Below, in pieces: positions 1 to 64,000 of a stretch of 64,000 nucleotides of DNA. A program made the position numbers and the translations under genes. The notes under the pieces were generated by a model that was not told the DNA's origin, ran no database searches, and worked only from the letters and a program-made list of their open reading frames with translations. Origin of the DNA: Lactiplantibacillus garii (lineage in GTDB: Bacteria; Bacillota; Bacilli; Lactobacillales; Lactobacillaceae); NCBI RefSeq assembly GCF_003885105.1, contig NZ_QWZQ01000004.1, positions 1 to 64,000 of the forward strand, written 5' to 3'. Positions within the stretch are counted from its first letter, which is position 1, and every line of letters begins with the position of its first letter.

Positions 1-50
1 GAATTAAGGACTATTTTAAAAAAAAATTAAAGGAAGAAAAATATGCGTAC

Positions 51-89
51 TTGTTTTTATCTTTTTTAAGATTATGATAATCACTGTAC
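51..89 (+). promoter_or_regulatory. candidate promoter and HxlR-type site of the hydrolase/OYE operon
   Basis: A -35-like TTGTTT (51-56) and a -10-like TATGAT (73-78) are separated by 16 nt. Just downstream, where a repressor could block initiation, lies ACTGTAC (83-89). The same heptamer occurs on the minus strand in front of the hxlR gene (5902-5908), so it may be the operator of that regulator. This is inferred from two occurrences only. Confidence 0.35.
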
Positions 90-122
90 TTAAATATTGA
101 AACATGAAAGAGGGGCGTACCG

Positions 123-989
123 ATGATCCAAACGTTAAATATCGTGACTAAGTCCGGGACAGAATTGAAAGGAACGCTTTTTAAAGCCCCCCGTGCAACA
201 ACGGTGTTGGTGGCGATTACGGGTGTTCACGGGAATTTTTACTCGAATCCGTTTTACGTTAACATCGGTAAAACGCTGATGGCGGCCGGAATTGACTTTA
301 TTTACGCGCAAACGCGGGATGCGTTTAGCCAGGTTGAATCACTTAACCACTCAACGGGGCAAACGGAACTCGTTGGTTCGTGGTCCGAAAGCTTTGACGA
401 CGCCGATAGTGACGTTGCCGCTTACTTGGCATATACAAAAGCACAGCGCTATCAGCACGTTATTTTAGGTGGTCACTCGTTGGGAGCCAATAAAGTGATT
501 CATTACTTGGCCAATCATCCACGGACCAACGTTGATAAATTTTTGCTACTTAGTCCGGCTAATCTCAAAAGATTAACGGACACGGTTCCATTGGACGCCC
601 GCCGCTACGTTCAGGGGCTCGTAAAGCGGGGCCAAGGCGACCAATTATTACCATTTCAACTTTTTGGTTGGTTACCATGTACGGCGGATACGGCCTATCA
701 GTGGCTGTACAGCACTACTTTAGATAACGTTCATTCGGATAAACAAGCCGATTTTAGCCAGGTTGAGCAAATCAAGCAAAGTGGTGCGTTGGTGATTGGG
801 ACGTTAGATACGTTTACTTATGGCGATCCCAAGCAATATTTACAGACAATTAACGCTCATTTTAGGACTAGTGTGGCCAACGAATTGGTTTATATCGAGG
901 GAACGGGTCACACGTATCAGGATAAAGAACAACAATTAGCACGTGAAATTTTGAAGCTATTACAAGGATGGTTAAAGGGAGGGTCATAA
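123..989 (+). CDS. alpha/beta hydrolase, copy 1
   Basis: A 288-aa cytosolic alpha/beta hydrolase with no signal peptide. The nucleophile elbow GHSLG is at residues 117-121 (Ser119), and a late His in GTGHTY is a candidate third triad residue. The start has a strong Shine-Dalgarno (GAGGGG, 8 nt upstream). It is the first gene of a plus-strand operon and is followed 1 nt later by a tautomerase-like gene and then an old-yellow-enzyme gene. A clear paralogue with the same Ser119 position lies at 2557-3444, so the hydrolase/OYE pair has been duplicated. The substrate is unknown; an ester or lactone made or used by the neighbouring ene-reductase-like proteins is an inference. Confidence 0.85.
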   Translation: MIQTLNIVTKSGTELKGTLFKAPRATTVLVAITGVHGNFYSNPFYVNIGKTLMAAGIDFIYAQTRDAFSQVESLNHSTGQTELVGSWSESFDDADSDVAAYLAYTKAQRYQHVILGGHSLGANKVIHYLANHPRTNVDKFLLLSPANLKRLTDTVPLDARRYVQGLVKRGQGDQLLPFQLFGWLPCTADTAYQWLYSTTLDNVHSDKQADFSQVEQIKQSGALVIGTLDTFTYGDPKQYLQTINAHFRTSVANELVYIEGTGHTYQDKEQQLAREILKLLQGWLKGGS

Positions 990-990
990 A

Positions 991-1386
991 ATGCCTTTTA
1001 TGATGGTAAAAGTTAATCAAAAAATTTCAAAGCAACAAAGAACGCAATTAAAGGCGGGACTGGGCCGAGCAATCAGTTTTGTGCCGGGAAAATCGGAAGA
1101 CGTTTTGATGGTCGGCATCGAGGATCAATATGACCTGTACTTGCGAGGAGATGACCGGGAAGTCTTAGCTTACGTTTCGGTCGCCATTTATGGCACACCC
1201 AACCATGAAGGTTACGTCGAGTTAAACCTGGCCATGACCAAGTTGTTTTATCAAGTCCTGCATATTCAGCCGGAAAATCTATTTATCGACTATGAAGATA
1301 TTAAAGTGTGGGGCACTAGTGGTTACTTTATTGATGAGCAGGGGGTTCACGTTCCGGATGAACTCGGCGGTGCTCAAACGGATTAA
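991..1386 (+). CDS. tautomerase/MIF-superfamily-like protein
   Basis: A 131-aa protein beginning Met-Pro-Phe, so removal of Met would expose the N-terminal proline that acts as catalytic base in the tautomerase/MIF superfamily. The following residues (KVNQKIS...LKAGLGRAI...PGKSEDVLMVGIED) fit the beta-alpha-beta repeat of MIF-like tautomerases. At about 131 residues it has the size of the MIF/CHMI branch rather than the 62-residue 4-oxalocrotonate branch. It starts 1 nt after the upstream hydrolase, implying translational coupling. It probably isomerises a keto/enol compound in the same pathway as the hydrolases and flavin enzymes. No substrate can be named. Confidence 0.7.
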   Translation: MPFMMVKVNQKISKQQRTQLKAGLGRAISFVPGKSEDVLMVGIEDQYDLYLRGDDREVLAYVSVAIYGTPNHEGYVELNLAMTKLFYQVLHIQPENLFIDYEDIKVWGTSGYFIDEQGVHVPDELGGAQTD

Positions 1387-1422
1387 TTATAATTATGGTT
1401 TTAATAGCAGGGAGGAACAGTC

Positions 1423-2550
1423 ATGAAGCAAAAATATTTACCGTTATTTGAACCCTATGAATTGAATAACGGGGTATCCATCAAAAATCGGTTAGTGGTC
1501 GCACCGTTGACCATTTACGATTCCGGCACTAACGGCGAGTTGACGGAGAGTGCCCGCAACTTTTGGCGGGACCGTTTTAACGGCTTTGGTACGTTTGTGA
1601 TGCCGTTTACCAACGTTGATCCTAGTGGAATCGGCTTCGAATCTCCCGATGCTTTTAGTGACAACCAGCTACCGACGTTACGCGAGTACGTCCAACTAGC
1701 GCACGGACAGGGGGCTAAGATTATCATGCAACTTGGTCACGCGGGGTATAAAGCGCGACCAGATATGACCCGGGGGTTTAACGTGTTGGCACCCGATGGG
1801 ACCGTTCGGCGCCGCGCTCGAACCATGAATGAAGGTCAAATTCAAAAAATGATCGCCGCGTTTGCTAATGCGGCTAGGTTAGGAATTAAGGCCGGAATGG
1901 ATGGTGTGGAGATTCAGGGCGCAAACGGTTGGCTGGTTGAGCAGTTCTTTTCACCCGCGACTAACCACCGGTCTGATCACTGGGGCGGTTCCTTTCAAAA
2001 ACGGCTCAACTTTTTAATGGCAATCATTGATGCCGTTGACGCCGTACGCCGGCGATATCACCGGCCCAACTTTATTATCGGGTACCGTTTTTCACCCGAA
2101 CGGCCGCGCGACGGATTCAGTATGCAGGATTCCTTAGCGTTGATTGATGCATTGGTTCAAAAACCGCTCCAGTACTTGCACGTTTCACTACTCAGCTTTT
2201 ATTCACGACCACGACGGGGCGCCGACCGGCAACAAACGCGGATGCAGATCTTTCATCAGCGAATCGGCGGTAAACTACCGTTAATTGGGGTTGGTTCACT
2301 CTATACGGGTAACCAAATCTTATCGGCGTACCAAACCGGCTGGGCCGAATTTATTGCGGTCGGCCGGTCAGTCATGCTGAATCCTAATTTAGTCCAACTC
2401 ATCCAGTCTGGTCGGGACGATGAGATTGAGACGACTTTTAACTGGCAGCACGTGCAACGGTACCGTTACACGCCCGCCATGTTGCAAGCCAAACGGGAGA
2501 AGCTGGACTTAGCGTACCGTACACCGCACCGTATTACACTAAGGAGGTAG
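1423..2550 (+). CDS. old-yellow-enzyme-family flavin oxidoreductase, copy 1 (altered substrate-binding His)
   Basis: A 375-aa FMN-binding TIM barrel of the NADH:flavin oxidoreductase/OYE family. Seen: NRLVVAPLT near residue 22, QLGHAG near 103, and the GVEI-x-GANG motif at 161-169. The substrate-anchoring His of HGAN is Gln165 (CAG) here, while Asn168 is kept. The usual Tyr proton donor two residues later is Trp170. The FMN phosphate motif AVGRS with Arg315 is intact. Shine-Dalgarno GGGAGG precedes the ATG. The paralogue at 3434-4549 keeps His165 but lacks the Arg. Enoate or quinone reduction is the family activity; whether this copy still performs it is uncertain. Confidence 0.88.
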   Translation: MKQKYLPLFEPYELNNGVSIKNRLVVAPLTIYDSGTNGELTESARNFWRDRFNGFGTFVMPFTNVDPSGIGFESPDAFSDNQLPTLREYVQLAHGQGAKIIMQLGHAGYKARPDMTRGFNVLAPDGTVRRRARTMNEGQIQKMIAAFANAARLGIKAGMDGVEIQGANGWLVEQFFSPATNHRSDHWGGSFQKRLNFLMAIIDAVDAVRRRYHRPNFIIGYRFSPERPRDGFSMQDSLALIDALVQKPLQYLHVSLLSFYSRPRRGADRQQTRMQIFHQRIGGKLPLIGVGSLYTGNQILSAYQTGWAEFIAVGRSVMLNPNLVQLIQSGRDDEIETTFNWQHVQRYRYTPAMLQAKREKLDLAYRTPHRITLRR

Positions 2551-2556
2551 AGGCGC

Positions 2557-3444
2557 ATGTTAACCGATTTAACTGTCACCATGAACACCGGAACGACCTT
2601 AAAGGGTGCCTGGTTTAGGACTCCCCACGCCCAAACGGTAGTAATTATCGTGACCGGTGTTGAGGGCAATTTAAATAACAATCCGTTTTTAACGACGCTT
2701 GGAACGACCCTGAATCAGGTCAACGTGGATCTAATTGTCGCCCACACGCGGGACGCTTTTAACCAGTTAAGTATGCCCAACGCAAAAACCGGACGCATTG
2801 AAACTTACGGGGCGTGGTCCGAAGACTTTGAAAATACGGATGCCGACGTTGCGGCGTATTTAACGGCTGCACTGCGCCAGCAGTATAAGCACGTTGTATT
2901 AGGCGGACATTCGTTGGGAGCCAATAAAATCATTCACTACCTGGCAACGCGACCTGCTAGTCCAATTGATAAGTTTTTACTGCTCAGCCCCGTAAACGTT
3001 GACCGTTTACGGGACGGTATCGCCGGTGTTCAACGTTCAACGATCAAGCACTACCGGCAGCGGGGTCGCGGGTCACGCAGGTTGCCGTTTAAACTATTCG
3101 GTTGGTTATCAAGTACTGCGGATACGGGGGCTCAGTGGCTAACGAATGAGACGCTCAATAATGTCCACATGGAACCCCAGGCTAACTTTGAGCAGGTGGC
3201 CGCGATCCACCAGACCGGGGCCTTAGTGATTGGTGACCGTGACCGCTTTACCCGTGGGAATCCGGTTAAATATTTGAAGAATATCAATGTTCATTTTAAG
3301 GACGCAGAGAAAAACGACTTACGCGTCATTGCCGCTACGGGGCACATTTATCGTCATCAGGAACGGGCCTTAGCGGATCAAGTCGTTAAATTATTGCAAC
3401 AATGGCATTTTATAAGTAAGGAGCAATCAAGTCATGCAAGCTAA
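2557..3444 (+). CDS. alpha/beta hydrolase, copy 2
   Basis: A 295-aa paralogue of the hydrolase at 123-989. It has the same layout, with GHSLG at 117-121 (Ser119), the shared block THTRDAFNQ/TRDAFSQ around residue 65, and a GTGH-like C-terminal His (ATGHIY). It starts 6 nt after the upstream OYE gene with AAGGAGG as Shine-Dalgarno. Its end overlaps the next OYE gene by 11 nt, so the hydrolase and OYE of this pair are probably translated together. No signal peptide is present; the protein should be cytosolic. Substrate unknown. Confidence 0.85.
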   Translation: MLTDLTVTMNTGTTLKGAWFRTPHAQTVVIIVTGVEGNLNNNPFLTTLGTTLNQVNVDLIVAHTRDAFNQLSMPNAKTGRIETYGAWSEDFENTDADVAAYLTAALRQQYKHVVLGGHSLGANKIIHYLATRPASPIDKFLLLSPVNVDRLRDGIAGVQRSTIKHYRQRGRGSRRLPFKLFGWLSSTADTGAQWLTNETLNNVHMEPQANFEQVAAIHQTGALVIGDRDRFTRGNPVKYLKNINVHFKDAEKNDLRVIAATGHIYRHQERALADQVVKLLQQWHFISKEQSSHAS

Positions 3445-4549
3445 ATATAATAAATTATTCGAACCCTACGTTTTAAATAACGGTGTTAAAATCAAAAACC
3501 GGTTGGTGGTCGCCCCACTGACAATTTATGATTCAGGCCCGGATGGGGAATTAACGGCCGCGGCCCGTAACTTTTGGCGGGACCGTTTTAAGGGCTTTGG
3601 CACGTGGATCATTCCCTTTACCAACGTTCACCCGAGTGGCATTGGATTTGAATCCCCCAACGCCTTTCACGAAGAGAACCTGGCGACCTTAAAGGAATAC
3701 GCTGAAATTTCGCACAAGCAGGGCGCAAAGGCGGTCATTCAATTAGCACATGCCGGCATTCAAGCCGATCCAGCGATGACTCAGGGTTATGATCTAATGG
3801 GCCCCAGTGCCATCGGGTACATGGGGGTTCGGCAGATGACGGATGCGGAAGTTCGTGAGATGGTCCACGCCTTTGCCTATGCGACGGAATTGGCCATTCG
3901 AGCGGGACTGGACGGCGTTGAGATCCACGGTGCTAACGGGTGGCTCATTCAACAATTCGTTTCCGCAACGTATAATCAGCGCACGGATCACTGGGGTGGC
4001 AGTATGGAAAAACGGTTTAACTTCCCAATGGAAATTATTGACGCCGTTGACGCGGTTCGACAGAAATATCACCGTCCGGACTTCATCGTCGGGTACCGTT
4101 TCTCGCCGGAAGAACCGGGTGCTGACGGTTTGACCATGACGGAGACCTTGGCACTGATTGACCGGTTAGTTACTAAACCGCTACAGTATATCCACATTTC
4201 GTTATGGAATTTCTACAAGAAAATTCGGCGTGGTGGTAATACGAGCCAAACTCGGATGGAGGCCGTTCACGAGCGAATCAATGGCCGGGTACCGTTCATT
4301 GGTGTCGGGGACTTGTTCGCTGAAGAACAGGGCTTAAAAGCCTTTAATACCGGCTGGGCCGATTTTTTGGCGGTGGGTGGCTCCGTGGAGCTTAACCCGA
4401 ACTTAGTTGAATTGATCAAAACCGGTCGTGAAGATGAGATTCAAAGTGAGTTTGACTGGAATGACATGGATTCCTACCGGTTTACCCCGGCCATGTTATA
4501 CGGGACACTGGCGGGCAACGCGATGTTTCCTAAAATCAAACAGTCTTAA
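3434..4549 (+). CDS. old-yellow-enzyme-family flavin oxidoreductase, copy 2 (altered FMN-phosphate site)
   Basis: A 371-aa paralogue of the OYE-family gene at 1423-2550. HGANGW is intact at 165-170 (His165, Asn168), with Trp instead of the usual Tyr at 170. In the C-terminal phosphate-binding loop the normal AVGR is AVGG (Gly316; codon GGC), so the Arg that usually contacts the FMN phosphate is missing. Shine-Dalgarno AAGGAG lies inside the end of the upstream hydrolase gene. The barrel is otherwise full length. It may reduce activated C=C bonds; FMN affinity could be weakened. Confidence 0.87.
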   Translation: MQAKYNKLFEPYVLNNGVKIKNRLVVAPLTIYDSGPDGELTAAARNFWRDRFKGFGTWIIPFTNVHPSGIGFESPNAFHEENLATLKEYAEISHKQGAKAVIQLAHAGIQADPAMTQGYDLMGPSAIGYMGVRQMTDAEVREMVHAFAYATELAIRAGLDGVEIHGANGWLIQQFVSATYNQRTDHWGGSMEKRFNFPMEIIDAVDAVRQKYHRPDFIVGYRFSPEEPGADGLTMTETLALIDRLVTKPLQYIHISLWNFYKKIRRGGNTSQTRMEAVHERINGRVPFIGVGDLFAEEQGLKAFNTGWADFLAVGGSVELNPNLVELIKTGREDEIQSEFDWNDMDSYRFTPAMLYGTLAGNAMFPKIKQS

Positions 4550-4559
4550 AGAATAGTAA

Positions 4560-5432
4560 ATGAAAGAACGTGAACGAATGAAACGGTTAAAAATTATAAC
4601 GGTTGCTGACCCCATGATGGGACTATTGTGGGAAACTTGGCCAATCCACCGGAAATTGGAAACCCATTTTAATTATCAAATTGACTTTGGAACGTTAATG
4701 GGCCAACTGGTCAAGGACGTTTACACGCTGACTGACCAGAACGTATTAAAGCGTTATGGAAAAACGGTGGCACTTAATCAGTACTGGGTCAAATTGATGC
4801 AAATTTATTTGCAGGAAGAGCGGATCGCGGGGATGCCGATCCAAATGGGGGCGGGCAAGCGGTTGTTTGATGCTGCCCACACAACTTCGCGACCTTTGAG
4901 CAAGGCGCTGCGGATCATCTCAAATCACAGTGCTCAACGAGAAGATCAAGTTCTCTACGAATTGCAATACGCGACGGTGGTGCTGAATCAGCAGACGACC
5001 GACCCACGCTATTTGCAACAGTTAGCGGTGCAGTTTGGACTTGACGCGGACCAGTTTAAGCGCCGTTATCAAGCCAATGACCTAGAATTAGATCTTGAAA
5101 AAGAGCAGAATATTATTGGGCAGTTGCAGATTCAACAATTACCGGCTTATATTGTGACGTATGGTGATCAGAGTTACGTGATTAAGGGGTTACCTAAATA
5201 TACGGAGTGGCTAGATATCATTAAAAAGGTCAGTGGTGGTGAACTCACTCCCAGTGCAGTCCAGTTTGATCAGGCCGCGGTGACCCAACTAATGACTTTA
5301 CATCCGCATATTTCTAGTTTGGAATTAAAGGAAGCCTTTGACGTGGCGGATGAGGCGACGGTCGTGCAAGCGTTAGCTGACACTAGTTTAACGAAGACTA
5401 AGTTTAAAAAGACGGTCTTTTATCAGCGTTAA
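4560..5432 (+). CDS. DsbA-like thioredoxin-fold protein lacking the CxxC motif
   Basis: A 290-aa protein with the N-terminal beta strand and DPM block of DsbA/FrnE-like proteins (IITVADPMMG), but the expected DPxCxxC is DPMMGLLW, so no redox-active cysteine pair exists; the chain as read contains no Cys. A late cis-Pro-like segment (IQQLPAYIV) fits the thioredoxin fold. No signal peptide. It begins 11 nt after the OYE gene and ends at a bidirectional terminator, so it closes the operon. The start is not firm: ATG at 4560 or at 4578, neither with a strong Shine-Dalgarno. A binding or adaptor role, or GST/isomerase-like chemistry, is possible; function unknown. Confidence 0.7.
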   Translation: MKERERMKRLKIITVADPMMGLLWETWPIHRKLETHFNYQIDFGTLMGQLVKDVYTLTDQNVLKRYGKTVALNQYWVKLMQIYLQEERIAGMPIQMGAGKRLFDAAHTTSRPLSKALRIISNHSAQREDQVLYELQYATVVLNQQTTDPRYLQQLAVQFGLDADQFKRRYQANDLELDLEKEQNIIGQLQIQQLPAYIVTYGDQSYVIKGLPKYTEWLDIIKKVSGGELTPSAVQFDQAAVTQLMTLHPHISSLELKEAFDVADEATVVQALADTSLTKTKFKKTVFYQR

Positions 5433-5453
5433 AGATCGATCAGGTTTGGAATT

Positions 5454-5501
5454 AAACACTAAAGGGCACCCGGAATTTGTTCCGGGTGCCCCTTAGTGTT
5501 T
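5454..5501. terminator. bidirectional terminator between the OYE operon and hxlR
   Basis: A near-perfect inverted repeat reading AAACACTAA-GGGCACCCGGAA on the left and its complement on the right, around a 4-nt loop. It sits between two convergent genes and has T-rich ends on both sides, so it can stop both transcripts. Confidence 0.85.
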
Positions 5502-5507
5502 AGTGCG

Positions 5508-5867
5508 CTACTTCGTATTATGAATCTTTTGCCCCCAATCAAACAGGCCCTCCATCGTGTAGACTAGCTCCTTACCTAAATCGGTTAGGTGGTAGGTGAC
5601 CGACGGCGGGACGGTCTGATCGTCGTGCCGTTCAAGTAACTTGTCAGCTTCGAGTTCGCGGAGACTTTTGGTCAGCATGGTATTGGTAATGTTCCCGACC
5701 TTGCGTTTGAGGTGGTTATAGTGTTGACCATCCTCTAACATCAGCTTCCATAAAATGGGAATCTTCCATTTTGAGCCGATAATTTGCATGGAATAGGTGA
5801 CGGGGCAATACTCGGGCATTTCTTTATTGAACCGGTTGACCTTAGTCTCAAAAACTTGTTGTTCCAT
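5508..5867 (-). CDS. HxlR-family transcriptional regulator
   Basis: A 119-aa winged-helix regulator of the HxlR/YodB type. It has YCPV at 20-23 followed by IIGSKWKIPILW, the standard entry to the HxlR helix-turn-helix, and a C-terminal dimer helix (LFDWGQKIH). Cys21 is the only cysteine and is at the position of the redox- or electrophile-sensing cysteine of YodB/HypR-type proteins. It converges on the hydrolase/OYE operon, and both promoters carry ACTGTAC. Control of the operon in response to reactive electrophiles is therefore a reasonable inference. Confidence 0.88.
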   Translation of the reverse strand: MEQQVFETKVNRFNKEMPEYCPVTYSMQIIGSKWKIPILWKLMLEDGQHYNHLKRKVGNITNTMLTKSLRELEADKLLERHDDQTVPPSVTYHLTDLGKELVYTMEGLFDWGQKIHNTK

Positions 5868-5901
5868 TATTTAGTCAGATCCTTTGGAAAGAAAATTGAA
5901 T

Positions 5902-5931
5902 GTACAGTTTCTTTTATTTCCATAAATTATA
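5902..5931 (-). promoter_or_regulatory. hxlR promoter with ACTGTAC site
   Basis: On the minus strand a perfect -10 TATAAT (5926-5931) is followed downstream by ACTGTAC (5902-5908), the heptamer also found at 83-89 in front of the OYE operon. Autoregulation is inferred. Confidence 0.4.
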
Positions 5932-5978
5932 CCACAATCTGACCGTTCATGGTACTTGCTGATTAAACGGCAAGTCAC

Positions 5979-6018
5979 GTTAAAAGCCCGCCAACAAATG
6001 GGTTGGCGGGCTTTTAAC
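5979..6018 (-). terminator. terminator of the glycyl radical enzyme gene
   Basis: A 17-nt perfect inverted repeat (GTTAAAAGCCCGCCAAC and its complement) around a 6-nt loop, 22 nt past the stop codon at 6041. Confidence 0.85.
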
Positions 6019-6040
6019 CATCATCTAACTGTTGTTAAGC

Positions 6041-8488
6041 TTATAGGGACTGTTCAGTCCGTTCAATAATATCATCCTGAGTTTCTTTGGATAGACCCAC
6101 GAAGAAGGCGGAGTATCCGGCAACCCGGACAATCAGGTCACGGTGTTTAGCAGGGTGGTTCTGAGCGTCGATCAGAGTATCCCGGGAAACGATGTTGTAT
6201 TGAACGTGGTAACCGTGCAGGCGGTTGAAGAAGGTCCGCAGTAACGCAACCAGTTTCATGCAACTTTCGTCACTACGTAAAATTTGTGGTGACATCTTTT
6301 GGTTAAGCAGCACACCACCAGTGATGTCTTCGGTGTGTAACTTCGAAACGGACTTGAAAACGGCGGTTGGACCATCGGTATCCATGGCGTGTTCTGGTGA
6401 ACACCCCTCGGCCAACGGCGTGCGAGCGTGGCGACCGTCCGGTGTGGCTAAGGTACTGTGACCCTGGCCCACGTTAGCGGAAATGGAGGAAGTTCCGGCG
6501 TACCGCAAACCACCAATCGGGCCCCGACCGTAACGGGTGTTCTTGTACTTGGCAATTTCGTCAATGTAAGGTTGGTAAGCGTCCACGATCAAATCATCGA
6601 CGTAATCGTCATCGTTACCGTACTTCGGTGCGTCGTTGATCAACATCTGGCGGATCTTTTCACCGTCTTCACCGGCAAAGTCGGTTTCGAGGGCGTGCCA
6701 GAGTTGAGCCGTCGTTAACTTGTGTTCTTCAAAGACCAGTTTCTTAATGGCAGCCAACGAGTCGGCTAAGTTGGCGATTCCAACTTGAAGTCCACTGATA
6801 AAGTCGTAAACCGCGCCACCTTCCTTGATGGTCTTCCCGCGGCCAATGCAGTCGTCGGTCAAAACGGAGCAGAGGATGTCCGGGTAGTTTTGTTCCAAGG
6901 CTAAGTCACAACTGTTTTCAATGATGACACTTTGACGGGTCATCTCACGGAGGGCCTTATCCCAAGCGTCCATTAACTGTTGGTAAGACTTCATATCGGT
7001 AAACTTACCGTAGTTTGGTAAGAGTTGTTTACCGGATTCGGGGTCAACACCACCGTTCATGACAATCAGTAGGACCCGTGGGAAGTTGATGAAGCTCATC
7101 CCGGTACACCGGTAGCCCCACTTACCAGGGATGGCAGTTTCCACACAGCCAATCGCACTGTAGTTATAAGCATCTTCTTTTTTGACACCGCGGCGAATGA
7201 ATGACGGGATGATGACTTCGTCGTTGTTAAAGGCGGGCATCCCGAGGCCTTGTTTGATAACTTCCACGCATTCACGCATAAACTTATCACTTAAGCCCTT
7301 GTGGTAACGGACCGTTAAGTTGGGTTGTGGTAAGTGTGCCTGAGCAATCGCCCGTAAGATCAAGTAAGAAGTTGGGTTAACCGCGTCCTTACCGTCCGGT
7401 GTCTGGCCACCAATGGTAATGTTTTGGTAAAGCGGACTACCAGCGGAGAATTCCGTGTGTTGCCAAGAACGGACTTTGTTGATCGTTAAGGTTTTGAGAC
7501 AAAGGTTGGTCAATAGTTCGGTCGCACCGTCCGCGTCAATTTCACCAGTTTTAAGGTCGTGTTCGTAGAACGGATCAAGGTATTGATCCAAACGTCCGTA
7601 AGAAACCGAGTGACCGTTAGATTCAATTTGTAAGGTCAAGTGGGTCAGCCAAACGGCTTGAATTGCTTCGTAGAAGGTGTCGGCTGGTTCGTAAGGAACT
7701 TTGTTTAAAATCTGACTCATTTTTTGAAGCTGTGCCTTGCGCTGTGGGTTAGTGGCTTCGTTAGCTTGTTTAGCGGCCAAGTCGGCGTAGCGCTTTGCAA
7801 AGTCGTGAATGGCGTTGATCACGATCAAGCCGGCCTTGTAGAAGTAGTATTGTTTTTGTTGCTTAAAATCGGTCAGGTCCAGATTGTCAAAGGCCGTCTT
7901 GATCCGGTCTTCGTACCACTTAAGTCCCTTGGTGACGACGTTCTTGTAATCGACGGCGATGTGTCCGTCACCGGAGGTAATGTTACCATCCGCGCCGATG
8001 ATCCCCAAATCGTAGAAGATTCGACTAGCTTCGGGGAAGCTGGCGTACCCGCGGTCTTCCAACGTATTGTGTTGCCAGAACGGCGCGATTTTACGCAATT
8101 CGTCTTTGGATTCTTCGGTAATGTAAAAGACGTCACCGGGGCGCTTTTCAAAAGTGTCGAGTTCATCAATGACCCAGTTCATCGAGTATTCTGGGAAAAC
8201 GGGTGCCCAGCGGTTTTGCCGGGCCTGGTTACCGGCTAATAAAGTGTTGTCTTCGATGAAAATCGTCATGTGCTTTAAGACGTTTTCCAACATCTTGGCA
8301 CGTAAAATATCAACTTGTTCGTCTTGGTGTTCCTTATAAGTTTGGGTCGTAAGAATGGCACGTTCCGGATCAACGTACGGTTTAGCGTCAATGATACTGT
8401 CCCGAAAGCGGTCCATCATGGGGGTCAAATGGCCAAAGTGGTTCGTTTCGTGGTTCGTGGTTTTAGTTTGGGTTAAAGTTTCAGACAT
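6041..8488 (-). CDS. glycyl radical enzyme of the dehydratase/eliminase (GCVE) type
   Basis: An 815-aa glycyl radical enzyme. The radical glycine is in the C-terminal RVAGYSAFF. The thiyl-radical cysteine is in AIGCVET, with Cys-x-Glu as in glycerol, propanediol and choline eliminases, not the Cys-Cys pair of true pyruvate formate-lyase. The segment after it (PGKWGYRCTG) suggests the PflD/YbiW-like subgroup, whose substrate is not settled. Length is normal for the family (about 790-850 aa). It is transcribed divergently from the activase, with a DeoR gene between. No aldehyde dehydrogenase, microcompartment or amine-lyase partner lies nearby to reveal the substrate. An anaerobic dehydration is inferred. 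Confidence 0.85.
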   Translation of the reverse strand: MSETLTQTKTTNHETNHFGHLTPMMDRFRDSIIDAKPYVDPERAILTTQTYKEHQDEQVDILRAKMLENVLKHMTIFIEDNTLLAGNQARQNRWAPVFPEYSMNWVIDELDTFEKRPGDVFYITEESKDELRKIAPFWQHNTLEDRGYASFPEASRIFYDLGIIGADGNITSGDGHIAVDYKNVVTKGLKWYEDRIKTAFDNLDLTDFKQQKQYYFYKAGLIVINAIHDFAKRYADLAAKQANEATNPQRKAQLQKMSQILNKVPYEPADTFYEAIQAVWLTHLTLQIESNGHSVSYGRLDQYLDPFYEHDLKTGEIDADGATELLTNLCLKTLTINKVRSWQHTEFSAGSPLYQNITIGGQTPDGKDAVNPTSYLILRAIAQAHLPQPNLTVRYHKGLSDKFMRECVEVIKQGLGMPAFNNDEVIIPSFIRRGVKKEDAYNYSAIGCVETAIPGKWGYRCTGMSFINFPRVLLIVMNGGVDPESGKQLLPNYGKFTDMKSYQQLMDAWDKALREMTRQSVIIENSCDLALEQNYPDILCSVLTDDCIGRGKTIKEGGAVYDFISGLQVGIANLADSLAAIKKLVFEEHKLTTAQLWHALETDFAGEDGEKIRQMLINDAPKYGNDDDYVDDLIVDAYQPYIDEIAKYKNTRYGRGPIGGLRYAGTSSISANVGQGHSTLATPDGRHARTPLAEGCSPEHAMDTDGPTAVFKSVSKLHTEDITGGVLLNQKMSPQILRSDESCMKLVALLRTFFNRLHGYHVQYNIVSRDTLIDAQNHPAKHRDLIVRVAGYSAFFVGLSKETQDDIIERTEQSL

Positions 8489-8507
8489 GTTAGCTCTTCC
8501 TTTCTGT

Positions 8508-8546
8508 CGTTTGAAACATGTTTTACTTTCCTACGAAACTATCATA
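8508..8546 (-). promoter_or_regulatory. promoter and candidate DeoR operator of the glycyl radical enzyme gene
   Basis: A minus-strand -10 TATGAT lies at 8541-8546. CGTTTGAA (8508-8515) and CGAAACTA (8534-8541) both recur in the deoR/activase gap (9513-9520 and 9495-9502). Shared half-sites in both regulated intergenic regions fit a common regulator, most simply the adjacent DeoR protein. Confidence 0.4.
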
Positions 8547-8564
8547 GCATGAACCGGCCGGATA

Positions 8565-8578
8565 ATTAAGCGATTACA
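8565..8578 (-). promoter_or_regulatory. candidate cre (CcpA) site
   Basis: The minus strand reads TGTAATCGCTTAAT, matching 12 of 14 positions of TGWAANCGNTNWCA. It covers the -35 zone of the glycyl radical enzyme promoter, a position suited to catabolite repression. The mismatches are in the last two bases. Confidence 0.35.
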
Positions 8579-8620
8579 AATAAAAACATGATTTAATTAG
8601 TAACTGCACAAAGGTGCATA

Positions 8621-8674
8621 AAAAAAGCCCCTCGCGGTGTTTTGCGAAAAGCAAATTTAAATTTATGCAAGGGG
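8621..8674 (-). terminator. deoR terminator overlapping its stop codon
   Basis: On the minus strand CCCCTTGC pairs with GCGAGGGG (one G-U), followed by a run of seven T. The left arm is formed by the last codons of deoR. A smaller inner stem (TTTGC/GCAAA) is also present. Confidence 0.6.
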
Positions 8675-9439
8675 TATTTGTGCGGGAACTGTCTGTAATT
8701 TGAGGTGGTGGTCACGGAGCTGTTGGGCCGCCGTCGTTGGGAGCTGATCATCCGTAATCACTTCGTAAACTTGGTCGAGTGCGAGTTGGCGCACGGTACT
8801 GCGGGTACTGAACTTACTGGAATCAGTCAAAATGTAAGTTTGGTCCGCGTTGGCGGCCATGGCTTGACAGGTATCGGCCCGCATAATGTCGTTCCCATAA
8901 AAGCCGTAAGTACCGTCAAAGCCGTCAACCCCAACGAATAGTTTGGACGTGTGAAAGTTAGTTAAAACGGCCTTAGTAATTGGCCCAACCGCTACCTGGG
9001 CTTCAGACTGGTATTCACCGCCCAAGACGTTGACTTTAACGTTGTGGTAGTCACGAACGTAATTGGCAATAAAAAACGAAATGGTAATAATGGTGACGTT
9101 CTTTTTGCTTTGGGCCAATTCCTCCGCAAGCAGGGCGCACGTTGAACCGGATTCGATCATGATGGTTTCGTTGTCCGCCACTAACTGGGCCGCGGCGTGG
9201 GCAATCTGACGCTTCGTGTCGTAATTTTGGGCCAGACGAAATTTTAAGTTGTTGGGGTTGTTGATAATGGCAAAACCGTGTTGGCGCCGCAGTAAGCCCC
9301 GGTTCTCGAGCTGCGTTAAATCTTTACGAATTGTCACTTTCGAAACTTGAAGTAAGTCCGCCAAACGGTTTACTTCAATTTTTTTGTGTTGATTAACGAG
9401 CTGTAAAAGCTGTTCATTACGTTGATTCATTGGGTTCAC
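8663..9439 (-). CDS. DeoR-family transcriptional regulator
   Basis: A 258-aa DeoR/GlpR-type regulator. The N-terminal winged helix (NEQLLQLVNQ...VNRLADLLQVSKVTIRKDLTQLENRGLLRR, about residues 8-55) is followed by the ribose-5-phosphate-isomerase-like sensor domain (IMIESGSTCALLAEEL about 90-106; LFVGVDGFD about 170). Members usually sense phosphorylated sugars or polyols. It sits between the glycyl radical enzyme gene (same strand, downstream) and the divergent activase gene, so it is the likely regulator of both. Confidence 0.9.
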   Translation of the reverse strand: MNPMNQRNEQLLQLVNQHKKIEVNRLADLLQVSKVTIRKDLTQLENRGLLRRQHGFAIINNPNNLKFRLAQNYDTKRQIAHAAAQLVADNETIMIESGSTCALLAEELAQSKKNVTIITISFFIANYVRDYHNVKVNVLGGEYQSEAQVAVGPITKAVLTNFHTSKLFVGVDGFDGTYGFYGNDIMRADTCQAMAANADQTYILTDSSKFSTRSTVRQLALDQVYEVITDDQLPTTAAQQLRDHHLKLQTVPAQIPLA

Positions 9440-9486
9440 TTCCTATTCAGTACGATTATAGCATGGGTCTAACTAGCTGCCAAAAT

Positions 9487-9523
9487 GTTTCTTTCGAAAC
9501 TAAAAGTATTTACGTTTGAACGT
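9487..9523. promoter_or_regulatory. candidate DeoR operator between deoR and the activase gene
   Basis: Two small palindromes lie side by side: GTTTC-TTTC-GAAAC (9487-9500) and ACGTT-TG-AACGT (9512-9523). Their half-sites CGAAACTA and CGTTTGAA are repeated upstream of the glycyl radical enzyme gene near 8508-8541. Confidence 0.4.
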
Positions 9524-9568
9524 TTTAATGGTAATCTATAGTCGAAAATAAATGAAGGGGTGATTGGT

Positions 9569-10369
9569 ATGGCAACGGTAACGACTGAACCGTTAAAAGG
9601 GTTAGTTTTTAACATTCAAAAATTTAGTATTAATGATGGTCCTGGTATCCGTACGGTGGTATTTTTTAAGGGGTGCCCGCTACGTTGTAAATGGTGTTCT
9701 AACCCGGAATCGCAGTCGGGGGTTCAGGAATCCATGTATGACGAACAGACGGCCAAGGAAACCATCGTTGGTGATTACATGACGGTTGACGAGATTATGA
9801 AGGTTATCATGCAGGACAAAGACTTTTACGACGAATCGGGTGGCGGAGTGACCTTTTCCGGTGGTGAGGTTTTATTTCAAGCCCCGTTTGCCATTGAATT
9901 GGCGAAGGCCGTTAAAGCCCAGGGCATCCACTTGGCCTGTGAAACGACCGGATACACGACGCCTAAATTATTTAAAGAATTTATGAGTTATATGGACTTT
10001 ATGTACTACGACTGTAAACAGTGGGACCGCACGAAGCACCGGGCGGGGACTGGTGCGGACAATAGTGTGATTTTAAAGAACTTGGAAACCGCGGTGCGGG
10101 CTCACAAAACCATGATGGTTCGGATTCCAGTCATTCCCGGCTTTAATTACACGCTTGACGACGCGGACCATTTTGGAACGTTGTTTGTTAAGTTGGGCGT
10201 TCCGGAAGTTGAATTGCTTCCGTTCCACCAGTTTGGGTTAAAAAAATACCAAGATCTCGGTCGCGAGTACGCGTTAAAGGACGTGAAACAATTGCAGGCC
10301 GCCGATTTAGCGGATTATGCCAAGGCAATTGAAAAGCACGGCGTGAAAGTTCGAATCAACGGTTGGTAA
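9569..10369 (+). CDS. glycyl-radical enzyme activase (radical SAM), short form
   Basis: A radical-SAM activase. FSINDGPGIRTVVFFKGCPLRC is followed by the cluster motif CPLRCKWC (Cx3Cx2C), then TFSGGE and MVRIPVIPG. The next cluster region goes straight from WCSNPES to the MTVDEI helix, so the two-cluster ferredoxin insert of most dehydratase-type activases is absent and the protein has pyruvate formate-lyase-activase size. A GTG at 9560 is in frame, but the AGGGG at 9556-9560 that would serve as Shine-Dalgarno overlaps it, so ATG 9569 (266 aa) is chosen. Divergent from deoR; it should install the glycyl radical on the enzyme at 6041-8488. Confidence 0.88.
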   Translation: MATVTTEPLKGLVFNIQKFSINDGPGIRTVVFFKGCPLRCKWCSNPESQSGVQESMYDEQTAKETIVGDYMTVDEIMKVIMQDKDFYDESGGGVTFSGGEVLFQAPFAIELAKAVKAQGIHLACETTGYTTPKLFKEFMSYMDFMYYDCKQWDRTKHRAGTGADNSVILKNLETAVRAHKTMMVRIPVIPGFNYTLDDADHFGTLFVKLGVPEVELLPFHQFGLKKYQDLGREYALKDVKQLQAADLADYAKAIEKHGVKVRINGW

Positions 10370-10381
10370 TGGAGGCTTATC

Positions 10382-11107
10382 ATGGAATTTTCAATTCGAA
10401 GGGTGTTTAAACACGGTGCGTTGGCTGACCGCCTAAACGTGATTCGAGCCGGTATTTTAGGTGCTAACGACGGGATTATTTCGGTTTCTGGAATTGTTTT
10501 GGGAGCTATGGGGGCCAGTTTTTCGTCGAACTACCTTTTAATGGCGGGGTTAGCCGGCATGCTGGCCGGCGCATGTTCGATGGCGGGTGGTGAGTACATT
10601 TCGGTACGTGCTCAGCATGATATTCAGAAAAATACCGTGGATCAGTTAATTGAGCGGGTCGCGTTGCCCGACAACCGGTCCCGTCAATACTTGATTCAAG
10701 CGTACCGGAAGCGGGGCCTCAGCCTTGCTACGGCGACCACGGTTGCGGATGAATTGATGTCCAAACAGGGCCGCCAGTCGGAAGTAGATGCGGAAGTGGC
10801 CAGTGAGTACCAGTTGCAAGTCGGTCACTATTTAAACCCACTGCACGCCGCGGTGACGTCGTTCCTGTCGTTTATTGCCGGTGCGATTATTCCGCTGGTG
10901 ACGATGACGACCGTTCCAAACCCGTATAAGGAAGTTGGAACTCTGGTTGCCATGGTGGTGGCGTTGGGACTAAACGGGTTCATCAGTTCCCGTTCGCAAG
11001 TCCTGTCTACCAAGCAAACGATGGTGCGCAACGTGGTCGTGGGGTTGTTGACCACGGTGATCACGTTTGGCCTTGGTGCAATTTTCCATACGAGTATTGG
11101 TGGGTGA
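10382..11107 (+). CDS. VIT1/CCC1-family Fe/Mn transporter
   Basis: A 241-aa membrane protein. The opening LNVIRAGILGANDGIISVSGIVLG is the first conserved helix of the VIT/CCC1 family, and MAGGEYISVRAQ is the metal-binding stretch after helix 2. A charged cytoplasmic segment (about 78-150) is followed by three more helices. It begins 12 nt after the activase stop with GGAGG as Shine-Dalgarno, so the two are probably cotranscribed. An iron-handling role next to an Fe-S enzyme is plausible but inferred; Mn export is the alternative. Confidence 0.85.
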   Translation: MEFSIRRVFKHGALADRLNVIRAGILGANDGIISVSGIVLGAMGASFSSNYLLMAGLAGMLAGACSMAGGEYISVRAQHDIQKNTVDQLIERVALPDNRSRQYLIQAYRKRGLSLATATTVADELMSKQGRQSEVDAEVASEYQLQVGHYLNPLHAAVTSFLSFIAGAIIPLVTMTTVPNPYKEVGTLVAMVVALGLNGFISSRSQVLSTKQTMVRNVVVGLLTTVITFGLGAIFHTSIGG

Positions 11108-11154
11108 GTGAATTCGATTCGACACAAACGAGCGTGACTTGGTTGATGAACAGA

Positions 11155-11207
11155 AACGTGAAATCGGCGATTATTCCTTGATTAGGAATGGTCGCCGATT
11201 TCACGTT
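11155..11207. terminator. long perfect inverted repeat between convergent genes
   Basis: AACGTGAAATCGGCGA (11155-11170) is repeated as its exact complement at 11192-11207, with an inner ATTCC/GGAAT stem. There is no clear T-run on either side, so it may be a weak terminator or a transcript-end stabiliser for the transporter (+) and RNase HI (-) genes. Confidence 0.5.
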
Positions 11208-11257
11208 AAGCGGAGCAAATTATCTTTTAGCGCACAATTTACTGTGTGTAAAACAGA

Positions 11258-12136
11258 TTAACCGGGATGATTGAGACCGGCGTCGCGGAGCATCTGCCGA
11301 ATCGCGTCCACGGATTTTTTAGCCACTGCCGGGTCAACCGGTTTGGAAGCGGCGCTGGCTGGTTGGGTCGGGGCCGTTTTTTTCCAGTCTTGGTGGTGAC
11401 TCGTTGCCGTGGTGGTCGGTGCTGCCTGGCCCGGGACCATTCGATCCATGGTTTGGTTTAACAGGTGGTCCACGAAGACGTTGCCTTGGTTGGTCGCGTG
11501 CCCCTTGGTCCAACTAAAGTTTAAGTGTTTAAATTGTGGTAACAGCCGGTCGACCGCCTGCCAAAGTTCGGCGTTGACGAGGGGACCGGCGCTCCGCTTC
11601 CAGCCGCGGCGTTTCCACCCGGCTAGCCATCCCTTGGTGACCGCGTTTAAAACGTACTGGGAGTCCAGGACAAAGCGAATCTGGGCCCCCGTTTTGTCTA
11701 ATTTTTGGAGTTGTTCCAAGGCGCGTAGAAAGGCCATAATTTCCATCCGGTTGTTAGTCGCCCCCCATTCACCCCCGGAATCGGTAACGAGTTGGTCAGT
11801 CAACTCAATGCGGTAGGCCCAGGCGGCGCGGTCTTTGCTTTTAACGTGCCCACCGGCAACGTTGCCGGTGTTACGAGAACCACCGTCCGTATAGACGGTC
11901 ACATCGGCTTGCACGGGGCGGCCAGTGGGGGCATTGGTCTGGGGTGACCGGGTCTTAGAAGGCTTAGCAATTGTGGGGACCGTTTCTCCCCGCATAAACG
12001 CCTGCGCCGCGGCTTCAGTCGTAAAACTTTTATACTGGGCGCCCGCAAACCCGCTCACTTGTTTTTGCGTTTCCGGCCAGCTCCGGTAAATACCAGGGTG
12101 TTGTCCCTTACGGACCGCGTAATATTTTTGTGCCAA
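11258..12136 (-). CDS. rnhA: RNase HI with N-terminal viroplasmin-like RNA:DNA-binding domain
   Basis: The N-terminal domain AQKYYAVRKGQHPGIYRSW is the caulimovirus viroplasmin/RNase H hybrid-binding fold. A linker with Pro/Ser/Thr follows, then the RNase H core beginning VTVYTDGGS, with Glu in NRMEIMA, Asp in FVLDSQYV and a late Asp. The TTG at 12134-12136 is taken as start because AGGA lies 7 nt upstream and the family begins (M)AQKYYAV. An ATG farther upstream would add an unconserved extension. Product 292 aa. It removes RNA from RNA:DNA hybrids. Confidence 0.9.
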   Translation of the reverse strand: MAQKYYAVRKGQHPGIYRSWPETQKQVSGFAGAQYKSFTTEAAAQAFMRGETVPTIAKPSKTRSPQTNAPTGRPVQADVTVYTDGGSRNTGNVAGGHVKSKDRAAWAYRIELTDQLVTDSGGEWGATNNRMEIMAFLRALEQLQKLDKTGAQIRFVLDSQYVLNAVTKGWLAGWKRRGWKRSAGPLVNAELWQAVDRLLPQFKHLNFSWTKGHATNQGNVFVDHLLNQTMDRMVPGQAAPTTTATSHHQDWKKTAPTQPASAASKPVDPAVAKKSVDAIRQMLRDAGLNHPG

Positions 12137-12194
12137 GTTTGATTCCTGCTTTCTAATCGTTTTAATTAAATTTACCACGTTTAGTGACCGCCGT

Positions 12195-12240
12195 AAAAAC
12201 GCCCGTGGAATACTCAATTGATTCCACTGAGGCGTTTTTT
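12195..12240. terminator. terminator downstream of the nucleoside hydrolase gene
   Basis: AAAAACGCC and GTGGAAT pair with ATTCCAC and GGCGTTTTT; A/T runs on both ends could stop transcription from either side. It lies between two minus-strand genes, ending the nucleoside hydrolase transcript. Confidence 0.8.
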
Positions 12241-12247
12241 AAGTAAA

Positions 12248-13204
12248 TTAGTTTTGTTTAAAGAGGGCCGTCAAGTAGGTCATGAACGTCTTTAAATAGC
12301 GATCTTGGTCAACGGTCAAGGCCACCGTAACGTTGGTTGGTTCGTTGAGCCGGGCCGGATCACCAATTGTGCGGCCGTAGTCGACGCCTTCATCCTGAAC
12401 GAACATGTTTAAATCAAGGGTGGTCACAAAACTTGGATCTAAAGCCACACCAACGGCTAACGGGTCGTGGAGGGCGCAACCGTGCAAGTCGGGGCTGGTC
12501 ACTTCGTAAGCGGCAATGTAGTAGTCAACGATGTCGGCAAACTTGGCACCGGCAGTGGTCTTTAAATCACGCCACTGTTGCGTTTCGTGTTTAGTTAATA
12601 ACGTCCGCAGGGTAACGTCTAGGCCGACCATTGTAAGGTGCAGGTCGCTGGTGAAGACGGCGTTAGCGGCTTCGGCATCTTGGTTGATGTTGGCTTCGGC
12701 AAAGTGGCTGACGTTACCAGGAACCGTTAAGGCCCCACCCATTAAAGTAACGTTACCAATGGTGGACGCGATGTCCGGCGCCTTTTTTAAAGCGGCGGCT
12801 AAGTTAGTCAGCGGACCAGTTGGTACCAGCGTTAAATCAGCACCGTACTGGTGGACCGCGTCGATCAAGAAATCAACGCCGGATTGTTTTTCAACCGCGC
12901 GTTTAGGCGTGGGGAGGTCAACTTCGCCAATCCCGTTTTTACCGTGAATTTGTTGGGAGATGGCCATAACGTCGAAGTGTTCAGTCGTACTGGAATGGGG
13001 TTCGCCCAGAAAAACCGGCACGTCGGGCGCACCGAGTAATTCCAAAATGCGTAAGCTGTTGTCAGCTGCCTTGGACGTAATGACGTTACCGTAGGAACTG
13101 ATAATCCCAATTAAATCAACGTCGGGCGCGCCGAGTGCGTAAGCAATGGCGAGCGAGTCGTCAATCCCCGTATCTAAATCCAAAATCATTTTGCGTTTTG
13201 CCAT
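12248..13204 (-). CDS. inosine-uridine-type nucleoside hydrolase
   Basis: A 318-aa nucleoside hydrolase of the IUNH/Rih family. The Ca-binding loop DLDTGIDDSLA is at the N terminus and the conserved LTNLA and LMGGAL segments are mid-protein; the late HDPLAV carries the active-site His-Asp. It cleaves ribonucleosides to base and ribose in the cytosol. ATG 13204 is preferred over an upstream in-frame ATG at 13213, which abuts the GGGAGG ribosome site. The His pattern fits a pyrimidine-preferring type, but purine use cannot be excluded. Confidence 0.88.
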   Translation of the reverse strand: MAKRKMILDLDTGIDDSLAIAYALGAPDVDLIGIISSYGNVITSKAADNSLRILELLGAPDVPVFLGEPHSSTTEHFDVMAISQQIHGKNGIGEVDLPTPKRAVEKQSGVDFLIDAVHQYGADLTLVPTGPLTNLAAALKKAPDIASTIGNVTLMGGALTVPGNVSHFAEANINQDAEAANAVFTSDLHLTMVGLDVTLRTLLTKHETQQWRDLKTTAGAKFADIVDYYIAAYEVTSPDLHGCALHDPLAVGVALDPSFVTTLDLNMFVQDEGVDYGRTIGDPARLNEPTNVTVALTVDQDRYLKTFMTYLTALFKQN

Positions 13205-13463
13205 GAATAACATCCTCCCTGAATAGGTGTTCACCGCGTGGGTGACCTTGGTGGTAGAACTATGGTTTAATTGTAAACGTTTCAGTAGGTCGTGACAACG
13301 GGTAGCCGCGAATTACTTCCTGCAGTCGCTTAGAAATTGTTCGGATTAAGTGCCACTTGCAAGTGACTGGTCAAAATGTAATCGCTGCCTTATACTAACA
13401 GTCAAAGTAGGTTGGTTAATTGACTTGGCACTGACCAACCGGAAGTGAAGGGAAGCTAAGCAG

Positions 13464-14348
13464 GTGAATTTTGAAAAGGAATACCGTTACACGGGTAAAA
13501 AGACGCTGGGATTAACGCAGATTGCGACCGCGCCGAACGCAAAGTATACGGATGAAAAGGCTATTAAGGCGCAGATTGCCAAGAACATTAAGCAGTTAAC
13601 GGAATTGCAAGGCAAGCTGTACGCGCAGGACCGTTACGGCGTGCTCATTATTTTTCAAGCGATGGACGCCGCGGGGAAGGATAGTATGATTGCCCACATT
13701 ATGAGCGGGATCAACCCCCAGGGATGTCAGGTGGCTTCGTTTAAACAACCCTCGAGTAAGGAGCTGGCGCACGACTACCTCTGGCGAATTCACCGGCAAG
13801 TGCCTAAACGCGGGATGATCGAAATTTTTAACCGTTCCTACTACGAAGATGTGCTGGTTAGCCGGGTGCACCCGGAGATTATCTTAAACGCCCACATTGG
13901 CGATGTGGCGCAGGCCAGTCAAGTTAACGATGACTTTTTTGCGCACCGTTTTGAGGACATGCGTTACTTTGAGGACTATCTGCAACGAAACGGTTACCTA
14001 GTCTTAAAATTTTTCCTACACATGTCTAAGGCGGAGCAAAAACAACGCTTTATTCGGCGAATTGAGATTCCAAGTCATAATTGGAAGTTTTCCGCGGCCG
14101 ACGTGAAGGAACGTAAGTACTGGGACGATTACCAACGGGTTTACGACGATGCCATTACTCACACGGCATCCAAGTCCGCACCGTGGTACGTTATTCCGTC
14201 TGACAGTAAGTGGTACTCACGGTTATGCGTCTCGGAGATCATTAATCAGCGCCTTAGTGAGCTCCCCTTAGCGTACCCGTCATTGGACGCGGACGCACAG
14301 GCCGTTTTAAAACGGGCGCTAAATAAATTGGATCACGAGAAAGATTAA
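13464..14348 (+). CDS. polyphosphate kinase 2 family protein
   Basis: A 294-aa class I PPK2-type phosphotransferase, which transfers phosphate between polyphosphate and nucleoside di- or monophosphates. Walker-A-like QAMDAAGKDS (about residues 66-75) is followed by GCQVASFKQPS and the Walker-B-like IEIFNRSYYEDVL, then the lid segment RFIRRIEIP...WKFS. It starts with GTG at 13464, with AAGGGAAG upstream. It stands alone between a divergent nucleoside hydrolase and a convergent surface-protein gene. Confidence 0.9.
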   Translation: MNFEKEYRYTGKKTLGLTQIATAPNAKYTDEKAIKAQIAKNIKQLTELQGKLYAQDRYGVLIIFQAMDAAGKDSMIAHIMSGINPQGCQVASFKQPSSKELAHDYLWRIHRQVPKRGMIEIFNRSYYEDVLVSRVHPEIILNAHIGDVAQASQVNDDFFAHRFEDMRYFEDYLQRNGYLVLKFFLHMSKAEQKQRFIRRIEIPSHNWKFSAADVKERKYWDDYQRVYDDAITHTASKSAPWYVIPSDSKWYSRLCVSEIINQRLSELPLAYPSLDADAQAVLKRALNKLDHEKD

Positions 14349-14349
14349 A

Positions 14350-14405
14350 AAAAGATTCACGTTGCTAACCAGTTGTTGGGCTGGTTAGTTACGTGAATCT
14401 TTTTA
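14350..14405. terminator. bidirectional terminator after the ppk2 gene
   Basis: AAAGATTCACGT pairs with ACGTGAATCTTT, with an inner CTAACCAG/CTGGTTAG stem and T-runs at both ends; shared by two convergent genes. Confidence 0.85.
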
Positions 14406-14406
14406 A

Positions 14407-15921
14407 TCAATGCGTCGAGTGCCGGCGACTAACGACAAAACCACCAAGTAACAAAACGATTAACAAAGCTAATCCCAGCAAAATGGACGTATGACTAGTT
14501 CGTTCATTGGTCTGAGGTAACGTGTTAGTCGGATTACTGTTAGCTGGGGCGGGATTCGTAACGGCTGGAACGGGCTGAGTTGGACTCGTTGTCAACGCTG
14601 GCGTACCGTTCGCAGTTGGTGTGCTTGTTGCGGATCCACTGGTTTGACCATTAGCCGTGGTACCAGTCGTTGCCGGTGCTGAAACCGTGGGACGCTGCGG
14701 TGTTGGAACTGTCCCGTTATCAGGTTGGCTCGGTACCATTGGGGTAGCACCGGAATTGTCGGTAGCCGGAGCATCCGCTACGCTCGTGTCGGAGTTGTCC
14801 GGCGCGGTCGTCGCTGGTTGCTCGGGTTCCGTAGTGCCGGGATTTTCTGGTTCGGAAGTTCCCGGATTCTCAGGTTCCGTAGTGTCCGGATTTTCTGGTT
14901 CGGAAGTCCCTGGATTCTCAGGTTCGGTAGTACCGGGGTTTTCCGGTTCGGAAGTCCCCGGATTTTCCGGTTCGGAAGTGCCGGGATTTTCGGGTTCCGT
15001 GGTGCCAGGGTTTTCTGGTTCGGAAGTGCCAGGGTTTTCTGGTTCGGAAGTCCCCGGATTCTCTGGTTCTGTAACCCGGTCAACCGATGCATCGGCCGAA
15101 CCACTGTTGCCACCGTCGTCGGTATAGTCGGCGAAGTTGGTAAAGATCGCACTGCCGGTTGGTTCGTTAGTCGTTGTTTGATAACTTAAATTGAGGTGAG
15201 TAACGAACGCACCACTGGCTTGAAATTCGATTTGGTTACCGGTGACCGTTGTAGTGACCGGGACGGTGTTGCCAAGTTCATCGGTGAGGTGCGCACTGCC
15301 CGCGACGTACGTTTGGTTATCACTCAACTGATCGGTAATAACTGGATTAACTAACTGATTACCATTGGCCAAAACGTCAATACTCCAGTTGATTTTAGTC
15401 TGATTATTCGGATCAGCCCACGTCCCGGACTTACTCATTGCAATTTGAGCAAGGGTTCCGGGTTGGTCTGGTTCGGTGCCCTCAACGGCTAAGTGTAAGT
15501 AACCACGCCGATTCAGTGGCCGGTATTGGAACTGGCTGTTCAACGTGATGGTCCCAGTGTGTGAGCCCGCCGCGATAAAGAAGGTCCCAATCGGTTTGCC
15601 ACCGGTCATACCGACCATGGTGAAACTATCATCTTCTGGAAATTCAACGTTAGCCGGAATTTGGACCGTCATGGTATCGCCGGAACGAACCCGGACCCCG
15701 TCAGGAATACTCCACGTATAGTTGACCGTGTACTCGGAACTTTGTGGCAACACCGCGTCGTGAGAAATAACGTTACCGTTAACGTCTTTGATGACGGCAC
15801 TGTTGACGTCCAGTCCAACTGCCTGCGTGACCACGCGGGCTTGACTAATTATTGGTGGACTGGCCAGAATTAATATGAGCCCTGCAAGGGTCGCTAATAG
15901 CCATTGCCAAATTTTACGCAT
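14407..15921 (-). CDS. LPQTN-anchored surface protein with Cna-A-like domains and EPENPGT repeats
   Basis: A 504-aa wall-anchored protein. A signal peptide (MRKIWQWLLATLAGLILILA) is followed by two beta-rich adhesin domains: TYTWSIPDGV/GDTMTVQIP is like the first half of Cna A-type collagen-binding regions, and the second half holds INWSIDVLANG...ITDQLSDNQTYV. Then come ten 8-residue EPENPGTS/T units plus one decayed unit, a Ser/Thr/Pro stalk, LPQTNE, a hydrophobic helix and RRHSTH. ATG 15921 has GGGAGGAG 6 nt upstream. Sortase anchoring is expected; collagen binding is only a family guess. A relative lies at 23747-25807. Confidence 0.88.
   Translation of the reverse strand: MRKIWQWLLATLAGLILILASPPIISQARVVTQAVGLDVNSAVIKDVNGNVISHDAVLPQSSEYTVNYTWSIPDGVRVRSGDTMTVQIPANVEFPEDDSFTMVGMTGGKPIGTFFIAAGSHTGTITLNSQFQYRPLNRRGYLHLAVEGTEPDQPGTLAQIAMSKSGTWADPNNQTKINWSIDVLANGNQLVNPVITDQLSDNQTYVAGSAHLTDELGNTVPVTTTVTGNQIEFQASGAFVTHLNLSYQTTTNEPTGSAIFTNFADYTDDGGNSGSADASVDRVTEPENPGTSEPENPGTSEPENPGTTEPENPGTSEPENPGTSEPENPGTTEPENPGTSEPENPDTTEPENPGTSEPENPGTTEPEQPATTAPDNSDTSVADAPATDNSGATPMVPSQPDNGTVPTPQRPTVSAPATTGTTANGQTSGSATSTPTANGTPALTTSPTQPVPAVTNPAPANSNPTNTLPQTNERTSHTSILLGLALLIVLLLGGFVVSRRHSTH
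14813..15080 (-). repeat. 24-bp coding tandem repeats (EPENPGTS/T)
   Basis: Ten near-identical 24-bp units encode EPENPGTS or EPENPGTT (one EPENPDTT), with a variant EPEQPATT at the end. Synonymous differences between units show some age, but length change by slippage or recombination remains possible. They form the wall-spanning stalk. Confidence 0.85.
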
Positions 15922-16222
15922 AAACGACTCCTCCCATCCAATCAAATCTGGAGTTATGCTTAACTCACAACTAGAACGTACCACGTCGGGTGGGGGCTCA
16001 GATAAGACACTTAATTGTTTGTAAATGGGTTAAACTAATTTAATTTTAGAATTCTCGGACGAATCATTAAAATAGTGATTACGGGAGTGTAACGGTAGGT
16101 CAGGACTACTTTAGCTTAAAGGTAAGGTGGCGTCAGTTGGTTAGTTATTTTTAATATTTATAAAATCAATACAACTACCGCACACCAACCAGTGCGTGGT
16201 AATTGTGAAACCTCGTTAGCGG

Positions 16223-16447
16223 TTATTTAACCGGTTTACTACTGAGGGTCACGGTGTGGCTGCTTCGTAAAACGTGGTGGTCATGTTTCCGCAACACGAC
16301 GGTTTGTTTTTGCCGTAACACTTGACGTTTTTGATCCGTTTGTGCCAGATCACTGGCGGCTAATTGATTATGCCGGGCGTGACCGTTGGTATTTTGCGCA
16401 AACCGCGCTGCCTGCCGATTTAAAATTGGTTTGGATGGGCGCATCAT
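16223..16447 (-). CDS. doubtful small hypothetical protein
   Basis: A 74-codon ORF rich in Lys, Arg, Gln and His, with no hydrophobic core and no family that I recognise. GGTGA lies 5-6 nt before the first of two ATG codons, which is weak but usable. It may be an unexpressed remnant. Confidence 0.22.
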   Translation of the reverse strand: MMRPSKPILNRQAARFAQNTNGHARHNQLAASDLAQTDQKRQVLRQKQTVVLRKHDHHVLRSSHTVTLSSKPVK

Positions 16448-16616
16448 ATTATCACCGTCTTTTAAAAGAATTTTCGCCGGACAAAATTAGTCGTTCAACG
16501 AACACTCTTAAGCTAGCACGTTTTGACTGGGGAAATTTAAGGTGAATAATTGTTTGTCAGGTAGCCAAACCGGTTGAAAGTGGCTGAATTTGATGGTCCA
16601 TAACTGAATCAATGAC

Positions 16617-16662
16617 TAAAAAACACGGTTAAGTAAGGCCAATTGCCTTCACTAAACCGTGT
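16617..16662 (-). terminator. terminator of the DUF915 hydrolase gene
   Basis: ACACGGTT (16623-16630) pairs with AACCGTGT ending at 16662, with AAGGC/GCCTT inside; on the minus strand a T-run follows. Confidence 0.8.
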
Positions 16663-16696
16663 AAAAACATTAGTTTTATAGAATGAATTAATTATT

Positions 16697-17464
16697 TTAA
16701 TCAGAAATACCGTATAAAAACTGAACCAACTGCGCATCAACACTGGGGTTAATGTGGAGCATGGAATGTTCGGCCCGGATGGGACCACCGTGAATAACTA
16801 CGGTTTGGACCGAAAAGTGGTGCCGTTGTAACTGGCGGCTAAAAGCCATCACACTGTTTAACGAAACCTCACCGTCACCGCTAGTACGCCAAATCTGACC
16901 AGCAACGTTTAGAACGGCCGTTTGGCGGGGAAAACGGTGCAGCTTGGCCGGTAGCTCCGGGTAGTTGGTTCCAATGGAAACGAAGCGGTTGATCCGGGGC
17001 TGCGCCTGAGCATGGGACGTCGTCAAATAGTCAAAAATAATGTTACCACCGGAAGAGTGTCCGACCGCGTTAAACCGTTGAACGTGGTAACGCTGCTTGA
17101 GCAAGTGCATGACGGTGGTGAGCTGATGGGCTTGTCGTTTGGGGTGGTGATTGTCCGCGAACACGACTTGAATGGTGGGATTGTGGCGGAGCGGAGCGTA
17201 ACGTTTAAAAGTCACGGTGCCGTTTTTGGCAACTTTAACCAGCATTGCCCGGGTCATTAGTTGGTGGGCACTTAAGCGGTGAACGAACCCGTTAGTGGAA
17301 AAGGCTTTGGCATAGTCGCCCGCCACAAAAATAGTTGGAACGTTGGTGGCGCGCACCCGCACCCGGGTCAGGGGGAGTGACCGCCACTGCCAGTACGCTC
17401 CGCTTAACGTGACCACGGCCGCACTGATCAGTGCTAGGCAAATAATTGTTTTCTGACGACGCAT
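16697..17464 (-). CDS. secreted or membrane-anchored DUF915-type alpha/beta hydrolase
   Basis: A 255-aa alpha/beta hydrolase with an N-terminal membrane/signal segment (IICLALISAAVVTLSGAYW). PTIFVAGDYA is the first strand and oxyanion region, GHSSGGN the nucleophile elbow, and SDGEVS-like GDGEVSLNSV holds a candidate acid. The C-terminal His is in EHSMLH. This matches the DUF915 family common in lactobacilli. ATG 17464 is chosen because longer in-frame extensions would overlap the divergent reductase gene. Substrate unknown. Confidence 0.8.
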   Translation of the reverse strand: MRRQKTIICLALISAAVVTLSGAYWQWRSLPLTRVRVRATNVPTIFVAGDYAKAFSTNGFVHRLSAHQLMTRAMLVKVAKNGTVTFKRYAPLRHNPTIQVVFADNHHPKRQAHQLTTVMHLLKQRYHVQRFNAVGHSSGGNIIFDYLTTSHAQAQPRINRFVSIGTNYPELPAKLHRFPRQTAVLNVAGQIWRTSGDGEVSLNSVMAFSRQLQRHHFSVQTVVIHGGPIRAEHSMLHINPSVDAQLVQFLYGISD

Positions 17465-17582
17465 TGAACCACCAGCCTTTCTGAACCCATTATAGCCATA
17501 AACGGCGAATTTGGTTTTGCAAAACCTTGGTGAATCCACTAAAATTGAGCCAATGACTAAACGTTTAGAAAGTAGTGAAACC

Positions 17583-18587
17583 ATGAGTGAAAAATACGAT
17601 TTGACCATTATTGGTGGGGGCCCCGTCGGCATGTTTGCGGCTTTTTATGCTGGGATGCGGAACGCCCGCGTGCAATTATTAGAAAGCCTACCGACCCTTG
17701 GGGGACAGGTCCAAGCACTGTACCCGGAAAAAATGATTCACGACATTGCCGGCTACCCGGCCATTAAGGCCACCGATTTGGTCAGCCAGTTGGCGGAACA
17801 AATGAAGCAGTTTCCAATTGACGTGGCGTTAAGTAGTGCGGTGACCAACGTGAGTGGCAAGATGGGGGATTTCACCGTGACCACCGTTAACGGCCAAGTA
17901 TCGCATACGAAGGCCATTATCGTGGCGACCGGGAGTGGAGCGTTTGAACCGCGACGGTTAGCCGTTGATAACGCCGGTGATTTTGAAGGCAAGCAACTGT
18001 TTTACCACATTCCAAGCCTTGATCAGTTTAAGAATCAAACGGTCCTCGTTGCGGGAGGCGGCGATTCCGCGATCGACATGGCGTTAATGCTCGAACCAGT
18101 CGCTAAAAAGGTTTACATCATGCACCGTCGTAACCGGTTCCGGGGGATGGAGCACAGTGTCGACCTGCTTAAAGCGTCGTCGGTGACCATCAAGACACCG
18201 TTTTTGATTAAGGCTCTAGCCGAAACGCCGGCCGGTCAATTGAATTTAAGCATGAAAGAAGTACGGGGGACTGGTGAAGAAACCCTCGTCGTCGATGCTT
18301 TGATTGTTAATTACGGCTTTATTGCCGATAACAAAGTGATTCGTAATTGGGACGTGAGCCCTAGCATGACGAACCAGTTGTTTAACGTGGATACCGAAAT
18401 GAATACCGACGTACCGGGAATTACGGCCATTGGTGACACGGTTACGTATCCGGGCAAGCTCGGTTTGATTGCCAGTGGATTTGGGGAAGCACCCAACGCG
18501 GTCAACCAGCTGATGATGCGGTTGTATCCGGAACGGCGAAGCCCGCTACACAGTACGACGCTTTTTGAAAAACAGGCCAAACACTAA
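17583..18587 (+). CDS. thioredoxin-reductase-like ferredoxin/flavodoxin-NADP reductase
   Basis: A 334-aa FAD/NADPH enzyme of the TrxR-like FNR (type 2) group. It has GGGPVGMFAAFYAG for FAD, GGQVQALYPEK, VAGGGDSAIDMA for NADPH, and GDTVTYPGKLGLIASGFGEA near the C terminus. It lacks the CxxC of true thioredoxin reductase, as expected for this group. It should pass electrons from NADPH to ferredoxin or flavodoxin, for instance to supply the radical-SAM activase. ATG 17583 fits the family start (M-x-x-x-YDLTIIGGG); a longer in-frame reading reaches back to 17511. Confidence 0.9.
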   Translation: MSEKYDLTIIGGGPVGMFAAFYAGMRNARVQLLESLPTLGGQVQALYPEKMIHDIAGYPAIKATDLVSQLAEQMKQFPIDVALSSAVTNVSGKMGDFTVTTVNGQVSHTKAIIVATGSGAFEPRRLAVDNAGDFEGKQLFYHIPSLDQFKNQTVLVAGGGDSAIDMALMLEPVAKKVYIMHRRNRFRGMEHSVDLLKASSVTIKTPFLIKALAETPAGQLNLSMKEVRGTGEETLVVDALIVNYGFIADNKVIRNWDVSPSMTNQLFNVDTEMNTDVPGITAIGDTVTYPGKLGLIASGFGEAPNAVNQLMMRLYPERRSPLHSTTLFEKQAKH

Positions 18588-18596
18588 TTAAACTTA

Positions 18597-18637
18597 AAAC
18601 GCACCACTGAATTTTTTCAAAATTCAGTGGTGCGTTT
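18597..18637. terminator. terminator after the ferredoxin-NADP reductase gene
   Basis: A 19-nt perfect inverted repeat (AAACGCACCACTGAATTTT and its complement) around a 3-nt loop, followed by a T-rich stretch. Confidence 0.88.
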
Positions 18638-18709
18638 ATTTTGTGAGTGGGGCCCAACTTTAAAGCGGACTTAAAATAAACCGCGTGACGTACTTGGTTT
18701 TTCGACGAG

Positions 18710-20503
18710 TTATTCGTTACTGGTCAAACTCAACTCGTTCATGAAGGTGAGTAGCAGCTTGGCGTAACTCGGGTGGTCCGTGTTGGTTTTCGCCTCTTGC
18801 TGCATTTCGTGAAGGTTATCGGTAATGACCGCGGTAACGCCCATGAACATCATTTGATCCATTTGGTCGGTGTCGTCGATGTCCCAGGCGTAGACGCTCT
18901 TATGGTAACGATCGGCTTTATCAACAAACTGGTCGTTTAAAGTCGTGACTTCCATGGTATAACCGTTCGCGGCGGTGTGGGGGAACGTTAGGTTATACGG
19001 CAAAATGTAGCTGACAAATTGTTTTTGATCGAGTCGTTTGAGATCACTCATGACCCGGTAACTCAGCGTGTGGACCTGATCATGGTGAGCTAACAAAGTT
19101 TTACCGTAACGGTTGATGAACCGTTGGGTGTCGGCACGGGTGTACGCCGCACTTGTCTTGATCTCAACTAAAAGCTTTTGGTGATGCTGATGGGCGGCCT
19201 TTAGGTAAGCGTCAAAACTGGGGATTTTAGCAGCGTAGCCGTTTTCACGCACCGTAATCTTTTGCAGTTGTTTAAGGGTCAGCTGGGCCGGCTTCTTTTT
19301 AATGCCGGCCAGCGCCTTTAGCGTTGGGTCGTGCATCACAACGAACTGGTGATCCTTAGTCACTTGAACGTCCATCTCGACGTAATCGGGATGTTCCCGA
19401 CTCGTTTTGAGGAGGGCCGGAATCGTATTTTGGACCCCGTTGCCATCATCGACCCCGCGGTGTGAAATAATCAGCGGCTTGGTTATGGCCAGTCCGTTTA
19501 AGTAGACGAGGTTAAAGGCAACCAGCAGGCCACTAACGAAGATCAGGCCCACGATAACACTGCTTCGCGTGAAGCGTCGTAAGCGGGGCGCCTCGTTAAA
19601 ACGCAGGGGATGTTGCCGTAGGATGGTGAAATCCTGCCGGTAAAAAGCGATGATCAGCATCATGAAGATCGCCGTTGTGTAGCAAATAACGACTTCGGTG
19701 ACACTCTCCATGATGAACAGGTTCAGCGTAGCGGCCGCCATCGCAAAACGCGTTTGGTCTAACGCCAGTTGGGCGGTGTAAATGGCGCCGTAAATGACCA
19801 TTACGATAAAAGTGACCATCAATAGAATAACCAGCATGTACCACAGGTAACGCAGGGTTTTGTGGCGGGTCTGATCCCAGCTGCGGGCAACCGCCATCCG
19901 CCAAGGCAACTGATCCACGATCATTAACGGTAGTAAGTTGATCAACCGGATTCCTAGGTAACCAGCAACTAGGTAAAACAAGCCTAGTCCAACGGCCATC
20001 CACGGGTTATCCAATAAGTAGCTGATAATGAATGCCGGAATTTTAGCCTTATTGAGTAACGGTGTGGTAAAAATGAAACTCCCAAAGGGTAAGATGACGA
20101 TGAAGTAGCCGATAAAAAATAAGAAGGTCCCGACCGAGGTATCGTGCAAACTAGCGACGGTGTCTTGTAAGACGTCGCGCACTGTCTCGGGACGGCCCCT
20201 GAAAATGTTCATGATTCCCAGTAACAAGAAAGTGAATTGCCAGTAAACTAAAATAATGACGGCCAGTAAAATAATTAGCATCCCGATGGCCGCTAACGGG
20301 TAGTGAACGATGATGTTGCCGAGGTTGGTGTACGAAACGTACGTGACCCCCTGAGATTTAAGTAGTAGTTCCAATGCCCAGTTAAAAAAGGGTATTGCGA
20401 GGTAGCTGATCACCAGGTTAGTTCCGAAAATTAAGGCAACGTAACTGCCCCAATTTTTACCAAACCGGCGGCTACTGTCCCACCAAAAACGCCATGCGCC
20501 CAT
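18710..20503 (-). CDS. membrane-anchored glycerophosphodiester phosphodiesterase
   Basis: A 597-aa protein in two parts. The first 330 or so residues form about eight membrane helices (glycerophosphoryl diester phosphodiesterase membrane domain). The C-terminal part is a GDPD TIM barrel with ISHRG, VEMDVQ (metal-binding Glu-x-Asp) and MHDPTL (general acid His). It hydrolyses glycerophosphodiesters, and in lactobacilli such proteins may act on lipoteichoic-acid or lipid turnover products. The LTA-synthase-type gene lies just upstream on the same strand, which supports that setting. Confidence 0.9.
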   Translation of the reverse strand: MGAWRFWWDSSRRFGKNWGSYVALIFGTNLVISYLAIPFFNWALELLLKSQGVTYVSYTNLGNIIVHYPLAAIGMLIILLAVIILVYWQFTFLLLGIMNIFRGRPETVRDVLQDTVASLHDTSVGTFLFFIGYFIVILPFGSFIFTTPLLNKAKIPAFIISYLLDNPWMAVGLGLFYLVAGYLGIRLINLLPLMIVDQLPWRMAVARSWDQTRHKTLRYLWYMLVILLMVTFIVMVIYGAIYTAQLALDQTRFAMAAATLNLFIMESVTEVVICYTTAIFMMLIIAFYRQDFTILRQHPLRFNEAPRLRRFTRSSVIVGLIFVSGLLVAFNLVYLNGLAITKPLIISHRGVDDGNGVQNTIPALLKTSREHPDYVEMDVQVTKDHQFVVMHDPTLKALAGIKKKPAQLTLKQLQKITVRENGYAAKIPSFDAYLKAAHQHHQKLLVEIKTSAAYTRADTQRFINRYGKTLLAHHDQVHTLSYRVMSDLKRLDQKQFVSYILPYNLTFPHTAANGYTMEVTTLNDQFVDKADRYHKSVYAWDIDDTDQMDQMMFMGVTAVITDNLHEMQQEAKTNTDHPSYAKLLLTFMNELSLTSNE

Positions 20504-20558
20504 TGGTTGAGCCCCCTTACATAGATTTATTTATAGTTTAGCATTAATTCCAATAAAA

Positions 20559-20596
20559 AAGCCGGTCCCCAACGTAAAAACGTCGGGAACCAGCTT
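20559..20596 (-). terminator. terminator of the LTA-synthase-type gene
   Basis: AAGCCGGT and AACGT pair with ACGT and ACCAGCTT (one mismatch) around a short loop; the minus-strand exit is T-rich. Confidence 0.75.
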
Positions 20597-20605
20597 AATC
20601 GTTAG

Positions 20606-22759
20606 CTATTTGGAACTGCTGCTGGAAGTTGTCGCGCTATCGTTATCATCCGGATTGGTGATCTTGATCCGGGTAGAATCGGTCTTCTTGTGACTGTCTT
20701 CCGGTGCGTCCGTTTTGTAAAGTGATTCGGTCGACTTGTTACCATTCTTCGAGTAAAGGCTGGTGGAGTCGCCCTTCAAGCTATTCTGAAGTTTGATTTC
20801 CTTTTCAAGGCCGTCCGCGTAGTTGTACTTGGACGCGTCGACTTTCTTGAAGCCCTTCGGCGTGTAGAACCGCAACAAGTTTTTACTATTGAGGGAGTCC
20901 GATAAACTGAGCTCCTTGTTAACCTTTTTCTGGTCAGTATCAATTTGTTTCTGAATTTTATCCGTCAGCTCGACTTGTTCGCTAGTTTGGTTACTGTAAA
21001 CCTTGCCGTTTAAAACGGTGTACTTCGGGGTAACGAAGTCACGGTTACGGAAAGCCACCGTTTGGTCGTGATCCTTGGAGAAGAGGTCGGTCCCAAATTG
21101 AATGTAGCGCTTGCTGGATAATCCCAGTAAGTGCAAAATCGTTGGTAAAACGTCAATTTCCCCACCGTACGTAGATTCAATTTTACCACTCTTAATTCCC
21201 GGAATGTTGACCATGAACGGCACTCGTTGAAGTTGGGCGTTGTCGTAGGACGTCCAGTCACTGGCCGATTTACCAAGAATTGGTGCTAAAGTCTCGTTTT
21301 CGCTATTGGATAGGCCGTAGTGGTCACCGTAAAGGATGATCATCGACTTGTTCAACAATCCCGACTTTTTCAAGTAGTTATAAAATTCGTGAACCGATTG
21401 ATCCAAGTAGTGGGCCGTTTGGAAATAGCCGTTGATGGCGGAGTCACTAGTATCGGTCGTCTTAAAGTCCGTGTCTTCCTTATCCATGGTAAACGGGAAG
21501 TGGTTGGTAACGGTAATGTACTTCACGTAAAAAGGTTGTTGCAACCGTTCTAGGTACTGAACGGAATTTTTAAACAGCAATTTATCCTTCAACCCGTAAC
21601 CAGTTGATTTGTCACCAGTTGTATCGTAGTAACTGGCATCAAAGAAGTACTGGTAACCCATGTTTTTATAGGTGTTATTCCGATTCCAGAAACTAGCAAC
21701 GTTCCCGTGAAAGACGGCTGAGGAGTAGTTGGCCCGCTGGTTTAAAATGGCCGGTGCTGCTTGGAAGGTGTTATCCGACCCGAGCTGTGAAAATAACGAA
21801 CCGGTCGACAGGCCGTACGTACTAGTTTCAAGCATGTTTTCAGCATCACTGGTCTTACCCTGACCCACTTGGTGGAAGAAATTCTTGAACGCGTAAGTTG
21901 ACTGACTGTGATACAGCTTGTTCAAAAACGGCGTGACTTCTTTGCCGTTAATCTTTTTATCAATCAAAAACTGTTGGAAACTTTCCAAGTGAATGACGAT
22001 GACGTTTTTACCCTTAGCCAAACCGTACATCTTTGCGTTCGGTGCGGCGTAGTGGGACTCCGTGAACTCCTTGACCGTGTCCAGTTCGGACTTTTTAGCA
22101 CTGGCTCGCTGGTGGTTAGTTTGTTCGTCTTTAATGCCGTCATAAACGGTAAAGGCGTCTAACCCGAGGTACTTAACGATGTAGTTACGGTCGAACGTCC
22201 GCGTAAGCAACTGCGGTCGGTTGGATTCGGCCAAAGTTAGATTCAGACCGAAGCCCGCAATGGCGACCGAAGTATAAGCAAACGCGGTTCGTTTGGCGAT
22301 GGGCCGCTCATCGTGTTTGATCCGGTGAAAAATGTAGAGCGCCAGAACAATCAAAATATCAGCCCAATAGATGAAGTCGTACCAATTAGTTAGTGCGAGC
22401 GACGACCCCGTCAACCCCTGATTGACTTTGGAGTAACCGGTAACCGTGCTGACGGTCATAAAGTCGGTGAACTCACGGTAGTAAATAACGTTGGCGTAAA
22501 GAATGACCGTATTAAGCGCATCAATCAGCAACAAAATATAGTAATAATAGCCGGTTTTACGAATATAGAACGCCAAGCTAAACAGAAACGCCGTGGTGGC
22601 AATTGGATTGACCAGCATTAGGAAAACTTGCAGAATATCCGAAACGCCTAGTGAAAACTCAACTAAGTACGCGAAGAGGGTTTTGGCCCAGAACAATAGC
22701 ACTAGTAGCCAAAAGAACCCGATCCGCGTATCGAGGTGTTGACGGAGTTTGGTAAGCAT
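20606..22759 (-). CDS. ltaS: lipoteichoic acid synthase/primase-type sulfatase-fold protein
   Basis: A 717-aa LtaS-family protein. Five N-terminal membrane helices (to about residue 190) lead into an extracellular sulfatase-fold domain. Metal ligand Glu is in VIHLESFQ, the catalytic Thr in GQGKTSDAE, and YGDHYG carries the late Asp-His. It polymerises glycerolphosphate from phosphatidylglycerol onto a glycolipid anchor; a primase role cannot be excluded. A Ser/Thr/Lys-rich tail of about 60 residues is unusual. ATG 22759 is used because GAGG lies 9 nt upstream. A second in-frame ATG at 22774 overlaps that site. Confidence 0.88.
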   Translation of the reverse strand: MLTKLRQHLDTRIGFFWLLVLLFWAKTLFAYLVEFSLGVSDILQVFLMLVNPIATTAFLFSLAFYIRKTGYYYYILLLIDALNTVILYANVIYYREFTDFMTVSTVTGYSKVNQGLTGSSLALTNWYDFIYWADILIVLALYIFHRIKHDERPIAKRTAFAYTSVAIAGFGLNLTLAESNRPQLLTRTFDRNYIVKYLGLDAFTVYDGIKDEQTNHQRASAKKSELDTVKEFTESHYAAPNAKMYGLAKGKNVIVIHLESFQQFLIDKKINGKEVTPFLNKLYHSQSTYAFKNFFHQVGQGKTSDAENMLETSTYGLSTGSLFSQLGSDNTFQAAPAILNQRANYSSAVFHGNVASFWNRNNTYKNMGYQYFFDASYYDTTGDKSTGYGLKDKLLFKNSVQYLERLQQPFYVKYITVTNHFPFTMDKEDTDFKTTDTSDSAINGYFQTAHYLDQSVHEFYNYLKKSGLLNKSMIILYGDHYGLSNSENETLAPILGKSASDWTSYDNAQLQRVPFMVNIPGIKSGKIESTYGGEIDVLPTILHLLGLSSKRYIQFGTDLFSKDHDQTVAFRNRDFVTPKYTVLNGKVYSNQTSEQVELTDKIQKQIDTDQKKVNKELSLSDSLNSKNLLRFYTPKGFKKVDASKYNYADGLEKEIKLQNSLKGDSTSLYSKNGNKSTESLYKTDAPEDSHKKTDSTRIKITNPDDNDSATTSSSSSK

Positions 22760-22935
22760 GTTTAAAGACCTCATTTACGAGAAATTTGGATATGACCCAA
22801 AAGCAGTCATCAAATCATTTTAACATAAGTCGTGCAATCGCATTCGCCAACATTTTTAAGAATGCGTTAAATGCCGAACTTGACGCTTACCGTTAAAACC
22901 GGTAAGCTCAACCACGTCAAAGGTGGTAATGGCAG

Positions 22936-23370
22936 ATGGAAATTAAAAAGAGTAATCAAACCGATTCGGCAGTTTACGCGGATGCCCTGATGATTCGTGA
23001 GGCCGTTTTTATCCGTGAACAGGGTATCGCTCCCCAGTTAGAGCTAGATACGGTTACCCCGGCAACCTGGCACTACGTTTTGTACGATGACCAGGCTCAC
23101 GCGGTGGCGACGGCGCGGATGACGCCCAACGATGACACGACCCAACACGTTCAACGGGTGGCGACGTTAAAGACGGCCCGGGGCCACGGCTACGCGCAGG
23201 CATTACTGCAGGCGATGATGACCGATGCGCGTAAACGGCACTTCTCACGGCTCGTGCTAGGTGCCCAGGTGACCGCGCAGAGTTTTTACGCCCAACTGGG
23301 GTTTGTCCCCGAAGGTCCGGTTTTTATGGAAGCCGGTTTGCGGCACCAAGCAATGCAATACACGTTATAA
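22936..23370 (+). CDS. GNAT-family N-acetyltransferase
   Basis: A 144-aa GNAT protein. The N-terminal MIREAVFIREQGI is the first strand-helix unit, QRVATLKTARGHGYAQALLQAM holds the acetyl-CoA loop (R-x-x-G-x-G/A form), and AQSFYAQLGFVPEGPVF is the last motif. It resembles the ElaA/YjcF-like group. Single gene with its own terminator; acceptor unknown. Confidence 0.85.
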   Translation: MEIKKSNQTDSAVYADALMIREAVFIREQGIAPQLELDTVTPATWHYVLYDDQAHAVATARMTPNDDTTQHVQRVATLKTARGHGYAQALLQAMMTDARKRHFSRLVLGAQVTAQSFYAQLGFVPEGPVFMEAGLRHQAMQYTL

Positions 23371-23383
23371 AACGGCCAATAAC

Positions 23384-23415
23384 GAGGCTGTGACAAAAGT
23401 CACAGCCTCTGTTTT
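23384..23415. terminator. terminator after the GNAT gene, part of repeat copy A
   Basis: GAGGCTGTGAC pairs with GTCACAGCCTC around AAAA, followed by TGTTTT. A near-identical hairpin accompanies repeat copy B at 50881-50923. Confidence 0.8.
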
Positions 23416-23555
23416 ATCTCCGAACAATTATTGCCGAAACGTGCGTAAAAAGTCGGCTGGTTCCGCTTAACCCCGTATGTCAAACAATCCAAGCCCAGGA
23501 TTATTCACCATACGCCGTTAATGCTCACCAGCTAACCGACTTTTGGCACACTCTG
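23416..23555 (-). repeat. intergenic hairpin repeat, copy A
   Basis: A 140-bp element that, read on the minus strand, begins CAGAGTGTGCCAAAAGTCGG and ends TGTTCGGAGATA. It matches copy B (50740-50880) almost throughout and copy C (37480-37566) at both ends. AAAAGTCGG near one end pairs with CCGACTTTT near the other. Confidence 0.8.
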
Positions 23556-23746
23556 GTTAACCGTTAACGAGCGAATTTGTAAGTGTAATTTTCAATTGAA
23601 ACGTTTGAGTACACACCCGCAGTAAAATGGTTCTACTGTTGTGTAGGTTGAGGTGGAAGTCTAGATTCCGCTCATTCGGCAATGGGCCCCACTTTAACGT
23701 GATTGTTAGGTTGTGGTCAAATGAAAGAAATGGGGGAGAAAAGAAT

Positions 23747-25807
23747 ATGCGAACGAAATTGTTTGCAGTGTTACTAGGCCTACTGACCATCGTTACAACG
23801 GTGATGGCGTTTGGACGGGTTGCCAAAGCGGACGAAATTCCCACAATTGGGTTGACCGGTGAAGAAGCCACCGTGACCGACCGTTACGGTAACGTGGTTA
23901 CGGGGACGAGTACGCTGAGTAAGTGGGAAGATTATACTGTCAAGTATAGTTGGTCAATTCGTGACGGGCAACCAATTGCCGCGGGTGACACGGCCACGGT
24001 GGCGTTACCTAGTGGGACCGTCGCACCGGTTGACTTGAGCTTTCCGTTAGTCGACAACAACGGTGAAACCGTCGGGACTTTTACGATTAAAGCGGGTCAA
24101 ACTACCGGGACAATTACGTTCAACGACGCGTTAGCGCAAACCGGGACAAACCGAACCGGGTCCTTGCAGTTCTATGCCAAGGGGACTAGCGACAGTGACG
24201 TCCACTTCGATTGGACCCTTAATAAGGTCGGTTGGATCGGCAGTTATGACGCCAACGGGTTACCGTCCGAAGTTACTTGGAACGTGGCAGTCAACCCGAC
24301 TGGTCAAAATCTTGGTCAAGTGGTCGTGACTGATACGCTGGGCGCCAACCAAACTTTCGTGCCCGGGTCCGTTATTGCGCAAACCGGAGCGTATAACGCT
24401 GCCGGTGAATTTGTTCAAAGCGGGACGACCGTTCCGGACGTGACGGTGAATGGTAAGCAGTTAACGTTTACCTTTACCAACGTAACAACGGCAATTAACA
24501 TGGTCTATAACGTCAAGTTAGCCAACGTGCAACCCGGTTCAAATAACTGGAGCAACGCTGCTAGCATGAACGGAACAACGGTTAGCGGGAACGTAAGCTA
24601 CGGTGGTTCCGGGACTGGCAGTGGCGAAAATCCCAACGAAGATGAATTGGGGAGTGTTAAGTTAACTAAGCAGGACGCGACGAACCAGACCGCCTTAAGC
24701 GGTGCGGTGTATGAGTTGCAAGATAACGCTGGTACGGTTATTCAATCTGGAATAACGACCAATGAAAAAGGGGCTATTTTTATTTCAGACCTTCAACCGG
24801 GCGATTACCAATTCGTGGAAACGAAAGCGCCGGACGGCTACGAGTTAAACTCGAAACCGATTCCGTTTACGGTCAGCGCTCAGACGATTGCTCAGGGTGA
24901 ACCGATTATGCTGACGCAGGATGATGAAAAGACGCCGGTTGCACCCACGACTGGTGCCGTAACCTTGACGAAAAAGGATGCCACTAGTCAAAAAGTATTG
25001 GCGGGCGCGGTCTACGATTTACATAACGCGGCTGGCCAAACGGTTCAAAGTGGGTTAACGACGGATGCCGCCGGGCAACTAACCGTCGACAACTTAGCCC
25101 CCGGTGACTATAGTTTCATTGAAACGAAAGCGCCGGACGGTTACGAGTTAAACACAACGCCGTTAAACTTCACGATTGCAGCGGGTGCAACGGCGGCGGT
25201 CGACGTGACGGCGACCGATACCGCAACGCCAACGAAGCCGAGTGAACCGGGGACACCAAGTGAACCAGGTACGCCAACGGAACCAGGCACACCGAGTGAA
25301 CCTGGGACCCCAACGGAACCGGGTTTACCAAGTGAACCGGGTGCGCCAACGGAACCAGGTTTACCAAGTGAACCGGGTACGCCAAGTGAACCAGGGACAC
25401 CAAGTGAACCAGGCACGTCAACGGAACCAGGTTTGCCGAGTGAACCGGGGACCCCAACGGAACCAGGTTTACCAAGTGAACCTGGTACGTCAACGGAACC
25501 AAGTACACCGACTGAGCCCGGCACGTCAAGTGAACCTAATCCCACGGCGCCAAGTGTATCAGGCCCAGCGGCTGGTAATGCTTTACCCGCAAAACCGGGG
25601 ACGGGAGTCGTTGCTGGTCAACCTGGTACAAGTGCGGGGCAACCCGCAACTGGTGCTCAGGCAGGAATGACAACGAACGGTGCAACTACCGCGGGATTGC
25701 CACAAACTAACGAAGCACCTCGCCACCCATTCGTGTTGGCCGTCGGCTTGATTTTAGCTTGGGTACTGTTAATTTTAGGTGTGCACTACTACCGGCGTTT
25801 GTCGTAG
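23747..25807 (+). CDS. LPQTN-anchored surface protein with two SpaA/Cna-B-like domains and Pro-rich repeats
   Basis: A 686-aa wall protein. The signal peptide ends AKA-DE near residue 28. Two beta-rich adhesin domains are related to those of the 14407-15921 protein (YTVKYSWSIRDGQ, VTWNVAVNPTGQN). Two SpaA-like repeats follow, each with (V)TLTKKDAT/VKLTKQDAT, GDY and ETKAPDGYELN, then EPGTPS/EPGLPT-type repeats, LPQTNE, a membrane helix and YRRLS. ATG 23747 follows GGGGGAG. In SpaA/Cna-B folds Lys and Asn/Asp can form isopeptide bonds; the E in ETKAP is the usual helper acid. Host-surface adhesion is inferred. Confidence 0.9.
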   Translation: MRTKLFAVLLGLLTIVTTVMAFGRVAKADEIPTIGLTGEEATVTDRYGNVVTGTSTLSKWEDYTVKYSWSIRDGQPIAAGDTATVALPSGTVAPVDLSFPLVDNNGETVGTFTIKAGQTTGTITFNDALAQTGTNRTGSLQFYAKGTSDSDVHFDWTLNKVGWIGSYDANGLPSEVTWNVAVNPTGQNLGQVVVTDTLGANQTFVPGSVIAQTGAYNAAGEFVQSGTTVPDVTVNGKQLTFTFTNVTTAINMVYNVKLANVQPGSNNWSNAASMNGTTVSGNVSYGGSGTGSGENPNEDELGSVKLTKQDATNQTALSGAVYELQDNAGTVIQSGITTNEKGAIFISDLQPGDYQFVETKAPDGYELNSKPIPFTVSAQTIAQGEPIMLTQDDEKTPVAPTTGAVTLTKKDATSQKVLAGAVYDLHNAAGQTVQSGLTTDAAGQLTVDNLAPGDYSFIETKAPDGYELNTTPLNFTIAAGATAAVDVTATDTATPTKPSEPGTPSEPGTPTEPGTPSEPGTPTEPGLPSEPGAPTEPGLPSEPGTPSEPGTPSEPGTSTEPGLPSEPGTPTEPGLPSEPGTSTEPSTPTEPGTSSEPNPTAPSVSGPAAGNALPAKPGTGVVAGQPGTSAGQPATGAQAGMTTNGATTAGLPQTNEAPRHPFVLAVGLILAWVLLILGVHYYRRLS
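25243..25540 (+). repeat. coding tandem repeats (EPGTPS/EPGLPT type)
   Basis: About sixteen 18-bp units encode six-residue repeats of the form (S/T)-E-P-G-(T/L/A)-(P/S). The units alternate T, L and A at the fifth position. They make the wall-spanning stalk. Confidence 0.85.
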
Positions 25808-25823
25808 TTTTTAATGGGAATCA

Positions 25824-25872
25824 AAAAGAACGAATGATTGCGTTTTAAAACGCAATCACCCGTTCTTTTTTT
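25824..25872. terminator. bidirectional terminator between adhesin and MMPL genes
   Basis: AAAGAACG and ATTGCGTTTT pair with AAAACGCAAT and CGTTCTTT, with T-runs on both strands. Confidence 0.85.
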
Positions 25873-28561
25873 ACTGATTTTTAGGTGTTAGTCGGAACTT
25901 AGCTAACCATTTTTTAGGAAACTTCGGTGGACGGACCGCCCACGTGATCAATCCCGGTAAGGTTAGTGGGACACAGAGGTTACTTAACCCGATGCCGACA
26001 AGCCCCATGACGGCCAAAGCGCGTAAGTTCGAATCGCTCATCAGGAGCAACGGCAACAGGTAAGTTAATTCAAAAAGGGTTAGTGGCCAAACGGACTGGC
26101 CAGCAAGGTAAAAGTGGCGTAAAAGTTTGGTATCGTTAAATTGACGCAACCAGCGTCTGCGGTTGACCGTGATCAGCGTTACGGCGAGCCAGTGGAAACT
26201 TAATAGGCCAACGCCCCATAAAAAGACGGCACTGCTGAGGGGCCCGTTCTTAAACCAGTGGGTCAGGAGTAACTGGGTCCAGCCCCAACTTGCTAGGCTT
26301 AATCCGGCGAGCCCGGTCGTTAAAATAACGCTCAGGGTAAACGAACTCAGGGCTAACCAGAGGCAAACGGCTAAAATGCCAAGGCCAAGTAAGGCCCATT
26401 TGATACCGTGGGTCGCGATTAACTGGTGACGAGCCGCTTGTTGGCTGGTCACGCCACTGGTTGTGACTTGAGCATGACTTAGCGGCGTCGCTGCCAGACC
26501 ATCGTTCACGACCCGTTGAACCGTGTGGAACGTTTTGAAGCTCGTGGCGCTAGTTGGCGATGAGTTTAAAGTAATGGTAAGTTGGGTCGTTAACTGGTCG
26601 CTGCTAACGTTAGTAAACAGGCTATTTTGATAGCTTGAATTAAGGTGTCCGTTAGCTGGTAAATAGAAGCTTTCGCCAATTTGGCTGTTAGCCAGCCCGG
26701 TCAAGTATGTGCTCGTTACTTTCAGCGAAGCGAGTAACGACTGCAACGCCTGGGTCGTCTTCTTTAACGACTGCCGCACTTTGTGGACTTTCCGGTCAGT
26801 CTTGCCCGCTTGTTCTGCAACCGTGTTTTGATCATCGACTAAGTCGTTAAGTAGAGTCGTCATGCGGTCGTTCAACCGGTCCAACTGGCTAAACTGACGA
26901 TTGATTCGACCGGTGTGTCCTTTAACGGTGGCCGGTTCTGCCAAAGTGTCATTAAGGGTACTTAGTTGGTCAAGGAGGTCGTCGTTGGCGGTTGCTAATT
27001 TATTTAAGTGCCCGGATAATCGATCGACGGACTTCGCGTGGCGGGCCGTTGCGGCCTGCTGCAAGTTTAGCTGAGCAGTATTGAGGCGCTTTTGCAGACC
27101 GGTCACGGTGACTTGTTTGCCCGCTAGGTCGGCGTTGATCAGTGAAATCTGATTTTTAACGTAAAACGGGCTGAGCCGGTGTCCCGTTGGCTGGGTGACT
27201 GAGACAACGCGGTTCACGTTTTTAATAACTTGTAACTTGGTGGTAACGGCGTCTAACGCTTGTAAACCCGCCTGGGTCGTGACCGGTTTGGTATTATGAA
27301 TCGTCACGACGATTGGGTCCGCCGCACCGTTGCCAAAGTGGGCGGTGAGCATTTGTTGTCCGAATTCGGCAGCCGTGAGTTCGGCCTGGCGCGCCGGGTG
27401 AAGGTTATCGTCCGCAAACTGGGCCTTCGCGCTTAACAACCCGGGAAGGACTAACAAGGCCGCGGCGAGACAACCCAAGATTGGTTGCCAGTGACTGAGA
27501 CGGGCAAACTGCCCCCACAAGTTTTTAGGACGGGGACGCCAAGCACGGGTACCCGGCCAATAAATACTTTCACCAAGTAGGGCGGTGAAAGCGTAATTGA
27601 GGGTTGGGGTTGCGAGAGTCGTAATGACCAAGACCACGGCTAACGTCCACGCCGAAGCCAGTGACATCAGCTGAGTCCGTTCTAAAACGAGTGCGAGTAA
27701 AATGAGTGGTAATAAAACGATCAACCACCGTTTGTACTGGATTGTGAGGGTAGCCAGACTCACTTGGTCGCTCTCGGTATTCAAAACGTTTTCAGCCCAG
27801 TAATCGTGCATGAAGGACCACGTTAACAGGGTCGTGACGAGTAGGCTTAAAAGTCCAATTAAGACTACGGTGTTAACCGTGAACGGTAACCGCCAAGTAG
27901 TTTGGGCGTTGGCAATGATACTTGTCGAGGTAATTAAGACGATTACCTGGGTCAGTAAGTTAATTAGTGGAACGAGCAACGAACGGAAAATAAAGCCCAG
28001 GATCAGCAGCATGACGGCACTACCGATTAAGTAAGCACTGATGACTTGGCGGACACGTTGCTCAGTATGTTGCCGGGAAACCAGTTGTGGGCTGGTGACC
28101 GCGGTGTTGATGCCGGAAACGGCAATGGCATTATTGATTTGATTGGCAATGATTGGTAAGTTGGCGGTGCTGGTTTTGACCGCGGCCAGTGCAATCTCAG
28201 TTGAACCATCACTGGCAGTAAGCAGCTGCTTATCGTTAGTCATCATTTCACTAGTCCGCAATTGTTTGATTCCGTAATCGTCCGCCTTTAAGTTTAGGTT
28301 GTTGAGGACCCGGTGGACCTGGTATTTTTGATAACTCGTTAACTTGCCGCCCGGATTATTAAAGACCAGGGTCAACGACTGGGTGCCGTTTAGGCCGTGC
28401 CCCCAGCGTTGTTGCTGCTTATTAACGACGGTCGACTGGGTTGCTTGGCTTTCCTGACGAGTCAGTAGTGACTCCAAGTTTGGTAAAATTGCAATGCTAG
28501 CAAATACTACGATGATCCAAAAAAATACAAATAAAAACTTGGCTTTTAACAACTTTCGCAT
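25871..28561 (-). CDS. MMPL/RND-family membrane transporter
   Basis: An 896-aa MMPL-type exporter with two repeats of one helix, an extracytoplasmic domain and five clustered helices. The second extracytoplasmic region holds a long Gln/Leu/Thr-rich coiled-coil segment (about residues 480-620). The tail is short and basic. ATG 28561 is preferred to a GTG at 28579, since the GGGAG of the GTG region is the ribosome site. Family members export lipids or surface-active compounds; here the envelope neighbourhood suggests a cell-surface substrate. Confidence 0.85.
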   Translation of the reverse strand: MRKLLKAKFLFVFFWIIVVFASIAILPNLESLLTRQESQATQSTVVNKQQQRWGHGLNGTQSLTLVFNNPGGKLTSYQKYQVHRVLNNLNLKADDYGIKQLRTSEMMTNDKQLLTASDGSTEIALAAVKTSTANLPIIANQINNAIAVSGINTAVTSPQLVSRQHTEQRVRQVISAYLIGSAVMLLILGFIFRSLLVPLINLLTQVIVLITSTSIIANAQTTWRLPFTVNTVVLIGLLSLLVTTLLTWSFMHDYWAENVLNTESDQVSLATLTIQYKRWLIVLLPLILLALVLERTQLMSLASAWTLAVVLVITTLATPTLNYAFTALLGESIYWPGTRAWRPRPKNLWGQFARLSHWQPILGCLAAALLVLPGLLSAKAQFADDNLHPARQAELTAAEFGQQMLTAHFGNGAADPIVVTIHNTKPVTTQAGLQALDAVTTKLQVIKNVNRVVSVTQPTGHRLSPFYVKNQISLINADLAGKQVTVTGLQKRLNTAQLNLQQAATARHAKSVDRLSGHLNKLATANDDLLDQLSTLNDTLAEPATVKGHTGRINRQFSQLDRLNDRMTTLLNDLVDDQNTVAEQAGKTDRKVHKVRQSLKKTTQALQSLLASLKVTSTYLTGLANSQIGESFYLPANGHLNSSYQNSLFTNVSSDQLTTQLTITLNSSPTSATSFKTFHTVQRVVNDGLAATPLSHAQVTTSGVTSQQAARHQLIATHGIKWALLGLGILAVCLWLALSSFTLSVILTTGLAGLSLASWGWTQLLLTHWFKNGPLSSAVFLWGVGLLSFHWLAVTLITVNRRRWLRQFNDTKLLRHFYLAGQSVWPLTLFELTYLLPLLLMSDSNLRALAVMGLVGIGLSNLCVPLTLPGLITWAVRPPKFPKKWLAKFRLTPKNQ

Positions 28562-28794
28562 TCGACTTGACGCTCCCACTTTTGATTACTTTTATTAGGA
28601 TTATCTTACCATACTATGCCGGGATTTGAGCGGTCGGTTTGGATGGACGAAACCAATCAAAGCAATTCTTTGGAGAATATGTTATTGTAAAACGCTGTCA
28701 GGTTTAGCGCGGTCAAAAATGGTTGTTAAGTCGCCATTTGGGACTAGTTAAATCAGTTAATTTATCAATACGGTTAAAACGGAGGAATGATGAA

Positions 28795-29013
28795 ATGGAT
28801 TATTCAGCGTTATTAGGACCGGATCGCTATGATCTGGCCGTTGCGTTAGCGGGGCAGTACCATTTAGACCCAAGTCAGGTCCTATTTGGTTATTTGCAGG
28901 TCGTTAGCCGGGTCACCGGGGAGCAAGCAGCCCAACAAGCCGATTTAAAAGACCCCCGGGTACGCCAAGCCATTAACACCGCGTTCGATCATTTCTTAAA
29001 GCGGCGCCATTAA
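28795..29013 (+). CDS. small conserved-looking hypothetical protein
   Basis: A 72-aa protein with a GGAGG site 9 nt before the ATG. It appears all-helical, with two amphipathic stretches (YDLAVALAGQY, SQVLFGYLQVVSRVTG) and a basic C terminus (HFLKRRH). No Cys and no membrane segment. Its stop overlaps the end of the convergent choloylglycine-hydrolase-family gene by 4 nt. I do not recognise a family. Confidence 0.65.
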   Translation: MDYSALLGPDRYDLAVALAGQYHLDPSQVLFGYLQVVSRVTGEQAAQQADLKDPRVRQAINTAFDHFLKRRH

Positions 29014-29960
29014 TTTTCCTGGTAAATGACCGGGGCGTGCCAGTTCGCCGCCATGTCCGCGGTTAAGCGGATGGTGCGTGGCTGGGACTGTTGACGCGCC
29101 ATGAAAGTATAGCATTGAGCTTGCAGGTCAATTAGGCAGCGATAATGGGTGTAGTTGTGCGTACGGTTGGTTTTAGTTGCGTCGTATGGCAGACTAACTT
29201 CGGCTAACCAGGTCAACAGGGTCGTTTTAACTTGATCTGAGTGCAGTTGGGGTGTGCCCAACCGGCGAATGGCGGTATGAACGAAGCGGTCAGTAGGTAA
29301 AGGGCTGGTTGGTAATGGTCGGTGCGCGTTTAACCATTGCTTGGCTGCCATGGTGGTGGCTGGGGTAAACTGGGCTCCGGTAACGTTTAAGTAGCGATTC
29401 AGGTTGTGGACGTGTTGCGCTAAAATTGGCGTATTGGTCAGTACCCCCACCGGATTGGCCTGCGCGCTCAAGGGGGTTGCGGTGGGTTCGATCACTACGC
29501 TATGGCCCGTCGCGTCACATAAGAACCAGTGAAAGGGATAGACCTGGTCGTCACCACCCCAGAGCTTGGCGACTAGGTTGACCCGGGGCAGATCGGCAAC
29601 TACGGCTGCAACCGACGTGTGTTCCCCGAGAACCCAGTTAATAAAGCCCTGGGGCGTTAAGTTCACGGCTCCCGGGCGTGTGGATGCTTGATAGTGAACC
29701 GCGTGTGGGAGGTACAACTCAGCACAGGTTAAACCGGCTTCGTTGATCCCGTCGGCCATGAGGCAACTATTAAAGTGTTGCGGCTGACGGCCACCCCCTA
29801 AAATGGCGTAACGGGTTCGCCGCGTCGTTTGTAAACCCGTGGGCCAAGCGTAGTGGCGGGGAAGAAAAATTGGCCGCCAGGGCGTCGTAGTTGGAAAATC
29901 CATCGTCCTGGCAAAGTAGGGGTGCTGTGCGGTATCCGTATAGGTCAGGCTAGTACACAT
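29010..29960 (-). CDS. choloylglycine hydrolase/penicillin V acylase-family protein
   Basis: A 316-aa Ntn hydrolase of the CBAH/PVA family: it begins Met-Cys-Thr-Ser-Leu, so removal of Met exposes Cys2 as nucleophile. ARTMDF follows (the bile-salt-hydrolase R-x-x-D block). GINEAGLTCAELYLP and the mid-protein Asn/Arg pattern also fit. No signal peptide, so an intracellular enzyme. It may cleave conjugated bile salts, penicillin V or N-acyl homoserine-like amides; the sequence alone does not settle this. Confidence 0.85.
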   Translation of the reverse strand: MCTSLTYTDTAQHPYFARTMDFPTTTPWRPIFLPRHYAWPTGLQTTRRTRYAILGGGRQPQHFNSCLMADGINEAGLTCAELYLPHAVHYQASTRPGAVNLTPQGFINWVLGEHTSVAAVVADLPRVNLVAKLWGGDDQVYPFHWFLCDATGHSVVIEPTATPLSAQANPVGVLTNTPILAQHVHNLNRYLNVTGAQFTPATTMAAKQWLNAHRPLPTSPLPTDRFVHTAIRRLGTPQLHSDQVKTTLLTWLAEVSLPYDATKTNRTHNYTHYRCLIDLQAQCYTFMARQQSQPRTIRLTADMAANWHAPVIYQEN

Positions 29961-30055
29961 GTAAAGACCTCCTTAGAGTTAAGTTCAGTATACGCCTGGT
30001 GGTCCGTCGTTGAGGTTAATAAACATTAGTAATCAGTAATCGAACAGACTCATTG

Positions 30056-30084
30056 TTTTCTAATTTTTAAAATCGTGCTATAAT
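30056..30084 (+). promoter_or_regulatory. asd promoter
   Basis: A perfect -10 TATAAT (30079-30084) with an extended TGC just before it, and a weak -35 TTTTCT (30056-30061) 17 nt upstream. The 35-nt untranslated leader ends at the GTG start. Confidence 0.65.
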
Positions 30085-30119
30085 GATGTTTCAATAACTA
30101 TCAAAGCGAGGTCTTCATA

Positions 30120-31178
30120 GTGAGTGGATATAACGTCGCGATTGTCGGTGCAACCGGTGCAGTTGGTGCACGGATGATCAAAATGGTGGAACAAACGAGT
30201 TTACCGGTCAATTCCGTTAAGCTTTTGGCATCAAGTCGTTCAGCGGGTAAGCAGCTACAATTCAACGGGAAACCTTTAACGGTTGAAGAAACGGTTCCCG
30301 AATCATTCGAAGGAATTGATTTGGCCCTCTTCTCAGCTGGTGGTTCCGTATCGAAAAAGTTTGCTCCCGAAGCCGTAAAACGGGGAGCGGTAGTTGTTGA
30401 CAATACGAGTGCCTTCCGGATGGATCCTAAGATCCCACTGGTGGTTCCCGAAGTTAACCCGGAAGCGTTAAAGGCACACCACGGTATCGTGGCGAACCCG
30501 AACTGCTCAACCATCCAAATGGTGGTTGCACTCGAACCAATTCGTAAAGCCTTTGGTTTGAAGCGGGTCATTGTTTCAACTTACCAAGCTGTTAGTGGTG
30601 CCGGGAACCGGGCCCTTCAAGAATTACGGGACGAAACCCAGGCTTACTTAGACGGTAAGGATATGGAAGCCCACATCCTGCCCGTTTCTGGTGACAAAAA
30701 GCACTACCCGATCGCCTTCAACGCGTTACCACAAATTGACGTGTTTGAAGAAGACGGCTACACCCACGAAGAGTGGAAAATGATCCACGAAACCAAAAAG
30801 ATCATGTTAAACGACATGGACAGTAAGGATATCAAAGTCACTGCGACCTGTGTTCGGATTCCGGTACCAGTTGCCCATTCCGAATCCATCTACTTTGAAG
30901 TTGAAGATCCTAAAGCTACGGTCAAGGACATCCAGGATGTTTTGGCCAAGGCACCCGGAATCGTTTTACAAGACGACCCGGATCACCAAATTTACCCACA
31001 AGCGCACAACGCCGAAGGTTCCCGTGACACCTTTGTTGGCCGGATTCGTCCGGACCAAGAAACGCCGCAAGCCTTCCAGATGTGGGACGTTTCCGACAAC
31101 ATGTTAAAGGGTGCCGCTTGGAACTCCGTACAAATTGCCGAAACCATGGAAAAGATGGGCTTATTGCACATGCAGTAA
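30120..31178 (+). CDS. asd: aspartate-semialdehyde dehydrogenase
   Basis: A 352-aa enzyme that reduces aspartyl phosphate to aspartate semialdehyde with NADPH, the branch point to lysine, threonine and methionine. It has VGATGAVG for NADP, SSRSAGK for phosphate, the catalytic Cys in NPNCSTIQ, and the late His in [14 protein letters not shown] start at 30120 with GCGAGG upstream. It stands alone, but its product feeds hom and metA at 56-59 kb. Confidence 0.93.
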
Positions 31179-31186
31179 TCGCCTTC

Positions 31187-31221
31187 AAAAGTGTCAGCGA
31201 CGCGTCGCTGACACTTTTTTT
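31187..31221 (+). terminator. asd terminator
   Basis: AAAAGTGTCAGCGAC pairs exactly with GTCGCTGACACTTTT, followed by a T-run. Confidence 0.9.
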
Positions 31222-31303
31222 GTAAAACAACGCAAGTTCGCCAAAGGTTGTTGGCGCAGATTAAACGGAACAAACCGACTTTGACACCATTGCCATAAAC
31301 AGC

Positions 31304-31349
31304 AAAGCGTCTAAATTACTCAGTTTATTTGGAGTAATTTAGACGCTTT
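31304..31349. terminator. hairpin after the DUF1801 gene
   Basis: AAAGCGTCTAAATTACTC and its exact complement around a 10-nt AT-rich loop; lies between convergent genes. Confidence 0.65.
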
Positions 31350-31363
31350 AAAGTTTTGGTGCC

Positions 31364-31711
31364 TTATTTAAGGAGGGCCAAGATAGCATGAACTAATGCA
31401 GTTGGAACCGCCTGATTTAACCCAATGTTTAAACGCTTCTGTCCGGTCGCGTACCCGGCGGTGGTGGCGGCTGTCAACAATGTTTCGGGTAAATCGACAG
31501 AAACACTGAGGCTAACGTGGACCTTATAAGCGGCAATACTAACGTAATGGCTTTCCTGCTCGTAAAACGGTAGGTTCCACTTAATTTTAGGTGTAAACGT
31601 TGGGAGTTCCGTTCGAACTTGCTGGTCGAGCGTGGTCAAGATGGTCTGCGCTTCCGGAGCGGCTTTGCACACGTAATCGGCCGTGTCCGTTACTTTATTA
31701 CGACTGGGCAT
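31364..31711 (-). CDS. DUF1801/YdhG-type protein
   Basis: A 115-aa protein with the DUF1801 layout: AAPEAQTILTTLDQQVRT, then PKIKWNLPFYEQ, VSIAAYKVHVSLSV and a C-terminal helix. The family includes small SHS2/frataxin-like-fold proteins. Cytosolic; role unknown. It follows the CorA gene on the same strand with a 14-nt gap, so cotranscription is likely. Confidence 0.8.
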   Translation of the reverse strand: MPSRNKVTDTADYVCKAAPEAQTILTTLDQQVRTELPTFTPKIKWNLPFYEQESHYVSIAAYKVHVSLSVSVDLPETLLTAATTAGYATGQKRLNIGLNQAVPTALVHAILALLK

Positions 31712-31725
31712 TGAGCGTCATCCTT

Positions 31726-32634
31726 TCACTTACGAAATGAGTTGCGCCGAAGTAACCAGATGGTCAGTGCACACAGACCGACCGCGATGGCGACGGTGAT
31801 TTCCCAGCCAAACGGGTTTTTCATGAATGGCAGGTCGACGTTCTGGCCGAAAAATCCGAAAACAATGTTCGGCATGGTCAACACAATCGAAAAAATGGTT
31901 AGTAACCACATGGTATTGTTCAAACTGTTATCCAAAATATTGGAATAGGCGTTAGACACCCGCCCAATGATGTCGGAAGCAATGTTTGCCATTTCCAACC
32001 CCTGTTGGGCTTCGACGATGATGTCGTCTAGCCGTTCTTTTTGGGACGTGGAAAATTTAACCGGTGCAAACCGTTTTAAGGATTGTAACAGGTCGTTATT
32101 ACTTTTTAGGGAAGTTAAAAAGTAAACTAACGTGGTTTCGAGATCCATTAATTGCAGGATAACGGAACGTTGAATTTGCTTTTTCATTTTAGTTTGGATA
32201 TTTTGGCGTTCTTTATTAATTTGATTAATGGCGGAAAAGTATTGGCGCGAGAGTTTATAAAGCACTTCAAAAATGTAGTCAAACGGGTGCAACACGTGCT
32301 CCCAGTCGGCATCGATCTCGTCGGCAAGCATGTCCTCCACAAAGATGGTGTTATCGGTCGTAAAGGTTAGCAAGGTGTGGTCGATCAACATAAAGCTTAC
32401 CTGTGCTGTATAAGTCCCCTCATCTTCGTTATTGGTGACTACGTCAAAGATAATGGTCGTAATGGCACTTTTGGAATCATATTCCAAACGGCCCCGTTCG
32501 TGTTGGTCGGTTGCGTAGCCCAACATTTCGTCGGTCACGTGTTCTGAACTGACCAATTGATGATAGTCATTATCAGTATAGTTATTAACAGCGACCCAGC
32601 GGAAATCGTCGCTTAATTCTTGTACTTTTATCAT
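31726..32634 (-). CDS. CorA-family divalent cation transporter
   Basis: A 302-aa protein with a large N-terminal cytosolic domain, a long helix with YFLTSLKSNNDLLQSL, and two C-terminal membrane helices. The canonical (Y/F)GMN at the end of the first helix is GFFGQNV here, so the selectivity-filter Met is Gln. The basic tail (RRNSFRK) is normal. Mg2+ uptake is the family role; the GQN change may alter ion choice. Confidence 0.85.
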   Translation of the reverse strand: MIKVQELSDDFRWVAVNNYTDNDYHQLVSSEHVTDEMLGYATDQHERGRLEYDSKSAITTIIFDVVTNNEDEGTYTAQVSFMLIDHTLLTFTTDNTIFVEDMLADEIDADWEHVLHPFDYIFEVLYKLSRQYFSAINQINKERQNIQTKMKKQIQRSVILQLMDLETTLVYFLTSLKSNNDLLQSLKRFAPVKFSTSQKERLDDIIVEAQQGLEMANIASDIIGRVSNAYSNILDNSLNNTMWLLTIFSIVLTMPNIVFGFFGQNVDLPFMKNPFGWEITVAIAVGLCALTIWLLRRNSFRK

Positions 32635-32733
32635 AGTTTTAACTTCCAGAAATTTAATTTACCTTCAATTTAACATGATTGCCGGACTAACGTAAAGGTA
32701 GATTTGTTTAATCAACGCCGGAATGCGGGGCTG

Positions 32734-33894
32734 TCACACAACGGTTGTGCGGCTAAGCCGTTCGCACCAGAGGTGGTGTTGACGGTTGAATAGGGCCAGC
32801 AGCAAGTCGTAACTCATGATCAACAAGAGCAACGAAACGCCAACTAAGTACACGTCCAGGCGATTGAGTGAAGCACTTGGCAAATCACCGAGGCGGTTAA
32901 ACAGCCACAGATCGAGAAAAAGCAGCGGTAAGCCCACGAAGTATAAGCCCCCGTAATGAATCAGCAATTGTAGCGGGTTCGCACGGCGACCGCTGACGGA
33001 ACGGACGCGACTGTTAAAAAGCAGTCCGCCAACCGTTTTTCCCGTCAGTACGGTCGGTAAGATGAAGAAGAGCAGGATGTCGCCAACGTATAGCCAGCGA
33101 TAATCGTGGGGCAAATTTAAACCGAAGTGTTTGACCAGGATAAAGTAGGCCCCGTCAAAGGCGGCAATTAGGCCCCAGTCGACGAGCAACGCGCCAATCC
33201 GGCGCCAGTTGATCGGGTGGTGGGTCCAGTTGAGCACCGTTGAGTGGTCGGTATTGCGCCACTTAGCCGGAATGAAGACCAGTGCCCAGGCGCCAACGAC
33301 ACCACCGAGCGTGTTCATCAGTAGGTCATCAACGTCAAACATTCGGTAGGCCCGGGAATAGTAGCCGTAGAGTCCCGTTAATTGGGTCGTTTCAAAAAAG
33401 AGTGAGAGGGTAAAACTACTCAGGGTAATCAACCAGAGCGGCCAGTGGTGTCGCCATTTCAAGTAGGCCCCAATTGGCATGAATAACAGGACGTTAAAAA
33501 ACGGTTGAAAGAAGCTCGACGATTTAAAAGCACTGAGCCAGGTACTGGAATCGTGCAGCTGAAACGGCGTTAGTAGTTTTAACTGGGATAAAAAGAAGAA
33601 CGGTTGTAAGTTGTACTCCGCCCCGGTCATAGCGGCAACGGAACTGCGCGTCGGCAACGGCAAAATAATGAGTAAGTAGGCCGCAGCCAGGTACCAAATA
33701 AAGGAATAGGTGCTAACCAGGTTACGCTCCGTCAAAGTCGTTTTAAGCCGCAGCTGGCCCGCTAAAATGAGAATTGCAACCAGTAAAGTTGCTAGCGGTA
33801 ATGCAAGAATGATCACGTGGACCGGTTCCAATAAAGTACTGACGACGTGACTGGAAAGTGCTAACTGATAAAGTTTGGTAATTAGTTCGTACAT
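32734..33894 (-). CDS. VanZ-like/RDD-domain fusion membrane protein
   Basis: A 386-aa membrane protein. The first part has VanZ-like helices (FFQPFFNVLLFMPIGAYLKW and ETTQL about residues 125-170, RMFDVDDLLMNTLGGVVG). The second part is an RDD domain (RRIGALLVDWGLI, LPTVLTGKTVGGLLFNSRV). Both are common in Firmicutes; the combination suggests an envelope or osmotic/teicoplanin-type role, but none is proven. Confidence 0.85.
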   Translation of the reverse strand: MYELITKLYQLALSSHVVSTLLEPVHVIILALPLATLLVAILILAGQLRLKTTLTERNLVSTYSFIWYLAAAYLLIILPLPTRSSVAAMTGAEYNLQPFFFLSQLKLLTPFQLHDSSTWLSAFKSSSFFQPFFNVLLFMPIGAYLKWRHHWPLWLITLSSFTLSLFFETTQLTGLYGYYSRAYRMFDVDDLLMNTLGGVVGAWALVFIPAKWRNTDHSTVLNWTHHPINWRRIGALLVDWGLIAAFDGAYFILVKHFGLNLPHDYRWLYVGDILLFFILPTVLTGKTVGGLLFNSRVRSVSGRRANPLQLLIHYGGLYFVGLPLLFLDLWLFNRLGDLPSASLNRLDVYLVGVSLLLLIMSYDLLLALFNRQHHLWCERLSRTTVV

Positions 33895-34195
33895 GACGAC
33901 GCCCCTTAAATTAAGGTACAGGATTCAAGCTGAAGTTTGCTATTTTGAGCATACCATGTGTCCGGTTACTTTTAAATTAATATCATTAAATTAGGCAAAT
34001 GTTAACCTTAGTGGTGGGACGAAATGTGACCCGAAGCAATTTAATTATCAACGATAATGACGCAAAATTAATGATTTATGTCGTTCCACCGGGTGAATCA
34101 AATTATCGTGTTAGAATGATTTGTTTAATATTAGTAAATAATATATATGCTTGTCTGGAATAACATGGTTAATGAATTAAAGGAGTTTTTTACGC
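33895..34195. other. AT-rich promoter region of the PNAG-type operon
   Basis: A 301-bp gap with a long-range inverted repeat: GGTGGGACGA (34013-34022) and TCGTTCCACC (34081-34090), one mismatch, with AT-rich sequence between. The promoter of pgaC and the divergent promoter of the VanZ gene must lie here. No gene is seen. Confidence 0.5.
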
Positions 34196-35419
34196 ATGTG
34201 GGTTATTAACGTAATGAATGATTTTGTGATTGGTTATCCAATTTTGGTAGCGGCGATTTGGATCATCGGGTGTTTGTATTTTGGGCGCCTACAACGATCT
34301 GAGCACCGTCCCGAATTAACGACGCAAACTTCGCCGTTAGTCTCGATATTGGTACCAGCACATAATGAGGAGGACACGCTGAAGGGGGCCGTTGCGTCGA
34401 TTGCGGCGTTACACTATCACCATTTTGAAGTGATTTTGATTGATGACAAGAGTGACGATCAAACGTTAGCAATGATGTACGCGTTGCAGAAAACTTACCG
34501 GGCTAAGTTTACGATCAAGGTTGTCCCAATTGACGTTAACCAGGGGAAGGCTAACGCGCTTAATCAGGGACTAAAAGTTGCCAAGGGTGAATACGTGCTT
34601 GGAATTGACTCGGATTCGATCTTGGACTACCAATCGTTAACCGAACTCGTCGAAACGCTAAACAGTGACCAACGGATCGGCGCGGTGGCGGGCAAGCCCG
34701 TTGTCCGTAATCGCACGACTATTTTGGGACGATTACAGCTATTGGAGTACATTGGCGTGATCGACATTATTAAAAAAGCCCAGGCGTTCTTAGCTGGACG
34801 GATCACGACCGTTTCGGGTGTGATCGTTGCGTTTCGGCGGGAAGCCCTAGACGCAGTCGGTGGGTGGAACGCGGCCGTGATGACTGAAGATATTGACATT
34901 ACCTGGCGGATGTACCGGCACGGCTGGCAAGTTCGTTACGAACCACGGGCGATTTGTTGGATCTTAGTGCCGGAGTCCATTCGTAACCTGGTTAAACAAC
35001 GGCAACGCTGGTCGCGTGGTGGCCTGGAAGTATTGGCTAGTAACCGTGACGTCCTGTTACACGGTTCTTTGAGCAAACGGGCGCTGCTATCCGAAACGAT
35101 TATTAGTAATTTGTGGGCGATCTGTACCGCGTTAAGCCTAATTTCATGGGTGTTAAACTTGATTTTTGTGCACACCGTTCAGTTGGATGGGGATATTTTA
35201 CTCATTTTATTGATCATTAGTTTCACTCAATTTGGGATTGGCTTCCGTGCTTCACAAGACGCAGCTTATTTACAGTGGCGTGATTTCTTATTAGTGCCCA
35301 TCTATATTTTATACTACTGGATGATCAACCTGGTAAGTTGTATCGCCGCCGCGGTTTCGTTTGTCTTGGACCCGGACCGTATCGGGACCTGGACTAGTCC
35401 GGATCGGGGGTTGAAATAA
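34196..35419 (+). CDS. pgaC: PNAG synthase-type glycosyltransferase family 2
   Basis: A 407-aa processive GT2 enzyme. An N-terminal helix is followed by VSILVPAHNEE, IDDKSDD, GIDSDS (DxD), MTEDIDITWR (TED) and the QRQRWSRGG motif, then three to four membrane helices. These are the hallmarks of PgaC/IcaA, which polymerise UDP-GlcNAc into poly-beta-1,6-GlcNAc across the membrane. It leads a three-gene operon, followed by a small membrane protein and a deacetylase. Shine-Dalgarno AAAGGAG. Cellulose- or hyaluronan-type products are less likely given the deacetylase partner. Confidence 0.88.
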   Translation: MWVINVMNDFVIGYPILVAAIWIIGCLYFGRLQRSEHRPELTTQTSPLVSILVPAHNEEDTLKGAVASIAALHYHHFEVILIDDKSDDQTLAMMYALQKTYRAKFTIKVVPIDVNQGKANALNQGLKVAKGEYVLGIDSDSILDYQSLTELVETLNSDQRIGAVAGKPVVRNRTTILGRLQLLEYIGVIDIIKKAQAFLAGRITTVSGVIVAFRREALDAVGGWNAAVMTEDIDITWRMYRHGWQVRYEPRAICWILVPESIRNLVKQRQRWSRGGLEVLASNRDVLLHGSLSKRALLSETIISNLWAICTALSLISWVLNLIFVHTVQLDGDILLILLIISFTQFGIGFRASQDAAYLQWRDFLLVPIYILYYWMINLVSCIAAAVSFVLDPDRIGTWTSPDRGLK

Positions 35420-35724
35420 TGACACCAGCACCAAAACGGCACTACGTTATTCGAAAAAAAACGAGCCGGCCACGAACCCTTGGGCGCGTCATCATGCTGG
35501 TCGCGCTATGGTTTTTCGTGGCGTTCGTTATCGTTGTTAACTTAAGTTTTATTTTTCACGTTTACAGTGATTCGTTAGTTAGTTTTTATTTGTTATTAAA
35601 CCTTGATTACAAGTTGTACGGCATTGTGCTCGGTATTATCGCGTTAGTTTCACTGGCGGTCGGTTTGTACGCAGCAATGCGCTTAAAAAAGTTACGGGGG
35701 CGGACGCACAGTGAAGAGAAGTAG
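35419..35724 (+). CDS. PgaD/IcaD-like small membrane partner
   Basis: A 101-aa protein with two membrane helices (VIMLVALWFFVAFVIVVNL; YGIVLGIIALVSLAVGLY) and basic termini. The start overlaps the pgaC stop (TAATG) and the end overlaps the deacetylase start by 14 nt. Size, helix pattern and position match PgaD/IcaD, which assists the synthase; sequence similarity alone is weak. Confidence 0.7.
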   Translation: MTPAPKRHYVIRKKTSRPRTLGRVIMLVALWFFVAFVIVVNLSFIFHVYSDSLVSFYLLLNLDYKLYGIVLGIIALVSLAVGLYAAMRLKKLRGRTHSEEK

Positions 35725-36601
35725 TCGGAAATTATTAATTTGGGCCGTCGCGGTTCTGATCGTTGTTGGTATGGGGTTTACGGTTCAGAAAAATTTTGAA
35801 TTTAACCGTGAAAAAGACACCAACTACGCCTTACCGGCCGATGATGCCAAAACTAAAAACGGGATTATTATCTTTTGTTACCACCGAATTCTTAAGAACA
35901 CGGCCGGAGTGGACGTTTCCCGGGTACTGTCCAGTAATTCACAACTCCACGACTTTGACGTGCCGGCTGACCAGTTTGCCCAGCAAATGACCTACCTGCA
36001 TAAACATCACATCAAGGTGATTTCTAGTGCGACCATGGCTAAAATGAAAGCCAGTCACCAACCAATTAAGGGGCGCTACGCGGTATTGACCTTCGACGAT
36101 ATTGATCGAACCATGATTGATAACGCCTTACCCGTTATGAAAAAGTACCACCTGCCTTTTACCACTTTCATCATCACTGGCAATACCGGTCGTTACCGTG
36201 AAGGGACGCAACTAGCTAGTTGGGACGAGATTAAAGCGGCTAAGCAAAGTGCTGGTAGCTTGATGACGTTGGGCTTACACACCCACGACATGCACTACCT
36301 AACCAAAAAGTTCACGCCAATTTTTGACCAACCTAAGGAGTACCACCGGTTCACCCAAGATTTTGCCATCAGCAAACGGGAACTAAAACAGCACATGGGG
36401 GTCAACGCAGAAATGTTTGCCTATCCTTACGGGAGTGGCCCAAACCGGATCAACCGGTTCCTCAGTCGGCAGCACTTGACCTCCGGAATTGCGACCCTGA
36501 ACGTTGGGATCGTTACTGATCAGACCAGTATGAACCAGCTTCCGCGGATGATCATCAACCATGACAGTTGGCCCAGCATTCGGGATTGGCTCAGCAAATA
36601 A
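35711..36601 (+). CDS. membrane-anchored polysaccharide deacetylase (IcaB/PgaB-like)
   Basis: A 296-aa carbohydrate esterase family 4-type protein with an N-terminal membrane anchor (LIWAVAVLIVVGMGFT). IIIFCYHRIL starts the domain, LTFDDID carries the base and metal Asp, LGLHTHDMHYL the His-x-x-x-His ligands, and AYPYG the arginine-pocket motif. It should partially deacetylate PNAG outside the cell. GTG start at 35711. No icaC-type acyltransferase follows. Confidence 0.85.
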   Translation: MKRSSRKLLIWAVAVLIVVGMGFTVQKNFEFNREKDTNYALPADDAKTKNGIIIFCYHRILKNTAGVDVSRVLSSNSQLHDFDVPADQFAQQMTYLHKHHIKVISSATMAKMKASHQPIKGRYAVLTFDDIDRTMIDNALPVMKKYHLPFTTFIITGNTGRYREGTQLASWDEIKAAKQSAGSLMTLGLHTHDMHYLTKKFTPIFDQPKEYHRFTQDFAISKRELKQHMGVNAEMFAYPYGSGPNRINRFLSRQHLTSGIATLNVGIVTDQTSMNQLPRMIINHDSWPSIRDWLSK

Positions 36602-36613
36602 TATTTTTTTGAT

Positions 36614-36655
36614 AAGAGTTACTGCTACTAAACGCAGTCGTAACTCTTTTTTTAT
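36614..36655 (+). terminator. terminator of the PNAG-type operon
   Basis: AAGAGTTAC pairs with GTAACTCTT, with TGC/GCA inside, followed by a T-run. Confidence 0.85.
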
Positions 36656-36897
36656 TAATCAAAATAATTAATCAACGGCGCCATTATGAGCCCTGCTTTG
36701 ACGGGGTGTTGTTAATTGTCCCGCGGTAGTGTCTTAGGTAAAACTGCAAGGTAAAAAAGTTCGGTACCGGTCCCTGACAAAAATGGTGCGAAACTGCGAT
36801 TTGACGGGAGTGCAACGCCGCGTTGCGGGAACTAAATTACGGGTGCAACCAATTGGTGCGTCCGTTAGTATTTCATTTTAAGTGGGGGAGCGGTACA

Positions 36898-37470
36898 GTG
36901 AAAATCGAAGTCGGACAAAAAATAAAGGAACAGCGTGGACAACGAGCCTGGTCGCAGCAGGAACTCGCGGAGCAACTGAACGTGACCCGCCAAACTGTTT
37001 CTAAGTGGGAGTTAGGTAAAAGTTACCCGGACTTAGAAGGTTTAGTGGCACTGACGCAACTGTTTGAGGTCTCAGCCGACTGCTTATTGGGACTGACCGT
37101 GACGGTTTCCAAGTGTTCGTGGTTTAGCGTGCTGTTCCGGCGAGGGAGTCGGGATACAATGGGAGAAGATAAAATCAATAAACCGGTCAAATGGTACGCG
37201 GGTGGTCAGGATCGGGCGAAAGTCGCCACGGCAATCATGATGGACCTCGTGGCGCATTTGAATACGACCACTGAAAAGCCGTTCCGGGAACTGGTCGGAC
37301 AATATTACAGTGAACTGATCCGTCAGCAGTCGGGGTCGAATATTTACGTGTTTGACCGGATGGGACTGGATTTTTCGAAGTGTTTACGCCAGAACGGGAT
37401 CAAACTGTCACCGGAAAATTCGGCGCGGGTCGATAAATTATTGCAATTAAACTATATTCGTTATATGTAG
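36898..37470 (+). CDS. XRE-family protein with a helical C-terminal domain
   Basis: A 190-aa protein. Residues 1-66 are a Cro/CI helix-turn-helix (KIKEQRGQRAWSQQELAEQL...TRQTVSKWELG...YPDLEGLVAL). A linker with a basic patch (VLFRRGSRD) is followed by about 100 residues that look all-helical. That part resembles in size and pattern the four-helix EntA/PedB-type bacteriocin immunity proteins (KPFRELVGQYYSELIRQ...IKLSPENSARVDKLLQL), but this is a weak guess. GTG start with GGGGGAG 7 nt upstream; longer readings lack a site. Monocistronic; repeat copy C follows. Confidence 0.75.
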   Translation: MKIEVGQKIKEQRGQRAWSQQELAEQLNVTRQTVSKWELGKSYPDLEGLVALTQLFEVSADCLLGLTVTVSKCSWFSVLFRRGSRDTMGEDKINKPVKWYAGGQDRAKVATAIMMDLVAHLNTTTEKPFRELVGQYYSELIRQQSGSNIYVFDRMGLDFSKCLRQNGIKLSPENSARVDKLLQLNYIRYM

Positions 37471-37479
37471 ATGAATAAA

Positions 37480-37566
37480 CAGAGTGGGCCAAAAGTCGGT
37501 TAGCTGTTAAGCGGAGCCCGCTGACTTTTGAAACCCGTTTTGATAATAATTATTCGGGAATAAAAA
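37480..37566 (+). repeat. intergenic hairpin repeat, copy C (internally deleted)
   Basis: Begins CAGAGTGGGCCAAAAGTCGG, and retains the distal part AAGCGGAGCCCGCTGACTTTTG and a diverged end. About 60 bp of the middle present in copies A and B is missing. The CAAAAGTC/GACTTTTG stem is kept. Confidence 0.7.
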
Positions 37567-37615
37567 TAAAACTCACGTGGAATCAGCAAGCAGCTGGTCA
37601 CACGTGAGTTTATTT
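37565..37615 (-). terminator. terminator of the marR gene
   Basis: AAATAAAACTCACGTG pairs with CACGTGAGTTTATTT around a loop with its own CAGC/GCTG stem; the minus-strand exit is T-rich. It overlaps the marR stop codon. Confidence 0.75.
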
Positions 37616-38102
37616 AGTCAGTAGGTTTTTGACGTTCGTAGTGTTCGACCATTACTAAAAACCGGTTGATCACGGCCAGTTCGTCCGGTTTAAACTCGGT
37701 ATGGAGCTGGTCGATCAGCTGCTGGTTACGGACTTGGTGCATTAAGTCGTGCTGGTGCGCCAGAGTCCGACCGGCCGGGGTTAGCTGGTAAAAGCGTTTT
37801 TTGCGGTCGTCCGGTCGTTTAAAGGTGGTGACCAAGTTTTGGTCCACCAATTTTTTAGCGGCCCGGGTCACACCACCCCGGGTCACGCCAAGGGCTTCTG
37901 CCAGGTCGATCCCGGTCTGGGGGGCGGATTGCAACGCCGATAACAAATGTAGACCGACGATCGAGATCGCGGGAAGCTTGACACTGAGCACCGGATCGGT
38001 CACGTGAGCCCGCAACCACTTTTGTTCGATGGTCGTGGCGGCCCGCGCTTTGCGGATCGCGCCGATCGTGTCTAAAATTTGTTGTTCTGCTGACGTTGTC
38101 AT
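37614..38102 (-). CDS. MarR-family transcriptional regulator
   Basis: A 162-aa winged-helix regulator. GIDLAEALGVTRGGVTRAAKKLVDQNLV is the recognition-helix region (about residues 64-92), followed by the wing KRPDDRKKRFYQLTPAG. Long dimer helices flank it. It lies 38 nt downstream of a putative azoreductase gene on the same strand, and a perfect TTGTTGAC palindrome occurs in the promoter of that gene. Repression of the pair, relieved by phenolic or quinone compounds, is inferred. Confidence 0.88.
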   Translation of the reverse strand: MTTSAEQQILDTIGAIRKARAATTIEQKWLRAHVTDPVLSVKLPAISIVGLHLLSALQSAPQTGIDLAEALGVTRGGVTRAAKKLVDQNLVTTFKRPDDRKKRFYQLTPAGRTLAHQHDLMHQVRNQQLIDQLHTEFKPDELAVINRFLVMVEHYERQKPTD

Positions 38103-38140
38103 TAGTCGTACCTCCCAGTGTTGATTCCATTATACCGAAT

Positions 38141-38776
38141 CTAGAAGGTGGTGGCGAGTTTCGCGGCGGTTTTGGCCGCTTGGGCGGTCGTGGCGGCCCG
38201 TTTTTCCGGAAAACGGTCGAGTCCCTCGACGAAGATCGTCTGGTAATCTTGAACCCCGTAAAGGGCCATCATATCGTGCAAGTACGGTTCGCCGTACTCC
38301 TTCTGGTTATGCTGACCGTTAGTGGCGTGGTAAAAGCCGCCGGTCGCTTGGATGTGGAGGACTTTTTTGTTAGTTAATAGGCCAACGGGACCGTGTTCGG
38401 TGTATTTAAACGTTTTGCGGGCGACCGCGGTCAGGTCCAGGTACTGCTTAAGCTCGGCGGGTAAGAAATGGTTATACATCGGGTTGACGAAAACGACCTT
38501 ATCGGCGGTCAGAAATTCGTCCAGCCAAGCCGCGTGTTGCGCCAGGAGCTGTTGTTCGGCGGGGGTTAGCGCCTGCCCGTATTTCTGCTTGCGCCAGGCT
38601 TCGAAAGTGGTGTCGTTCAATGGCGGAACGCCGTCTTGATATAAATCGCGCACGATGACCGTGTCGTCGGGATGGCTGGTTTGGTAGGCCGTCTTAAAAC
38701 GGTTAGCCACCGTTAACGAAGCGCTGGGCGCGGTGGTATGCGGATGTGCTAGGATCATTAATAATTTGGTTGTCAT
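38141..38776 (-). CDS. azoR: FMN-dependent NADH-azoreductase/quinone reductase
   Basis: A 211-aa flavodoxin-fold enzyme. It has LMILAHPH...SASLTVAN for FMN phosphate, FVNPMYNHFLPAELKQYLD (AzoR block with P-x-x-N) and HIQATGGFYH late. It reduces quinones or azo compounds by two electrons. First gene of an operon with marR. The name azoR describes the family, not a tested substrate. Confidence 0.87.
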   Translation of the reverse strand: MTTKLLMILAHPHTTAPSASLTVANRFKTAYQTSHPDDTVIVRDLYQDGVPPLNDTTFEAWRKQKYGQALTPAEQQLLAQHAAWLDEFLTADKVVFVNPMYNHFLPAELKQYLDLTAVARKTFKYTEHGPVGLLTNKKVLHIQATGGFYHATNGQHNQKEYGEPYLHDMMALYGVQDYQTIFVEGLDRFPEKRAATTAQAAKTAAKLATTF

Positions 38777-38793
38777 AATATCGATCTCCCTTT

Positions 38794-38840
38794 TTGTTGA
38801 TAAGCAACATTATGTACCGCTTGTTGTTGACTGTCAACAA
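38794..38840. promoter_or_regulatory. candidate MarR operators upstream of the azoreductase gene
   Basis: A perfect 17-bp palindrome TTGTTGACTGTCAACAA lies at 38824-38840, and a second imperfect copy TTGTTGATAAGCAACA at 38794-38809, next to the azoreductase start. Two tandem sites 30 bp apart fit control by the MarR protein encoded in the same operon. Confidence 0.6.
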
Positions 38841-39174
38841 AAATGTTTAAACAAAATACCCTGAACTGAACTAGGCCCGTCAAATTGACCGGTGAGATGA
38901 GCTAGACTAAAGGTTAAAATTTAAATAACGGTAGACCATTCAGGCACTCGGAATTGTTTGCGACTCAGTTTTTGAGTTGATTCCGGGCTTTGAAATCGGC
39001 TCTGAAGTGTGCCCACAGTAATCAAACCGCGCAAAAATGAATAACAATGAATAGCACACCGTTTTTTAACTAAAATCATCTAAAAATTATAGTTTCATTA
39101 TCCTGTGATGATGCTTGCGGAACCTGCTGATTTATGATTGAATAGGCGTAAAATTATTAAAGGGTGATGAGAAA
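38841..39174. other. non-coding stretch before the histidinol-phosphatase gene
   Basis: No gene is seen. A modest hairpin (CGGAAT...ATTCCG with GACTCA/TGAGT inside, 38949-38985) has no T-run. The right end holds the AAAGGGTGA ribosome site of the phosphatase gene. Confidence 0.4.
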
Positions 39175-40011
39175 ATGTTAATGGATGGACATACGCACAC
39201 CGAATTATGCCCACACGGGAGCGGGGAAGCGACCGAAAAAATGGTTCAACGGGCGATTCAACTAGGCCTGCAACGTTACTGTATAACCGAGCACGCACCG
39301 TTGCCACCGGCGTTGCAGACGGAATTGGCAGGGAGCCCGGAAGGTTATAGTGAAGCGTCGTTACGAGTGGACCAAGTCGCGGAATACTTACAGTTGGCCG
39401 GTGAGTTGAAACGACGTTACGCGGCTCAAATTGATATTTCAGTTGGGTTTGAAGTGGATTATTTACCGGGGTACGAGGACTGGACCCGGCGTTTTTTAAA
39501 CCAGTACGGACCACAGACGCAGGAGAATATTTTATCAGTGCACTTTATGCGTGGCGCGCGGGAAAAGTTCTGGTGCGTGGATTTAAGTCCCACTGATTTT
39601 CAGGCTGGATTTGGGCAGTGGTTGGCGACCCCACAACGGTTGTTTGAACAGTATTACCGGACTATTAGGGCTTCGGTTCAAGCTGATCTGGGGGCGTTTG
39701 CCCCGCAGCGGATCGGCCACATGAGTTTGGTGCGTAAGTATCAGGACTACTTTGGTTTGACGGAACCGTTAGACACCGCAAATCTGACACTAGTGGACCA
39801 GACGTTAGGGCTGATCCATCAGCAGCACTGCCAGCTAGATTTAAATTTGGCCGGTTTGTATAAACCCTATTGCAATGATTTTTATCCGGGAAGTCAAATT
39901 TTGGAACGGGCACAAAGACTTGGTATTCCGCTAGTTTATGGTTCTGACGCCCACGATATTGCGAGTGTCGGGCGGGGGATGCATCTCATAAAAAAATTAA
40001 TTAACGGTTGA
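39175..40011 (+). CDS. hisK: histidinol-phosphatase, PHP family
   Basis: A 278-aa PHP-domain phosphatase. DGHTHTELCPHG gives the first metal ligands, TEHAPL the next, GFEVDYLPG a Glu/Asp ligand, SVHFM and GHMSLV further His, and YGSDAHD the last. It removes phosphate from L-histidinol phosphate, the step missing from the single-domain HisB here. It lies upstream of the His T-box, not under it, so its control may differ from the main operon. Also called hisJ in some species. Confidence 0.9.
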   Translation: MLMDGHTHTELCPHGSGEATEKMVQRAIQLGLQRYCITEHAPLPPALQTELAGSPEGYSEASLRVDQVAEYLQLAGELKRRYAAQIDISVGFEVDYLPGYEDWTRRFLNQYGPQTQENILSVHFMRGAREKFWCVDLSPTDFQAGFGQWLATPQRLFEQYYRTIRASVQADLGAFAPQRIGHMSLVRKYQDYFGLTEPLDTANLTLVDQTLGLIHQQHCQLDLNLAGLYKPYCNDFYPGSQILERAQRLGIPLVYGSDAHDIASVGRGMHLIKKLING

Positions 40012-40036
40012 CAAGCCGTCGTTGACTCACTACAAT
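40008..40036 (+). promoter_or_regulatory. promoter of the his operon
   Basis: A -35 TTGACA (40008-40013) and -10 TACAAT (40031-40036) with 17-bp spacing. The -35 overlaps the stop codon of the phosphatase gene. Confidence 0.8.
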
Positions 40037-40042
40037 GAGTTT

Positions 40043-40329
40043 TAAATTAAATAGCTAATTAAATTTTAATAAACGGTTGCGATTAGAAAAAGTAATTAAC
40101 CATCCCTCCATCCAGAGAGTCCGGGTAGCTGCGAACCGGGCGGACATGGTTAACGAATCACATCTATGAACTGCTGGGGTGAACGGGTATCATTAGCCTC
40201 AGCCGAATTGGTTTCGTTATCCAAGTTGACTTTGTTCAACATGAGGTCGGTAGTGTGAGCTACCGGCGAAATAAGGTGGAACCACGTGTAAACGTCCTTT
40301 TAGCAAATTTGCTAAGGGGGCGTTTTTTT
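40043..40329 (+). ncRNA. T-box leader, histidine (specifier CAC)
   Basis: Stem I has the K-turn/AGTA region (40091-40094), the distal AGAGAGT...GGGTAGCTGCGAACC part, and a specifier loop with CAC (40159-40161) followed by A and the lower stem TCTA. The T-box core AAGGTGGAACCACG is at 40273-40286, and the terminator ACGTCCTTTTAGC... with a T-run at 40291-40329. CAC encodes His, matching the downstream genes. Uncharged tRNA-His should favour read-through. Confidence 0.9.
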
Positions 40330-40362
40330 AATCCAATCATTAACTGTCAAGGAGGCGTTAGC

Positions 40363-41514
40363 ATGTTACAACACTTATTACCATTGGGGACCCGGGATGA
40401 ATTCGGTAACCGGGCCCAAACTAAGCAACAACTAATTTCGGTGATCCAGGCTCATTTTAAGCAGCGGGGGCTAGCGCCAATTGCAACCCCGTTATTAGAA
40501 AACGAAGCGGTGTTTGATCCGTACCAGATGGGAAACTACCAGTTGTACCGTTTACTCGGTAACGAGGGCCAGACCTTAGTTTTACGACCGGATCTGACTT
40601 TGCCGATTGCCCGTTTCATCAGCGCAACCAAGGTCCCGCTTCCTCAGAAGTTTAGTTACGTGGGCGACATTTTTCGGGTGAGTCGCCAACTTTCCGGGTC
40701 GTATAACCAAATCACCCAGGCCGGGGTTGAACTCATCGGTTACGCCTCACTGAAAGCGGAACTGGAATGTTTAACGATTGCCCAACAGCTGAGCGCCGAA
40801 GTGATCGAAGATGCCGTGGAAATTGAACTGGGGGACGCGCAGTTTGCGCAGCGGGTCGTCGCTAGTTTAACGGACGCGCCGCAAACGCAGCGGGCAATTC
40901 TAACCGCCCTGTTCAACAAACGGGTTCCGCAGTACCAAGCACTGATTGCGGCCTATCAGGATCAGGACCTGTACCCGTTTTTACGGGAGTGGCCCCGGTT
41001 ATTTGGGCAACCGGAAGACGTTTTACAGCGGTTAGCCGCTGCACCGTTACCCGCCACGGTCCAACCGAGCGTGACCCGGCTGACGCGGGTAGTGAACTGG
41101 ATGCGCCGGACCATGCCGGATCAGGCGGTGTCACTCGACCTTAGTAGTCAAGCTCCCCAAAAGTATTACACCGGTTTGACGTTTCGGGGGTATTCCCAAG
41201 CGGGCGCTGGTTACCTATTTAGCGGTGGCCGTTACGACCAGCTGTTAGCCAATTTTCAGGCCGACCCGGAGCCGGCCGTGGGCATGGGCATCAACGTTGA
41301 CCTACTCACGAGCTTAGCGACGGCGCAACGGTCCCCACAGACCCAACAGTTAATTTATTTTGAGCCTGAGCAGTGGAATCAAGCCGAAGCTTATTTAGCC
41401 AAGCAGCCATACGCCAGTTTAAGTTTGGCACCAAACATTGTGGCGGCTAAGCAGGAGACCCAGCGAATCGGGGCAACGTTAGTAGATTTAACGGGAGGTG
41501 GCGCCAATGCCTAA
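40363..41514 (+). CDS. hisZ: ATP phosphoribosyltransferase regulatory subunit
   Basis: A 383-aa HisRS-like protein without tRNA-charging function. TPLLENEAVFDPY, LVLRPDLTLPIARF and YTGLTFRGY are seen. HisZ pairs with the short HisG to form the hetero-octameric first enzyme of histidine synthesis and senses histidine. ATG 40363 has AAGGAGG 8 nt upstream; longer readings run back into the T-box. It overlaps hisG by 8 nt, fitting coupled synthesis of the two subunits. Confidence 0.93.
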   Translation: MLQHLLPLGTRDEFGNRAQTKQQLISVIQAHFKQRGLAPIATPLLENEAVFDPYQMGNYQLYRLLGNEGQTLVLRPDLTLPIARFISATKVPLPQKFSYVGDIFRVSRQLSGSYNQITQAGVELIGYASLKAELECLTIAQQLSAEVIEDAVEIELGDAQFAQRVVASLTDAPQTQRAILTALFNKRVPQYQALIAAYQDQDLYPFLREWPRLFGQPEDVLQRLAAAPLPATVQPSVTRLTRVVNWMRRTMPDQAVSLDLSSQAPQKYYTGLTFRGYSQAGAGYLFSGGRYDQLLANFQADPEPAVGMGINVDLLTSLATAQRSPQTQQLIYFEPEQWNQAEAYLAKQPYASLSLAPNIVAAKQETQRIGATLVDLTGGGANA

Positions 41515-42166
41515 AGAACGGATAAAAATTGCGTTAACGAAGGGCCGGGTCGAACAGCAAGTGATCCCTTTACTGGAAGCAGCCGGTATTGATTGTTCCT
41601 TGGTCCGGAATAAAAAACGCCGCTTGATCTTTGACTCAACGAGCCAGCCGTACGAGTTCATCCTCGCCAAGGGTCCGGATGTGACGACGTTTTTGGAACG
41701 CGGTGCCGCCGACATTGGCATCGTTGGGAGCGACATTTTGACGGAACATCAGAGCACCCAGTACGAATTACTAGATCTGGGAGTCGGGGAGTGTCAGTTC
41801 GTGTTAGCTTCCACCAGTGACTTTGACCCCCGGGCGCCGCGCCGTAAAATTATCGGCACAAAGTACCCGTTGATCACCCAGCGTTACTTTGATCAGCTGG
41901 GTCAAGACGTCGAGATCATTAAAATTGAAGGTTCGGTCGAACTGGCCCCGTTGACCGGGTTGGCCGACGCCATCGTGGACATTACCGAAACCGGAACGAC
42001 GCTACGCGAAAATCACTTACAAATTTATGATTATTTACAGCCGGTTTCCACACGCCTAGTCGTGAACCGGTTAGCGTTAAAACAGCACCAGCAAGCCATT
42101 TATGAGTTAGTTGACCGTTTGGCGGCCGTGGTTTCGTCCCCATCATCAAAGGAGTCTGTAAAATGA
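41507..42166 (+). CDS. hisG: ATP phosphoribosyltransferase, short catalytic form
   Basis: A 219-aa short-form HisG lacking the C-terminal regulatory domain, so it needs HisZ. IKIALTKGR starts the fold, GAADIGIVGSDIL and the PRPP loop ADAIVDITETGTTLRENHL follow. It joins ATP and PRPP, the committed histidine step. GGGAGG sits 7-8 nt before ATG 41507; an earlier in-frame codon at 41498 overlaps that site. Overlaps hisD by the ATGA tetranucleotide. Confidence 0.95.
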   Translation: MPKERIKIALTKGRVEQQVIPLLEAAGIDCSLVRNKKRRLIFDSTSQPYEFILAKGPDVTTFLERGAADIGIVGSDILTEHQSTQYELLDLGVGECQFVLASTSDFDPRAPRRKIIGTKYPLITQRYFDQLGQDVEIIKIEGSVELAPLTGLADAIVDITETGTTLRENHLQIYDYLQPVSTRLVVNRLALKQHQQAIYELVDRLAAVVSSPSSKESVK

Positions 42167-43449
42167 AAATTATTAATGAAGATTTAGCCAGTTTAAAAAA
42201 GTTAGTCCAAACCAAAACGCAGCAGTTGACCGATTTAAAAGTAGAAGCGACCGTCCGTAACATCATCACCGACGTGATTCAAAACGGTGACGCGGCGTTA
42301 CGTAAATATGAAGAAAACTTTGACGGCGTCACGCTTGACCAGATTAAACTGTCACCATCAGTTATTGATGAAGCCTACGCTAAGCTTGATCCCAAGGTCA
42401 AAGACGCGTTGTTGCTGGCCAAGCGCAACATTACCAGTTTTCACGAAAAAGAACGGGCGACCGGCTTTATGGACGCCGAGCAACCCGGAGTGTTACGGGG
42501 CCAAAAGCTTTTACCGTTGAAGCGGGTTGGCCTCTACGTTCCCGGGGGTACCGCGGCTTACCCGTCGACGTTATTGATGAGTGCGTTACCCGCCAAGATT
42601 GCCGGGGTTAACGAAGTGGTCATGGTAACGCCCCCACAAAAGGACGGTATCAACCCGGCCGTGTTAGCCGCTGCTAAGATTGCCGGCGTCGACGCCATTT
42701 ACCAAGTAGGTGGGGCCCAGGCAATCGCCGCCTTGGCGTACGGAACGGAATCCGTGCCCGCGGTTGATAAGATCATCGGTCCCGGGAACGTCTTCGTGGC
42801 GACCGCTAAGAAGCAGGTCTTTGGTCAGGTGGCCATTGACATGGTGGCCGGACCGTCTGAAATCGGCATTATTGCCGATGATAGCGCCGATCCCCGTCAG
42901 CTGGCTGCCGATTTACTGAGTCAGGCGGAACACGACCGCCGTGCGCGGCCCATCCTGATTACGGACAGTTTAAAGCTCGCTCAGGCTGTTAGTGCCAACG
43001 TTACGTCACAGTTAGAGGTGTTACCACGGACGGCAATTGCGACCGCCGCGGTTAACGAAAAGGGCTTTATTGCCGTGGTTCAGCGGGTTGAAGACATGTT
43101 TGAGTTGATGAATACGGTGGCGCCGGAACACTTGGAAATTCAACTGCGTGAACCGACCCAGTACCTAAATCTCATTCGTAACGCTGGTTCCGTGTTTCTT
43201 GGCAAGTACGCTTCCGAACCGCTTGGGGACTACGTGGCGGGTCCTAACCACATTTTACCAACGAGTGGGACGGCCCGGTTCTCCTCACCACTGGGCGTTT
43301 ACGACTTTGTTAAACGGACGTCGTTTATTCAATACACTAAGGCCGCGCTTGCTAAGGAGGCCCCGGCCATTACCACGTTAGCCCGTGTAGAGGGGCTGGA
43401 AGGTCACGCCCGGGCGATCGAGTCCCGGTTTGACACCTATTACGATTAA
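42163..43449 (+). CDS. hisD: histidinol dehydrogenase
   Basis: A 428-aa Zn enzyme that oxidises L-histidinol to histidine in two NAD steps. GLYVPGGTAAYPSTLLM, IIGPGNVFVATAKK, DMVAGPSEI and LSQAEHD are the signature blocks, with the catalytic Glu-His in APEHLE and the zinc His in GPNHILPT. Length is normal. Confidence 0.96.
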   Translation: MKIINEDLASLKKLVQTKTQQLTDLKVEATVRNIITDVIQNGDAALRKYEENFDGVTLDQIKLSPSVIDEAYAKLDPKVKDALLLAKRNITSFHEKERATGFMDAEQPGVLRGQKLLPLKRVGLYVPGGTAAYPSTLLMSALPAKIAGVNEVVMVTPPQKDGINPAVLAAAKIAGVDAIYQVGGAQAIAALAYGTESVPAVDKIIGPGNVFVATAKKQVFGQVAIDMVAGPSEIGIIADDSADPRQLAADLLSQAEHDRRARPILITDSLKLAQAVSANVTSQLEVLPRTAIATAAVNEKGFIAVVQRVEDMFELMNTVAPEHLEIQLREPTQYLNLIRNAGSVFLGKYASEPLGDYVAGPNHILPTSGTARFSSPLGVYDFVKRTSFIQYTKAALAKEAPAITTLARVEGLEGHARAIESRFDTYYD

Positions 43450-43497
43450 AAGGTTAGTTTGAGCATTAGTCGCGTGATTTTAAAGGGAGGAATTCAC

Positions 43498-44082
43498 ATG
43501 CGCCAAGCAACGGTTAAACGGGTGACCAAGGAAACCCAAATTGAAATTAGTTTGAATTTAGACGAACAGAGCGGAATAGAGATCGATACCGGTATTGGGT
43601 TTTTGAACCACATGTTAAACCTATTTGCCAAGCACGGTCGGTTCGGGTTAGTCGTAAAATGTCACGGTGATTTGGACGTTGATCCACATCACACGACCGA
43701 AGATACCGGGATCGTCCTGGGGGAGTGTTTTAAACGGGCGTTGGGTAATAAGGAAGGCATTGAACGCTACGGAACCGAATTTGTGCCGATGGACGAAACC
43801 CTGGGGCAAGTGAGTGTTGACTTAAGCGGTCGTTCCTACCTCGTGTTTGATGCCGAGTTAACGAATCCGCGGCTGGGGGGCCTCGATACCGAAACCGTCG
43901 AAGACTTTTTCCAGGCGTGCGCGTTCGCGGCGGAAATGAACTTACACGCCCGGATCTTGTACGGACGTAACACCCACCACAAGGTCGAAAGTTTGTTTAA
44001 GGCGTTTGGCCGGGCCATGCGGGCGGCGGTCACCATTAACCCGGATATTATCGGGGTCAACTCGACTAAGGGTGTGATTTAA
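43498..44082 (+). CDS. hisB: imidazoleglycerol-phosphate dehydratase
   Basis: A 194-aa single-function His[17 protein letters not shown] and [17 protein letters not shown] carry the Mn ligands, with the duplicated half in [18 protein letters not shown] and [16 protein letters not shown]. There is no phosphatase domain; that step is done by the PHP enzyme at 39175-40011. ATG 43498 follows GGGAGG; an earlier in-frame start lacks a good site. Confidence 0.96.
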
Positions 44083-44708
44083 TGTTTGCCATCGTGGATT
44101 ACGATACCGGGAACACCCGAAATTTAAAAAAAGCGTTTGATTATTTGGAAGTGGCAACGACTTTAACGGCCGACCCGGCCACTTTGGCGGCGGCCGACGC
44201 CGTTATCTTACCGGGAGTTGGTGCGTTTGCGGCCGCGATGACGGCCTTAAACGAACGGCAACTGGTCCCGGTACTTCAACGACTAGGGCGAACGGGGAAA
44301 CCAATGTTGGGGATCTGTCTAGGGATGCAGTTGTTGTTTGAAAGTAGCGCCGAGTATGGTGAACACGCTGGTCTCGGATTGTTAAGCGGTCACGTTGCCG
44401 CCCTTCCGACCAACTTAGGGGTCAAAGTTCCCCAAATGGGTTGGAACCAAAACCAGTTGCAACGCTCCGCGAGCCCGTTTGCCAGTGTTGACGGGGCGTT
44501 TACCTACTTCGTACATTCGTATTACGCGGTGTGCCCGCGTGACGAAATCGTTAGTACCGTTGAACACGGCGTGACGGTTCCCAGCATCGTGCAGCGGGCC
44601 AACGTTGTCGGGATGCAGTTTCACCCGGAAAAGAGTGGTCGGGTCGGGTTAGCACAATTAGCAGCTTTTAAGGAAATGGTGAGTGCAAATGATTTTTCCA
44701 GCAATTGA
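44082..44708 (+). CDS. hisH: imidazole glycerol phosphate synthase, glutaminase subunit
   Basis: A 208-aa class I glutamine amidotransferase. The nucleophile is Cys in GICLGMQLL, and the His-x-Glu pair in GMQFHPEKSG. It passes ammonia to HisF. Starts on the last base of the hisB stop (TAATG) and overlaps hisA by 20 nt. Confidence 0.95.
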   Translation: MFAIVDYDTGNTRNLKKAFDYLEVATTLTADPATLAAADAVILPGVGAFAAAMTALNERQLVPVLQRLGRTGKPMLGICLGMQLLFESSAEYGEHAGLGLLSGHVAALPTNLGVKVPQMGWNQNQLQRSASPFASVDGAFTYFVHSYYAVCPRDEIVSTVEHGVTVPSIVQRANVVGMQFHPEKSGRVGLAQLAAFKEMVSANDFSSN

Positions 44709-45405
44709 TTTACGTGCCGGGCAAAGCGTCCGGTTATATCAAGGGGATTTTGACCAAGCGACCCTGATCAACGCCGATCCGGTCACCCAGGCGCAGGCCG
44801 TCAATGCGGCAAACATCCACCAGTTACACGTGGTGGATCTGGACGGCGCAAAGCAGGGGCAACCCGAAAACTTCGCCACCGTGGCGGCACTCCGGCGAGC
44901 ATTCACGGGAACACTGGAGCTTGGGGGCGGAATCCGGACGTACGAACTCGCTCAGCGGTACCTGAAACTGGGGGTTGATCGGTTGATTTTAGGTTCGGTG
45001 GCGTTGACTCAACCCGCCTTGGTTCAACGGTTATTAACGGAGTTTGGCCCCGAACGCATCGTGATCGGCATCGACGGCCAAAACGGGATGGTTGCCATCA
45101 ACGGCTGGTTAGACCAGTCCCAGACTAAAATGAGTCAACTAATGCGCGCGATGGTTCGTGCCGGTGCCAAACACTTCATTGTGACCGACGTTGACCGCGA
45201 CGGAACCATGCGCGGTCCTAACGTTGAACTGTACCTCACGCTGAAAGCTAAGTGTCCAACTGCCAACCTGATTGCGAGTGGTGGTGTGCGTGATTTGGCG
45301 GACGTTCAGACGTTACAGCAACTGGGCTTTACGGACGTGATCGTGGGTAAAGCGTTAGCGGCCGGTGGGGTCACGTTAGCGGAATTAGCGGGGGTGGACG
45401 CATGA
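44689..45405 (+). CDS. hisA: ProFAR isomerase
   Basis: A 238-aa (beta/alpha)8 isomerase. [14 protein letters not shown] holds the catalytic Asp, ELGGGIR a phosphate-binding loop, [12 protein letters not shown] the second Asp, and IASGGVRDL and GKAL the other phosphate loops. ATG 44689 is preferred; a GTG two codons earlier overlaps the GGTGAG site. Confidence 0.95.
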
Positions 45406-46160
45406 TTGCAAAACGAATTATTCCGTGTCTCGACGTGGCGGCCGGGCGCGTTAAAAAGGGCGTCAACTTTGTTAATTTGACCGACGTGGGCGATCCGGTA
45501 GCGATTGCCGCGGCTTACCAGCAACAGGGTGCCGACGAGCTCGTCTTTTTGGACATTGCCGCGACGAATGAACACCGTCAAACTATGGCGGCAATGGTTG
45601 AGAAGGTATCTGCGCAAGTTTTCATGCCCCTGACGATTGGGGGAGGTATCAGTAGTGTGGCCGACATGCAACGAATCTTACGGGCTGGTGCCGATAAAAC
45701 GGCCATTAACTCCGCGGCGGTTGCTGATCCGGCCCTCATTACGGCCGGTGCTGAAAAATTTGGTAACCAGTGCATCGTGGTGGCAATTGATACCGCTTGG
45801 GACCCGGCTAGTCAAAGTTACCGGGTCTACACGCACGGTGGGCAGCAAGCCACCCCGTTAGACGCCGTTGCCTGGGCGAAGCGGGCGGTGCAGCTGGGAG
45901 CTGGCGAGTTATTAGTCACTAGTATGGACCGCGATGGCACTAAAGCTGGTTTTGATGACCGGCTATACCAAGCGTTAGGAGCGGCCGTTAACGTCCCAAT
46001 CATCGCTTCGGGCGGAGCCGGTAAACTGGCCGATTTTGTCGACGTTTTTGAGCAAACTCCGGTGGACGGCGCGCTAGCCGCTTCCGTGTTTCACTTCGGC
46101 GAGTTAACGATTGGTGACGTTAAACGGACGTTAAAGGAAAGGGGCGTGGTGGTTCGATGA
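45402..46160 (+). CDS. hisF: imidazole glycerol phosphate synthase, cyclase subunit
   Basis: A 252-aa barrel, the partner of His[19 protein letters not shown] carries the first catalytic Asp, LTIGGGI a phosphate loop, [16 protein letters not shown] the second catalytic Asp, and IASGGAGKL another loop. ATGA overlaps join it to hisA and hisI. Confidence 0.96.
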
Positions 46161-46486
46161 AACCAGATTTTGAAAAGGGCGATGGGCTGGTCACGACCGT
46201 TGTGATTGACGCGGAAACGAAGGCCGTTTTAATGGTTGCGTGGATGAACGCTGAAAGTTATCAACGGACCCTTGATTCGGGGCAGACCTGGTTTTGGTCC
46301 CGTTCACGACGCGAATTGTGGCATAAGGGAGCTACGAGTGGCAACTTGCAAGACGTTGTCAGTATTAAGTTAGATTGCGATTACGATACGTTGCTAATTG
46401 CGGTGCATCCGCACGGCCCAGCCTGTCATACCGGGCATACCAGTTGCTTTTTTAACACCGTTAAGTCAATGGAAAGTGGGAATTAA
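46157..46486 (+). CDS. hisI: phosphoribosyl-AMP cyclohydrolase
   Basis: A 109-aa single-function cyclohydrolase. [20 protein letters not shown] is the substrate site, with the metal ligands in DCDYDTLLI and HTGHTSCFF. The pyrophosphohydrolase is a separate next gene. Confidence 0.95.
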
Positions 46487-46487
46487 T

Positions 46488-46808
46488 ATGCAAAACATGG
46501 AAGAATTGTACCAAATGATTGCTGATCGGAAACAAAATCCTAAAAAGGGTTCTTACACCGACTACCTATTTACTAAAGGGCTGGATAAGATTTTAAAAAA
46601 GGTTGGCGAAGAGTCAACGGAAGTAATCGTGGCGGCCAAAAACCCCGGCGACGACGAACTGGTCTATGAAACCGCGGACCTGCTCTATCACGTTTTAGTG
46701 TTACTCGTTGAACGCGGCGTTAGTTTTGATCAGATCAAGGCCGAACTAGCCAAACGCGAAGGAAAAATGAGTGATTATAAGGACCGCCCCGAGATCAAGA
46801 ATTTATAG
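46488..46808 (+). CDS. hisE: phosphoribosyl-ATP pyrophosphohydrolase
   Basis: A 106-aa all-alpha MazG-fold enzyme. [21 protein letters not shown] and EVIVAAKN...[17 protein letters not shown] carry the acidic metal site. ATG 46488 lies 1 nt after the hisI stop, with GGGAATTA as a modest ribosome site; longer readings would overlap hisI by 90 nt. Confidence 0.93.
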
Positions 46809-46819
46809 GAGGAACGCTT

Positions 46820-47896
46820 ATGAAAGCGAGTGTGGAACAGTTACAACCGTACGTGCCCGAACAACCATTAGCTGAGTTGCGACGGGTACTAGGACTTAAA
46901 AAGTTAGTTCGGCTATCCGCTAATGAGAACCCGTACGGCACGTCACCCGCAGTTGCCCGGGCGGTTAAGAACTGGGATTTTAACCTAGCTAACCGTTACC
47001 CGGACGCCGACGCGCGGGAGTTACGACGGGCCGTAGCAACCAAGGAGGGGGTCGCCCCCGAACAACTCGTTTTCAGCGTGGGACTGGACGAAATGATCGT
47101 GATGGTTTCGCGGACATTTTTAGCCCCTAACGACCAGGTCTTAGTTTCGGGACCGACCTTTTCCGAGTACGGCTTACACGCTGAAATTGAAGGGGCGCGG
47201 TTGGTGACGGTTCCCACGCTTGCAAACGACCACGTGGACTTTGCCGGACTGGCGGCCGCGGTGAATCCGGCCGTTAAAATGGTGTGGTTATGCAATCCCA
47301 ATAACCCGACCGGGACGGTTGAATCGTTAGCAGCAATCGAAGCCTTTGTCCGGCAGGTACCACGGGAGACGATGGTGCTAATTGACGAAGCTTACTTGGA
47401 CTTTGTTCCGGACGCGGTAGCGACAACGGCGATGCAATTACCCGCTAAGTATGACAACGTCGTAGTGATGCGGACCTTTTCAAAGGCGTACGGGCTGGCA
47501 AATTTACGCATTGGTTACGCGGTGTTTGCGCCACGTTACGCCCCAACGATGCAGGCGGTCCGGTTACCCTATAACTTGAATTCGCTGACGCAAGTGGCCG
47601 CTTTGGCCGCCTTGAAGGACCAAGCCTTTGTGGCCGAAACGGTCCGCAAAAACGCACAGGAACGGTCAAAGTGGCTGGCCTATTTTAAAGCGAACGGTTA
47701 CCAGTTTGACGAGTCGGCAGCTAACTTTATCTTCTTCGCGCACCCGCGGGCCGCTGACTTAGCGGAAAGCCTCAAACGTAACGGTTACCTCTTACGAACT
47801 GGGCTGCGACCGGGCTGGTTGCGACTGACGATTGGAACTGCCAACGATAATGAAACCTTGCGCCGATTAATCACGACCTTTGACCACCCTGCTTGA
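46820..47896 (+). CDS. hisC: histidinol-phosphate aminotransferase
   Basis: A 358-aa fold-type I PLP enzyme. LSANENPYG starts it, NPNNPTGT is the conserved Asn block, LIDEAYLDF the Asp, and RTFSKAYGLANLRIGYA has the PLP lysine. Last his gene; GGAGG lies 7 nt before the ATG. The next promoter's -35 overlaps its stop, and no terminator is visible between. Confidence 0.95.
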   Translation: MKASVEQLQPYVPEQPLAELRRVLGLKKLVRLSANENPYGTSPAVARAVKNWDFNLANRYPDADARELRRAVATKEGVAPEQLVFSVGLDEMIVMVSRTFLAPNDQVLVSGPTFSEYGLHAEIEGARLVTVPTLANDHVDFAGLAAAVNPAVKMVWLCNPNNPTGTVESLAAIEAFVRQVPRETMVLIDEAYLDFVPDAVATTAMQLPAKYDNVVVMRTFSKAYGLANLRIGYAVFAPRYAPTMQAVRLPYNLNSLTQVAALAALKDQAFVAETVRKNAQERSKWLAYFKANGYQFDESAANFIFFAHPRAADLAESLKRNGYLLRTGLRPGWLRLTIGTANDNETLRRLITTFDHPA

Positions 47897-47923
47897 CTTA
47901 GAGCTTACTCTAAGCGCTATGCT
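47893..47923 (+). promoter_or_regulatory. MerR-type promoter of the acetyltransferase gene
   Basis: TTGACT (47893-47898) and TATGCT (47918-47923) are 19 bp apart, and the spacer holds the palindrome CTTAGAG-CTTA-CTCTAAG (47897-47914). The long spacer with a central dyad is the hallmark of MerR-family activation. No MerR gene is in the window. The -35 overlaps the hisC stop codon. Confidence 0.75.
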
Positions 47924-47953
47924 AAGGTTACATAGTTACGGGAGGCTTTTGAC

Positions 47954-48511
47954 ATGACGGAATTGGATAAATTAGCGGCGGGTGACTGGTATGACTTTAA
48001 GGACGCTGGAGTGGCCGCTCAAAAGGCCCGCGCGGCGCGGCTTTGTCAGGAATTTAATGCGATTGGAGCTACCGATTCGGTAGCTCAAACGGCCAAGGCC
48101 CGTGAAATTTTAGGAGCGGCGGGGACGAACCTGTCGATGCAGGCAAATTTTAATTGCGATAATGGCCGCAACATTCACGTTGGAAATAATTTTTTAAGTA
48201 ATTATAATTTAACAATCTTGGACATCGCACCGGTGACCATTGGGGATAACGTGATGATTGGTCCCAACGTTGATATTTATACGGTTAACCATCCCTTAAC
48301 GGCGAAGGGACGGCGGGACGCGCTGGCTAAGGGCTTTCCGGTTAAAATCGGTAACGACGTCTGGATTGGTGGAAAGGTCACTATTACGCCCGGGGTAACG
48401 ATTGGCAATAACGTCGTGGTGGCAGCTGGAGCGGTGGTGACCCACGATGTTCCGGATAACGTGGTAGTCGCCGGAGTCCCCGCAAAGGTGATTAAAACTC
48501 TGACTGAATAA
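47954..48511 (+). CDS. maltose/galactoside O-acetyltransferase-like hexapeptide protein
   Basis: A 185-aa left-handed beta-helix acetyltransferase. The N-terminal cap (MTELDKLAAGDWYDFKD) is the Mac domain, followed by hexapeptide turns; NVDIYTVNHPLTAKGRR contains the catalytic His. It acetylates sugars from acetyl-CoA. GGGAGG lies 8 nt before the ATG. Although it directly follows the his operon, its own MerR-type promoter suggests stress control. Confidence 0.88.
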   Translation: MTELDKLAAGDWYDFKDAGVAAQKARAARLCQEFNAIGATDSVAQTAKAREILGAAGTNLSMQANFNCDNGRNIHVGNNFLSNYNLTILDIAPVTIGDNVMIGPNVDIYTVNHPLTAKGRRDALAKGFPVKIGNDVWIGGKVTITPGVTIGNNVVVAAGAVVTHDVPDNVVVAGVPAKVIKTLTE

Positions 48512-48519
48512 GCGTAAAT

Positions 48520-48568
48520 AAAATGACGGTTGCACGGAGAAAAAATTTCCGCAAAAACCGTCATTTTT
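48520..48568. terminator. terminator after the acetyltransferase gene
   Basis: AAAATGACGGTT pairs with AACCGTCATTTT, with an inner CGGA/TCCG stem and T-run. Confidence 0.85.
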
Positions 48569-48585
48569 GATTACTGGATGTTTGG

Positions 48586-48948
48586 TTACGCGTTGATATT
48601 TGCGAGTTGTTGCCGGAGTTCGCCGACCGTTTGTAACTGGTCAAAACTGAGGGTGGTAGCGTCGCCGACCGTCGTGATCAGGGCCTGTCCGACTTCTAGA
48701 ATTTCAACGGCGGTATCGTCCATGTCTAGTTGTAAGGTGATCTTCACAAACGAGCAAAAGTCACGGTAGTCGGCGGTTAACTGGTTGGCCGCGGCGGTAT
48801 TTAACGTCTGTTCGACAATGTGTTTGTAGCGCCGTAACCGCTGGTGCAAGGCTTTACGTTCATTGTAGTAGGGCAAAAAGAGGGCAACGGCGACCGCAAT
48901 CAGTTCTGCCAGTGCGCCGACCCATTCGGATAAGGGACCAATTTCCAT
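48586..48948 (-). CDS. small membrane-anchored hypothetical protein
   Basis: A 120-aa protein with one N-terminal membrane helix (WVGALAELIAVAVALFLPYY) and a cytosolic helical rest (YKHIVEQTLN...VKITLQLDMDD). ATG 48948 has AGGTGAG close upstream; a GTG at 48957 is too near that site. No family is recognised; this type of small one-helix protein is frequent in lactobacilli. Confidence 0.65.
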   Translation of the reverse strand: MEIGPLSEWVGALAELIAVAVALFLPYYNERKALHQRLRRYKHIVEQTLNTAAANQLTADYRDFCSFVKITLQLDMDDTAVEILEVGQALITTVGDATTLSFDQLQTVGELRQQLANINA

Positions 48949-49079
48949 AAGACTCACCTCATTAAAGATTCGACGAAAATACGGTTTATTTTTGAAAATT
49001 TATTTTCAGTATTTCGGGCCTCAGTATAACAGGTATACTAGGAGTAGGTTATTATTTACGAATAGAAAGAGGTTGTTGC

Positions 49080-49829
49080 GTGTTACATTTACTTGAACAA
49101 TTATACGGACCTTTCTTTAGTGTAGCGAACTGGGGCAACGTCATTACATCTACTAATGATTGGTTAATTATCCTATCGTTGGCCGTCATTGAGTGTTTAC
49201 TATCGGTTGATAATGCCGTGGTGTTGGCAGCACAAACGCAGAGTCTGGATAATTTACAAGAACGTGAAAAGTCATTATTCTATGGTTTATGGGGCGCGTA
49301 TCTGTTTCGCTTTTTAATTATTGGTATCGGAACCTACCTGATTGGTTTTTGGGAAATCAAGGTATTGGGAGCCGGTTATTTATTGTATCTAGTTTACCGT
49401 TTCTTTACGCAACCGCAGCCCGGAACCAAGCGTCCACAGAAAAAACGCGGTCAACACCGCTTTTTAGGCCTGAGTCAGTTTTGGTCAGTCGTGGTACAAA
49501 TTGAAATGATGGACATCGTTTTTTCGATTGATTCCGTACTGGCATCGCTGGCAATTTCGGATAACCCGGTCATTGTCTTGATTGGCGGCATGATTGGGAT
49601 TGCCTGCATGCGGGGAATTGCCGAAGTCATCATGCGTTTGATGCGTAAAATTCCGGAATTGGAAACGATGGCGTATTGTCTAATCGTCATCATTGCCGTG
49701 AAGTTATTTTTATCGGTACCAGCGATTGGCATCGACATTCCGGCCAGCGCGTTTGGCGGGATCGTCTTAGCGGCTTTCCTGGTGACGATGGGGATTCATT
49801 ACTGGCGGCAACGGACTGGTAAACGTTAG
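49080..49829 (+). CDS. TerC-family membrane protein
   Basis: A 249-aa protein with seven or so helices. LAVIECLLSVDNAVVLAA and VQIEMMDIVFSIDSVLASLA are the paired acidic motifs (E...SxDN and E...SxDS) that define TerC. Family members export Mn2+ or load metal onto secreted proteins. GTG start at 49080 with AGAGG 7-8 nt upstream. Divergent from the preceding gene. Confidence 0.9.
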   Translation: MLHLLEQLYGPFFSVANWGNVITSTNDWLIILSLAVIECLLSVDNAVVLAAQTQSLDNLQEREKSLFYGLWGAYLFRFLIIGIGTYLIGFWEIKVLGAGYLLYLVYRFFTQPQPGTKRPQKKRGQHRFLGLSQFWSVVVQIEMMDIVFSIDSVLASLAISDNPVIVLIGGMIGIACMRGIAEVIMRLMRKIPELETMAYCLIVIIAVKLFLSVPAIGIDIPASAFGGIVLAAFLVTMGIHYWRQRTGKR

Positions 49830-49853
49830 TTTTTATGGAAAGGTAGGGTCAAT

Positions 49854-50714
49854 ATGCAAATTGGTTGGATTGGTACCGGTGTGATGGGAGCGGCCATTGC
49901 CCATAATTTATTGGCGGCGGGGCACCAGCTTGTCGTTTATAACCGGACGAAAAGTAAGGCGGACGGCTTAGTTGCCGAAGGAGCCGTTTGGGCGGATGAT
50001 CCGCAACAAGTCGCGCAACAAAGTGACGTGGTCTTTACGATGGTGGGTTTTCCACGCGACGTCGAACAGGTCTACTTTGGTGAAAACGGGATTTTTGCCG
50101 GGTTAGCCCAGGGAAAGACGGTGGTTGATATGACGACCAGTCAGCCAAAGTTAGCGGTTAAAATCGCCGATTACGCGACGGCCCACGGCATGCACGCGTT
50201 GGACGCGCCGGTTTCGGGCGGCGACGTGGGAGCTAAAAACGCCACGCTGACCGTGATGGTTGGTGGCGACGAGGCAACCTACCAAGCAATGGTGCCACTG
50301 TTTGAGACGGTCGGGCATAAGGTGAATCACTTTGGCCCGGCTGGAACCGGGCAACACGCTAAAATGGCAAACCAAATTATGATTGCGGGAACGATGACCG
50401 GCTTAACCGAAATGTTACTGTACACTAAGGCCGCGGGGCTGGATCCGCAGAAAGTGTTGGCAACCTTATCTAGTGGAGGCGCTGACAACTGGAGCATGGA
50501 AAACTACGTGCCCCGGATCTTAAGGGACGATTACACCCCGGGATTTTTTGCCCGCCACTTCTTAAAGGACTTACGCATTGCGCTGAGTGAAGCCGACGCG
50601 ATGGGATTAGACCTAGTCGCGACCGCTCAGGCTAAGCGCCTGTATGAAGTGATGGTCGACGTTAAGGGCTTGGGTGACCAAGGAACCCAAGGATTAATTA
50701 ATATTTACAGCTAA
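49854..50714 (+). CDS. beta-hydroxyacid dehydrogenase (3-hydroxyisobutyrate dehydrogenase-like)
   Basis: A 286-aa NAD(P) oxidoreductase. GWIGTGVMGAAIAHNLL is the Rossmann loop, DAPVSGGDVGAKNATLTVMVGG the substrate loop, and GTGQHAKMANQ has the catalytic Lys. It starts 24 nt after the TerC gene with AAAGGTAGGG, so likely cotranscribed. Candidate substrates are 3-hydroxyisobutyrate, tartronate semialdehyde or succinate semialdehyde; NRT in the nucleotide loop suggests NADP use. Confidence 0.88.
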   Translation: MQIGWIGTGVMGAAIAHNLLAAGHQLVVYNRTKSKADGLVAEGAVWADDPQQVAQQSDVVFTMVGFPRDVEQVYFGENGIFAGLAQGKTVVDMTTSQPKLAVKIADYATAHGMHALDAPVSGGDVGAKNATLTVMVGGDEATYQAMVPLFETVGHKVNHFGPAGTGQHAKMANQIMIAGTMTGLTEMLLYTKAAGLDPQKVLATLSSGGADNWSMENYVPRILRDDYTPGFFARHFLKDLRIALSEADAMGLDLVATAQAKRLYEVMVDVKGLGDQGTQGLINIYS

Positions 50715-50739
50715 GCACAAATTAACGAATCTAAAAATT

Positions 50740-50880
50740 CAGAGTGAGCCAAAAGTCGGTTAGCTGGTGAGCATTAACGGCGTATGGCGGATAATTCTGA
50801 GCTTGGATTGTTCGATATAGGGGGTTAAGCGGAGCCCGCTGACTTTTGGCGCACGTTTTGACAATGATTGTTCGGAGATA
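50740..50880 (+). repeat. intergenic hairpin repeat, copy B
   Basis: Begins CAGAGTGAGCCAAAAGTCGG and ends TTGTTCGGAGATA. GCCAAAAGTC pairs with GACTTTTGGC at the far end, so the whole element can fold on itself. It is nearly identical to copy A on the opposite strand at 23416-23555. Confidence 0.8.
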
Positions 50881-50923
50881 AAAAAGAGGTTGTGACTTTT
50901 TTTGTCACAACCTCTTTTTTTAT
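50881..50923. terminator. bidirectional terminator next to repeat copy B
   Basis: AAAAAGAGGTTGTGAC pairs with GTCACAACCTCTTTTT around a T-rich loop; convergent genes on both sides. Confidence 0.88.
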
Positions 50924-50943
50924 TAATTAACCAATTCTATGAC

Positions 50944-52299
50944 TTAATTTAAGCTAGCAACCGCTTTTTGAGCGGCCACGTTAATGATGTTCCAAGGACG
51001 GTCAAACCCGGGTTGGAAGAAGAAGTCGGCGTAGGCCAAGTCCGCTACGGTCATTTTAGCCTGAATGGCCACCGAAATAGCGTTAATGTTGGCGGTCACG
51101 TCCGCTTTGGACATGATTTGCGCACCGAGGACCCGACCATCATTTGGATCGAAGGTCAATTTGAAGTAAACCTTAGTATTACCAGCCGATGCCGGGACAA
51201 ACTGTGGGCGCATGGTATCGGTCACCATCACGGAAGCACTCTTAACACCTAATTTATCGCTGGTCCCTTCCTTAACACCGGTGGAGGCGAAGTGGTAGTC
51301 AAAGACGGAAAGTGCTGATGAGCCGGAAACTGGAATCATTGGCAGGTCGCCACCGAGCAGGTTTTGCGCGGCAATTCGGCCTTGGCGCCGGGCCACCGTG
51401 GCTAACGCAATCCGGTTGTTTTTTCCGGTTGGGGCGAACGGAACGAGGGTGGCATCCCCAACGGCGTAAATGTCCGGTTCACTCGTTTGTAAGTGGTCGT
51501 TGATCTTAATCAGGCCGTGGTCGTCTAAATCAATAACACCCTTTAAGAAGCCGGTAGCCGGGCGAATTCCCGCCGCCGAAACGACCAAGTCGGCCGGGTA
51601 TTCACCCTGATCGGTTACGACCTTAGTGACGTGTCCGTCCTGGCCCTCAAAGGACTTGATGCCTTGACCAACGGCGGGATAAATACCGTGGTCCGTCATT
51701 GTTTTGGTTAAAATGTCGGTAAATTCTTGATCCAAATAAAGGCTGAGCAGGCGTGGCAACAAGTCAATGATGGTGACGTGCATGCCGGCCTTAGCAAAAA
51801 CTTCGGCGGCTTCAATCCCAATATAACCGGAACCAATCACCACGACGTTTTTAACGGTTGGATCAACCGTTTTGGCCTTTAATTTCATGGCCCAGTCACG
51901 ACCGCGCATCGCGTAAACGTTTTGTAAATCATGTCCGGGTACTGGGAGCTCAAACGGAACGGCACCGACGCTCAGCACTAACTTATCGTAACTTTCGTCC
52001 CGTTCCTGACCGGTCGCGTGATCAACGACGTGGACCGTATGTTGGGCGGGTTGAACCTTGGCAATTTCCGAGTTAAGGAAGACGTGTACCCCCTGAGCTT
52101 GCATGTCCGCTGGAGTTGCGTAACTAACCTTATTAACGTCCTTAACGACGCCCTCTAAATATAGTTGCATCCCGCAGGATAGGAAGGATAGAAAATCGCC
52201 CTTTTCGTACCACTGGATTTCAGTATCCGGTTGGGCGGCTAAAATTCCGCGAACCGTTTCGTAACCACCATGTGAAGAACCAACGACAATAATTTTCAT
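50944..52299 (-). CDS. NADH oxidase/peroxidase-family flavoprotein
   Basis: A 451-aa FAD enzyme of the Nox/Npr/CoA-disulfide-reductase group. [13 protein letters not shown] binds [13 protein letters not shown] holds the redox Cys near residue 42, [20 protein letters not shown] binds NADH, and [10 protein letters not shown] is the second FAD motif. It reduces oxygen to water or peroxide with NADH. Heterofermentative lactobacilli use it to recycle NADH; oxidase and peroxidase cannot be separated here. Confidence 0.9.
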
Positions 52300-52424
52300 T
52301 ATGACGTACCTCCAATTTTAGTTTAGAACAATTCCAATCTGAATATAACACTGAACCAGGCACTTAGCAACCAAAACAAGTAAATTATTTTAGGCGCCCC
52401 GATAAATTAAGACTATCACTAATT

Positions 52425-52467
52425 AAAAGGCCCCGTCAATTGGCTTGCAATTAACGGGGCCTTTTTT
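52425..52467 (-). terminator. terminator of the ABC transporter operon
   Basis: AAAAGGCCCCGT pairs with ACGGGGCCTTTT, with AATTG/CAATT inside; a T-run follows on both strands. Confidence 0.88.
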
Positions 52468-52488
52468 ATGCTGGGTTGATAAATTCAA

Positions 52489-53271
52489 CTATTCAATGGT
52501 ATCAAAGAAACTTAGCAGTTGTTCCTTAGTTAGTTGGGCCTTTTCTGCGTCCCGGACGTCAAACTTGATTTGACCCTGATCGAGGACGATTAGGCGGTTA
52601 CCGTATTTAAGCGCGTCGTCCAAGTGGTGGGTAATCATCAGACAGGTCAGTTTTTCTTGGGTGACCCGTTGGTTCGTTTGTTGCATCAGTTGTTCACTGG
52701 TCTTTGGGTCGAGGGCCGCGGTGTGTTCGTCCAGTAATAGTAAGTCGGGGCGTTGCTCGGTTGCCATTAAAAAACTGAGTGCTTGACGCTGCCCGCCGGA
52801 GAGGTTTTCGGTGGCCGTGTTTAACCGGTCCGCCAAGCCATTGTTATCCATCGTAGCCGTTAATTCTTTGAAATGGGCCATGTGTTGTTTGAGGTGGCGT
52901 AAACGTAACGTCCGGCGCTTACCGCGCTGGCTGGCAAGTAACAGGTTTTCGGCAACGGTCATCCGGGGCGCGGTCCCCATTTTAGGATCTTGAAAGACCC
53001 GGGCGAGGAAGGCGGTGCGTTTTTCCACGGATAAGTGGGTAATGTCCTGATCACGCAACTTGATGCTGCCGTCCGCAACCGGTAGTTCACCGCTAATCGT
53101 GTTGAAGAGCGTCGATTTACCGGCCCCGTTGGAACCCAAGACGGTGATAAAGTCACCGTCGTAGATGTTTAAGTTGAGGTGTCTTAAAATCATGACCTCG
53201 TTGGGGGTTCCGGTGTTGACCTTGGTAACGATGTTTTCTAATGATAATAACGGGGTACTAGTTTTCATCAT
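52489..53271 (-). CDS. ABC transporter ATP-binding protein (TrpZ-type)
   Basis: A 260-aa ATPase. Walker A GSNGAGKSTL, signature LSGGQRQAL, Walker B LLLLDEHTAALDP and the switch His in MITHHLDD are all present. Third gene of the operon; it overlaps the permease by 14 nt. ATG 53271 has AAAGGAG 9 nt upstream. Confidence 0.92.
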   Translation of the reverse strand: MMKTSTPLLSLENIVTKVNTGTPNEVMILRHLNLNIYDGDFITVLGSNGAGKSTLFNTISGELPVADGSIKLRDQDITHLSVEKRTAFLARVFQDPKMGTAPRMTVAENLLLASQRGKRRTLRLRHLKQHMAHFKELTATMDNNGLADRLNTATENLSGGQRQALSFLMATEQRPDLLLLDEHTAALDPKTSEQLMQQTNQRVTQEKLTCLMITHHLDDALKYGNRLIVLDQGQIKFDVRDAEKAQLTKEQLLSFFDTIE

Positions 53272-54166
53272 AGCGGGCAACTCCTTTCTTAAGGACGTTG
53301 TTTAAGTGCAACGCCTTGCTAAACTGTGGCAACATCAGGCAGATGGCCAGAATGAGGGCGGATAACAGGTTCATATCGTTGGTATTGAACCCGAGTTGTA
53401 AGACGAGTAAGCGGACGAACTGGTACAAAATACTACCGAGGGTCACGGCGACTAGGCGTTGGTTTAACGTTAGTTCACCAAAGACGACCTCACCAATAAT
53501 GATGGAAGCTAAGGCAATGACGATGATCCCAATCCCCATGCTGACGTCGGCGTAACCGTTGTTTTGGGCAATTAGGGCACCGCCAAGACCAATAATACCG
53601 TTAGAAACCATCAAGCCCATAATGGTCATATTGTCCGTGTTGATCCCAATCGACCGAGCCATTTCGCGGTTGTCACCGGTCACGATAAAGGCTTGGCCAA
53701 GGTTGGTTTGCAGGAAGACGATCAGGAGGACCGTGATAACGGAAATAACGACTAAGCCAACGAAGACGCTGTCGAAGTACTTGGGTAACGATTGAAGAAA
53801 CGGCGCTGAGAACAGCGTAGTTTTACCAAGTAGGGAAACGTTGGAGCTGCCGCCCATGATCCGCAAGTTGATGGATAAGCAGGCCGTCATCACTAAAATT
53901 CCGGCTAATAGGATGGGAACCTTTCCCTTGGTATACAGTAGCCCGGTAACTAATCCGGTAACCGCCCCAGCGGCGAAGGCCAGTAGGGAGGCGGTCAATG
54001 GTCCCATGCCGTGACTGATCGCCATAACGGCGGTGGCGGCACCTAGTGGGAAGGTTCCTTCAACGGTCATGTCGGGGAAATCTAAAATTCTAAACGTGAG
54101 AAACAGGGCGACCCCTAAAGTAGCCCATAGGAGGCCTTGTCCAATACTCGATACGATCATACTCAT
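53258..54166 (-). CDS. ABC transporter permease (TrpY-type)
   Basis: A 302-aa membrane protein with about eight helices, in the branched-chain-amino-acid-type permease fold: FLTFRILDFPDMTVEGTFPLGAA and GDNREMARSIGI (coupling helix) are typical of permeases paired with TrpX-like binding proteins. It begins in the ATGA overlap with the binding-protein gene. Confidence 0.9.
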   Translation of the reverse strand: MSMIVSSIGQGLLWATLGVALFLTFRILDFPDMTVEGTFPLGAATAVMAISHGMGPLTASLLAFAAGAVTGLVTGLLYTKGKVPILLAGILVMTACLSINLRIMGGSSNVSLLGKTTLFSAPFLQSLPKYFDSVFVGLVVISVITVLLIVFLQTNLGQAFIVTGDNREMARSIGINTDNMTIMGLMVSNGIIGLGGALIAQNNGYADVSMGIGIIVIALASIIIGEVVFGELTLNQRLVAVTLGSILYQFVRLLVLQLGFNTNDMNLLSALILAICLMLPQFSKALHLNNVLKKGVARYDEN

Positions 54167-55182
54167 TTGTAAATGACTCCTTTCGTTTTGGCTTCCTTAA
54201 GCACGCTGGCGGGGAACTTGATGCCGAGCTTTTTAGCTTCGGTCAGGTTTAACGTCATTTTCCCCTTAGAAATAACTTTAATTGCGTAGTTGCTAGGCGA
54301 CTTGCCCTTTAATACTTGGGCGGCCATTTCACCGGAAAGTTTACCCAACTGGTACTGGTCAACGGAGAGGGTTGCGAGTCCCCCAGCTTTAACCATCGTG
54401 TCAACGGCGGGAATAACCGGTACGTTGGCCTTGTTGGTCACGGAAACCAGGGTCTTCATCGCGCTTGCGACACCGTTATCTTGGGGCGCGTAGACGGCGT
54501 CAACGTGGGAAGCCATCGTTTCGGCAACCTGCTGCATATCGTTGGTGTTGGCGATGGTGTACATCTTGTACTTCACGCCCTCCTGCTTACAGATCCGAGC
54601 AAACTTCTTGGCGTTATACTCACCACCGTGATCGGAAGTGGTATAGATGATACCAATCGTCTTAGCCTTGGGAACGAGTTTCCGAAGTAAGTCTAAGTGG
54701 GACTTAAGTGGGGATTCACCGGACGTCCCGGTAATGTTGCCACCGGGATGCTGGTCGCTTTTGATCAGCCCACTCCCGGACGGGTCGGTGATACCGGCTA
54801 AAATAACGGGCGTTTCTTTATTTGCGGCGGTTGCCAGGGCCTGTGCGGCGGGCGTGGCGATACCGATTGTTTCGGCGGCGTTTTCGTTTACAAATTTCTG
54901 ACTCATGGTCTTTAAATTACTCTGATCACCCTGAGCGTTTTGGTAATCAATCTTAACGGTTTTTCCCGGAACGTACCCGTATTCTTTCAAACCGGCAACG
55001 ACCCCGCGGTGAATGGCGTCGAGGGCCGGGTGGGTTTGGAGTTGTAAGATGCCGACGGTCGGAATCTTGTCGGTGGTTGTGGACGCGTTGGGTGATTTTT
55101 TACCACCGGTAGTGAAGAACGCAATGCCGAGGAACACGACGAGGGCGCTAATAAATGCAATCATACGTTTCAATGTAGTCAC
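54163..55182 (-). CDS. ABC transporter substrate-binding protein, TrpX family
   Basis: A 339-aa type I periplasmic-binding-like protein. The signal region MIAFISALVVFLGIAFFTTGG lacks a lipobox Cys, so it may stay membrane-anchored by the helix. VGILQLQTHPALDAIHRGVVAGLKEYGY starts the fold, and VILAGITDPSGSGL and GIIYTTSDHGGEYNAKK line the cleft. The family (known from streptococcal TrpXYZ) includes tryptophan and other aromatic amino-acid transporters. The long leader upstream contains a small ORF with one Trp codon. Tryptophan import is therefore the leading guess. Confidence 0.85.
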   Translation of the reverse strand: MTTLKRMIAFISALVVFLGIAFFTTGGKKSPNASTTTDKIPTVGILQLQTHPALDAIHRGVVAGLKEYGYVPGKTVKIDYQNAQGDQSNLKTMSQKFVNENAAETIGIATPAAQALATAANKETPVILAGITDPSGSGLIKSDQHPGGNITGTSGESPLKSHLDLLRKLVPKAKTIGIIYTTSDHGGEYNAKKFARICKQEGVKYKMYTIANTNDMQQVAETMASHVDAVYAPQDNGVASAMKTLVSVTNKANVPVIPAVDTMVKAGGLATLSVDQYQLGKLSGEMAAQVLKGKSPSNYAIKVISKGKMTLNLTEAKKLGIKFPASVLKEAKTKGVIYK

Positions 55183-55213
55183 CTCAAAATAATTTCAATT
55201 AATCGGGCAGGTA

Positions 55214-55256
55214 TCCAAAATAAAAAGGGCAAACCAGTAAGCCTGGTTTGCCCTTT
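55214..55256 (-). terminator. leader terminator upstream of the ABC operon
   Basis: AAAGGGCAAACCA pairs exactly with TGGTTTGCCCTTT around GGCTTAC, followed by TTATTTT on the minus strand. It lies before, not after, the genes, so it must be conditional. Confidence 0.85.
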
Positions 55257-55364
55257 ACGGAACCGAAGCCTGCTGTGTCTAAAACCCATGCAGACTTCTT
55301 TGGATATCAAAGTTAAGCCGGCACAGATACAAACTGTTTGCCAGATTGTATCCGTGCAACGGAA

Positions 55365-55424
55365 TTACAATCTGAACGGCCGGCTTTGCCATGAACTGTT
55401 CAAGTTGAGTACAAACTTTGTCAT
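55365..55424 (-). CDS. putative leader peptide (19 aa, one Trp)
   Basis: MTKFVLNLNSSWQSRPFRL. GAGG lies 8 nt before the ATG. Trp is residue 12 (codon 55391-55389), and the outer stem begins 2 nt after it; the stop falls inside the first hairpin arm. The placement is what a ribosome-controlled attenuator needs, but a single Trp codon is unusual for classical attenuation. Confidence 0.5.
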   Translation of the reverse strand: MTKFVLNLNSSWQSRPFRL

Positions 55425-55459
55425 CCTTGATTCCTCGCTTTCGTTGATTAATTGAATTC

Positions 55460-55488
55460 AGTATAGGCATAGACGAAAAAGGTGTCAA
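55460..55488 (-). promoter_or_regulatory. promoter of the ABC transporter leader
   Basis: Consensus -35 TTGACA (55488-55483) and -10 TATACT (55465-55460) with 17-bp spacing on the minus strand. Confidence 0.85.
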
Positions 55489-55729
55489 GCTTTTTTCAAA
55501 GAAAATGTCTGAGTTCGATGAACAACTTTAATCGCTAATCCTAGTTTTTATAAGGATTTGAGTGGTGTTAATAAATTTGAAAATGATTAGAAATAAATGT
55601 GGGTGGCGATTACCAACGAATAAATGCTCAGTGGGATTAAGATTATCATTATCACTAATTACGTGGACCAACGATGGCTTACCTGATTTGAAGCTTCGCC
55701 AGAAATAAAATGAATTTGCTGGAAATGAG

Positions 55730-55758
55730 TTGACAGTGAGCGAAACCGGTGTTAAATT
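55730..55758 (+). promoter_or_regulatory. promoter of the Met T-box operon
   Basis: -35 TTGACA (55730-55735) and -10 TAAATT (55753-55758) with 17-bp spacing. Confidence 0.7.
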
Positions 55759-55764
55759 AGTTTT

Positions 55765-56048
55765 AAATTAAAAACAGATTAAGACGTTGAAGAGAAGAGT
55801 AGCCACGGAAACGATTTTCAGAGAGCTTCGAATTGGTGAGAGAAGTAATGGTTAACGTGGTGAAGATGAGCTTGGAGTCATGACCCGGGTCGTAAGGCTA
55901 CGGGTGCGGTGGCAACCGATATATTGCGGAGTATCCGGTGGGTACTTGTCGAGGTTGTCATTGTGAGATGACAATGAATTACGGTGGTAACGCGAAAGCT
56001 TTCGTCCGTTGGTTTCATTATTTGAAACTAACGGACGAAAGCTTTTTT
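55765..56048 (+). ncRNA. T-box leader, methionine (specifier ATG)
   Basis: Stem I shows AGTA (55798-55801), the distal AGAGAGCTTCGAATTGGTGA block, CCACG/CGTGG closing the specifier loop, and ATG (55866-55868) followed by A. The T-box core ACGGTGGTAACGCG is at 55981-55994, slightly off the usual GGTGGNACC. The terminator AAAGCTTTCGTCCGTT... with T-run is at 55995-56048. Downstream genes make homocysteine and homoserine, matching Met. Confidence 0.88.
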
Positions 56049-56076
56049 TGTTTCCAGGAAAGAAAGGAAGATCAGT

Positions 56077-58232
<2,156 letters not shown>

Positions 58233-58258
58233 CGATTGAATTTAGGAGGGTGATTTGA

Positions 58259-59542
58259 ATGACAACGACAATCGAAGTGGGCATGTTAGGACTTGGAACC
58301 GTCGGTAGCGGCGTGGTGGAACGGTTAAGCCGGGCCGCAGTAAAAATTGAACAAACGCAGGGACTGCGGTTCCACTTAGCAACGGTTGCCGTTAACCATT
58401 TAAACGCGCCCCGGACGGTTTCGTTACCGCTGGGGACCCAGTTGACGGATTCCATTGATGCGGTGGTAACGGACCCGCAGATTCAACTCGTTATTGAAGT
58501 GATGGGAACGCTGACGACGGCCAAACGAGCGATTACGACCGCGTTAAAGCACGGTAAGTCGGTGGTCACTGCCAATAAAGATCTAATTGCAACTGCTGGT
58601 GAAACACTGGTTCGGTTAGCCCAACGTGAAGGCTGTGATTTATTTTACGAGGCTAGCGTCGCCGGGGGGATTCCCATTTTACGAACATTAACGGATAGTT
58701 ACGCAACCGACACCGTGCAGTCGGTTGCCGGAATCATTAACGGAACTGCTAACTACGTTTTGAGTGCGATGACTCGGACCGGACAAACGTATGAACAGGC
58801 CCTCCGAGCAGCGCAACGTGCGGGCTACGCCGAGGCGGATCCGACCAATGACGTGGGCGGTCTGGATGCGACGTATAAGCTGATCATTTTAAGCCGGTTT
58901 GCGTTTGGCCAAAGCTTGACCGTGGAACAGGTTCGTCCCGTGGGAATTACCGCGGTGACCACTTCGCAGTGTCAGTTGGCTGCGACTAGTGGCTGGCAAC
59001 TTAAGCTACTGGCGCAAGCACAGCGCCACGGTAACCAATTATACTGCCGAGTGGCACCGGTTGCCGTTGGTGACGGTCGGGCTTTGAGCCGGGTCAACGG
59101 TGTGCAAAACGGGGTGGCCATTAGTAGTCAAGCCATCGGTGAAAGTTTGTACACCGGTCCCGGTGCCGGTAGCACGGCCACGGCCAACAGCGTTTTAAAT
59201 GACGTAATTGCGGCGGGACAGCGTTTGCGCTTGGGAACGCGGGGACCAGCCTTTAACCGTAATGCGGGACAATTGGGCGTTAAACGGTTTGATCAACTGC
59301 CACAGGCCTACCTGTTGTTTACGACTTTGCCAAGTGCCGTTATGGCGGACTACGCTAATGAAGCACATTTCTCGCTCAAACCGCTCAGCCGCGGTAGTTA
59401 CCAAACAAGTACCTTAAGTCCGGTACAACTGGCGCAACTCCAAGCAACCCGGGCGATCACGGCCATTCCAATTGCGGATTCGGTGGCCTGGGAGCCGGTG
59501 TCCGTGGCACCGCTACCAATCCGGACAAACATTGCAATTTGA
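58259..59542 (+). CDS. hom: homoserine dehydrogenase
   Basis: A 427-aa enzyme. GLGTVGSGVVE binds NAD(P), VTANKDLIA and EASVAGGIPILR are the substrate signature, and GYAEADPTNDVGGLDATYKL has the catalytic Asp/Lys. The C-terminal ACT domain is present. It reduces aspartate semialdehyde to homoserine for metA. GGAGG site upstream. No thrC or thrB follows, so here it serves methionine first. Confidence 0.94.
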   Translation: MTTTIEVGMLGLGTVGSGVVERLSRAAVKIEQTQGLRFHLATVAVNHLNAPRTVSLPLGTQLTDSIDAVVTDPQIQLVIEVMGTLTTAKRAITTALKHGKSVVTANKDLIATAGETLVRLAQREGCDLFYEASVAGGIPILRTLTDSYATDTVQSVAGIINGTANYVLSAMTRTGQTYEQALRAAQRAGYAEADPTNDVGGLDATYKLIILSRFAFGQSLTVEQVRPVGITAVTTSQCQLAATSGWQLKLLAQAQRHGNQLYCRVAPVAVGDGRALSRVNGVQNGVAISSQAIGESLYTGPGAGSTATANSVLNDVIAAGQRLRLGTRGPAFNRNAGQLGVKRFDQLPQAYLLFTTLPSAVMADYANEAHFSLKPLSRGSYQTSTLSPVQLAQLQATRAITAIPIADSVAWEPVSVAPLPIRTNIAI

Positions 59543-59543
59543 A

Positions 59544-59588
59544 AAAGGGCGCTTCCGTACAGTATACTGTATGGGAGCGTCTTTTTTT
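59544..59588 (+). terminator. terminator of the metA-metY-hom operon
   Basis: GGGCGCTTCCGTACAGTA pairs with TACTGTATGGGAGCGTC (G-U allowed), followed by a T-run. Confidence 0.85.
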
Positions 59589-59693
59589 ATCATGACGCGG
59601 CGTCCCCCAGTAGAGACTGCGGGGATGGTTCCGGCAAAGTTCCGGAGAAACGGACGACCCGTGTAGGTGGTTCGCATAATTGGAGTGAAATTA

Positions 59694-60590
59694 ATGAAGA
59701 TTGCGGTAGTAACGGATAGTTCCGCGAATTTATCCCCACAAGCGGCGGCCGACTATAAGATTACCGTGGTGAACGACCCGATCATGTTCGGGAACCACGT
59801 TTATCACGAAAATGAAGATATCACCACCGATCAATTTTACCGGTTATTGAAGGTTGAAAAGGATATTCCGACTATCTCACAAATCTCAATGGCGGAGATG
59901 CAGGTGGTGTTTGACCAACTAAAAGCGGCCGGGTACGACCAAGTATTAGTCGTTGGACTAAGTAGTGGAATCAGTGGTTGGGTCAATAATTTAAAGACTT
60001 ACGCGCCGTCCGTTAAGGGGTTGGACGTGCAGGTCTTTGATTCCAGAACGGCCTGTGCCGGCACGGCTAACATGGTTAAATTAGCGGCCGCGATGGCGTT
60101 AGCAGGCTATGCCATTGAAGACATCATGACCCAGCTGACCCGCCTGCGGGCCGCAACGACGACGGTGCTGATCGTTAACAGCATGCGCCACCTCGTTAAA
60201 AACGGGCGTATTTATAATAATAGCAGCTTAGCTGGCACGATGGTGTTGCGTAATAAGCCAATTATTACTTTTAATGAGCACGGCAAGATTCAAGTGTTGG
60301 GTAAGGAACGGACCCTCAAAAATGCGCAACAGGCCGTTCAAGAGTCCTTTAGTCGCTTCGTCATCACGAGTCAGCTTCCGGTACGGTTGGACGTGATCAG
60401 TGCGAACGACGATGCCATTGCCGAAGACTGGGCCAGTGAGTTGCGCTACCAGTTTCCGGCAGTCCGCGTTAAAACGGGGGCTATCGGACCCTTGATGGGG
60501 GTCTTAACTGGTGATCACGCACTGGGAATGATTTGGTCACTTGATTGGAAGCCGTTGCTGACGGCTTTAAATCAGGAAAGGCAACGTTAA
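59694..60590 (+). CDS. DegV-family fatty-acid-binding protein
   Basis: A 298-aa DegV protein. KIAVVTDSSANL starts it, PTISQISMAEM is the first lipid-head loop, and GLSSGISG the second, with VFDSRTACAG. Family proteins bind fatty acids (FakB role) and hand them to FakA for phosphorylation. ATG 59694 has GGAG 6-7 nt upstream; an earlier in-frame codon at 59667 has none. Confidence 0.9.
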   Translation: MKIAVVTDSSANLSPQAAADYKITVVNDPIMFGNHVYHENEDITTDQFYRLLKVEKDIPTISQISMAEMQVVFDQLKAAGYDQVLVVGLSSGISGWVNNLKTYAPSVKGLDVQVFDSRTACAGTANMVKLAAAMALAGYAIEDIMTQLTRLRAATTTVLIVNSMRHLVKNGRIYNNSSLAGTMVLRNKPIITFNEHGKIQVLGKERTLKNAQQAVQESFSRFVITSQLPVRLDVISANDDAIAEDWASELRYQFPAVRVKTGAIGPLMGVLTGDHALGMIWSLDWKPLLTALNQERQR

Positions 60591-60606
60591 CTTAATAATC
60601 TTAACG

Positions 60607-60630
60607 AAAAGCGGTGCTTCGGCTTTTTTT
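60607..60630 (+). terminator. short terminator after the degV gene
   Basis: AAAAGC pairs with GCTTTT around a small loop, followed by T; weak. Confidence 0.5.
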
Positions 60631-60682
60631 GATTGAAACGTGATTAAAAAAATAAAGTCTCATCTTTTTTTGAGAGATTTGG

Positions 60683-60711
60683 TTGACATTTTAAATTAAT
60701 AATATTATGGT
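60683..60711 (+). promoter_or_regulatory. promoter of the Leu T-box
   Basis: -35 TTGACA (60683-60688) and -10 TATGGT (60706-60711) with 17-bp spacing. Confidence 0.75.
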
Positions 60712-60717
60712 TAAAAC

Positions 60718-60987
60718 ATTAAAAGTTGATGAACGAAGCCGGACGGTTTGAAGGAGTCGTTGAGTTGACGTGTTTAGAAAGCACCGGGTGATGGGAAGGT
60801 GCCACGTCAGGTTAATTAAAGCTCAAACTCAGGCGCGAACTTTTCGAGGTTCGCTGGGGGCACCCATTATTGTGCACACGTTTAGTTGTTTTGAACGTGC
60901 TGAGGAATAGCGTGTGAACGTTATTTAAATAAAGGTGGTAACCCGTGAAAACGTCCTTTGGATCAATCGATCCAGAGGGCGTTTTTT
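60718..60987 (+). ncRNA. T-box leader, probably leucine (specifier CTC)
   Basis: Stem I: GACGTG/CACGTC closes the upper arm, AGAAAGCACCGGGTGATGGG is the distal loop, and below it the 3' strand reads TAAAG-CTC-A before AACTC, which pairs with GAGTT. The CTC (60822-60824) is in the same position as CAC and ATG in the other two T-boxes. The T-box core AAAGGTGGTAACCCG is at 60931-60945; the terminator with T-run is at 60949-60987. Confidence 0.82.
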
Positions 60988-61000
60988 GTCGGCTTTTAAG

Positions 61001-61110
61001 ACACATAGTACCCATTTCTAACACATAGATTGACACATAGCACCACCGTTTTAACACATAACTTGGTTAACTTTTTAACACATAGTATCAATAATTCATA
61101 GTAAACATAG
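61001..61110 (+). repeat. ACACATAG repeat array in the leader
   Basis: ACACATAG occurs exactly at 61001, 61021, 61033 and 61078, with one variant ACACATAA at 61054 and shortened forms TCATAG (61095) and ACATAG (61105). Start-to-start spacing is 20, 12, 21 and 24 nt. The array fills the gap between the T-box terminator and the ribosome site. No known element is recognised. Confidence 0.75.
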
Positions 61111-61133
61111 AACTGAAAGGTAGGTTTTTGGAT

Positions 61134-62108
61134 ATGAAATATGGCATGATTGGCGCGGGCGCAATGGGGTACCGGTACGGCGTTATGTTACAAGAAAACG
61201 CGGGGGTGGACGTTGATTTTATTGATACGTGGACACCTAACGTGGAAAAGGTGCGTGAACAGGGCGGTGTGGAAGTGGCTCGTGATCACGAGAATCGCCA
61301 CGTTGTCCCAATCAATATTTATTATCCGGAAGAGTACCAGGGACACCCGGATGTTTGGATTATCTTCAAAAAACAAATGCAGTTAGCGGATGAATTAAAG
61401 CGGGATGCCGGGCTGTTTCACGACGACCAGTACGTGTTTGCTGCGATGAACGGAATGGGCCACTTTGAAAAAATCGCCAACTACTTCCCAGCTGAACACA
61501 TCATTGGGGGTACCGCGATGATTGCCACGGTTTTAAACGGTCCGGGTTCGGTCGATTTTATGGGGCCGAAGGGCAGTGAAGCGATGCATATGAGCAAATA
61601 CGCGGGTGCCATCGATGCTACGACCGAACAAGTAATGCAAGATTTTAAGGCAGCCAGCTTAAACCCGATTTGGTCGGATAACTTTATGGGCATGTGCATG
61701 TCCAAGGTGGTTTTCAACGCCGTGACCAACAGCCTTTGTACGATGTTTGAAATTCAGATGGGGCAATTCATTACTTATCCGGGTGTACGCGACATGGCGA
61801 CGCAAATGTTTAATGAAGCCTACGATGCCTGTGAACGCGCCGGTATTAAGTTGATCGAGACCCGCCAAGAAGAAATTGATTCGGTAGAAACGGTCAGTCG
61901 GGCTTATAAGTACCATTATCCGTCAATGTACCAAGACTTTTCAAAGGGGCGGCCGACCGAAGTGGACTACATCAACGGCTACATTGCTAAAATCGGCCGG
62001 GAACACGACTACGTTTGCCGGGTACACGAGTTCGTGACGCACGAAGTCCACTTAGCTGAAACGATGCGTCAGTTTAAAACGCAGGCCCCCTTAGTCACTG
62101 AAAAATAA
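61134..62108 (+). CDS. ketopantoate reductase-family (PanE-like) oxidoreductase
   Basis: A 324-aa ApbA/PanE-type enzyme. MIGAGAMGYRYGVMLQ binds NAD(P), the catalytic Lys lies in the CMSKVVFNAVTN helix and the Asp/Glu pair near the C terminus is kept (RPTEVDYINGYI). True PanE makes pantoate, but some lactic-acid-bacterial PanE proteins reduce branched 2-keto acids such as ketoisocaproate. A Leu-specific T-box upstream favours the second role. ATG 61134 is chosen; a TTG two codons earlier is possible. Confidence 0.85.
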   Translation: MKYGMIGAGAMGYRYGVMLQENAGVDVDFIDTWTPNVEKVREQGGVEVARDHENRHVVPINIYYPEEYQGHPDVWIIFKKQMQLADELKRDAGLFHDDQYVFAAMNGMGHFEKIANYFPAEHIIGGTAMIATVLNGPGSVDFMGPKGSEAMHMSKYAGAIDATTEQVMQDFKAASLNPIWSDNFMGMCMSKVVFNAVTNSLCTMFEIQMGQFITYPGVRDMATQMFNEAYDACERAGIKLIETRQEEIDSVETVSRAYKYHYPSMYQDFSKGRPTEVDYINGYIAKIGREHDYVCRVHEFVTHEVHLAETMRQFKTQAPLVTEK

Positions 62109-62118
62109 AATTAATAAT

Positions 62119-62152
62119 GAAAAAGTTCTGAAATGTTTTCAGAACTTTTTTC
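62119..62152 (+). terminator. terminator of the PanE-like gene
   Basis: GAAAAAGTTCTGAAA pairs with TTTCAGAACTTTTTTC; T-run included. Confidence 0.85.
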
Positions 62153-62200
62153 ATTTCGGCGTAAACTTAATTTAATAAGGTTGGAACCGCTCTATTGTTA

Positions 62201-62216
62201 ATTGGTCTATACATGA
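62201..62216 (+). promoter_or_regulatory. candidate NagR-type (GntR) operator
   Basis: ATTGGTCTATACATGA matches ten of twelve core positions of the TGGTCTATACCA-like palindrome bound by NagR/YvoA-type regulators. It lies about 85 bp before a GlcNAc-type PTS gene. Confidence 0.5.
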
Positions 62217-62298
62217 AAATGTGGGCTCCACTTTCATCAAATGATATGTTGTGATAGGATTTACAACGTGTTAGAAAAGATGACAAGGAGAAATTGGT

Positions 62299-64000
62299 AT
62301 GAAGACATATTTTCAAAGGATTGGGCAATCACTAATGTTGCCAATTGCCACGCTACCGGCGGCGGCAATCTTAGTGGGGCTCGGTAACTATTTACCGAAA
62401 GCCTGGATTTTATCCCGGTTTATGATTTCGGGTGGCGATGTGATCCTAAATAACCTGGCATTATTGTTTGCGGTCGGATTAGCCGTTGGGATGACTAAAA
62501 ATAAGGACGGCGCGGCAGCCATTGCCGGGGTCGTTGCCTACTTAGTCCCAACGACCATGTTGGGACCGGCCGGGTTAGCCACGCTATTAAATATTAAACA
62601 GGCTGACGTTGCGGCGGCCTTTAAGTACATTGACGGCAACGTTCTCGTTGGGATTTGTGCCGGGTTGATTGCCGCGGCGCTGTACAATAAGTTTCACGAA
62701 GTTAAGTTACCGATGGCGATTTCATTTTTCAGTGGTAAACGCTTAGTTCCTATTATGGCGGCCTTCGTGATGTTATTTTTTACCGCGGCGTTGTACTTTA
62801 TTTGGCCGTTTTTCTACGACGGCATGGTAGCTTTTGCCACCAGCATTTCCAAACTAGGATTTATTGGGGCGGGACTGTACGGGTTCTTTAACCGCCTATT
62901 GATTCCAACCGGGCTACACCACGCACTTAACTCCGTATTTTGGTTTAACGTTGCCGGAATTAACGATATTGGTAACTTTTGGGCCAGTCACGGCGTTAAA
63001 GGGGTAACCGGGATGTACGAAGCCGGATTTTTCCCCGTGATGATGTTTGGTCTCCCCGCCGGTGCGTACGCGATTTACCGTAATGCCCGGCCAGAGCGCA
63101 AGCAAGAAGTTGGTTCATTAATGTTAGCCGGTGCGTTTGCCTCGTTCTTTACCGGGGTCACCGAACCCTTGGAATTTTCGTTCATGTTCGTGGCTTGGCC
63201 GTTGTACCTCGTCCACGCCGTATTAATGGGTGTTTCGGTCGGTTTTGCGGCCCTAATGCACTGGACTGCCAGTTTTTCCTTTAGCGGTGGTTTAGTCGAC
63301 TACTTATTAAGTTTTCGGATGCCGCTCGCAAATCAACCGTACATGTTATTGGTTCAGGGACTGGTCATGGCCGTCATTTATTACTTTGGTTTTGATTTTG
63401 CTATCAAACGGTTTAACTTAAAAACCCCGGGACGCGAAGCGGTGCTTGCTACGGACGCTTCTGATTCAACCGCGCAAGGTGGCGCGGTGGCGATTGAGGC
63501 GAGCGATGATAAGTACATGCAACAGGCTAAAAAGATTTACGCGGCAATTGGTGGTCACGATAATATTAGTGTGATCAATAATTGTACGACGCGGTTACGC
63601 TTGCAATTAAAAGATACCGCCAAGGTTGACCAGACGGCCGTTAAAGCGGCCGGGGTCCCCGGATTAAACGTCCTAGACGTTCACAACATCCACATTGTGA
63701 TCGGGACCGAGGTTCAATTCGTCGCCGAAGCGTTACAACAATTATTTAGTGGTCAGGTGGCGGTGGCTCCCGCCGCAACGGAAAGCGTTGAAACAAAGCC
63801 AGCGTCACCAGCCGCTCCGTCCGAAAAAACGGTCGCGATAACGACCGTTTTACACGCGCCGGCAACCGGACAGTTAATGCCGATTACCGCCGTGGCGGAC
63901 GATACCTTTGCGCAGAAAATGCTCGGTGACGGGTACGCCGTTGAACCCACGGGTGCCGAAGTAGTGGCACCGGTCAGTGGTGAAGTGACCAGCATTTTTC
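62299..64000 (+). CDS. nagE: PTS N-acetylglucosamine-type transporter, EIICBA (cut by window end)
   Basis: 567 codons are visible and open to the last base. EIIC: QSLMLPIATLPAAAILVGLG, LIPTGLHHALNSVFWF and GVTEPLEFSFMFVAWPLY fit the glucose/GlcNAc class. EIIB starts near residue 400, with the phospho-Cys in NNCTTRLRLQ. EIIA begins VLHAPATGQLMPIT and is cut at GEVTSIF before its active His. It imports and phosphorylates GlcNAc or glucosamine. The ATG has AAGGAG 8 nt upstream. The NagR-like site in front supports GlcNAc over glucose. Confidence 0.88.
   Translation, partial: MKTYFQRIGQSLMLPIATLPAAAILVGLGNYLPKAWILSRFMISGGDVILNNLALLFAVGLAVGMTKNKDGAAAIAGVVAYLVPTTMLGPAGLATLLNIKQADVAAAFKYIDGNVLVGICAGLIAAALYNKFHEVKLPMAISFFSGKRLVPIMAAFVMLFFTAALYFIWPFFYDGMVAFATSISKLGFIGAGLYGFFNRLLIPTGLHHALNSVFWFNVAGINDIGNFWASHGVKGVTGMYEAGFFPVMMFGLPAGAYAIYRNARPERKQEVGSLMLAGAFASFFTGVTEPLEFSFMFVAWPLYLVHAVLMGVSVGFAALMHWTASFSFSGGLVDYLLSFRMPLANQPYMLLVQGLVMAVIYYFGFDFAIKRFNLKTPGREAVLATDASDSTAQGGAVAIEASDDKYMQQAKKIYAAIGGHDNISVINNCTTRLRLQLKDTAKVDQTAVKAAGVPGLNVLDVHNIHIVIGTEVQFVAEALQQLFSGQVAVAPAATESVETKPASPAAPSEKTVAITTVLHAPATGQLMPITAVADDTFAQKMLGDGYAVEPTGAEVVAPVSGEVTSIF

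Follow-up and report, generated by a model that had tools for sequence, protein, structure and literature searches.

How is a tryptophan importer switched on and off when its leader carries a complete terminator and no T-box? In Lactobacillales, T-boxes commonly do such jobs. A trpXYZ operon on the minus strand of the window studied here (the whole stretch of DNA analysed, 64,000 nucleotides, in whose numbering all positions are given) was described in an initial annotation as lying behind a conditional terminator, possibly peptide- or ligand-controlled, of no known class. That observation is real; control by a peptide was largely right and the class assignment was incomplete. We conclude that the trpX leader is very probably a ribosome-mediated transcription attenuator that reads the supply of tryptophanyl-tRNA.

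Architecture of the trpX leader

Judged by its sequence, the trpX leader carries the features of leader-peptide attenuators. It lies entirely on the minus strand ahead of trpX, from 55488 down to 55217, and is followed by three transporter genes:

55460..55488, minus strand: promoter, TTGACA - 17 nt - TATACT, matching the consensus at 11 of 12 positions; like hexamers stand in other rows of the genus alignment
55425..55436, minus strand: Shine-Dalgarno (SD) region of an upstream ORF (uORF), GAGGAATCAAGG; GAGGA precedes the uORF
55365..55424, minus strand: uORF of 19 codons for the leader peptide MTKFVLNLNSSWQSRPFRL, then a stop; conserved in the genus and at RF04312 loci
55389..55391, minus strand: predicted regulatory Trp codon, codon 12; Phe or Tyr codons instead in paralogous leaders
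55386-55379 with 55322-55315, minus strand: outer stem, 8 bp, AAGCCGGC with GCCGGCTT, beginning 2 nt past the Trp codon
55360..55376, minus strand: P0a, the uORF tail, partner of P1L (P0 is 55376-55360 with 55357-55342)
55342..55357, minus strand: P1L, the strand common to P0 and P1
55315..55336, minus strand: P1R, 3' arm and shoulder of P1, with H1L as alternative partner (first antiterminator, AT1)
55302..55314, minus strand: strand pairing with the uORF start region 55426-55414 in the minimum-energy fold (SD helix)
55286..55298, minus strand: H1L, 5' arm of the middle hairpin and target of P1R
55257..55275, minus strand: H1R, 3' arm of the middle hairpin, with T2L and loop as possible partner (possible AT2)
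55224..55256, minus strand: T2, intrinsic terminator with a 14-bp stem (T2L 55256-55243, T2R 55237-55224), then TTATTTT
54163..55182, minus strand: TrpX, tryptophan ABC transporter substrate-binding protein (NF041285, 448.7 bits, cut-off 390)
53258..54166, minus strand: ABC permease, TrpY-like (PF02653)
52489..53280, minus strand: ABC ATPase, TrpZ-like (PF00005)

Most of the initial description is borne out by these elements: the consensus promoter, the 19-codon ORF with its Trp codon, the outer stem, two mutually exclusive hairpins (P0 and P1, through their common strand), the complete terminator between the uORF and the first gene, and a TrpX-type operon whose first gene exceeds the family cut-off and is followed by permease and ATPase. 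The window's uORF holds a single regulatory codon, one Trp. A third hairpin, H1 (55298-55257), between P1 and the terminator, was absent from that description. The further 8-nt pairing proposed there (55299-55306 with 55212-55219) is exactly present (TATCCAAA/TTTGGATA) but is not conserved and looks like chance: its downstream strand lies past the U-run and differs in other species among the alignment rows listed, and by arithmetic an 8-nt match is expected about once in some 300 nt.

The leader folds to -96.7 kcal/mol, against a mean of -65.05 (sd 5.13) for 200 dinucleotide shuffles (z -6.2), and the T2 hairpin to -23.9 kcal/mol. In the ribosome-free minimum-energy fold the SD-region GGAATC (55434-55429) is paired with GGTTCC (55264-55259). 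TrpX matches PDB 3lft at E 1.8e-70. Its listed start is GTG, and from the sequence a TTG at 55173, behind GAGGTG, appears the likelier one.

The leader was rightly said to hold no T-box: RF00230 gave no match in it at Rfam cut-offs, nor at an E of 5, and its only matches in the window, 40070-40302 and 55778-56012, are both on the plus strand. The latter (95.1 bits) is a T-box leader divergent from the trpX leader; read from their translations, the genes behind it are homoserine O-succinyltransferase-like, O-acetylhomoserine sulfhydrylase-like and homoserine dehydrogenase-like. The former is a second T-box leader of 113 bits.

Relation to RF04312

At permissive settings, 55358-55217 matched Rfam family RF04312, the 'trpB ncRNA motif', with 38.9 bits (E 4e-4), short of the family's gathering score of 59; it is the only such match in this genome at E 0.001. 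The statement that no known class fits therefore stands in part: the sole family match is sub-threshold and belongs to a family without known ligand, but the P1 and terminator portion of the leader does resemble RF04312. RF04312 matches were found in 184 of 397 genomes of the family at E 0.01, with only 11 of the 397 reaching 59 bits, in 210 of 395 genomes of the order at E 0.001, and in 2 of 398 genomes of the phylum at E 1e-4; the three genome sets overlap.

RF04312 corresponds to SRC-39-1 of Narunsky et al. 2024 (PMC11109978). In the sections of that paper available, it counts as a strong riboswitch candidate, has more than 900 representatives and lies mostly ahead of an uncharacterised ABC transporter; it is described as P1 plus terminator, those sections mention no uORF, and a protein factor or classic attenuator is 'not ruled out'. 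The window resembles the motif so described in having P1 with a GUAUCUGUGCCGGCU-type 3' shoulder, then a terminator, ahead of an amino-acid transporter; shared features are the P1 hairpin and terminator, the antiterminator in the right shoulder of P1, and an amino-acid ABC transporter or trpB downstream. It differs in that the Rfam model starts at P1, whereas the window adds the uORF, Trp codon, P0, outer stem and SD helix. No description of a uORF in the trpB motif was found in the open-licence literature searched. What is new is what stands upstream of the RF04312 motif, a uORF with a Trp codon.

A conserved upstream ORF with tryptophan codons

We read 201 records, amounting to 200 distinct loci, with their upstream sequence. 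They were chosen among the matches listed (60 and 80 fetched from the family and order scans, 60 further new loci, and the window), and near-copies were thinned. uORFs were called by a rule blind to Trp: an ATG with an SD, 9-35 codons and a stop near P1. Such a uORF is present in 193 of the 200 loci (185 without the weak SD form AAGTTGG, which was admitted after sight of such loci and on which alone eight rest). The same rule found one in 12/200 reverse complements, 13/200 shuffles, 9/200 sequences 190 nt upstream and 21/200 downstream genes. Trp occurs in 183 of the 193 uORFs, with at least two Trp codons in 107 of these 183, and makes up 8.9% of uORF residues versus 0-1.6% in the controls. 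A terminator-type hairpin accompanies the uORF at 192 loci. Four Rfam matches (L135, L199, L201, L203) were judged false by eye, having no sensible uORF or related gene, and were kept in the 200. Locus L194 was matched at its second hairpin and has its Trp uORF further upstream; L015, L053 and L173 show a Trp codon at the expected place, without an ATG and SD by the rule, and were scored as misses.

The first gene behind the 183 Trp-containing loci is TrpX-like in 158, TrpB in 14, another gene in 9, and out of range in 2; TrpB was assigned by similarity clustering, with which NCBIfam agrees in the 3/3 tested. Trp-codon leaders also stand ahead of oligopeptide-transporter-like binding proteins (L008 and L191 as named, L109 and L195 by similarity). 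In one genome the first ORF behind a Trp leader is a group II intron reverse transcriptase/maturase (L005:2047-3105, plus strand).

A survey starting from the TrpX genes instead gave the same association. It covered the best 80 of 506 relatives, from named genomes, some of them common to the RF04312 scans, and accepted an SD-ATG uORF at most 480 nt upstream with Trp among its last 12 residues. By this rule, 69 of the 80 genes have a Trp uORF, compared to 2/80 on the antisense strand. Two of the eleven misses are Oenococcus genes, whose uORF has three Trp codons in a row and no SD by the rule. Five more (L259, L279, L280, L288, L295) have a Trp uORF 509 to 835 nt upstream of the TrpX gene, which points to extra DNA between leader and gene. 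The 1.5 kb read held no Trp uORF at four of the 80 genes (L315, L317, L318, L323); at L315 and L317 another reading frame extends up to the TrpX gene. The leaders of L276 and L278 (Oenococcus) and L273-L275 (Leuconostoc) have a classic attenuator look, with Trp codons side by side in twos or threes (WWW, WWRR).

Within Lactiplantibacillus, a uORF with ...N(S/R)SWQS... was found upstream of trpX in 20/20 other species; in the TrpX survey the match to L. xiangfangensis is 93%. The first half of the genus uORFs is variable, with three-base gaps. The window's longer uORF end (PFRL) looks derived, because L220, L221 and many other genera stop directly after the CGG codon. Conservation of the ORF and its Trp codon, a check suggested initially, was thus observed across RF04312 loci, TrpX genes and the genus.

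Codon exchange in leaders of paralogous transporters

At RF04312 loci without Trp, some uORFs end His-rich, Tyr-rich or Phe-rich. In the window's own genome, a second TrpX-like gene (L002, G000:C68; leader upstream of 41147, minus strand) has a leader with the Phe peptide MSSVTQLHLNNQFAFSFFFR and the same strand order, with P0 and P1 duplexes of -15.4 and -14.8 kcal/mol. This paralogue scores 313 bits against the TrpX model, below the cut-off of 390, and may therefore be a Phe transporter. A search for paralogues in 151 genomes of the family gave 29 new loci, comprising 24 Phe/Tyr leaders (for example QLNNRYYYSYYG and QLNNRFYFSYFR), one Trp leader and four with none by the rule. Loci L224-L226 and L240 had no uORF by the rule and were left out of the tree; a closer look found a Phe leader further up in L225, the end of one in L226, and none in L224 or L240. 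For L241 and L250 the second-ranked uORF candidate was taken, by its look.

In a transporter tree of 85 rows, a branch with support 100/99 separates the 54 rows with Trp leaders from the 31 Phe/Tyr rows; these 31 rows are 28 genes, three having been fetched twice (L197/L239, L202/L250, L192/L247). Inside the Phe/Tyr side, Phe and Tyr leaders interchange several times. The homologous leaders thus form a natural Trp/Phe/Tyr codon-swap series, which predicts substrates for uncharacterised transporter paralogues.

Single loci show other codons. The uORF of L009, MFKSNVTLHHHLHR, has His codons and precedes a gene resembling basic amino acid/polyamine antiporters, and L063 has Phe codons ahead of a sodium-dependent transporter. 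At L183, an RF04312-like leader with a uORF ending ...RYYWFS (Tyr, Tyr, Trp, Phe) stands ahead of a transketolase gene, for which an aromatic-pathway signal is conceivable. A Ser-rich short ORF with a TTG start and an RF04312-like match ahead of serC (L189) may be chance.

Alternative pairing and ribosome position across relatives

Pairing was assessed by segment swapping, in which pairing within a locus is compared to that of segments exchanged between 65 representatives of less than 70% identity. The positive controls, P1 and the terminator, gave z -18.5 and z -23.5, and four negative pairings gave z -0.7, +2.0, -0.5 and -0.7. P0 (uORF tail with P1L) is locus-specific at z -12.5 and AT (P1R with the 5' arm of the terminator) at z -6.1, each with 0/2000 permutations as good. 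The outer stem (post-Trp strand with P1 shoulder; z -5.2) and the SD helix (uORF SD with the strand after P1; z -6.6) are locus-specific as well, again at 0/2000, with own pairing above the median swap at only 37/65 and 36/65 loci, respectively; their strength differs between lineages. The competing stems pointed out initially do pair in a locus-specific way among relatives. Phe/Tyr leaders scored weakly on automatically cut segments (P0 z -2.2, outer stem -2.7, negative control -1.1); by reading, the automatic P1 assignment had merged P0 with P1 in these leaders, and a three-strand statistic was used afterwards. Among Trp leaders 62 of 65, and among Phe/Tyr leaders 24 of 25, have a signature above every one of their 20 shuffles.

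The position of P0 relative to the Trp codons was then considered. P1 and terminator were found in order at 173 of the 183 Trp loci, and 159 of the 173 passed a P0 cut of -7 kcal/mol; the window's row (L003), for which automatic assignment returned zeros and strands were set by hand, is counted in the 173, the 65 and the 159. The P0 strand starts a median of 16 nt past the first Trp codon (at least 12 nt in 156/159), and 10 nt past the last Trp codon (at least 12 nt in only 64/159). A ribosome at the stop has the P0 strand within reach in 159/159, a count largely forced by segment cutting. When leaders were folded with a ribosome footprint, the count of antiterminator pairs was 4.27 when the A site held the first Trp codon, 1.85 for a ribosome at the stop and 3.24 with no ribosome. 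Going from stop to Trp, they rose by more than 0.5 pairs at 91 loci, fell by as much at 12 and stayed within that range at 70 (n = 173). A coarser measure, upstream pairing of the terminator arm, read 0.506 at Trp versus 0.452 at the stop, was higher with the ribosome placed further upstream and showed no Trp peak; the segment-specific counts were used instead. In these folding models the hairpins adopt different folds for a ribosome at the regulatory codon and at the stop across relatives, and in the window they appear to do so for P0 versus P1 at the H1L stage.

These pairings bear on the suggestion by the authors of the trpB motif that it is a small-molecule riboswitch, on which P1 would be an aptamer that binds a ligand related to amino acids, the uORF being incidental. 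In its favour, conservation of P1 and its 3' shoulder suffices for a covariance model, the P1 loop hardly varies among the aligned sequences of the genus, and the available text of PMC11109978 classes the motif as a strong candidate. The conservation of P1 is, however, accounted for by P0, AT, the outer stem and the SD helix, and a riboswitch leaves unexplained a near-universal uORF whose codons track the transporter clade. We give it little probability. Read as an attenuator, RF04312 becomes the 3' part of a family of leader-peptide attenuators. RF04312 is, in our judgement, likely to be no riboswitch but the 3' half of an attenuator that is modular, with a leader peptide whose codons can be exchanged, and that serves Trp, Phe and Tyr transport in Lactobacillales (perhaps also His, Ser and mixed aromatic signals, from single leads), where some relatives use T-boxes; five to seven RNA strands would act in relay, the uORF tail first. 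An orphan RNA family would gain a concrete and cheaply testable mechanism, which argues against a search for a ligand.

A different role for the peptide is offered by TnaC, in which free Trp arrests the ribosome on a conserved peptide. Were the trpX leader of this kind, the leader peptide would sense free tryptophan in the exit tunnel and stall at high Trp. Both have a short leader peptide with a Trp codon, and among the 65 representatives Gln follows Trp in 57 and Asn stands at -3 in 30. Most other flanking positions are variable, however, and the regulatory codon is better conserved than the peptide. Peptide length runs from 11 to 24 and the first Trp lies at position 8 to 18; conserved residues at a fixed distance from the peptide end, as in TnaC, were not found in these 65, the last Trp lying 0-9 residues before the stop. 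The conserved CAA-AGC after Trp belongs partly to the outer stem. Runs of Phe or Tyr replace Trp in the paralogues, and one would less expect an importer to be induced by what it imports. Arrest by the nascent peptide accordingly has very little probability.

Proposed mechanism

That the terminator is conditional and under leader-peptide control, as suggested initially, is strongly supported by the conserved uORF and Trp codon. The parts, their conservation and their pairing are present in the sequence; we infer translation, stalling, the sign of the response and the co-transcriptional order as follows. With charged tRNA-Trp ample, a ribosome at the uORF stop would cover P0a, and P1L and P1R would pair. 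With P1 formed, H1 and then T2 would fold and trpXYZ would be off. With tRNA-Trp short, the ribosome would wait at the Trp codon, cover the outer-stem strand and leave P0a free. P0 would then take P1L, P1R would take H1L (AT1) and H1R would take T2L (AT2), so that the terminator would come too late and the importer genes would be transcribed. When the uORF goes untranslated, its SD would be paired away and the default state would be off.

The window's relay was modelled by folding. The P1R-H1L duplex (AT1) has -14.6 kcal/mol in the window and -13.4 to -15.2 in the other 20 species, and the H1R-T2L duplex (AT2) -11.3 and -9.7 to -14.9, respectively, all without a shuffled control. A change on both sides of H1R-T2L in L220 is compensatory on our reading. 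In relatives P1R pairs with the terminator itself; as a direct antiterminator of T2 in the window it would form a looser duplex of -10.1 kcal/mol, and this arrangement was set aside. The arms of H1 resemble terminators of other genera, suggesting that this extra hairpin of the genus is the ancestral terminator, now lacking its U-run.

At the H1L stage, with all upstream sequence covered, a ribosome at Trp gave 11.6 P0, 1.4 P1 and 9.7 AT1 pairs, and a ribosome at the stop gave 0 P0, 11.4 P1 and still 7.9 AT1 pairs. For RNA extended to 55257, P1 with H1 was preferred over the relay fold. Once the RNA reaches the T2 loop, again with the ribosome at Trp and all upstream sequence covered, P1 and H1 are retained in the best fold, at -48.0 kcal/mol, 1.0 more stable than the relay fold at -47.0; the ensemble has 11.3 P1 versus 3.1 P0 pairs. 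The fold with H1R-T2L pairs forbidden has -44.7 kcal/mol, and a small H1R-T2L helix can coexist with P1 and H1. With a single ribosome P1 and H1 win clearly and the gap is wider. As P1 with H1 is favoured at equilibrium, the relay would need kinetic trapping, with early hairpins lasting while the polymerase moves on. The window's late relay steps, from AT1 to AT2, are the least certain part of the model.

Two further readings dispense with the ribosome as sensor. A TRAP-like or other RNA-binding repressor might bind the leader. The signature of TRAP is an array of triplet repeats, none is seen in the leader by eye, and neither the uORF nor the codon swap would be explained. A bound protein is scarcely probable, although the accessible text on the trpB motif leaves a protein factor possible (PMC11109978). 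An unregulated terminator with a chance uORF agrees with the full-leader folds, in which T2 forms in each of the three ribosome states, but conservation, Trp enrichment and locus-specific alternative pairings leave it next to no probability.

Comparison with known systems

In the trp, his and leu attenuators of Enterobacteria, a short ORF with regulatory codons is followed by a series of hairpins that exclude one another and, ahead of the first gene, by a terminator. The ribosome-mediated attenuator proposed for trpX follows the same ORF-hairpins-terminator plan, and the window's long chain is like that of the his and leu leaders. It differs in that stalling would free the uORF tail, which makes the first hairpin of the chain, and in that Lactobacillales leaders often have one or two regulatory codons.

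If this reading is true, aromatic amino acids would have attenuators in an order that usually senses tRNA through T-boxes. Leader-peptide attenuators are also on record from other Firmicutes, for His (Naville and Gautheret 2010, PMC2965389; PMC9413887); as far as the available parts of these sources go, they have His codons, precede his genes and belong to other orders, and the his genes of Lactobacillales are reported with T-boxes. The consulted portion of a T-box survey (PMC2494555) places Trp T-boxes before ABC transporters in some lineages and records extensive T-box use in L. plantarum. A further parallel comes from Streptococcus suis, where, according to the accessible part of PMC9382623, trpXYZ is under a Trp T-box. 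Operon, proposed signal (tRNA-Trp charging) and the mode of control, transcription antitermination, are the same. In the T-box, tRNA binds the RNA directly and no leader peptide takes part, whereas the window's leader has no T-box at Rfam's cut-off. One signal thus seems to be read by two devices in one order.
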